A model generated the notes under the pieces. It worked only from the letters and a program-made list of their open reading frames with translations, was not told the DNA's origin and ran no database searches. Below, in pieces: positions 1 to 36,850 of a DNA stretch of 36,850 bases. Every line of letters begins with the position of its first letter. Position 1 is the stretch's first letter. The stretch spans positions 1 to 36,850 of the forward strand of contig JAHJGB010000004.1 of the NCBI GenBank assembly GCA_018824725.1, written 5' to 3'. This DNA is from Candidatus Omnitrophota bacterium (GTDB taxonomy: Bacteria > Omnitrophota > Gorgyraeia > Gorgyraeales > Gorgyraeaceae). Position numbers and translations under genes: made by a program.

Positions 1-1
1 C

Positions 2-57
2 CAAATTTTGCGAAGCAAAATTTGATCCCGAGTCCCGATTTATCGGGACGAGGGACC
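2..57. repeat. Two adjacent hairpins downstream of the sugar transferase gene
   Basis: CAAATTTTGC-gaa-GCAAAATTTG (2-24) and GTCCCGA-ttta-TCGGGAC (32-49), with outer TCCC/GGGA (26-29/52-55). Confidence 0.7.
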
Positions 58-59
58 TT

Positions 60-1508
60 TTACCGCGCGCCTATTAAAAAAAGCACTGCCGGTATTGTTT
101 TTAATATGATCTTAAGGTCCATCCCCAGCGACCAGTTATCGATATATTCAAGGTCCAGCTTCATCCATTTTTCAAAATCCACATTGTTTCTCCCGTTTGC
201 CTGCCATAAACACGTAAGCCCAGGCTTCATGCTCAGCCTTCTTCTCTGCCACACCTCGTATCTGTCTATTTCTGAAGGGAGCGGCGGCCTTGGCCCCACA
301 ATAGACATCTCGCCTTTTAGGACATTGACTAGTTGCGGCAATTCATCCATACTGGACCTTCTCAAAAAAGCGCCGAACCTGGTAACTCTCGGGTCATTGC
401 GCATTTTAAACACAGGGCCTTTCATAGTATTGAACTTTTCCAGTTCAGCCTTTTTAGCCTCTGCGCCTTCCATCATGGTCCTGAATTTATACATGACAAA
501 CTTCCTGCCGTTCAATCCGCTTCTCACCTGCTTGAATATCGCAGGCCCTGGAGACAGAAACTTTATCATGGCTGTCAGCGCCAGGAATATCGGCAATGCC
601 AGTATTATCCCGGCCAATGACATTATTATATCAAATACCCTCTTTAATAACAATTGCCATTCTTCTCCTATGGTTGTTTGAAAGCTCAAAAGCGGCATGC
701 CTTCTATCTCGCTAGAGACAGAACGCGCTATATTCAGGTTGAAAAAGTCCGCGGCTATGTTTGTCCTTATGCCCTGAACCTCGCAGGCCAACAGGCTTTT
801 TTCAATCATAGAAAGCCAGGACCTCGGGACTATAAACATGACCTCATCCACAACCTTCTCATTTAATATTCCTGGTATATCATCCAGCGTTCCTATTACC
901 TTTTTTCCGGCTATTGTTTTATCCAGCATATCTTTGTCCACATCTATGAGGCCCAATATCCTCAAGCCCCACTCGTTATGCCTGTGCACAAGATTTATAA
1001 AATTTCCCGCCCTCTGCCCTGTGCCCACCAACAATATGTTTCTGAAGTTATAACCCTTTTTTCTCATATGCCTCAGAAAGGTTACGATAGAAAAACGCTC
1101 TAGTATCAATAAAGCGCAGCTTATTAAAAATAAAAGTGCTATAAAACTTCTGCTTACAAAATCAAGTTTCAGAATAAATGCCGCCGCTGCAATAACTATC
1201 ATTGTCAGAAACGCGCTTTTAATAATCCCCCACACTAATTCAAAAAAGTTCTTTCTCCTGAAAGATTCATATAAGCCTGACGCGCTGAGCGAAGCCCACC
1301 AGGTAAATAATATGAGAGGCAATATGTTCAGATACTTCAAAGAATCTCTCAGCTCTCCTATTACCTGCTTCCCCGGAAAAAGGTCCAGCCTGTAAATAAT
1401 ATGCATGTGCTGCCTTAAAATAAATGCTGCAAAAAATGCGGCAAGCACTACCAGCATATCTATTACCATCGAAAGTCTTCTAAAAACCTGCTCTTTTTCT
1501 TTTATCAT
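60..1508 (-). CDS. Undecaprenyl-phosphate sugar phosphotransferase (polyprenyl glycosylphosphotransferase, WbaP/EpsE-type), initiating enzyme of EPS synthesis
   Basis: Multi-TM N-terminus; C-terminal KRVFDIIMSLAGIILALP...YKFRTM...LRRSSMDELPQLVNVLKGEMSIVGPRPPLP...KPGLTCLWQANGRN bacterial sugar transferase signature. Confidence 0.93.
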   Translation of the reverse strand: MIKEKEQVFRRLSMVIDMLVVLAAFFAAFILRQHMHIIYRLDLFPGKQVIGELRDSLKYLNILPLILFTWWASLSASGLYESFRRKNFFELVWGIIKSAFLTMIVIAAAAFILKLDFVSRSFIALLFLISCALLILERFSIVTFLRHMRKKGYNFRNILLVGTGQRAGNFINLVHRHNEWGLRILGLIDVDKDMLDKTIAGKKVIGTLDDIPGILNEKVVDEVMFIVPRSWLSMIEKSLLACEVQGIRTNIAADFFNLNIARSVSSEIEGMPLLSFQTTIGEEWQLLLKRVFDIIMSLAGIILALPIFLALTAMIKFLSPGPAIFKQVRSGLNGRKFVMYKFRTMMEGAEAKKAELEKFNTMKGPVFKMRNDPRVTRFGAFLRRSSMDELPQLVNVLKGEMSIVGPRPPLPSEIDRYEVWQRRRLSMKPGLTCLWQANGRNNVDFEKWMKLDLEYIDNWSLGMDLKIILKTIPAVLFLIGAR

Positions 1509-1512
1509 GATA

Positions 1513-3684
1513 TCACTCCTTTATTATTTCATAATATATGGTTTTGTAACTCTCCTGTATACGAAAAGAAAAACTGCCTTTAGCGGCATTCACAGGTATC
1601 TGAGATTTTCTAAGGCCGTTTTCATCCAGGATGAAAACCTTTGCAGGCTTGCGGAGATTATTTTTTATGCTTACTTCTCCTTCTATGGCCTCTACTAGAA
1701 TAGGCGCAGCGCCTTTATTCAAAATATATACATCCCTTTGAATATCATTTGGCTTTTTTGTTATATGCGGGGTAAACTTCTGGCCTTTATTCCTGGCCCT
1801 GCCCACAACTGCGGCCAGGAGATGACTTGAATAGCCGATCTCTTTCCCGTCCAGGGAAGTCACTGTAAAAGTGGCAAAATCTGAGGCTGTAGAAAACTTT
1901 ATGCCGTTATACTCAAATTGCGCTTCTTTCCCTATGAAACCGCAAAAAGAAACTGTCTTAGGGCTTTTTAATATAAAAATCCCTTTTTCAGAATCGCTGA
2001 TAAGCTCTCCTGTATCAGACATGATCCTTTTATTTTTCGGAGATAATTCTTTAAGATACGGGTAATTCATGCCACCTGTATCCTGCCTGTCAAAATCCTT
2101 CTCCAGCCTGGATACGTACATAATACCGGCTGTCTTTAATTTATCCTGATACGCGTCTTCCATATTAAAAAGTTTATTGATATTATAAGAGACCCTATAT
2201 TCATTCACTGCGCTGGCCACATCGCCTCTTAAAAAAATAATACTGGCTATAGGGAAAAGCCCCATCTTCGCGGGGTCATTAAATATAACTGTGCCGTAAT
2301 AAAGCCTTTTTTCAAGCTTATCCCAGGACATGCCCCAGCCGCCGTTATAGGCATACAAAAACAACCCATCCCAGTCATTCAACCTGGCGTATGAAGCTGT
2401 TGTCAATATATCACTAGCCCTCCAATCATTAGGCCAGTTACTCCCCCATTCCGTAGAGATAAGGGGTTTTTTATAAACCTTTGCCGCGCCTATGGTATTG
2501 ATGATAGTGGCGGAATTCAAGCAGTTCTGCATTATAAGGGGCCTATTGTGAATCCTGTCCAGGTTGTCGCTGAGGTCCCAATACGCATGGATGTCTATAA
2601 AATCCATCTTTGAATCCGCTGCCAGGTTTAAATTACTATATGGAAGATTCGAAGAGCCTATGGGCACCTTTACCCCTATCGAACGCAGATATTTATACAT
2701 CTCTTCCTGATATCCGCTTTGAATCTCTAATAAAAATTCTCCGTCTTCGTGCCATTCCCCTGCAGCATCCCTGCCTTTGGCAATAAGCCATTTCTTCCAG
2801 ATGCCCCGTATCTCTTCCTTATAATAAGAAGGCAACGCTTCACATAAACTCTTTAGAAAAATGGTATTTTCATTGGTCATTTCCACCATCGCAATACTGG
2901 GTTCGTCAATATAAGCTTTACCGGTATACGGATTCACGTGGGTCAAAAAATCAGCGGCAAACTTTTTGCTCAACTCTATAATCCGCTTATTAAAAAATGA
3001 AACGCTCATCGTAGAATGGCGTTTTATCATGTCATACTGAAGCACATCATCTCCTATTTTAAACCTTCTGGCGCCTAATCCAAATACGTCGAAACATACG
3101 TATATGCCGTTTTGTTTTAATTGATATATAAAATAATCCAGCCTCTCCATCTGCGAATCTGAAAAATGCTGTGAATCATTATAGGCTGAATCTATTATGC
3201 CGCCCGGGGTTTCGTTATCCAGAAAATGCATCCTTACTGCGTTGCAGCCAAGCTGCGCCAATCTCTTTGCAATATCCTCTGCCTGGCCGTGATCCGGAAA
3301 ACACGCCCTGTCTGAATGAATATTCAATCCCCAGAACCTTGCGCGCTTTCCGTCCTGAAAATAGAAATGCCCGTCTTTAACTGACATAAATCCGTGTTTT
3401 CCGGCAGGCGCATCCAGTAAATAGCTGACATCCACTACAGAGCCTTTGCAATAGTTCCATGGTGTATAAAAAGCAAACCATCCTTTTTCTTCCTCTCTGT
3501 CAATCATATTCAGAGGGAAAAATCCGAAAAGCGCCACTAATGCCCCGGCTATTAATTTTTTATACATTCGCGGCCACAAAACTGCGGTCTTTAGGCCACG
3601 GATAGGCAATGGCCGCTCAGTATTCCGCCCAAAGAACCCCGGGTTTAAGCCCGGGTGGGCTTCATATTCCTTAACTGTACGCAT
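1513..3684 (-). CDS. Cellulase-like (GH5-type) secreted glycoside hydrolase; true start uncertain (3684 or internal ATG at 3567)
   Basis: DGKRARFWGLNIHSDRACFPDH...AKRLAQLGCNAVRMHFLDN...MVEMTNENT...STEWGSNWP pattern of TIM-barrel glycosidases; hydrophobic segment follows MYKK; residues ~9-40 are encoded by a dispersed repeat. Confidence 0.75.
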   Translation of the reverse strand: MRTVKEYEAHPGLNPGFFGRNTERPLPIRGLKTAVLWPRMYKKLIAGALVALFGFFPLNMIDREEEKGWFAFYTPWNYCKGSVVDVSYLLDAPAGKHGFMSVKDGHFYFQDGKRARFWGLNIHSDRACFPDHGQAEDIAKRLAQLGCNAVRMHFLDNETPGGIIDSAYNDSQHFSDSQMERLDYFIYQLKQNGIYVCFDVFGLGARRFKIGDDVLQYDMIKRHSTMSVSFFNKRIIELSKKFAADFLTHVNPYTGKAYIDEPSIAMVEMTNENTIFLKSLCEALPSYYKEEIRGIWKKWLIAKGRDAAGEWHEDGEFLLEIQSGYQEEMYKYLRSIGVKVPIGSSNLPYSNLNLAADSKMDFIDIHAYWDLSDNLDRIHNRPLIMQNCLNSATIINTIGAAKVYKKPLISTEWGSNWPNDWRASDILTTASYARLNDWDGLFLYAYNGGWGMSWDKLEKRLYYGTVIFNDPAKMGLFPIASIIFLRGDVASAVNEYRVSYNINKLFNMEDAYQDKLKTAGIMYVSRLEKDFDRQDTGGMNYPYLKELSPKNKRIMSDTGELISDSEKGIFILKSPKTVSFCGFIGKEAQFEYNGIKFSTASDFATFTVTSLDGKEIGYSSHLLAAVVGRARNKGQKFTPHITKKPNDIQRDVYILNKGAAPILVEAIEGEVSIKNNLRKPAKVFILDENGLRKSQIPVNAAKGSFSFRIQESYKTIYYEIIKE
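3557..3670. repeat. Dispersed palindromic repeat, copy 1
   Basis: Shares TTTTTATACATTCGC (3557-3571), GCTCAGTATTCCGCCCAA (3615-3632) and a GAACCCCG..TTTAA.CCCG.G.GGGCTYCATWTTC block with 23804-23910 in opposite orientation. Confidence 0.85.
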
Positions 3685-4852
3685 CTATCAGCCTTTTTTT
3701 ATTATATTCCCAGGAAAGTTCGCCATTCAGCCTCTCGCAGCCAAGCCTCCCCATCTTTTGCCTCTTATCAGGGTCTTCCAGCAATTCTATGATTTTATCG
3801 GCAAAATCCTCCACGCTATTCGGCTCGGCGTATAATGCAGCCCCGCCTGCCGAGTATCTGGATTCGATCAGGTCAAATGATACTATAGGTTTTCCCATTG
3901 CCATGTATTCCAATATCTTATTCATCGTGGACTTGTCATTGAGCGGATTTCTCGGATCAGGCGCCACACATACATCTGAAATTGCCAGATAGCTAAAAAG
4001 CATTTCATCCGGTACTCTTCCGGTAAATATCACAGAACTATCCAGAGACAATCCCTCTTTCAGCCTCTTTAAATCATCTATGGAATCCCCGCTTCCTATT
4101 AAAGTAAATGTAATATCATTGCGTTTATATTTATTCACGATTATATCTGCTGCCATCAAAAGATAATCAACCCCGTCCTGCGGAGCCATTACTCCCAGAT
4201 ATGCCACCAGATATTTTTTCCCTAGCTTTAATTCTTCTTTCGGAGAAGCCTTTTTCAACCTTGCCGTATCAGGCCCTGTTCTCACTACAAAAATCTTATC
4301 AGGATCCAGCTTCCCTCTTGTAACAGCCATTAGTCTGTAAGAATTATTCGTCACAATCACCCTGTCAGCTGTCCTGTATGTAAGAAACTCTAAGAATAAA
4401 AGCGCTTTGTAAAGAACGCCTTTTCTGTTTTCCCCGTATTTTGAAAGATATACCTCAGGACACAGGTCATGCTGGTCATAATAAAACTTTTTTCCGAATA
4501 TCTTATAAAAAATACCCAAAAGAAAAAATGTGTCAGGCGGATTGCATGCGTGGATAATATCAAAGTTATGCCTGAAAAATACCACAAGGCTTAATAAAAA
4601 CGTCATAATAAAACAATATGAAAATTCCACTATATAGCTCAATACGCCTTTTGTGGCAGGCGCCAGGGAATACCTGTATATATTAACTCCTTCCAGAATC
4701 TCAAAACTCTTTTCTCCTTTAAAGCGCGGGCATATAACGCTTACCCCGGACCCGTTTTCTTTAAGCGCCCTGGCCTCCAGCCACACGCGCCTGTCAAACG
4801 GCACAGATAAGTTTTCCACCAATATTAATATGCCCTTCGATGTAGTTTTCAT
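3671..4852 (-). CDS. Glycosyltransferase family 4 protein
   Basis: N-terminal VENLSVPFDRRVWLEARALKENG and C-terminal VAPDPRNPLNDKSTMNKILEYMAMGKPIVSFDL, typical GT4/GT1 fold. Confidence 0.9.
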   Translation of the reverse strand: MKTTSKGILILVENLSVPFDRRVWLEARALKENGSGVSVICPRFKGEKSFEILEGVNIYRYSLAPATKGVLSYIVEFSYCFIMTFLLSLVVFFRHNFDIIHACNPPDTFFLLGIFYKIFGKKFYYDQHDLCPEVYLSKYGENRKGVLYKALLFLEFLTYRTADRVIVTNNSYRLMAVTRGKLDPDKIFVVRTGPDTARLKKASPKEELKLGKKYLVAYLGVMAPQDGVDYLLMAADIIVNKYKRNDITFTLIGSGDSIDDLKRLKEGLSLDSSVIFTGRVPDEMLFSYLAISDVCVAPDPRNPLNDKSTMNKILEYMAMGKPIVSFDLIESRYSAGGAALYAEPNSVEDFADKIIELLEDPDKRQKMGRLGCERLNGELSWEYNKKRLIDAYS

Positions 4853-6135
4853 GTTAGATTGATTAAAATTTGGCCTTTTCTAAGGCCTTTGACTGCATTT
4901 TTAAACTCCTTTGTGGCATGGCCCAATACAATTACCTCAGAGTTTTTTATTACATGTTCCAAAGACACGCATAAAAGCGATGAGACATGCGGAATTTCTT
5001 TTTGTATGTAGGCCTTATTCGCGCCCATTATCCGCGCCATGGAAACATTTTTGTCGTATATCTTCAAATCAAAACCTTTGCCTATCAGATATTCGGCAAG
5101 CCTTACCATCTGGCTTTCCCGCAGATCATCTGTGCCGGGCTTAAAACTCAGGCCAAGCATGCCTATCTTTTTCTTTTTTGTCTTTATAATTTCCTCAAAA
5201 GCCCTTTGGATGCATGAGTCATTGCTTTTTTGAACAGATTCAAGTAATGGCAATGTCAAACCACCTACCCTGATCCTGTAAAGCGCTGCCTTTAAATCCT
5301 TTGGAAGGCACGAACCTCCGAAAGCAAACCCGGGCCTTAAATACCTCGCGGATATATTTGATTTTTTATCCATACACAGTAACTCCATTGCCCTTTTCCC
5401 GTCCACGCCTAATTTCAGAGAAAGCTCACCTATCTCATTGGCAAAACTGATTTTCAGCGCATGAAATATATTGTCCAGATATTTTGAAAATTCAGCTGTC
5501 TTTATATCTGTGTCAATAATAGGCATTTTTATAAAATCATATACCAGGCTCATCGCCTCTTTGTCTTTGCCGTTAAAACTGCCGACTATAATTTTCGCGG
5601 GATAATAAAAATCTTTTATAGAATCCCCTTCTCTCATGAACTCAGGGTTTACCAGGACCCCGAAATCCCTGAAAGCCTTTTTGCCGGATAATCTTTCCAG
5701 GCTGGGTATGACAATATTTTCGGTAGTACCTGGCAGAACCGTGCTTCTCACGACAATAATATGGTATCTGGTGGCCAGGCGTAAGGCCTTTCCTATTTCT
5801 TCTGAAACGTTTCTAAGGTGTCCGGCATTGATCCTGCCGTCTTCCATGGAAGGGGTGCCTACGCAAATCATGGAAATCCCGGTGTTTAAAACAGCGTCTC
5901 TGGCAGAGGTTGTGGCTAAAAACATTTTTGCCTTAACTGTCTTTGATACGATTTTATCAATGCCCTTTTCAATAACAGGGCTCTTGCCTTTATTTATCAA
6001 CAAAACCTTTTGGGGATTCACGTCTACCCCTATTACCCGGCGGCCTTTAGCTGCAAGGCATGCAGCTGTAACCAACCCTACATACCCGAGCCCGAACACG
6101 CTTAAAGATTTTTGAGTAGTTTTATTATTTTTCAT
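4849..6135 (-). CDS. algD: GDP-mannose 6-dehydrogenase-like nucleotide-sugar dehydrogenase
   Basis: FGLGYVGLVTAACLAAKG, VRSTVLPGTTENIVIP, NPEFMREG, RPGFAFGGSCLPKDLKA, LGLSFKPGTDDLRES and IPHVSSLL resemble AlgD more than Ugd from memory of the families. Confidence 0.85.
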   Translation of the reverse strand: MKNNKTTQKSLSVFGLGYVGLVTAACLAAKGRRVIGVDVNPQKVLLINKGKSPVIEKGIDKIVSKTVKAKMFLATTSARDAVLNTGISMICVGTPSMEDGRINAGHLRNVSEEIGKALRLATRYHIIVVRSTVLPGTTENIVIPSLERLSGKKAFRDFGVLVNPEFMREGDSIKDFYYPAKIIVGSFNGKDKEAMSLVYDFIKMPIIDTDIKTAEFSKYLDNIFHALKISFANEIGELSLKLGVDGKRAMELLCMDKKSNISARYLRPGFAFGGSCLPKDLKAALYRIRVGGLTLPLLESVQKSNDSCIQRAFEEIIKTKKKKIGMLGLSFKPGTDDLRESQMVRLAEYLIGKGFDLKIYDKNVSMARIMGANKAYIQKEIPHVSSLLCVSLEHVIKNSEVIVLGHATKEFKNAVKGLRKGQILINLT

Positions 6136-7757
6136 TTCATGGCTGTCTCATTAAGTTTATTTTCCGCTTTTTCCAAAGATATCTTTTCCCTGGAAACATA
6201 TAAAACAGTATTGAATTCTCCTCTATTTTCTATTAAGGCTGTGTTCACCAATACAGGGCTTTCTCTCTTTTTGCCAAATATATCAGAGTTCCAGCCAAGG
6301 ATCGGGGCAATTTCACCTTTTTTTATTTCAACTGAAAATCTCTTGTCTAAAAGCATATACAAAAATACGCCGCGATTTTCCGCCTCTATTATATTGGAAG
6401 ATAACTCCCTTATCATAGAATCCTGCCCCATGTGGAAATACTGCTTTATTATATTCTTACCGATAGCGGTTACGGAATCCTTAACCGTCCACAAAGTCTC
6501 TTTTTTATAAAAATAAATACTCCGCTTATGGGAAATACCGGGATTGTCGCAAGACGCGGTTATGCAGTCTTTTTGATCCGAAAACTCGCATTCATGCACG
6601 CTGGCTACAGGCCTTTTACCCCACATAAAAGGCCCTTTTAGCTCTGATTGATTCCGGTCATTTATCGTAATTGTATTATGGGCCCTTGTGCTCCTGAAAT
6701 AATCCCTCCATGCAGCGCCTGTGTGATATAAATATGTGCCCGGGTCTATCAATAAATCTATCCCATCCGCGGAAAGCGTTATGCTCAATAAATCTGCGTG
6801 GCCGTGCGGCGCCATAAAAGGATAGCCGAGTTCTCCGCAGTCCATCATAAGAATTTCTTCCTTACAATTATTAGAAAAACTCCTGAGAATACAGTATCCA
6901 CCTTCCTTAAAAAGCCTTGAGCTTAATCCGGGATTAACGCTTTTTATAGAATTATATTTTTCAAACCCGTCCATGCCAAAGATCCAGTAATGCTCTTCTC
7001 CAAAGCTATTGCCTTTTGCCTTAAAATCCCCTCTGGAAGATATTATGCTGGCTGTGCATAACAGGGATTTATATATATTAAAATCCTTTTTATCTGAAAG
7101 CCTGATAGCCATACCGTTGTCTGAATCTCCGACATTCGGCGCGTTACCGTTTGCACCCATTATATTCGTTATGAATTCCGCCATATTAATAAACCTCTGC
7201 CATGATTCTTCAGGCACGACGACGCTATTCTTTTTTAAAAGGCTGCAGGCAAGCCCGAAAAGGCTCATGACAAATCCCTGATAATGAAATGCCTGCTCCT
7301 TGCCAACCCCGTCTTTATACACCTGCCTTTGGATCTCGCAAAACAGCATATCCTTCCCTGTTTCTACCCAGCATCTTGAAGCCGTGAATTCAGGGAAAGT
7401 AAGGCCTGTGATAACCAGGGCACTGGCCTCTCCTATCAGATGATTATTGGCAGAGGAATAGAGCGATAGGTTATCCTTTACAAACTCTGCCTGTGTAAAA
7501 ACAGACTCAAGCAACATTTTCCTGACATCTTCTGTTAGGAAGCCTGAATTTTCTATAAATTTATATGCCCAGCACCAAGAAATAAGCCTCAGGCCTGTTT
7601 CCAGGGGGCTGACCCAGTTTATACCGCAATAAGCAGGGTTATCCTTTATCCAGGACATCATCTGAGCCAATATCTCTTTTGCGTATTTTTCATCCTGAGT
7701 CAGAAAATACGCCTTGGCCAGCGTTAAAAAATGCTGATGCCTGTTTAATTCCCACAC
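6132..7757 (-). CDS. Heparinase II/III-family protein, C-terminal part (reading frame disrupted from its N-terminal part)
   Basis: WELNRHQHFLTLAKAYFLTQDEKYA, ETGLRLISWCWAYKF, SSANNHLIGEASALVI, GHADLLSITLSADGIDLLIDPGTYLYH...RSTRAHNTI are hallmark motifs; begins mid-domain. Confidence 0.88.
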   Translation of the reverse strand: MWELNRHQHFLTLAKAYFLTQDEKYAKEILAQMMSWIKDNPAYCGINWVSPLETGLRLISWCWAYKFIENSGFLTEDVRKMLLESVFTQAEFVKDNLSLYSSANNHLIGEASALVITGLTFPEFTASRCWVETGKDMLFCEIQRQVYKDGVGKEQAFHYQGFVMSLFGLACSLLKKNSVVVPEESWQRFINMAEFITNIMGANGNAPNVGDSDNGMAIRLSDKKDFNIYKSLLCTASIISSRGDFKAKGNSFGEEHYWIFGMDGFEKYNSIKSVNPGLSSRLFKEGGYCILRSFSNNCKEEILMMDCGELGYPFMAPHGHADLLSITLSADGIDLLIDPGTYLYHTGAAWRDYFRSTRAHNTITINDRNQSELKGPFMWGKRPVASVHECEFSDQKDCITASCDNPGISHKRSIYFYKKETLWTVKDSVTAIGKNIIKQYFHMGQDSMIRELSSNIIEAENRGVFLYMLLDKRFSVEIKKGEIAPILGWNSDIFGKKRESPVLVNTALIENRGEFNTVLYVSREKISLEKAENKLNETAMK

Positions 7758-7795
7758 AAACCTGGCTTCCCCGAAACCCTTCTTATTCCTGAAAT

Positions 7796-10402
7796 CTATA
7801 TCCAGATAATAATCCAGAGGCCATCTTTTCCGGTTACAATATCAGAGTGCCAGTCTATATTTTTCCCTGCATCCCAATCCAGATAAAATATCTTGAAGAC
7901 ATGTGAGCACAGCCTTTCAGCATTATTGACTATCTCCTTTCCCGCATCAGGAAAGAGCCTCATGAATTCCTGCTGCATATTCTTAAAATTATCTGATTCA
8001 AAATAAAACTTTGATTTACTGTATTCTTGTGCCATGACGCTTTCCAACCTTACGCCTTTTTTTGTAATCCTCGCGATATTAGACATAGTTGCCCTGAAGA
8101 AACGATGCATTATCTCCTGGAGCGACATGCATGATAACCTTCTGCAGTACCAGGCTATTTTACAAAAACCTGCTGTTTTTCTGCGCCTCTGGATAAGTAA
8201 TGCTTCATACTCCCTATAAAATTTTTCCATAACGCGGTCTAACCTGAACGTGGAATTTATTTTCTCAGCGCCTTTATTCCCCATCCTGTCTCTTAACTCT
8301 TTATCCTTAAGCAATCTTACGATCTTTCTTTTCATCTCATCAGTATCGCCAGGGTTTATCAAAAATCCGTTTACTCCATCTTCAACAGCTTCAGGTATGC
8401 CACCTACGCGCGTAGTGACCACAGCTAACCCCCTTCCCATAGCTTCAAGTATGGCTATGGGAAGTCCTTCGTTATAAGAAGGCAGCAGAAATACATCGGC
8501 GTTTTCAAGGAGTTTGTCCAGTTCAGGCCTTTCAAGCCATCCTAATAAATGCACGTTTTCCTCTATGCCTTTTTCTCTGCATATCCTGGCTATCTTTTTT
8601 ATATCCCCGTCTCCAGCAAGATAAAAACACACCCCGGGGACCTCTTGTTTGACAGATGAAACTATGTTTAAAATATCGTACGTACCTTTGCGCCTGCCCA
8701 GGCAACCTGATGTGACAACGTTCAATCCCAAACTGCGCCTGTCTCTGGTAAGAAAATTAATATTTGCCCCGGGCATAGGATGCGGTATTATCCTAATATT
8801 CCTGTTATCGGTCATTCCGCTTATGGCAGAAAACCACGTCTTTGAAAGAACCACTATGGCGTCAGTCATGTTCAGCATCTTTCTTATGAACCATTTCCCA
8901 AGGGCATTGCTTCCAGCGTAAAACAGATCAAAAGACGAAGCGTGCATGTGAAACAAAACCTTTTTCCCGAATGCCTTCGATATTAAAAGTATTACTGCCT
9001 TTCTATAGAAGCTCCCGTACGATGAACTGCCTATATGAACCACTCTGATCCTTCTGTCAGACAACATAATCATTAAAAATTCCGTGACGCTCTTTATGAA
9101 AAATAAAACCTTCGCCGGGATGCTTCCGTCAATGGTAGTGGAATGGTACCTTGCGTCAAACCTCTCGGAGCCTTCAATGCCTCCGAGGTAATACTTTGCA
9201 AAAGACGATACGCCTCCCTTTACTTCCAGCGAAGGGCCTGACATAAGTATGCGCACCTTCTTGTTTTCCCTGGTGCAAGGATTTGCCCTGTTATTCAGCT
9301 CAATAAAAATTTTCTCCATATTGGCTGTCTGGGATTTTACGGAAAATTTTTCCGTAACTATCTTCCTGCCATTAAGCCCTATTTTCTCAGCCAGCCCAGG
9401 ATTACGCATAAGCCCTGTCACAGCCATTGCAAGCATGCCAGGGTTTTCAGCAGGCACCAGTATGCCTGATCCACTGTCAGTTATAATCTCTGATATCCCG
9501 CCTACGTCAGTGGCAACAACCGGTTTTGAAGCTGCCATGTATTCAAGGACAGCCAGAGGTAGGGATTCAACCCTGGAAGACAATACCGCTACATCAAATA
9601 CTGAAATAACATTGGGTATATCGTCTCTTTCTCCTAAAAATAAAACCTTTCCCGAAATGCCCAGTTTCTTGCACAGGCTTTCCAGATAAGGCCTTTTTTC
9701 TCCATCCCCGACAATTATAAACTTAGCATCAGGCTCCATGGATGAAACAATCCTCGCAGACCTCAGGAAAACATCGTATGCCTTTTCATGGACAAGCCTT
9801 CCCACCATGCCTATAATCTTTTCACTTTTAGAAATGCCGAGGGTTTTCTTTAACCCATCTGTATTTTTATTTCCGCTGAATTTCGAGATATCTATACCGT
9901 TCTGAATCAAAAAGAGTTTGGCCCTGTTTAACCCATATTCTTTTACCATAGAATCTATCCTGGCCTGGGATACAATTCCTATGCCTTGCAATCCCGGCAA
10001 TACAAGCCTGTAAATCATGTCTGTCTTGGTTCTGGCCAGAAAACCCGGTTTTCTCATATTATGTATAAATGTCACAACGCAGGAAACCCTGGAAAACTTC
10101 GTGCATATAAATCCCCAGAATAAAGCGAGAGGAGAACTTTCTATACACAATATATCTGGTTTTTCCAGCCTGATCATGCGGGAAAGCCTGTAAATCACCC
10201 TCAGGTCATATTTATTTTTCATCATGCTATGGTTTAAATCTACGCCTTCAGAAATAAGCGCCTCTCCTATTTTTCCAGGCCCGTACAAACAGCATACCTT
10301 TTTAGTAAACATAGAGCTGTCAAGATGCCTTACTGTTTCATAAAACATCTTCTCTGCCCCGCCGATATTCAATGTTGAATTAAGAAAAAGTATCTTTTTC
10401 AT
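7796..10402 (-). CDS. Tandem GT4-GT4 glycosyltransferase ORF fused to the N-terminal part of a heparinase II/III protein
   Basis: Two complete GT4-like modules (NIGGAEKMFYETVRHL...LPLAVLEYMAASKPVVATDVGGISEII; GPSLEVKGGVSSFAKYYL...LPIAILEAMGRGLAVVTTRVGGIPEAV), then AWYCRRLSCMSLQEIMHRFFR...NIDWHSDIVTGK typical of heparinase N-termini. Confidence 0.85.
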   Translation of the reverse strand: MKKILFLNSTLNIGGAEKMFYETVRHLDSSMFTKKVCCLYGPGKIGEALISEGVDLNHSMMKNKYDLRVIYRLSRMIRLEKPDILCIESSPLALFWGFICTKFSRVSCVVTFIHNMRKPGFLARTKTDMIYRLVLPGLQGIGIVSQARIDSMVKEYGLNRAKLFLIQNGIDISKFSGNKNTDGLKKTLGISKSEKIIGMVGRLVHEKAYDVFLRSARIVSSMEPDAKFIIVGDGEKRPYLESLCKKLGISGKVLFLGERDDIPNVISVFDVAVLSSRVESLPLAVLEYMAASKPVVATDVGGISEIITDSGSGILVPAENPGMLAMAVTGLMRNPGLAEKIGLNGRKIVTEKFSVKSQTANMEKIFIELNNRANPCTRENKKVRILMSGPSLEVKGGVSSFAKYYLGGIEGSERFDARYHSTTIDGSIPAKVLFFIKSVTEFLMIMLSDRRIRVVHIGSSSYGSFYRKAVILLISKAFGKKVLFHMHASSFDLFYAGSNALGKWFIRKMLNMTDAIVVLSKTWFSAISGMTDNRNIRIIPHPMPGANINFLTRDRRSLGLNVVTSGCLGRRKGTYDILNIVSSVKQEVPGVCFYLAGDGDIKKIARICREKGIEENVHLLGWLERPELDKLLENADVFLLPSYNEGLPIAILEAMGRGLAVVTTRVGGIPEAVEDGVNGFLINPGDTDEMKRKIVRLLKDKELRDRMGNKGAEKINSTFRLDRVMEKFYREYEALLIQRRRKTAGFCKIAWYCRRLSCMSLQEIMHRFFRATMSNIARITKKGVRLESVMAQEYSKSKFYFESDNFKNMQQEFMRLFPDAGKEIVNNAERLCSHVFKIFYLDWDAGKNIDWHSDIVTGKDGLWIIIWI

Positions 10403-10409
10403 CTTTTAT

Positions 10410-11792
10410 CTATGCCTCTATGTGGCCTTTCCATCCGTAATGCGGCTTGAAATCCAGGTATCTGCCTGTAAAATCAAAAATATTTCCGTTCCAATCTTTA
10501 ATATTTGAAACACAATTTATATCCCTGGGCCCTGTGTTTATGTTTTTAAACTTGGGCACCTTCATCGGATCAAAACCCATGACCCGGGTTACAGTCATAT
10601 CTACCTTTAATCCTTCAAAGCCAGCTGCTAAAACCCCGCATGGTTTAGGCGTCGGATTTGTAGGGCCGTCTGCCTCGCCGCCTACAATGCCGTCCACTAT
10701 TACAAAACACTTGCGCTGTTCATTCTTTGTTATCTTGCCGTTTTTATCAGAACATTTGGTTATATGCCCAAGGTCTAAAATAGTTCTCCAAATAATATCG
10801 TTCCCATACCAATTTCCGGCATGCACAGTAGCTTCTGTAACACCGGCAATCTGCCTGAGAGTGTCCCTCAAAGGCTTGGCCAGATTAATTATATTTATTA
10901 AAAACTTTTTAACCCTGTCTTTAAGGCTCAGCTTATTCTTATTATTGCCTGCAGCAGGTTCACTTGAATGCGGCAGCCAATTCCTGTCGCCTGTAATCCC
11001 TACGATATTCTTAAGCGCCAGGGTAACCCCGGCTCTTTTATGCGTCTTCATCTTTGGGAGGTTTATAATCACGTCCGCGCTCAAAAATGTATTAGAGATA
11101 AGGTATTCGTCTCTTTTTTCATTGTGGTGCAGATTCATGACATCCACCTTACATTCAGAACCCCTGAATGATTTATAATCCAATTTGTCTTTTTTAAAAG
11201 CACTTAAGCCGCCTAAATCCACAACGCTATAGCCTAAAGGGTCTCCTATTAGCTTATCTCTATGAATTATTTCCTCGCCTTTTTTTATAACCTTTTCCTG
11301 TCTCAAGTCACATACCTCTATGTCAAAACCTGCTTTTTCTTTATAGAATCTCCGGATTTCATACAGGCCTGTGAGGTTTGCTATCTTTCCAAAATCCGCG
11401 TCATCCATGGGGCCATCTGCGACAATAATCCTTCCTTTTCCTTTCAACGCAATATAAACATAGTCCACGGCTGCCCTTATCACTGACCCATGCGTAATCA
11501 AGCCTTTAGCCCCGCCCCTCTCATTAAAGTGCCTCATAAAATTAGGCTTCAATAAAACTATGTTTCCTGGGAATATAAAAGATCCGAATGGATTCCAGGA
11601 TTTTTTGCCGAAATTTTCAGCATCAAGGCCCAAAAGCAGTAACAGCTGCCTCAGGGATCCATACGCCTCGTTGTTTTTATCTATCCTTTTATCCGCAAAC
11701 GGATATTCCGGAAAAATAGCATTTGGGAAATAAGGCGGCTTCTCCGAATAAGATAATTTATTCTGTTTATATATACTTACATCCGGCTGCAT
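10410..11792 (-). CDS. DUF362 domain-containing protein
   Basis: VLLKPNFMRHFNERGGAKGLITHGSVIRAAVDYV...NLPKMKTHKRAGVTLALKNIVGITGDRNWLPH...GIVGGEADGP DUF362 pattern. Confidence 0.85.
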   Translation of the reverse strand: MQPDVSIYKQNKLSYSEKPPYFPNAIFPEYPFADKRIDKNNEAYGSLRQLLLLLGLDAENFGKKSWNPFGSFIFPGNIVLLKPNFMRHFNERGGAKGLITHGSVIRAAVDYVYIALKGKGRIIVADGPMDDADFGKIANLTGLYEIRRFYKEKAGFDIEVCDLRQEKVIKKGEEIIHRDKLIGDPLGYSVVDLGGLSAFKKDKLDYKSFRGSECKVDVMNLHHNEKRDEYLISNTFLSADVIINLPKMKTHKRAGVTLALKNIVGITGDRNWLPHSSEPAAGNNKNKLSLKDRVKKFLINIINLAKPLRDTLRQIAGVTEATVHAGNWYGNDIIWRTILDLGHITKCSDKNGKITKNEQRKCFVIVDGIVGGEADGPTNPTPKPCGVLAAGFEGLKVDMTVTRVMGFDPMKVPKFKNINTGPRDINCVSNIKDWNGNIFDFTGRYLDFKPHYGWKGHIEA

Positions 11793-11831
11793 ATATGCTC
11801 CCTGGTACTATTTTGGATAGTTACATTATGG

Positions 11832-12096
11832 TTCTTTCCGTCTGGCAGGCCTACGAAAAGACGCCCCTCGCTTCGCTCGGGACTTGTCATAATCATGAGA
11901 ACTTGTCGAGGGGCGCTCAAACGCCCCAGCGATGCACCCTTCGCTCCGCGCCAATTCTCGTCCTTCGTCGCGGAGTTTACCCTGAACATAAGCGAAGGGC
12001 TCCTCAGGACCAGGTCGATTTTTAACGAAACGTCTGGGCTCACCATGCCTGCTCGAATCGGCGAGGCTTTTCTTTAGGCCCGCCAGCCGGAAATAA
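11832..12096. mobile_element. Non-coding MITE-like inverted-repeat element between the deacetylase and DUF362 genes
   Basis: Imperfect terminal inverted repeats: TTCTTTCCGTCTGGCAGGCCTA..AAAAG at the left versus the reverse complement TTATTTCCGGCTGGCGGGCCTA..AAAAG at the right (~19/22), with several internal perfect stems. Confidence 0.6.
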
Positions 12097-12126
12097 TAAC
12101 GAAACGTAATCTAACATAAATACTCC

Positions 12127-13119
12127 TCAATGAGTTTTAAACGCGCTTAAACTTATCCTGTCCGCCAAAAAGCTTGTCCTTAGAGCAGGGCCTGCGCATA
12201 TAGAGGCCAATGCAAACCTGTCAGCATTTTTATGATTAAATCCTTTAAACCCCGCTCTCGCATATCCAAAGCCTGCTCTTTTAGCAAGATTCTTTATCCT
12301 TTCATCATATATCCCGAAAGGATATGAAAATCCCCTGACTTCTTCGCCTAAATTTTCTTCTAATACCTTCTTTGAACCCCCTAGCTCTTCCGCCACTTCT
12401 TCATCGCTTAATAAACACAGATTCCTATGCGTCTTTGTATGAGAACCGAAATCGATCCCATCTTCCTTCATTTTTCTGATCTCTTCCCATCCAAGCATCA
12501 AATTGGACTTCGCTTTTTTTAATAATGATGCCTTGTCTTCCATCTCTTTAATTCTACGCTGGATTTCCGATTCTTCCTCTGTCCTCAGTGCAGCGTTAAT
12601 CCGGTCTGTTGCATGTTCATTATAAGATGTTGCGTTAAAAACTCTGTCCCACCAGAATACAGGGTTTTTGCCTATATAATCTGTCGTTAAAAATATTGTC
12701 GCAGGCACTTTATATTTCTTCAGCACATGGTACGCATAGAGATAATTATCCATATACCCATCGTCCAGATTTACAGAAACGTAAATCTCTTTCTCTTTTT
12801 TTTCATAAATATTTTTCAAGCCTTCTGTCATAGGCATTATCTTAAAATTATCTTTTATAAATTTAATATGCTGTTCAAAGATATCTATGGGCGTGGCCAT
12901 GTATGGCCTGCCATTGCCCGAAGGACATGTCCTGTGATACGCAAGTATGAAGAACGCGGGATATTTACAAATACAGCTGATCCTTAGTAAAGGCCCGCAT
13001 ATCCCAAGCCGATAGAACATTTCTTTGGCTATATCTTTGGCGCTTTGCTTTATCCCCATTTCAATATATCCTTTAGCTTCATCCACATAGCGTGAAGTAC
13101 TTTTATATTCTTTAAGCAC
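12127..13119 (-). CDS. Polysaccharide deacetylase family protein (NodB homology); likely start at ATG ~13059
   Basis: FFILAYHRTCP...VSVNLDDGYMDNYLYAYHVLKKYKVPATIFLTTDYIGK...DFGSHTKTHRNL...FSYPFG. Confidence 0.92.
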   Translation of the reverse strand: MLKEYKSTSRYVDEAKGYIEMGIKQSAKDIAKEMFYRLGICGPLLRISCICKYPAFFILAYHRTCPSGNGRPYMATPIDIFEQHIKFIKDNFKIMPMTEGLKNIYEKKEKEIYVSVNLDDGYMDNYLYAYHVLKKYKVPATIFLTTDYIGKNPVFWWDRVFNATSYNEHATDRINAALRTEEESEIQRRIKEMEDKASLLKKAKSNLMLGWEEIRKMKEDGIDFGSHTKTHRNLCLLSDEEVAEELGGSKKVLEENLGEEVRGFSYPFGIYDERIKNLAKRAGFGYARAGFKGFNHKNADRFALASICAGPALRTSFLADRISLSAFKTH

Positions 13120-14240
13120 GGCATGACCCTGGACTGCAACAAATATAAAAACTTCTGGTAAGGTTTGTTTTTGAAAACCCTTACCCTGTTATGTTCCCTG
13201 AAATTCTGTGTGAATCTGGTTTTCCAGGAATCTTCTCCTCTTGCAAGATCAAACTCAGCTATACCCCTTGAGCCTGAATCTTTTAATGCCCATAGTATAA
13301 GCATTGTGCCTGCTGAAATAGCGGAATGATTTTTATCAAACGCAAGGCTGTAATTATAAGACCTTCCGCCGTATAAATAGTTATAGATATAGGCAATCGG
13401 CTTTTTATCCAAAGTAAGAATTGAAAAATCTATCCATCTGTTCTTTGAGAATTTATCCAATATCTCTCTGTGAAAACCCCTAGTATCGTCTTTTAAAAAA
13501 ATACCGCTTTGTTTTTTGGCCTTCCAGCTTCTGTCTTCTATGGTTTTAGCTTTTGAAAATATCTCCTCTACGTTAATATCCTCGCTTAGATACCTTTGGA
13601 ACTCCAGGTTTAAATATATGCCTTTATTATTTATTTTCTTTTCCTTCGTAAACAACCTTTCTAATTTTTTAGAAAACTTCCGAACGGAGAAATCTTTATC
13701 CTTGTCAAAATTTATAAAAAAGTTCTTTTTGACAGGCCCCATTATATTTACAAACCCTTTTTCTTTAATATAACTTTCCATGCATTCCAAATTGCCTGTA
13801 TACTCTGCCAATTCCTGAAGGTCTATCAAATCCCATTCTTTTTTCATAGACATAAGATAATTAAAGATAACTTTTATCATTTCTTTTTTATCCCCATCCA
13901 GGATAAAATCCATCCTGTCAGAAATAGACGTGCCTATAAAAGAAACTATCCTTACAGGCAATCCAAAATATTTATCTTTCTTTATCGCTAACGGGGCTAT
14001 GCCTACCAAATCACACCCATCAAAAACATTCAATATCAAAAGTCTGTCACCGGAGTAAAAATACTTTATACAGCTGGCTATCCAATCATGGGTCAGAAAT
14101 ACATTATCCGCCCTGCTTCTGGACAATAGGTCTTCCCATTCTGCTTTGCAATCCATAAATTTTTTATAATCTGAAACCTCGATTATTTTCATCATGTCAA
14201 CCTTTATACACTTCGTTGTATATCGTATAAAGCTTTTCAC
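13050..14240 (-). CDS. GNAT/BioF2-like (FemAB-type) acyltransferase; likely start ~14195
   Basis: WEDLLSRSRADNVFLTHDWIASCIKYF...LVGIAPLAIKKD...PIAYIYNYLYGGRSYNYSLAFD...FDLARGEDSWKTRFTQ. Confidence 0.82.
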   Translation of the reverse strand: MKSFIRYTTKCIKVDMMKIIEVSDYKKFMDCKAEWEDLLSRSRADNVFLTHDWIASCIKYFYSGDRLLILNVFDGCDLVGIAPLAIKKDKYFGLPVRIVSFIGTSISDRMDFILDGDKKEMIKVIFNYLMSMKKEWDLIDLQELAEYTGNLECMESYIKEKGFVNIMGPVKKNFFINFDKDKDFSVRKFSKKLERLFTKEKKINNKGIYLNLEFQRYLSEDINVEEIFSKAKTIEDRSWKAKKQSGIFLKDDTRGFHREILDKFSKNRWIDFSILTLDKKPIAYIYNYLYGGRSYNYSLAFDKNHSAISAGTMLILWALKDSGSRGIAEFDLARGEDSWKTRFTQNFREHNRVRVFKNKPYQKFLYLLQSRVMPCLKNIKVLHAMWMKLKDILKWG

Positions 14241-15342
14241 TCACTTGCCTTACCCTGTTATTTTTAGAAATCTTGTCTTTGGCATGAGCGCCAAGTTCTC
14301 TGCGTAATCTGCTATTCTTTATAAATAAAGAAATCTTGTCAGCGAGCGCCCTGTAATCATTCTTTTCTATTAAAAATCCATTTTTGCCGTCATCTATAAT
14401 GTAAGGTATGCCGCCTACCTTCGTAGCCACTATGGCTTTTCCGCCTGCCATTGCCTGTAAAAGCGCAACAGGTGCCACGTCCTGTTGCGAAGGGAATGCA
14501 AATACGCAAGCCTTTTGATATTCTTCTCTCAGTTCGTTATCATTCAGATGGCCTAAAAAATTTATATGCCTTTCCAGGCCGCTCTTTTTTATAAATATGG
14601 TTACCCTGGAATAAAACTCCTTACCAGAAACAGGCCCTGCTATCCTGAGTTTTATTTCAGGAAAAACCAGCTTCAATACATCCATGGCCTCCAGGATTGT
14701 CATTATGCCTTTTGCCTCGCATACATTGCCTACAAATAAGACTCTGGCATTTTCTTCTGCGCTATTATCTATATTGAAAAATGTATCAGATACAGGATTA
14801 TCCAGCTCCCAAATCTTCATCTGTTTAAACCCTGCCAGGTGCTCTCCGGCATAAGGGTTGTTTATAACAATATTCTCCACCCTTTTTAAACACCTCTTGT
14901 ATATGCAATCCTGCAGATACGCCCTTATGCTATCAGGGATATTATGGCGAACGCCCCACTGTCCGTTTCTTATGCCATGGGTGCTTACGATTACTTTTTT
15001 ATGCCCGCTATCCAGGGCTGCCAGGGTTTCGTAGCCGAAACAATGCGTATGCACAATATCAGGCTTGATCTCGCGTATCTTTTTGCATATCCTCTTTCTT
15101 GTGTTGGAATAAAGCGTTATATTCCCGAAAATTTTATCCTGAGGCACTGCGTGCACATTGACCCCGCTGGATTCCCAGTCCATATCTTTATCTATAAAAT
15201 GGCTGGCTGTCACAATATGCATATCCAGGTCTTTGAATTTTAAAAGCCCTTTAACCAGGTTCACTATTACTGCCTGGATCCCGCCGTTTATGCTGTTAAC
15301 TTTATTATCAATAGGATATGGCCCTAATATCGCTACTTTCAT
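14197..15342 (-). CDS. Glycosyltransferase family 4 protein
   Basis: NGGIQAVIVNLVKGLLKF...VLFVGNVCEAKGIMTILEAM...APVALLQAMAGGKAIVATKVGGIPYIIDDGKNGFLI. Confidence 0.92.
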   Translation of the reverse strand: MKVAILGPYPIDNKVNSINGGIQAVIVNLVKGLLKFKDLDMHIVTASHFIDKDMDWESSGVNVHAVPQDKIFGNITLYSNTRKRICKKIREIKPDIVHTHCFGYETLAALDSGHKKVIVSTHGIRNGQWGVRHNIPDSIRAYLQDCIYKRCLKRVENIVINNPYAGEHLAGFKQMKIWELDNPVSDTFFNIDNSAEENARVLFVGNVCEAKGIMTILEAMDVLKLVFPEIKLRIAGPVSGKEFYSRVTIFIKKSGLERHINFLGHLNDNELREEYQKACVFAFPSQQDVAPVALLQAMAGGKAIVATKVGGIPYIIDDGKNGFLIEKNDYRALADKISLFIKNSRLRRELGAHAKDKISKNNRVRQVSEKLYTIYNEVYKG

Positions 15343-16844
15343 ATCTCTGACCTCTTGATCTTTAAAAATCCCAGGATATCGGAAACTATGCCCGTTTTAT
15401 TTTCTGCAATATAAATTAAAGGCGCGCTGAAAATAAGTAATACTGCCAGCCTGGCGACTAGCCTCAGGCTATCTGAAAAAATACCCGGGGCATTGGTAAT
15501 AGCTATTTCGCTGAAAAATACTATTGTGGTTATGTATATGATCGGCGCGCATAAACCTGCCAGATACGCGAGACATTTAGCAGCGCTTTTTACATAGTGA
15601 TTCACGGCATATATGAAAATAACCGCGCCTATAAAGAAAAATGAAAATAAAAGCCCTAACGCAGAAGCTGTCACGCCGTAGCCTTTGTTTATAAAAACCA
15701 GGCTGGACAAGCCTCCTATGACTATTCCACTTAAATATACCGGTATTAGAAACTTCTGCTTGTTCATAGCTGTTATGAACGCATTTGATGTAGGCGCGAA
15801 AGAAATAAAAAATATACCTATGGATATGATAAAAAACGGGCATATGGCGGCAATATACTTTGCCAGAAAATGCCTTATAAAAAAAGCCGCTGTCATATAA
15901 TAAACTCCGATTATCACAGGAAACAATAAAACCATAACCTGGATGGGTTTGAATAAATATTTTTTCAATTCTAAAATATCATTGGTCTGACCGTATCTCT
16001 GATATATGTACGGCTCGAATGTCCTGTGTATGCTGTTCGGGAAATATGTCAAAAATCTTGTGGCCAGCATAGCCACAGAATAATATCCCAGGCTGACTTT
16101 TCCAAGTAAAGCCAGCACAATTATTGAAGGCACATTTATAACGCTAGAGTCCAGGAAATTTATGACTCCCAGAGGTAGGCCTATGTTTATCAGCCTGAGC
16201 ATCTCTTTGAAGTCAAAGCACAGGCTTACCTTGCATGGTTCTTTAAGCACAAGGTACACTAGTGTCAATAAGGGTATCAATATAGCGACTATATATACGC
16301 CGTAGATATTAAACCTCGGGACAATGGCCAATGTAAGCCCAACGCTTAAAAAAGCAAACCATATATTGGCCTTGGTAATCACTGTAAATTTCTTAAGCGC
16401 TATGACAACTGTCTGATAAAACTCAAAAATAGAAAATATAAAAGCAATCAAGGCTATTGTTACAAATCCTGCCAGCTCGTTAAATGAAATCTTCTGGCGC
16501 AATAAAAATGCTATAACCACCAACGAGAAGGAAAAAATAAAGCTTGTCACAAGGGCTATTGTAAACGCCACGTTCCTTGTCTTGCCCATATCCTCGTCAG
16601 AACACCTTCCATTTTGATACGGTATTTCCCTGTTCATGGCATTTAAAGAGCCGAGCCTTGCATATGCGCTGTAATTAAGGATTATATTCAAGCCTGACCA
16701 TAATCCGTACAAACCAGGGCCGAGTATCTTTGCGTTCAGGAATCCTCGCACAAAAAACAATATCTGGCTGATATATACCCCTCCTGAAAAAATAGAAGCG
16801 TTTCTGACTATGTTTTCCCTGTTACAAAGCTGTTTTTTTGCCAT
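15339..16844 (-). CDS. Oligosaccharide flippase (Wzx-type polysaccharide biosynthesis protein)
   Basis: Multi-TM protein with VYISQILFFVRGFLNAKILGPGLYGLWSGLNIILNYSAYA...LGSLNAMNREIPYQNG typical of MOP flippases. Confidence 0.88.
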   Translation of the reverse strand: MAKKQLCNRENIVRNASIFSGGVYISQILFFVRGFLNAKILGPGLYGLWSGLNIILNYSAYARLGSLNAMNREIPYQNGRCSDEDMGKTRNVAFTIALVTSFIFSFSLVVIAFLLRQKISFNELAGFVTIALIAFIFSIFEFYQTVVIALKKFTVITKANIWFAFLSVGLTLAIVPRFNIYGVYIVAILIPLLTLVYLVLKEPCKVSLCFDFKEMLRLINIGLPLGVINFLDSSVINVPSIIVLALLGKVSLGYYSVAMLATRFLTYFPNSIHRTFEPYIYQRYGQTNDILELKKYLFKPIQVMVLLFPVIIGVYYMTAAFFIRHFLAKYIAAICPFFIISIGIFFISFAPTSNAFITAMNKQKFLIPVYLSGIVIGGLSSLVFINKGYGVTASALGLLFSFFFIGAVIFIYAVNHYVKSAAKCLAYLAGLCAPIIYITTIVFFSEIAITNAPGIFSDSLRLVARLAVLLIFSAPLIYIAENKTGIVSDILGFLKIKRSEI

Positions 16845-18210
16845 ATTCCCTTTGCCATCCGTAAATAATGCCTGCGAATATAAAAAATATGCTGTTTACA
16901 AATTCAAAATACCTCATCTCTATAAATACGGCATTCACCAGATACGCTGCCATGCAGCCCCAGAATATAATCACTATAGGTTTAGCTTCCGGATTATGGG
17001 CACGCAGATTTTTATACAACCTTATGCTGGCTATTAAAATTGAACTATATATAATCAAAATAAAGGTTATGCCCACAAGGCCCATTTCAGCCAAAATCCC
17101 GGCAAATGTATCGTGCTCTTTTAATTCAGTGTATTGAAAAGGCACCCCTCCCATATCAATATCAGCAAAATAATCAGGCGCATTATCTGAAAACTTTAAA
17201 AAACCAACGCCGAATATAGGATTGCTTATAAACATATTTACATACACCACATATAAATTCAACCTGTCGTAAACAGGGTCTTCATGCCGTATCCTTTCAT
17301 GCGCAAAAGCCATTGTGTTGTCGTCTAAAAAAGAAGGCGCTACGAGCATAGCTGTCATACAAAATAAGATGGCGGTTATAACAAATGCCTTCTGGCTTTG
17401 CTTGAAAGTAAATAAAGAGATTATCATGAAACTCAACATCGCCCCTAACCATGCAGCCCTTGTGTATGTAAAAAATATAGCCAGCGGCGTTATAGCTAAC
17501 AACAGAATCGCATATAATTTCCAGATTTTGGCCTTATTGCAATTGAACAAAAAATAGAACATAGATGAAAACGCAAAACCTAAGACAGTGCCGTTTACAG
17601 CTGCCTGGCAGAAAGGCCCCCTGGCCCTTCCAAAATGTATCCCAAAATCAGCATCAAGTATATACTTGGGAAAAACGAGCTTATTTATCTTCAAGTGCTC
17701 AAAGATTGCCGTAAAACTCAGATAAATCCCTACCAATACAATAAATTTTAAAAATCCTTCCCTTTTTGAGGTATTGTTGGTATAAACATTCTGACTTATA
17801 AAAAACATAAAAAACGGGACTATGTACCCTGTCAGAAGTTCCCCCATCTTAAGCTTGCCCCCTTCTTTAATGATAGCGCCTGTCCACATCATTGAGATAA
17901 CCGCTGCCAGACAGAATAGAAACATCGAATATTCAACCTTTGTAAAAGAAAAAATCTTGCGCCTTCTGGTCAAAATCTCGAAAATAAATATAATAACTAA
18001 AAATGTAAAAAGCATCCTGTCTAAAGACATGTCCGGCAATATTGAATCCATAACACTTATTTTCTGGTATTTAAATAAAAGCGCGGCCACAAGCCACATA
18101 TATATGCCATATGTAAAGTCCCTGCTGATTATAAAAAACAAGGTCAGCCCTACCACCAAGGCTGCTTCTATTAGTATAAGAATTTCCGATCCCATAATGA
18201 ACCATCCCAA
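16822..18210 (-). CDS. O-antigen ligase/polymerase (Wzy/WaaL) family protein; the ORF start is TTG, ATG at 18195 more likely
   Basis: Multi-TM; FTYTRAAWLGAMLSFMIISLF and NPIFGVGFLKFSD...HDTFAGILAEMGLVG Wzy_C-type motifs. Confidence 0.88.
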   Translation of the reverse strand: MGWFIMGSEILILIEAALVVGLTLFFIISRDFTYGIYMWLVAALLFKYQKISVMDSILPDMSLDRMLFTFLVIIFIFEILTRRRKIFSFTKVEYSMFLFCLAAVISMMWTGAIIKEGGKLKMGELLTGYIVPFFMFFISQNVYTNNTSKREGFLKFIVLVGIYLSFTAIFEHLKINKLVFPKYILDADFGIHFGRARGPFCQAAVNGTVLGFAFSSMFYFLFNCNKAKIWKLYAILLLAITPLAIFFTYTRAAWLGAMLSFMIISLFTFKQSQKAFVITAILFCMTAMLVAPSFLDDNTMAFAHERIRHEDPVYDRLNLYVVYVNMFISNPIFGVGFLKFSDNAPDYFADIDMGGVPFQYTELKEHDTFAGILAEMGLVGITFILIIYSSILIASIRLYKNLRAHNPEAKPIVIIFWGCMAAYLVNAVFIEMRYFEFVNSIFFIFAGIIYGWQREYGKKTAL

Positions 18211-18243
18211 CCTCGTAGGTTGCCGTAAGCAACCTACGAGGTT
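18209..18243. repeat. Perfect 15-bp stem hairpin (terminator-like on plus strand)
   Basis: AACCTCGTAGGTTGC-cgtaa-GCAACCTACGAGGTT, followed by a T-run only in the plus-strand sense. Confidence 0.8.
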
Positions 18244-18245
18244 TT

Positions 18246-19046
18246 TTACAAAACCTTTAACTTTATGCTGCCGATATACAGGTTTCTGTCTTCCATACCC
18301 CCTTTGAAATTCTCCGCCATATTATAAAATACCCTATAGCTCGATACCCTTTTTAACAAAAAAGACGCGTCAATCGCATTAAAGGCAAAAACCGCCAGTG
18401 TTATAAAAAACAGCGGTGATATAAAAATAATAAACCTTATCCTGCCTTTTTTAAAGATAACTGCCGCCATCAGAGACATTGAAATGGATAAGGCCAGCCA
18501 TCCGCCTCTGGACATTGAAAATAAGAATGCTATTGATAAAGCCATGCCTATTGAAACAGGTATCAAGAGTTCCAGGTATCCGGCAAAATGATTGTGATTT
18601 ATATATGTAGCAGAAAGAAACCCGGGATTAGCCCGCCACTCTTTAGGGATAATGCCAAAATATTGGCAAATTCCAAAAATAGCTACGCATGACCCTGTTA
18701 TTAAAAGCAAGTTCAATATCTTTTTTATATCTTTCTCTTCCATAATAAAATTTACAGTTATGTAAAAAATAAGCCCCAGGCTTATAAACCTGGCGATCTC
18801 TGCAATAGCTCCATAAATATATTTAGAATTAAAGCTGGACACAATCGCGGCTAAAAAGAATACCAATACAGCAATATCTACAGGCGTCCTTCTGAGCTTT
18901 ATCTCGTTATTTACAAAAATCCTGGTTATGCATATAAGCAATATAGATAATATAATAAGATATATGGAGGTAAATACACAGGCATTGACCGAACCTCTCA
19001 ATATCGGCGCAAATATAAGAATCAGGCTGAGCAAAATAGTTATCAT
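18246..19046 (-). CDS. O-antigen ligase/polymerase family protein, apparently truncated
   Basis: Multi-TM; YINHNHFAGYLELLIPVSIGMALS and SRGGWLALSISM motifs; ends right where the second conserved Wzy_C region would be expected. Confidence 0.75.
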   Translation of the reverse strand: MITILLSLILIFAPILRGSVNACVFTSIYLIILSILLICITRIFVNNEIKLRRTPVDIAVLVFFLAAIVSSFNSKYIYGAIAEIARFISLGLIFYITVNFIMEEKDIKKILNLLLITGSCVAIFGICQYFGIIPKEWRANPGFLSATYINHNHFAGYLELLIPVSIGMALSIAFLFSMSRGGWLALSISMSLMAAVIFKKGRIRFIIFISPLFFITLAVFAFNAIDASFLLKRVSSYRVFYNMAENFKGGMEDRNLYIGSIKLKVL

Positions 19047-19813
19047 ATAGTTTGTACAAAAATGTCTACCAATTCCGGGTCAAACTGCATGCCTCTTTCT
19101 TCCATGATTTCAGATATGGCCATTTCTCTGAAAACAGGCTTTTTATAAAAATGATCCGACACCATGGAATCATAAACCTCTGCGATTGAAATAATTTTGG
19201 CTATTTTTTTAATATCTTTCCCCTTAAGGCCCCTGGGATAGCCTGTTCCGTCTATCCTTTCGTGATGCTGGCCTACGATATCCGCAATCTCTTTAAGCTC
19301 CTTTATTGAATTCAATAATTCCTCGCCCCTTGCAGGATGAAGTTTTATCAATTCATATTCCTGCGCTGTCAAAGCCCCCGGTTTTAAAAGTATACGCCTG
19401 TCAATAGCCATATGCCCTATATCATGGACCAGGCCTGCCATTTTAGCTTGCAGAATATCTTTACGGCCTAAACCCAATGCCTTTGACAATTTATAAGAAG
19501 CCTCGGATACTCTCAAGGAATGGCTGATAAAAAAATCGCCCAGCTCTCCCAGTAATTTATACACATTCATCAGGGTCATGCAATAGGCCTCCATGTCTCT
19601 GGAATGATCTTCTGTCTTCACGGGGAATACCCCTACTTCTCCCATTGTTGCAAGAAGCTCTATCTTGGATATCCTGTGATGTCCGCCCGGAGTTTTCAGC
19701 GTCTTCAATTTATTTGCGTAGATATAATTTTTTATAGCTGAAAGGCTCAGGTTCATGTGCATGGCTGCCTCTCTTGGGGTGAAATAAACATCTGTCTCTA
19801 ATCTTTCTTTCAT
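19043..19813 (-). CDS. MerR/excisionase-like helix-turn-helix fused to HD-GYP phosphodiesterase domain
   Basis: FTPREAAMHMNLSLSAIKNYIYANKLKTLKTPGGHHRI (HTH) plus GLVHDIGHM...LHPARGEELL...GQHHERIDGTGYPRGLKG (HD-GYP). Confidence 0.9.
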   Translation of the reverse strand: MKERLETDVYFTPREAAMHMNLSLSAIKNYIYANKLKTLKTPGGHHRISKIELLATMGEVGVFPVKTEDHSRDMEAYCMTLMNVYKLLGELGDFFISHSLRVSEASYKLSKALGLGRKDILQAKMAGLVHDIGHMAIDRRILLKPGALTAQEYELIKLHPARGEELLNSIKELKEIADIVGQHHERIDGTGYPRGLKGKDIKKIAKIISIAEVYDSMVSDHFYKKPVFREMAISEIMEERGMQFDPELVDIFVQTI

Positions 19814-19833
19814 ATAATCCTCTTTTTTTAATA

Positions 19834-19848
19834 ACTAACGATATTAGT
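19834..19848. promoter_or_regulatory. Possible operator upstream of the HTH-HD-GYP gene
   Basis: Inverted repeat ACTAA-cgata-TTAGT 20 bp upstream of the start codon. Confidence 0.3.
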
Positions 19849-19933
19849 CAATTTTAAGTTTTTTTAACCGCTTTTTGCCAAAATCCCCTCTGTGTATCCG
19901 CGGCATACGCTGCGGACAACGTAAAATTTTTAT

Positions 19934-22033
19934 TTACTTAGTTTTAAGGGGCTTATAATACTTGCCGTAATAATACTGCGGATAATAATAGCCGTTTCTG
20001 GTAAGCGAGATATTATTTAACACTACTCCTATTATATTAGCGCCGGCTTTATGCAATAATTCCTTTGAATTATTTAAAAGGCCTTTAGTGGTCCTGTTGG
20101 CTTCAGCGATAAGGACTACGCCGTCAGTAAGCGCTGCTAACACTGCAGCGTCTGTGACAAGCGCTATGGGAGGGGCGTCGAATATTATTTTTGAAAAACT
20201 TGCGCTGGCTTTTTCCAGAAAAAGCCTTGTGTTCTTCGAGGAGATTAGTTCTGCGGGCTTATGGGATATATTGCCTGTTGTAATAATAGATAAATTATCA
20301 ATGCCTGAATTCCTGATAATCTTATCAAAATCCGTTTCTCCTGCAAGGTAATTAGAAAAACCTCTGTGGTTATCCATGTTAAACACGGTATGGACCCTCG
20401 GCCTCCTCATATCAGCGTCTACAAGAAGCACCCTTTCCCCGCTATTGGACATCATGATTGCTAAATTAATAGCGCTGATGGTTTTGCCTTCCCTTGGCAC
20501 AGAGCTTGTGATAACCATGCTTTTAGCGGAAGAACCGGTATTATTTAAGGAAAACAAGAGATTTGTTCTTATTGAACGGTAAGATTCCGAAGCAAGGCAC
20601 AGGGAATCTTTCTCTACTACCCTATCCACATCTATCTTGTTCTTTATATTCTTGCCATCTTGCCTGATCTTCGGGACAGCTCCTAATACAGGCAGCTGGA
20701 TCAATGTTTCTATATCATTTGAATCCTTGATTGTGATATCCATATATTCCCTGAAAAGCGCCAGGCCAATCCCGCCTACCATACCTAATATGATAGAAAA
20801 CATTATATTAAGCTGTTTCTTAGGCCTTATCGGCTTTTTTGGGATCTCCGCGAGGTCTTGCACGCGGACGTTATTGGTCTGCATCTGGTTAGAAATAGAA
20901 GTCTCTTTAAGCCTGTTTAAAACAATGTCCAGCATGCGCTCATTGGTTTCCAGTTCCCTTTTCAGCGCATTATAGCCTATTATCCTTCTCTCTAATTCCA
21001 GGGATTCCTTCTTCTTGTCATTAAGGGTATTTTTCAGATTCGCCTCTTCTTCTTTTGCTTTTTCGTATTCGCTTTCTACATCGGTTTTTATAGCGCCTAT
21101 CTCATTTTTTATGCGGGATTCAATGTAAGATATATTTTCAAGAAGCTTTATCATCTTGGGATGTTTATTTTTATATACCTTTTCATATTCTACTAAAAGC
21201 GCCTGCTGGCTCATGTATTCTTTTTTCAAACTTGTGAAAATCTCATTATCTGCCAGCTGGTTCGGCAGGTTCTCTAATTTAAGCTCCCCTTTTACATCTG
21301 TAAGGCTTTTATAGGCGATTTCTGCCTGTATTCTTTTTTTCTGCGCGTCTAAATAGTTTGCGTTAAGTTTCGTAAGGGTATCGTTGATGATGTTTTCTTT
21401 ATTTACCACGGAGACGATGTCATTTTTCTCTTTGTAGTCCTGAAGGCCTATCTCTGCCTCCCTTACTTTTGCCTTTTGCTGCTCAACCTCTTTCTTAAGC
21501 CAGCCTTCCGCATCAGTGGATGCCTGTATCTTTAAGGAAATATTGGAATTAACATAAACCCTGGCGAATTCATTTGTTATGCGGCTGGCCTCTTTAGGAT
21601 TTTCGTCTTCTACGTTTATCCTGAGAATCCTCGTGTCTTTTACAAGCTCTACCTTTAATTTTTTAAGCAAAGTGTCTACGGGATCTTTCGCCTTTATGAA
21701 TTCTTCTTTATTCTTCAACCCGAGATTTTTTATGACCTGGTGCGCAATACGCCTGGATTTTATTATTTCCTGCTGAGTTTCTATGTAAGCCTTGTAGGCA
21801 TAATAATTCGTCTCTCCTAATTTTATGACATCCTTCACCGCTAATATATCCGGGCTCGCCACTTCCACGATAACAGTAGAGCTGGCCCTATATATAGGTA
21901 TCTGCTTAAACGTCATCCATGTAATCAGGCTGACTGTTACTGCAAAAAATGAAACAATCATCCATTTTCTGCGCGATAATATTGAGATGTAATCTCTCAC
22001 ATGCAGATCTTTATTAAAATAAGCGTTTTCCAT
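19934..22033 (-). CDS. Wzz/BY-kinase: polysaccharide chain-length determinant fused to tyrosine autokinase
   Basis: N-terminal Wzz TM and coiled coil, second TM, VITSSVPREGKTISAINLAIMMSNSGERVLLVDADMRRPRVH kinase motifs, C-terminal tyrosine cluster NGYYYPQYYYGKYY. Confidence 0.95.
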   Translation of the reverse strand: MENAYFNKDLHVRDYISILSRRKWMIVSFFAVTVSLITWMTFKQIPIYRASSTVIVEVASPDILAVKDVIKLGETNYYAYKAYIETQQEIIKSRRIAHQVIKNLGLKNKEEFIKAKDPVDTLLKKLKVELVKDTRILRINVEDENPKEASRITNEFARVYVNSNISLKIQASTDAEGWLKKEVEQQKAKVREAEIGLQDYKEKNDIVSVVNKENIINDTLTKLNANYLDAQKKRIQAEIAYKSLTDVKGELKLENLPNQLADNEIFTSLKKEYMSQQALLVEYEKVYKNKHPKMIKLLENISYIESRIKNEIGAIKTDVESEYEKAKEEEANLKNTLNDKKKESLELERRIIGYNALKRELETNERMLDIVLNRLKETSISNQMQTNNVRVQDLAEIPKKPIRPKKQLNIMFSIILGMVGGIGLALFREYMDITIKDSNDIETLIQLPVLGAVPKIRQDGKNIKNKIDVDRVVEKDSLCLASESYRSIRTNLLFSLNNTGSSAKSMVITSSVPREGKTISAINLAIMMSNSGERVLLVDADMRRPRVHTVFNMDNHRGFSNYLAGETDFDKIIRNSGIDNLSIITTGNISHKPAELISSKNTRLFLEKASASFSKIIFDAPPIALVTDAAVLAALTDGVVLIAEANRTTKGLLNNSKELLHKAGANIIGVVLNNISLTRNGYYYPQYYYGKYYKPLKTK

Positions 22034-22055
22034 GCTTGCCTCTACGGGCTTCTGG

Positions 22056-22652
22056 TTAAAAGAAGCTTTCAGGGACTACGACTATGTCGCCTGCATTTAT
22101 AGGAATATCCATCTCTTTGTAGCCTTTATTGGTTATGTCCGTTATCTTTACAGATATAGTCACTTCCTGGCCGTCTTCCATGCGTATAATCTTTGTGCCG
22201 TTCTGGGCAGCGCCTTCTTTAAAGCCGCCTGCCATGGTGATTGCCTCTAATATAGTAGTAGGCCTGTCTCTAAAAAGTTCATATTGTCCGGGCCTATTTA
22301 CAAAACCCATGACAAAAACCTTTTTTGGATGATATTCCTCGATAAAAACATTCACCTGCGGGTTAACCAAATAATCCTCTTTTAATAAAAACTCTATCTT
22401 TTCCTCTGTCTCGCTGACTGTAAGTCCGGTAAGGTCAACATTTCCGAGCAAGGGAAACGTGATTTCGCCTCTTGGCCCCACCCTTGCCTTTGTTGTAAGA
22501 TCAGGCTGCTCATATACGGTTATTGTAAGGACGTCTCCTGTCTCTATCTTGTATTCTTCGCCTTCCGTGTGAGCTATTGCACAGCCTAAGCTTAAAACCA
22601 GCGCTATTACCGTAAACCCCTTTAATATTTTTTTAGCTCGGATAATTATCAT
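22056..22652 (-). CDS. Polysaccharide export protein (Wza/OPX-like, Poly_export plus SLBB); possible lipoprotein
   Basis: YKIETGDVLTITVYEQPDLTTKARVGPRGEITFPLLGNVDLTGLT...VFVMGFVNRPGQY...TILEAITMAGGF; N-terminal ALVLSLGC lipobox-like. Confidence 0.93.
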   Translation of the reverse strand: MIIIRAKKILKGFTVIALVLSLGCAIAHTEGEEYKIETGDVLTITVYEQPDLTTKARVGPRGEITFPLLGNVDLTGLTVSETEEKIEFLLKEDYLVNPQVNVFIEEYHPKKVFVMGFVNRPGQYELFRDRPTTILEAITMAGGFKEGAAQNGTKIIRMEDGQEVTISVKITDITNKGYKEMDIPINAGDIVVVPESFF

Positions 22653-23929
22653 TAAAACTCCGCCCTTGTAGTAAAGGTAACCAGGTTTTCCTTAACATCA
22701 AACAAAGGAAAGTTTGAATCCCTTACGATGTGCTCAGCCTGTAAAGTAAATATCAGCCAATTTTTTAAGTAATATCTTAAACCTGTGCCGAGCGAATAAT
22801 AATTATCTTTTCTTTTTTTAGTCTCGCCGTCTACGGTTACCTCTTTGGGATAAGCATTTAACTGATATAGGCCCGTGATAAAACCAAGGACCTTTGGCCT
22901 AAAATAATGGTCAAAGGTCCCTGAAACGCTGTTAACGCCGTAATAATTATTTGCGTCGTAAGTAGATTCATAGACTGTTCTTAAAAATGCGAGTTTCAAT
23001 GAATTTTTATCTGAAAATTTATGCGTCATATCAGCGTACAAAACTCCGGATCTAAAGTCTGGATTTCCGGCATCTTTATAATTGCTGAACTGATAACCTG
23101 TTTTTATGGTAGCCGTTGTCTTCTGGGTAAGGTCTCCTGTCGCGCCTATAAGAAACTGATGGTAATCAGAGTCTGAATGCGTAGATTCATCATATCTAAT
23201 CTGGTTAAAGTCGTATTCAAAGAGAAGTTCTGTCTTTGGAAAAGTCTGGTGAGTGAGTATTAAGGAATACCTGTGATCTGTTCTGTCAAACTGCTTATAT
23301 ATAGGATCTGACTTGTAAGTGCGTGTAAAATTATCATAACCTATCTGTATGCCCAATCTTTCTTTCTGCAGTTTGACAAACACCCCTCCGGTATTATCAT
23401 CCCTCTTTACCCTGGTTGTGTCTTCTGTGCTTGGCCTGTCAAATACCCTGGCAAAATTATCATGTAAATTAATGGTAATTTCGCTCCATTTTAGCTCCAG
23501 CTTTCCTGAAGCAAAGTGGTTAGCAGCATTCTGAGATGTGTAATTATTGTAGCGGTTGATGTCTACATGATAATCAAATTTAAATACATTGTCCTGGAAT
23601 GGCAGTTTAAGGCCGATGCCTGGGGTGAGAGTCAATATAATGTCATGTTTTGCATCATGCGACTCATTTGAATCCCAAAACACATTATCATCATACTGCA
23701 CCTTAATTTCTCCCCATGGAGAAACTTCTAAGTCGCCTAATTTAAGGCCCTGGCCAGCGTATGATATTGAGTTGGATAAAAAGAAAACGATAAGGAATGA
23801 TACGAAAATGGAGCCCGCTCGGGTTAAAGTTCGGGGTTCCCTGCCTTGCCGGCAGGCAGGCTTGGGCGGAATACTGAGCCCCGATTGCAATCGGGGCGAA
23901 TGTATAAAAATCTGGTAAACTTTTCTCAT
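22652..23929 (-). CDS. Outer-membrane beta-barrel protein associated with EPS export
   Basis: Signal-peptide-like FVSFLIVFFLSNSISYAGQ; alternating amphipathic strands with aromatic girdle; C-terminal FTTRAEF; first in the EPS operon before the Wza-like gene. Confidence 0.75.
   Translation of the reverse strand: MRKVYQIFIHSPRLQSGLSIPPKPACRQGREPRTLTRAGSIFVSFLIVFFLSNSISYAGQGLKLGDLEVSPWGEIKVQYDDNVFWDSNESHDAKHDIILTLTPGIGLKLPFQDNVFKFDYHVDINRYNNYTSQNAANHFASGKLELKWSEITINLHDNFARVFDRPSTEDTTRVKRDDNTGGVFVKLQKERLGIQIGYDNFTRTYKSDPIYKQFDRTDHRYSLILTHQTFPKTELLFEYDFNQIRYDESTHSDSDYHQFLIGATGDLTQKTTATIKTGYQFSNYKDAGNPDFRSGVLYADMTHKFSDKNSLKLAFLRTVYESTYDANNYYGVNSVSGTFDHYFRPKVLGFITGLYQLNAYPKEVTVDGETKKRKDNYYSLGTGLRYYLKNWLIFTLQAEHIVRDSNFPLFDVKENLVTFTTRAEF
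23804..23910. repeat. Dispersed palindromic repeat, copy 2, containing a nested palindrome
   Basis: Same three blocks as 3557-3670: GCGAATGTATAAAAA (23896-23910), TTGGGCGGAATACTGAGC (23862-23879), block C (23804-~23838); extra CCTGCCTTGCCGGCAGGCAGG at 23840-23860; perfect 20-nt palindrome GCCCCGATTGCAATCGGGGC at 23878-23897. Confidence 0.88.
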
Positions 23930-23966
23930 TTTGCTCTCTTAATATTTTTATACGACTTTGAGCAAA

Positions 23967-23995
23967 GTTATACCAGATATTAAAGCATTTGTCAA
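23967..23995 (-). promoter_or_regulatory. Sigma70-type promoter for the EPS operon
   Basis: Minus-strand TTGACA (23995-23990), 17-nt spacer, TATAAC (23972-23967) preceded by TGG (extended -10). Confidence 0.75.
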
Positions 23996-24031
23996 TACTT
24001 TTTTTATCTTTATTTAAACTATTATTTAACT

Positions 24032-24589
24032 CTAACTTTTTATTAAAGACAGGGTTTCTGCTCTTGTTTTCTGATTTTCTTTGAAAACCCCTCTTACTGC
24101 GCTCGTAACTGTGAAAACTCCTGATTTTTTGACCCCTCTCATGCTCATACATAGGTGCTCTGCCTCAATAATAACCATAACCCCCATTGGTTTCAATTCT
24201 TTCATGAGTATTTCAGCTATTTCAGTAGTTAATCTCTCTTGTACCTGCAGTCGTTTAGACAAAGTCTCTACAATTCTCACCAATTTACTCAATCCCGTAA
24301 CGCGTCCCTGCTTTGGAATATAAGCGACATGCACCTTTCCCATAAAAGGTAATAGATGGTGTTCGCAGATCGAATAAAGAGGGATATCTTTTAGTAAAAT
24401 AATCTCGTCATGTTTTTCAGATAGAAGAACCTCTAGCTCTTTAGCCGGGTCTTTTGATATGCCGCTGAATATCTCAGCATACATCTCAGCCACCCTTTCA
24501 GGCGTCTTTTTAAGGTCTTCCCTGTCAGCATTCTCGCCAATCGCCTCCAAAATCATCCTGATTGCTTTTTGAATTTTCTTTTTATCCAT
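24032..24589 (-). CDS. folE: GTP cyclohydrolase I
   Basis: [37 protein letters not shown]...[13 protein letters not shown]...LCMSMRGV. Confidence 0.97.
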
Positions 24590-24600
24590 ATAGCCTCCGG

Positions 24601-26022
24601 TTATTTACCTATACAAAACTCTGAAAATATCTTATCCAGGGCCTTTTCTGTTATTGTATAGCCTGTTATTTCTCCCAGGCTTTCTATGGAAGCTTTCACA
24701 TAAACACTAATGCAATCCATAGATAGCTTAGCCCTGGCCGCCTTTATAGCTTCATCTATATCTAAACTGGAACGCTTTAATATATCCAATTGCCTTTCGT
24801 TTGAAACACTTATAAAACCAGGGCCAGGGGCCTTTCCTTTCCAAACCATGTCCCTTATCCTATTTTCCAGGCTGTCAACGCCTTTCATGTTCAAGGCAGA
24901 TATATGCACGAAAGGGTTTTTTGCAAAAAACCTTTTAATTTTATTAACATTCAGCTTTTTCTTAAGGTCGGTTTTATTTATTACAACTATTGTTTCCTTC
25001 TTATTATCCTTTATCTGCTTTATTATATCAAGGTCATCCTTATTCAACTCTCTGGACCAATCTAAAACCAGCAAAATAAGATCTGCGTTTTTCAGGTAAA
25101 CATGGCTTCTTCTTATGCCTTCTTTTTCCACCAGATGATCTGTATCAGTTATTCCTGCTGTATCCACAAGCGTTACAGCGATGCCTTTAATATTAACAAC
25201 CTCTTCTATTGTGTCTCTTGTGGTACCTGGGATATGCGTGACAATAGACCTGGATTCCTTTAATATAGCGTTCATAAGGCTGGATTTGCCCACATTAGGG
25301 CTCCCGCATATGACAGCCTTGATACCCTGCCGCAAAATCCTTCCCTGGCTAGACCCTGAGATAAGCTTTTCTATCTCATGCTTTACGCCCGCCAGTGTTT
25401 TGAATATATTATCTCTTTTAAGCCCTCGCAAATCTTCTTCTGAAAAATCTATGGAGGCCTCCATGTAGGCAAATATCTGAATCAATTTTTCCCTTATCTC
25501 ATTTATCTTTTTGGAAAAAAGCCCTTCCAGATTATTCAGCGCGAGCCTCAGCGAAAGATCCGTCTTTGCCTTTATTATATCCAGCACTGCCTCTGCCTGG
25601 AGTACATCTATCCTCCCGTTCAAAAACGCCCTTTTGGTAAATTCGCCCGGCTCTGCAAGCCTTGCTCCGTTAATCAGGCACAGGTCCAGTATCTTTTTTA
25701 AAGGCGCTATGCCGCTATGGCAATTTATCTCAACCACATCCTCTTTTGTATAACTTCTTGGAGAGCGCATTACTGTTAAAATCACTTCATCAATTACTTT
25801 TGCCTTTTGCCTTTTGACTTTTGACTTTTCTACAATATGTCCATAATGCACCGTATACGTCTTAAATTTCGAAGGCCTTTTCCCGTCTTTTGAGAGAAAT
25901 ATCTTGTCCGCGATTTTCAAGCTAGTCTTCCCGCTCAGCCTCACAATGCCTATGCCGCCCTCGCCTATGGGCGTTGAAACCGCCACAATTGTGTCATCCG
26001 CTCCCATGCATCCCCCAAACAA
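24601..26022 (-). CDS. mnmE: tRNA uridine-5-carboxymethylaminomethyl modification GTPase MnmE; likely start MGADD
   Basis: [67 protein letters not shown]-terminal FCIGK. Confidence 0.97.
25796..25829. repeat. Heptanucleotide tandem array inside mnmE
   Basis: AC(TTTTGCC)2(TTTTGAC)2TTTT, identical over 34 nt to 26776-26809. Confidence 0.95.
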
Positions 26023-26047
26023 CTATAAATTCAACAATGTCGTTTTT

Positions 26048-27448
26048 CTAGTTGTTGTGCCTATTTTTAAAATAACTTAGCGCGCCGCCTACCACAAATA
26101 AAGAGCCCGTAACTAATATAAGATCTTCCTTATCTGCTATTTTTATGGCCTTACCTAAAGCCTCATCCGCATCTTTGATTTCTTGAATCCTTGGCCTTGA
26201 ACTTTGAAAATAATCTTTTAATTTCGATACGTTTTCAGCCCTGGGATTGTCTTTAGCCTCCGTGAGTATTATTATATCACCGGCTGCATCCAAAATACCG
26301 CTTACGCCTTTTATGTCCTTGTCGCTTGATATCCCAAATACGCATATCAGTTTTTTATATTTAAATATTCTCTTTATCGAGAAAATTAAAGCTGCCATGC
26401 TGGCAGGGTTTTGCGCCCCGTCTAAAATTATATTCGGGTTCTTCCGGATTATTTGCAATCTCCCTGGCCAGGTTGCTTTTTTTAATCCCTCTCTTATATT
26501 ATTTTCTTTTATATCAAATTTTTTCTTTATGGCTTCGATCATGCCTATGCTTATAGAGGCGTTTTCAATCTGATGAACGCCAATCAAATTTAATTCCAAA
26601 TTTTTATAATCATATCCCGGCGTTTCTAAATCAAAAACCTGGCCTAATTCACTCGAATGTAAAATAGAATATTTAATATCTTTTCCAATCTCATACAGTT
26701 CCGCATTTTTTTCTCTGCATGCTTTTCTTATAACATCCAGCGCTTCTTTTTCTTGCCTTGCGCTTACTACTTTTAACTTTTGCCTTTTGCCTTTTGACTT
26801 TTGACTTTTAATAATCCCTGTTTTTTCATACGCAATTTTTGCTAATGTATCGCCTAATTTATCAGTATGTTCCAGACTGATATTCGTCATGCCGCATACT
26901 AAAGGCGCTGCAACATTGGTCGCATCAAGCCTTCCGCCCATTCCTGTTTCTAAAACCGCTATATCAACCCGTTTTTGCTTAAAATACAAAAAAGCGCACG
27001 CTGTGAGTATTTCAAAAAAAGATACTTTGCCGAATTTTTCGTGTTCTCTGAACTTTTCAACTACAGGTTCTATTCCTTCTATAAGCTCATTAATTTCTTC
27101 TTCTCCTGCCATCCCCTCAAAATTATCTAACCTCCACTCTTCACCTTTCACCTCATTTAAATTATCTAATATTCTGATACGCTCCCTTGAATCCATAAGA
27201 TGCGGAGAAGTATAAAGCCCAACCTTATATCCGGCTTCCTTTAATATATAAGCTGTAATAGCACACGTAGATCCTTTGCCTTTAGAGCCTGCAACATGAA
27301 TAACATTCAAACCTTTATGCGGATTACCCAATTCATCTAAAAGAGCGATCATCCGTTCCAATCTGAACGAAGATGCATATTGATATCTCGGTATCTTTTC
27401 GAAATTTATAAAGGAATCAATGTATTCTATGGTGTCTTTATAATTCAT
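26048..27448 (-). CDS. folC: Bifunctional folylpolyglutamate/dihydrofolate synthase
   Basis: HVAGSKGKGSTCAITAYILKEAGYKVGLYTSPHL, LETGMGGRLDATN, SLEHTDKLGDTLAKIAYEKTGIIK, ILDGAQNPASM. Confidence 0.96.
   Translation of the reverse strand: MNYKDTIEYIDSFINFEKIPRYQYASSFRLERMIALLDELGNPHKGLNVIHVAGSKGKGSTCAITAYILKEAGYKVGLYTSPHLMDSRERIRILDNLNEVKGEEWRLDNFEGMAGEEEINELIEGIEPVVEKFREHEKFGKVSFFEILTACAFLYFKQKRVDIAVLETGMGGRLDATNVAAPLVCGMTNISLEHTDKLGDTLAKIAYEKTGIIKSQKSKGKRQKLKVVSARQEKEALDVIRKACREKNAELYEIGKDIKYSILHSSELGQVFDLETPGYDYKNLELNLIGVHQIENASISIGMIEAIKKKFDIKENNIREGLKKATWPGRLQIIRKNPNIILDGAQNPASMAALIFSIKRIFKYKKLICVFGISSDKDIKGVSGILDAAGDIIILTEAKDNPRAENVSKLKDYFQSSRPRIQEIKDADEALGKAIKIADKEDLILVTGSLFVVGGALSYFKNRHNN
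26776..26809. repeat. Heptanucleotide tandem array inside folC
   Basis: Same 34-nt sequence as in mnmE, with one further degenerate unit upstream (CTTTTAA). Confidence 0.95.
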
Positions 27449-27488
27449 ATATCAAAAGCCTGGGGTAGGTCTTCGAAAAGACGCTCGC

Positions 27489-27658
27489 CCTGCGGTAGTT
27501 GGGGTCTGAGGCGCATAAGAAAAATTTCGGCAAAAGTCCGCAAGGAATTACGGCGAAGTTTTTATACCGTCAAGACTACCTTCGGTATAAAAAATGAGCC
27601 GTAAGCCGTAGCGGACGGCGAAATTATTTCAGCGCCGAACGGCCCCAAGTGCCGCAGG
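27489..27658. repeat. 170-nt nested long hairpin between purH and folC
   Basis: Seven successive paired arms from CCTGCGG/CCGCAGG on the outside to TTTTTATACCG/CGGTATAAAAA on the inside. Confidence 0.85.
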
Positions 27659-27666
27659 CTTAATCA

Positions 27667-29265
27667 TCAATGTTTAAAATGCCTCGCGCCGGTAAGAACC
27701 ATGCTGATTCCGGCATCATCGCACGCTTTTATGACATGTTCGTCCCGTATAGAGCCGCCAGGCTGGATTATACTCGTTATCCCTGCCTTTTTGGCTTCCT
27801 CTATAGCATCCTCTTTAGGAAAGAACGCATCGCTTGCGCACGTAGAGCCTTTAGAAAGGCCCCTGGATTTCATTATAGCAATAACCATAGAATCAACCCT
27901 GGACATCTGGCCTGCGCCTACTCCAACTGTCCTGGTGCCCTGCGAAAGGACTATTGCATTTGACCTGACATGTTTTGCTATTTTCCATCCAAAAAGTAAA
28001 GACTCTATTTCCTCTTTGGCAGGTTTTTTCTTTGTAACCACCTTCAAATCTTTTTCTTCTATATTGAAAATATCTCTATCCTGTATTAAAAGCCCTCCGA
28101 CTACTTTTTTCAGGTCATAATCCTTCTCTATGCCTTTTAACCCGCCGACTTCTATCAATCTGAGATTCTTTTTGTCCATTAAGATATCCAGGGCATTTTT
28201 TTCGTATGAAGGGGCTATAATACACTCTGTAAAACCGGCGCTTATTATAGCTTCTGCTGTTTTAAAATCCACTTCTCTATTCAAGCCTACTATGCTTCCA
28301 AAAGCAGATATCTTGTCGCACTCCAGCGCATCTTTATAGGCATCTGCCAGGGTGTTTGCAGTAGCAGCGCCGCATGGATTAGTATGTTTTATCACGCTCG
28401 CTGCAGGTTCTTTAAATTCTTTTACTATTTCTAGCGCTGCATCCAGGTCTATGATATTATTAAACGAGAGCTCCTTGCCGTGGAGCTGCTTGGCATTACT
28501 TATGCCGACTACGTTACTATTCTTATCTTTATAAAAACTTGCTTTCTGATGAGGGTTTTCTCCGTACCTGAGGCTTTGCACTTTTTCAAATTTTAATTCC
28601 AGCGTATCCGGAAAATCTTTTTCACCCTCCACCCTTCCTGTCTCGAGCGAAGTCGAAGGAGACCCTTCGCCTTCATCCTGTCTTTTTAGATAGCTATAAA
28701 TCGCAGCATCATATTTTGAAGTCTTTTCAAAAACCTCAACACCGAGTTTAAAATGCATCTTATCGGAAATCGCCCCGTCATTTTCTTTCAATTCTTTTAT
28801 AATATCCTTGTATCTTTCAGGGTTGCATACCACCACTACATCTTTGGAATTTTTTGCAGCTGACCGTAACATGCTCGGCCCGCCTATATCTATATTCTCA
28901 ATAGCCTCTTCTAATTTCACCCCTGGCTTGGCAATTGTTTTTTCAAAAGGATAGAGATTCACCACCACCATATCTATCAGGCCTATGTCGTGTTTTTTGA
29001 CCTGCTCCATATGTTCTTTCTTGTCCCTTATGGCAAGAAGTCCGCCGTGAATCTTTGGATGCAGTGTTTTCACCCTGCCATCCAGCATCTCCGGAAACCC
29101 GGTATGATCTGACACAGATTTGACAGGTATGCCCATTTCCGCTATAAGTTTGGCAGTTCCGCCCGTAGATAACATTTCTACTTTAAACTCATTTAATACC
29201 TTTACCAATTCCTCCAAACCCGTCTTGTCTGAAACACTTATAAGCGCCCTACTTATTTTTCTCAC
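27667..29265 (-). CDS. purH: Bifunctional AICAR transformylase/IMP cyclohydrolase
   Basis: RALISVSDKTGLEELVK, STGGTAKLI, GFPEMLDGRVKTLHPKIHGGLL, RYGENPHQKASFY, KHTNPCGAA, SDAFFPKEDAIEEA, IQPGGSIRDEHVI. Confidence 0.97.
   Translation of the reverse strand: MRKISRALISVSDKTGLEELVKVLNEFKVEMLSTGGTAKLIAEMGIPVKSVSDHTGFPEMLDGRVKTLHPKIHGGLLAIRDKKEHMEQVKKHDIGLIDMVVVNLYPFEKTIAKPGVKLEEAIENIDIGGPSMLRSAAKNSKDVVVVCNPERYKDIIKELKENDGAISDKMHFKLGVEVFEKTSKYDAAIYSYLKRQDEGEGSPSTSLETGRVEGEKDFPDTLELKFEKVQSLRYGENPHQKASFYKDKNSNVVGISNAKQLHGKELSFNNIIDLDAALEIVKEFKEPAASVIKHTNPCGAATANTLADAYKDALECDKISAFGSIVGLNREVDFKTAEAIISAGFTECIIAPSYEKNALDILMDKKNLRLIEVGGLKGIEKDYDLKKVVGGLLIQDRDIFNIEEKDLKVVTKKKPAKEEIESLLFGWKIAKHVRSNAIVLSQGTRTVGVGAGQMSRVDSMVIAIMKSRGLSKGSTCASDAFFPKEDAIEEAKKAGITSIIQPGGSIRDEHVIKACDDAGISMVLTGARHFKH
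28638..28676. repeat. Repeat-like insertion within purH
   Basis: CTCGAGCGAAGTCGAAGGAGACCCTTCG core encoding GEGSPSTSLETGRVEGE in a variable loop; shares CGAGCGAAG with repeats at 11867-11881 and 30432-30446. Confidence 0.5.
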
Positions 29266-29287
29266 CTTGCCTCCTTTTTTTATACTG

Positions 29288-29322
29288 TGGAAGCCCGGCT
29301 CCCATAGGGAGTCGGGCTTCCA
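29288..29322. repeat. 16-bp near-perfect hairpin between the YchF-like gene and purH
   Basis: TGGAAGCCCGGCTCCC-ata-GGGAGTCGGGCTTCCA, one mismatch (G.U in the plus-sense RNA); no adjacent U-run. Confidence 0.8.
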
Positions 29323-29328
29323 TAAACT

Positions 29329-30336
29329 TCAAATATTAAATCTTATATTCAACATGTCTCCGTCTTTTACAACATACTCCTTGCCTTCTACTTTCAATAA
29401 TCCTGCCTCGCGCACCTTCTGCATATTGCCGGCGCATTTAATAAAATCTTCGTAATTCACAACCTCTGCCCTTATAAAACCCCTTTTTATATCGGAATGG
29501 ATTTTTCCTGCAGCCTCTATTACAGGCAAGCCTGACTCTAAATGCCAGCCCGTAGTGTCCTTGTCCCCCGCTGTAAAAAACGTAATAAGATTTAATTCCT
29601 TGGATATTAATTTTGCCATATTTTCCCTGAAATTATATCCGGAACCCATCTCTTTAGAAAACTGGTCCTGGTCCTCCGGATTCAACTCCAAAAGTTCAAG
29701 CTCTGTCTTTCCGAAAAATCTTATGCATCTCGCGCCGATTGAAGCGCAATATTCCTCAGCCGCTTTTATCTTATCCTCCTGTTTCCCCTCTTCAATATTT
29801 ATTACAACAATGATAGGCCTGAGGCTTATAAATGAAAAACCTGAAAAAACCTTCAGCTCATCCCTGGTTAACCCTATATTGCGTAAAAGTTTTGAATTTT
29901 CAAGAGACCCCTGGCATTTCTTTAACAGTTTCATCTCGCTCTCTATGTCAGTCTTAATCTTCATTCTTTCTTTCTCTATTTTATTGATCCTGTTCTGTAT
30001 GGCCTCAAGGTCGGCCAGTATAATGTCCATCATATAACCTTCCAGATCTTTTTTAGGGTCTTCGCTGAAAAATGCATTTGCTACGCATATAAACAAGTCT
30101 ATCTCGTGGAGTTTAGAATATTCCTTTCCGGTAAAACCTGCGCTTGAACTAATATCCAGAAAAGCTGTTTCAGGATATACCTTTTTCTTCGAGGAAAAAA
30201 TATCGCTGAGTTTTTTTATGCGGCTATCCATAAATTTAAACATGCCTATATCTCCTGTAATATTCGGAGACTGCAATAATACCTTAAATATGGACGTCTT
30301 GCCGGATTGCGCCGGGCCGATTATACCTATTTTCAT
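29329..30336 (-). CDS. Divergent YchF/OLA1-family GTPase
   Basis: N-terminal MKIGIIGPAQSGKTSIFKVLL; C-terminal TFFTAGDKDTTGWHLESGLPVIEAAGKIHSDIKRGFIRAEVVNYEDF...EGKEYVVKDGDMLNIRFNI (DUF933/TGS-like). Confidence 0.88.
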   Translation of the reverse strand: MKIGIIGPAQSGKTSIFKVLLQSPNITGDIGMFKFMDSRIKKLSDIFSSKKKVYPETAFLDISSSAGFTGKEYSKLHEIDLFICVANAFFSEDPKKDLEGYMMDIILADLEAIQNRINKIEKERMKIKTDIESEMKLLKKCQGSLENSKLLRNIGLTRDELKVFSGFSFISLRPIIVVINIEEGKQEDKIKAAEEYCASIGARCIRFFGKTELELLELNPEDQDQFSKEMGSGYNFRENMAKLISKELNLITFFTAGDKDTTGWHLESGLPVIEAAGKIHSDIKRGFIRAEVVNYEDFIKCAGNMQKVREAGLLKVEGKEYVVKDGDMLNIRFNI

Positions 30337-30356
30337 AACTAACTCTCTTTGTTTAT

Positions 30357-30480
30357 CGCAGAACCACGCGGAACATAACGCGGAAATACGCTGAAGCTAA
30401 CCGCTAACTTCCGCGTTTTTCTGCGCCTGTTCCGAGCGAAGCGAAGAACAGCTTCCGCGTAGTTCCGCGATTAGCATTTA
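30357..30480. repeat. Palindromic TTCCGCG-rich repeat, copy 1 (intergenic)
   Basis: 17-nt arms CGCAGAACCACGCGGAA (30357-30373) versus TTCCGCGTTTTTCTGCG (30409-30425), 15/17 paired; CTTCCGCGTAGTTCCGCG at 30452-30469. Confidence 0.8.
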
Positions 30481-30487
30481 GTTTTTT

Positions 30488-31132
30488 TCACGCAGTCCTA
30501 AGGCGGGCAATCACTTCAAAAGTTTCGCCTTCTTTAGCTTTTTTATCCTCTACGCGTATCTTTATCTTAACTGCCTTTGGCAGGCCAACGCCTGAGGCTT
30601 CATCAGAATTCCAGGCATCCAGCCATACTAAACCGTCAAAATATGAAAATTCCAGTTGTGAAACATTGTCGCTTAATATATCGCTATGGTCATATGTCCC
30701 AAAATCATAATCCGGCTCTACATCATCATTCCGCATAAGTAGTCTTTTGGCGCCATCCAGCCAATACTCCACTTCGCTAAGCTCAAATACACCTGAATCC
30801 GTAGAAACAAAAGAAATAAAACTGATTTTATTTTTATCTCCCGTAAACTTACAAAGAACATTGCTGTTGATCACTGCCTGGCTTATCTCTGTGCTGATTC
30901 TTGAAACAGCGTTCCTTGCGTTTTGATAACGCTGGCTCCTGGTCTCTCCCTTTTGCCACGATTTTGAAGCGCTCCTGAAAATAGTAAACGTAGAAGCCAC
31001 TATCATCGCCAATATTGCGAGAGAAATGAGTATTTCTACAAGCGTGAAACCTTCTGCAAATAACTTCCGCGTAGTTCCGCGTCCCCGCAGTTGCGGGGCT
31101 TCCGCGTTGGTTCCGCGATTATTTAGTAACAT
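30488..31132 (-). CDS. Prepilin-type N-terminal cleavage/methylation domain protein (GspJ/PilW-like)
   Basis: EGFTLVEILISLAILAMIVASTFTIFRSASKSW type III leader, preceded by a repeat-encoded extension. Confidence 0.85.
   Translation of the reverse strand: MLLNNRGTNAEAPQLRGRGTTRKLFAEGFTLVEILISLAILAMIVASTFTIFRSASKSWQKGETRSQRYQNARNAVSRISTEISQAVINSNVLCKFTGDKNKISFISFVSTDSGVFELSEVEYWLDGAKRLLMRNDDVEPDYDFGTYDHSDILSDNVSQLEFSYFDGLVWLDAWNSDEASGVGLPKAVKIKIRVEDKKAKEGETFEVIARLRTA
31064..31126. repeat. TTCCGCG-rich repeat, copy 2, inside the prepilin leader coding region
   Basis: CTTCCGCGTAGTTCCGCG at 31064-31081 identical to 30452-30469; additional CCCCGCA-gt-TGCGGGG hairpin and a second TTCCGCG pair inserted. 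Confidence 0.85.
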
Positions 31133-31499
31133 ACGTGATAAACTCTTTGGATCTGGTGGTATTACGTTCAGGCCAGGTTATAGTCACTGTAATCTTTCTT
31201 ATATCCCCGGTTGACTCGATCCCTTCAAGCGAAGCTTCGTCTATCTTTATAGCCCATTCAAAATCCCCGTCTTTTCCTGACATGGGTATTTTAGGAGGAA
31301 GTTCTGTTATCGCATCAAACCCTGCCAGTTTTACATCTTCTATCTTGTTCTGCGCCAGAAAGGACGCTTTTGTCAGCATACCTGCGCGCTGTGATGCCCG
31401 CAAACCAATAGGAAATATCTGCAGCACCCCGACCAGGCCTATAGCCAGCACAGCTATAGCAATAATTAACTCTAGTAATGAAAACCCTTTCTTGTTCAT
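31119..31499 (-). CDS. Prepilin-like pseudopilin (GspI/PilV-like)
   Basis: MNKKGFSLLELIIAIAVLAIGLVGVLQIFPIGLRASQRAGMLTKASFLAQNKIED. Confidence 0.88.
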   Translation of the reverse strand: MNKKGFSLLELIIAIAVLAIGLVGVLQIFPIGLRASQRAGMLTKASFLAQNKIEDVKLAGFDAITELPPKIPMSGKDGDFEWAIKIDEASLEGIESTGDIRKITVTITWPERNTTRSKEFITYVTK

Positions 31500-31501
31500 T
31501 T

Positions 31502-32578
31502 TTATTCGACTAGTTTTGCCAGCGAGAAAAGCGGCATGAACATCGCGACAACAATAAATCCTACCATGAGTCCCATAAAAACTATAAGAAGCGGCTCGAG
31601 AAGGGAGGTAAGGCCGCTCACAGCCACATCCACTTCATCTTCAAAATTATCTGCAATCTGTATCAACATTTTTGAAAGATCCCCTGTTTCCTCTCCTATA
31701 TTGACCATCTTAGTGACAAGCGGGGGGAATGCTTTGCTTGTTTCCATGGGGCCTGACACGCTTTCTCCTTCTTTGATGCTGTTCCTGATCTGCATAACTG
31801 CCCTGCCAATAAACTCATTTCCTATCGTATCCCGCACTGTCTCCAGGGCCGCCAGTATAGGAACCCCACTTGAAAGCAAAGTCCCAAGAGTCCTTGAAAA
31901 TCTTGCCACTGCAATCTGCTGTATTAAATTCCCTACAACAGGGATGCGCAGCTTCATTTTATCTATTACCATTCTCCTGTCCGGATTTTTTACAATCGCT
32001 TTATATATCGCAATCACGAAAACCGGAATAAGAGGTATAAGAAACCATATGCGCCTGGTAATATCGCTGACCACAATCAATATCTTGGTGGGAAGCGGCA
32101 AATCCCCGCCAAGTTCTGAAAACATGCTTGTAAATGTCGGGATTACAAAAACCATCAACATTATAAGTATCAGCACGGCAACTATCATGACAAACATAGG
32201 GTACATCAGCGCTGATTTTACCCTATCCTTAAGTTTCTGGGCTTTATCCAGAAACTCGGACAATCGCTTGAGTATGCCTTCCAGCATGCCCCCGAGCTCT
32301 CCAGCCTTTATCATGTTTACATAAAAATCAGGGAAAACTTTCGGGAAATGCGAAAGCGCTTCTGAAAAATTGGAGCCGCCCTCGACTTCATCTGCTACTA
32401 TTTTTATAATTCCTTTTAAAGCCCCTGGCTCCAATTGATCATACAGCGTCCTGAGCGATTTTACCAGAGGTAGGCCTGCTGCTATAAGCGTAGCAAGTTG
32501 CCTGGTGAATAAAACGAGGGATTTGGTGCTTACCTTTTTTTTGAAATTTAATAGCGCTAAAAATTTCTGAAGATCCAT
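31502..32578 (-). CDS. Type II secretion/type IV pilus inner-membrane platform protein (GspF/PilC)
   Basis: LVLFTRQLATLIAAGLPLVKSL...MIKAGELGGMLEGILKRLSEFLDK...ARFSRTLGTLLSSGVPILAALE...VNIGEETGDLSKML. Confidence 0.95.
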   Translation of the reverse strand: MDLQKFLALLNFKKKVSTKSLVLFTRQLATLIAAGLPLVKSLRTLYDQLEPGALKGIIKIVADEVEGGSNFSEALSHFPKVFPDFYVNMIKAGELGGMLEGILKRLSEFLDKAQKLKDRVKSALMYPMFVMIVAVLILIMLMVFVIPTFTSMFSELGGDLPLPTKILIVVSDITRRIWFLIPLIPVFVIAIYKAIVKNPDRRMVIDKMKLRIPVVGNLIQQIAVARFSRTLGTLLSSGVPILAALETVRDTIGNEFIGRAVMQIRNSIKEGESVSGPMETSKAFPPLVTKMVNIGEETGDLSKMLIQIADNFEDEVDVAVSGLTSLLEPLLIVFMGLMVGFIVVAMFMPLFSLAKLVE

Positions 32579-32581
32579 CGC

Positions 32582-33763
32582 TCATCTTTTTACAACAGTA
32601 TCATTAATTTCTATATCCAAACCTTCTTTGATATCCTTTATATCAGCCGCAGCGATTCTGTCCCGCGCCTGTATAATCTCTACTGAACCCAGAAACATCT
32701 CTCCCCTGTAAACATTGAACCTGTTTCCTATATCAATGCCGTCCTGCCTGCCAAGGTCTATAACAACAAAATTATGTTCTTTGTTAATAGTGATAATCCT
32801 GCCTTTCAATCCGGCTGTTGTTTCGCCTACGCGCTCCAAAGAAGGAGATGTCAGCTTCGCTACTTTCTGGGCGCGGATAGGAGGTAAATCCACCTCTTCG
32901 GGGCTATGATAGGTCTCTGCCCTTATGTCCTTGGAACTTGCCGCATTTTCCTGCAGGGCAACCTTAAATTTATTTATTTCCTGATTTTTATACTCCAGGT
33001 CGCTTTGAAGGCTCACAATCTTTGCCTTCATGTTTTCTTTTTCAGCCAAAAGATCGTTATATTCCTTTGCTATTTCCTTAAACTCGGATATCTTGGATTT
33101 AAGCCCGCTGTTCTCTGTCTCGATCTGTTCGGATATGGCCTTGACATCTTTATTCAGATCCTTTTCCTTTAAAAAATCAGCGCTTATGATTTCCGCCACC
33201 TGCTCGGAATTCTTAAGCTTTTGCTCAATCGCGCTTTTTTCTTCCTGTAATTTTGCCAGTTTCATATCTTTATCCATGCTCTCGGCCTTCAACCTGGATA
33301 ACTCCATGTCTTTCGGCTCTATATCATTCTTTAATCTTTGCATCTCAACCTCTAAACCGACCTTCTGCTTCAAGAGATTAGCCACAAACATATCAGATTC
33401 CATTTCTCTTAATCTTTTCTCAAGAAAGGATTTTGCTTTTTTAATGCTGGCGAGGTCTTTTTTCAATACATCCCTCTCGCTGACCGCTGCCTCGTGGTCA
33501 GACTTAAGTCCGGAATGCCTGGCTTCCAGCGCATTAAACCTCTCTTCTATGGCTTGCAGTTTTGACTTTAATTCTGTCTTCTCCCTGGTTGCGGCAGCCA
33601 GCTCCGTGCCCAGCTTATCCATAGTAGATTTGAATAGTTCTTCCAGATTTGTGTATTCATTATAGAGTTTTTCTTTTGCGAAGAAAAACCAAGCCGTGCT
33701 CAGACTGCTCAACACCACCAATCCTACCAGTATCCACAGTATTGACCGTAGCGTTTTATCCAT
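32582..33763 (-). CDS. Membrane-anchored coiled-coil protein with C-terminal beta-rich domain, function unknown
   Basis: One N-terminal TM, ~230-residue heptad-rich region, C-terminal LKGRIITINKEHNFVVIDLGRQDGIDIGNRFNVYRGEMFLGSVEI resembling FlgT/MreC-like beta domains. Confidence 0.7.
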   Translation of the reverse strand: MDKTLRSILWILVGLVVLSSLSTAWFFFAKEKLYNEYTNLEELFKSTMDKLGTELAAATREKTELKSKLQAIEERFNALEARHSGLKSDHEAAVSERDVLKKDLASIKKAKSFLEKRLREMESDMFVANLLKQKVGLEVEMQRLKNDIEPKDMELSRLKAESMDKDMKLAKLQEEKSAIEQKLKNSEQVAEIISADFLKEKDLNKDVKAISEQIETENSGLKSKISEFKEIAKEYNDLLAEKENMKAKIVSLQSDLEYKNQEINKFKVALQENAASSKDIRAETYHSPEEVDLPPIRAQKVAKLTSPSLERVGETTAGLKGRIITINKEHNFVVIDLGRQDGIDIGNRFNVYRGEMFLGSVEIIQARDRIAAADIKDIKEGLDIEINDTVVKR

Positions 33764-33786
33764 AATTTTATCTCCTTAAGCATTTT

Positions 33787-36700
33787 TTAAACCGTTGCTT
33801 TTCTATTTATTATACCATATATTTTTCTTTGAATAAATATTAATAATTGTTTCGGGGTAAGCGCCGCATTGTTCAAATCTTCAAATATCATATAAACACT
33901 TGGAACTAAAAATAATGTCATAATGGTAGAAGACGTCAGGCCTCCGATAACAGTTATCGCGAGAGGAGACCACAGGTTTGCGGATTCGCTTCTATCAAAT
34001 GCCATTGGCACAAGGCCAAGTATTGTCGTAGAAGTAGTCATAAATATCGGCCTGAACCTGCCTTCGCCGGCCATTATAGTTGCGCGCAGTATTTCAGGAT
34101 ACTTGTCTTTTTTTCCGCCGTTTGCCTTTATCCTTAAAAAATTAATCCTGTCGACTAAAATGATTGCGTTATTAACAACTATTCCAGCCAGCATTATAGC
34201 GCCTATAATAACCCCTCTTGATATAGGCTTATGCGATATATAAAGGGCTGAGGCCACTCCTATTATCGCAAGCGGCACTGAAAAAAGTATTACAAAAGGC
34301 TGGCTGAATGATTCAAACAAAGATGCCAGCACCATAAAAACCAATAATAACGTTATCCATAAAACACCTGGCATCTGGACATGCGGCTGCTTAAGAGAAA
34401 AAGGAAACGCTGACAGCTCTTTTTCATTTCTTATATTCCTCTCATAGTCTCCCCCTACCCTCCAGTAATAATCCTTAGGTAGTTCCATATCAGCCAGGCT
34501 GGCCTTTACTTTATCCACTGCCTTTTGTAAAGACCCTTTAGAAACCATAGCTGTTATATGCACAACCCTTGTTTTATTCTTTCTTATAATCTCGCTCATC
34601 CCAATATCAGGCACAAAATCCGCAATCTGTTCTAAAAGTACCGGATCGCCCTCGGGAGTATAGATAGCAAGTCTCCTTACATCATCCAATTTTTCCCTGT
34701 ATTTTTTTTGCAGTCTGGTAACCGTCTCTATCTCTCTTGCTTCAGTATGAAAAAGCGTAGCCCTCAAGCCTCTTATCTCCCCATGTAAAGTCTCTGCCGC
34801 ATCCTGGGTTGTAAATCCAAATGAACCTGCTTGCTGTTTATCTATTTTAACAAGCCATTCAGGCCTGCCGCTTATCCTGGACATCCTTATATCCTGAAGG
34901 CCGTCTATGCTTCCAAGCCTTGTCGCTATTGAAATAGCAGTCTCTTTTAATACCTTGTAATCATACCCATAAAGGTCCATAGTAAGTTCTTTAAGCCCGC
35001 TTTCTTCTAATTCTGAAAAATATATAAAACCTCCTTTATAGCGCCTTGCAACAGCGTCTCCTTCCAGGCGTATCGCATCCATTACTTCCTTGGTAGAACT
35101 GGACCTGTTTTTAATAGGCACCAATTTAACATATATCTTAGAAGACCACGGCTCAATCCTGGACGTGAATGTCTTTATCTCTTTTATCTGAACCAGCCTC
35201 TCCTCCAGTTCCTTTACCATCTTATCTGTAACATCCAGTTTAGCGCCTGGCTCCAGCTCAACAAAAATTGTAAAGCGGCCCTCTTCTGCCTCTACCATAA
35301 ACTCTTTATCTATCCTCATTCCAAAAAATACAGCAACTCCTAATGCTAAAAATGCAACAGTGACCAATAGATACCTGAACCTGAGAGCTGTGATCAGGCT
35401 TTTTCGATATAAAGTTTTTATTTTGCTGGCTATGCTCTTTTTTGACGCCTTTTGTTCTTTCTTTTCAATTGGTTTACGCGCCATCTGGCTCAATAGAGTG
35501 GGCACCAGCGTCATTGCCACGAACAAACTTGTCAAAAGAGAGTAGGTAACAGTAAATGCGAGCCCGCTCCACAGCATCCTTGTTTCTTTATTAACAAACA
35601 CGAACGGAAGAAATACTATGACAGTGGTAACAGTGGAAGCGACTATTGCCAGCCCTATCTCTGATGCTCCTTCTATAACCGCATTCCTATCCTTTTCTCT
35701 CCAGCCCGCGAGAGGCAAAATTCCTGACCTTTTTTTATCCACATTATCAAGCACTACTATTGAGTTATCTATAAGCATGCCTATGCCGAGCGCAAGGCCG
35801 CTCAATGTCATCACATTCAGAGAAAGCCTCTGAAAATACATCAGGATAAATGTAAACATAACCGAGATCGGAATAGTAACTGCTATTATAAATGTAGGCC
35901 TCAGATCCCTCAGCGTCAATAAAAGTATCAGCACTGCAAGGAACGCGCCGATTACAAGAGAGCTCCTGACAGCGTCTATGGCATCATTTATGACATCTGC
36001 CTGGTTAAGTGTGTTCTTTATATAAATATTCTTGTCTATTATATTCTTGATCTGATTAAGTTCTTTTTTTATGCCGCCTACTACTTTTATGGTGTTAGCT
36101 GTGGACTCCTTCTGGATATATATTGAGACAACAGGCTCTATGTCTGTCCTGGCATAGCTCGAAGGCTCCAGGAAAGAATCCTTTACAGTAGCCACATCCT
36201 TAAGCTTTATCACAGAACCCTGAGGGGTTACGCTGACGCCGATATTTTCTATATCTTTGATATTCTTAAATATACCTATGGCCCTTATCAGATATTTATT
36301 CTTTCCCCTCGGGAGGTCACCCAAAAGAAGGCTAAAATTATTAGCGCCCAAAGAACTTACCACGTAATCGATAGGCACATGGTGCGCCTGAAGCCTTGAT
36401 TGGTCTATCTCAACAAGAATCTTTCTTTCCCTGCCTCCGTATATATCAACATTTGCCACGCCTTCTATCCTTAATATCCTCTCCTTGATCTGTTCGTCTA
36501 CAATCCTCCTGAGCGTTTCTACCGTATGTACCTTGCTGGTAACCGCAAGTATCATTATAGGAGTATCAGACTCTTTATATTGGGCCAATATCGGCTTTTC
36601 AATTTCCTTTGGGAGTTTATCTTTTATTTTGGAAAATTTTTCTCTTGTTTCCAGCGCGGCAAAATCCATATTAATGCCTGGTTCAAATTCAAGCCAGATC

Positions 36701-36850
36701 CTGGATTCGCCTGCCTTTGATGTGGAATAGATATTTTCAAGATGCGTTACGGTAGACACTGCCTCTTCTATGGGCTTGGTTACCATGCTTTCTACTTCCT
36801 GCGGAGGCATTCCTCCTCTTACTTCTATTATTATGCTTATATCCCCGTAG
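33787..36850 (-). CDS. RND (AcrB/HAE-type) transporter, 5' end beyond the right edge
   Basis: PQEVESMVTKPIEEAVSTVTHLENIYSTSKAGESRIWLEF, GLALGIGMLIDNSIVVLDNVDK, ITVIGGLTSSTIMTLFLVPSVY; the reading frame continues as YGDISIIIEVRGG to base 36850. Confidence 0.95.
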   Translation of the reverse strand, partial: YGDISIIIEVRGGMPPQEVESMVTKPIEEAVSTVTHLENIYSTSKAGESRIWLEFEPGINMDFAALETREKFSKIKDKLPKEIEKPILAQYKESDTPIMILAVTSKVHTVETLRRIVDEQIKERILRIEGVANVDIYGGRERKILVEIDQSRLQAHHVPIDYVVSSLGANNFSLLLGDLPRGKNKYLIRAIGIFKNIKDIENIGVSVTPQGSVIKLKDVATVKDSFLEPSSYARTDIEPVVSIYIQKESTANTIKVVGGIKKELNQIKNIIDKNIYIKNTLNQADVINDAIDAVRSSLVIGAFLAVLILLLTLRDLRPTFIIAVTIPISVMFTFILMYFQRLSLNVMTLSGLALGIGMLIDNSIVVLDNVDKKRSGILPLAGWREKDRNAVIEGASEIGLAIVASTVTTVIVFLPFVFVNKETRMLWSGLAFTVTYSLLTSLFVAMTLVPTLLSQMARKPIEKKEQKASKKSIASKIKTLYRKSLITALRFRYLLVTVAFLALGVAVFFGMRIDKEFMVEAEEGRFTIFVELEPGAKLDVTDKMVKELEERLVQIKEIKTFTSRIEPWSSKIYVKLVPIKNRSSSTKEVMDAIRLEGDAVARRYKGGFIYFSELEESGLKELTMDLYGYDYKVLKETAISIATRLGSIDGLQDIRMSRISGRPEWLVKIDKQQAGSFGFTTQDAAETLHGEIRGLRATLFHTEAREIETVTRLQKKYREKLDDVRRLAIYTPEGDPVLLEQIADFVPDIGMSEIIRKNKTRVVHITAMVSKGSLQKAVDKVKASLADMELPKDYYWRVGGDYERNIRNEKELSAFPFSLKQPHVQMPGVLWITLLLVFMVLASLFESFSQPFVILFSVPLAIIGVASALYISHKPISRGVIIGAIMLAGIVVNNAIILVDRINFLRIKANGGKKDKYPEILRATIMAGEGRFRPIFMTTSTTILGLVPMAFDRSESANLWSPLAITVIGGLTSSTIMTLFLVPSVYMIFEDLNNAALTPKQLLIFIQRKIYGIINRKATV

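Follow-up and report, generated by a model that had tools for sequence, protein, structure and literature searches.

A palindromic repeat of Omnitrophota intergenic regions, mostly found within other hairpins and apparently undescribed so far

The window analysed here is a 36,850-nt stretch of DNA from an Omnitrophota bacterium (assembly GCA_018824725.1, contig JAHJGB010000004.1), in which the gap between a purH gene and a folC-type Mur ligase gene is filled by a long, stepped hairpin at positions 27489-27658 (Table 1). All the arms named in the original prediction are present at these positions and pair in the order given, and, as had been stated, a distance of 8 nt separates the hairpin from the purH stop codon on the opposite strand. 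The pairing is thus real but not complete within the proposed limits, as it reaches further out to an outermost stem. The hairpin consists of a conserved core, whose apex is an exchangeable module with at least four types in an alignment of 30 copies (A1), and a flanking stem specific to each copy. Beside it lies the remnant of one arm of an outer repeat, the partner of which is missing from this copy.

Table 1. Coordinates of the elements of the purH-folC hairpin and of the neighbouring genes in the window.
Feature	Position	Strand	Basis
folC-type Mur ligase gene, other neighbour	26048-27448	-	Pfam
Outermost stem, left arm AAGCCTG	27456-27462	+	inverted repeat with CAGGCTT at 27655-27661
Outer-repeat arm remnant, GGTCTTCGAAAAGACGCTCG	27468-27488	+	matches outer arm of other own-genome copies
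Copy-specific flanking stem, left arm	27489-27502	+	pairs with 27645-27658
Conserved core of element, GGTCTGAGGC ... GCCGAACGGCC	27503-27644	+	about 22 own-genome places, 30-copy alignment A1, distant families
Left segment conserved class-wide, GTCCGCAAGGAATTACGGCGAA	27536-27557	+	distant families, compensatory changes
Exchangeable apex module, GTTTTTATACCG...CGGTATAAAAA	27558-27594	+	alignment A1
Right segment conserved class-wide, GAGCCGTAAGCCGTAGCGGACGGC	27596-27619	+	pattern scan of 84,980 species
Copy-specific flanking stem, right arm	27645-27658	+	pairs with 27489-27502
purH	27667-29265	-	Pfam AICARFT_IMPCHas and MGS

Folded as RNA, positions 27480-27670 yield -90.9 kcal/mol on the + strand; shuffled sequences average -52.9 (sd 4.1; z -9.35), and none of 200 shuffles is equally stable; the - strand reaches -77.3 kcal/mol (z -6.1). 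The hairpin lies directly after purH, and its outermost stem, AAGCCTG/CAGGCTT, is followed in the mRNA sense by a short T4 run, so that the earlier statement that no U-run follows holds for the core and is nearly, though not entirely, correct for the whole. Equivalent outermost stem bases with T5 tails occur in G001 and G004. Position and T-run would suit an ordinary intrinsic terminator, or a hairpin that arose in the gap by chance. However, the stem is 170 nt long with an A/T-rich centre, a short G+C stem followed by a T-run was not found (the single match of the scan falls inside the stem), the stability is far from that of shuffled sequences, and the structure is absent in relatives. Its repetition at about 20 places refutes a simple terminator or chance hairpin as the full explanation; we consider this account extremely improbable, in line with the original view that the structure is no simple terminator. 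The effect of the element at purH-folC is probably minor, consisting of some termination or transcript trimming.

The purH-folC hairpin is not a one-off structure, being one of about 20 dispersed copies. A DNA search of its own genome (1.66 Mb in 181 contigs) returned 30 matches at about 22 places, the best copies showing 94-97% identity across the whole core or the greater part of it; these and the other genome-wide counts derive from BLAST-type searches. Fifteen of 39 genomes searched match the element, all of them in the window's family. When 84,980 species were scanned for the pattern, exact core matches turned up in 82 stretches of DNA, exclusively from Omnitrophota assemblies. A search started from another core copy gives matches in 43 of the 292 genomes of the class, belonging to at least 12 families; at most two candidates were scored per genome in this search, which makes the per-genome counts lower bounds. 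The copies fetched from distant families fold alike. According to a simple ORF caller, 41 copies lie between tandem, 10 between divergent and 4 between convergent genes, while 10 are inside called ORFs and 21 at locus edges. A c-di-GMP-I riboswitch is located near the copies of G017 (L245, 638-734; 70 bits) and G018 (L246, 182-278; 68.6 bits). This palindromic repeat of Omnitrophota intergenes, situated mostly within other hairpins, is apparently undescribed so far: literature on nested palindromes or on palindromes in Omnitrophota contained nothing matching, incidental mentions aside.

Related genomes hold the purH-folC locus in empty, partial and filled form, and the element is therefore an insertion that is polymorphic between related species. 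The gap is without a hairpin in G003 (6 nt), G007 (20 nt) and G006 (32 nt), and it holds a simple, unrelated hairpin in G011 (48 nt) and G012 (60 nt). In G004, the gap of 171 nt is occupied by an outer palindromic repeat, which has a short apex and lacks the core. The core is present in the gaps of 196-259 nt of G000, G001, G008, G009 and G010; the orthologous copy in G001 shares its flanking stem with the window copy and differs from it in the apex. Ten other insertion sites of the window's genome, compared with relatives, follow the same pattern. At the L009 site, G001 (a short stretch aside) and G006 lack an insertion, as do G002 and G004 at L028, and G005 and G006 at L023; at the L019 site, G001 shows no more than a short hairpin, GCCAGCCC...GGGACTGGC, and G000 the whole nest. 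The L017, L028 and L014 sites are occupied by unrelated palindromes in other species. No clean target-site duplication is readable at the orthologous sites because these are too strongly diverged. The structure is not conserved at purH-folC; the proposed effect on mRNA processing or stability may be a by-product.

The copies are nested within other palindromes. In 55 of the 58 copies with both boundaries present, the left and right flanks complement each other with scores beyond the 99th percentile of shuffles, and the mean score is 14.9 for flanks of the same copy versus 7.4 for flanks taken from different copies. Since the flanks differ between copies but are self-complementary, each copy lies within a larger palindrome. 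Several flanking stems resemble local terminators (TTTTTGGCTTAGGC...GCCTAAGCCAAAAA, TTTTTTACCAGC...GCTGGTAAAAAA), and others are the arms of a second, outer repeat. Nesting also occurs inside the element. The L018 copy reads TTCTTT[ATGGAAGCCCG...CGGGCTTCCAT]TGTATATAA where L021 has the uninserted TTCTTTTGTATATAA, the additional palindrome occupying a side-hairpin loop of the element. This palindrome is itself a repeat: it stands in the window upstream of purH as the perfect palindrome GGAAGCCCGGCTCCCATAGGGAGTCGGGCTTCC (29297-29337), with 72 BLAST matches, counting both orientations, spread over dozens of genomic places. The apex of L044 is the palindrome CCCCGTTCC...GGAACGGGG, which in L137 and L140 adjoins the outer repeat; L193, L044 and L137 are all examples of such nests. 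G002 has the palindrome GTTAATTCACAAA...TTTGTGAATTAAC at two sites, by itself at the first and inside the outer repeat at the second.

Further palindromic sequences are scattered over the window. Positions 30350-30480 contain another nested palindromic repeat (CGCGGAACATAACGCGGAAATACGC...), present at about 30 places in the genome, and a similar sequence is found at the L017 site of G003. A copy of the outer repeat, CTGGCAGGCCTACGAAAAGACGC...GGCTTTTCTTTAGGCCCGCCAG, at 11830-12095 has a complex filling devoid of the core element, and a terminator-like perfect hairpin, AACCTCGTAGGTTGC...GCAACCTACGAGGTTTTTT, is located at 18210-18246.

The flanking stem might itself belong to the element, both arms being rewritten symmetrically, in which case no target hairpin would have existed beforehand. 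At the boundary, a weak consensus, CAGGCTGGGG, is common to the flanking stems, and the outer motifs GTCCTG/CAGGAC recur in other, distant families; part of what appears to be the target stem may therefore be a hypervariable portion of the element. At the L013 site, moreover, the element occurs in three species with stems that are related yet symmetrically different. However, L013, L014 and L018 combine near-identical cores with unrelated stems, the terminator-like stems have A/T tails, and the same sites hold unrelated palindromes in other species. An origin of the flanking stem within the element is thus possible, though we regard it as doubtful.

Pairing is maintained to a high degree between copies. 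In alignment A1, 96.0% of the cells pair, and two-sided changes affect 121 cells; shuffles yield 39 such cells and slid controls no more than 16. Likewise, 96.1% of the cells pair among 17 sequences spanning families, with 50 two-sided cells versus 16 in shuffles. The covariation called for in the original prediction is therefore present alongside homologous copies, the joint lack of which had been named as grounds for abandoning it. Paired switches lead from A-U to G-C, from C-G to G-C and from U-A to C-G, with intermediates almost absent. Mismatches of the two kinds are equally rare in A1, with 21 G-U and 18 A-C when one boundary pair, mostly G-U, is left out; the 17-sequence set has 8 G-U, five of them at one pair, and 3 A-C. 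G-U counts are similar whichever strand is folded. Because selection on a single RNA strand should tolerate G-U far more than A-C, the missing preference suggests that the arms are kept alike at the level of DNA and points to maintenance of the palindrome as DNA, rather than to selection on one RNA strand.

The same alignments bear on the possibility that the element is a multicopy, conserved structured RNA (an ncRNA or mRNA element), the pairing of which would be selected at the RNA level and whose loops UGA/GAA and AAGG/ACCGTA would bind a protein. Sequence and internal loops are conserved over at least 12 families with covarying stems, purine-rich internal loops are conserved on one strand, as a structured RNA would likewise show, and folding is more favourable on the + strand than on the - strand in 52 of the 58 copies. 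However, G-U is not favoured over A-C, the two strands behave alike in this respect, and sister species lack the element at the orthologous purH-folC locus. A promoter search at the element gave no match, and no Rfam 15 family exceeded its gathering score; at loose thresholds the sole hit, to a microRNA precursor model (E 0.35; 13.5 bits, the cut-off being 297), amounts to noise. In tandem gene pairs (L001-L166), the better-folding strand is antisense to the genes more often than not (29 versus 12), a weak excess among copies that are related. A structured RNA is thus improbable, and the suggestion of an unrecognised ncRNA is not substantiated. That of a cruciform-type mobile repeat is supported, since the copies are dispersed and nested in other palindromes and orthologous sites are empty.

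These observations are probably best explained by a non-autonomous, hairpin-nesting mobile palindromic element of Omnitrophota that inserts between genes. Its preferred target would be the apex of a hairpin already in place, either an intrinsic-terminator-like stem or another palindromic repeat, and its own loops could receive further palindromes. Because insertion would take place in mid-stem, the host hairpin would remain a hairpin and suffer little damage. Complementarity of the two arms would be upheld in the DNA itself, probably through intrastrand correction or copying of the extruded palindrome. Judging from its anatomy, the element may move as a folded single strand or as a cruciform, with the aid of a trans-acting enzyme encoded elsewhere. 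In a bolder form, put forward here only tentatively, the element would represent an ancient, class-wide family of self-nesting mobile hairpins that target the apices of hairpins, hold their two arms identical through intrastrand correction of the DNA and move in a way so far undescribed in bacteria.

Transposases of the Y1 (HUH) type are a candidate class of mobiliser. Genes for them are present in 34 of the 38 relatives, irrespective of whether the element is there. The element is absent from the flanks of all four Y1 genes of the window's genome, three of which carry other inverted terminal repeats (AGGGACGGTTCT, GAGACGTCTACC and TGTACCGTTTGC), and from the Y1 loci fetched from relatives. 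A Y1/RAYT protein as element-specific mobiliser was therefore rejected, given the lack of co-occurrence with the element and of copies flanking the Y1 loci examined. The Y1 gene of L252 (G000:C17) has terminal inverted repeats, AGGGACGGTTCTAGA, at 495-506 and 1112-1126; G001 and G004 have this motif at their L014 site, in GGGACGGTTCTC palindromes. Reverse transcriptase (RVT_1, PF00078) was found in G004 alone among 19 genomes and not in the window's genome (93% complete), and IS110 was found in a minority of the genomes searched and not in the window's genome; both were discarded as mobilisers because of their absence there. In a non-exhaustive search for an autonomous long version between the halves of the element, the split matches held other palindromes, not genes.

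Small palindromic repeats are common in bacteria, and the route by which most of them spread is still unsettled. The little-studied phylum Omnitrophota has a family of nesting hairpins, probably mobile, in which insertion order and target choice can be read directly because related genomes hold empty, partial and nested sites. The near-absence of one-sided stem changes makes the upkeep of arm identity a testable question. In genome annotation, such repeats should not be taken for regulatory RNAs or terminators, and, since several copies lie at contig ends, they may break assemblies.

Several known systems resemble the element in part. The double-hairpin elements of fungal mitochondria are likewise small and mobile, and they insert into one another or close by; compared by description, they are much shorter and belong to a different type of genome. 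The palindromic elements of Rickettsia, hairpins of about 100-150 bp noted for insertion inside genes, are similar in size by description, and their spreading route is likewise obscure, but the Omnitrophota element is mainly intergenic. Bacterial MITEs (Correia, ERIC/RU, Nezha) are non-coding inverted-repeat elements of 100-200 bp that are polymorphic between species. The element shares with them inverted terminal repeats, the lack of coding capacity, multiple copies and orthologous sites polymorphic for insertion; unlike MITEs, it is palindromic to its centre and nests in hairpin apices, and a non-exhaustive search found no autonomous partner with shared ends.

REP/REPIN and RAYT/TIRYT palindromes are, like the element, intergenic, multicopy and often downstream of genes (PMC3733652). 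In the TIRYT arrangement, a Y1 transposase is flanked by terminal inverted repeats (Di Nocera et al. 2013, PMC3733652), and the window's genome has Y1 transposases with such repeats, for example AGGGACGGTTCT. However, a REP/REPIN palindrome measures 20-40 bp, whereas the core of the element has about 140 nt and the nested form more than 300 nt. REPs bear an unpaired GTAG or CGTC tag at the foot; the feet of the element are GGTC/GGCC, and GTAG occurs in an internal loop only. REP/REPIN copies flank a Y1 (RAYT) gene, and those of the element flank none in the loci examined. Thus, although these features set it apart from REPs, the element is MITE/REP-like in its behaviour.
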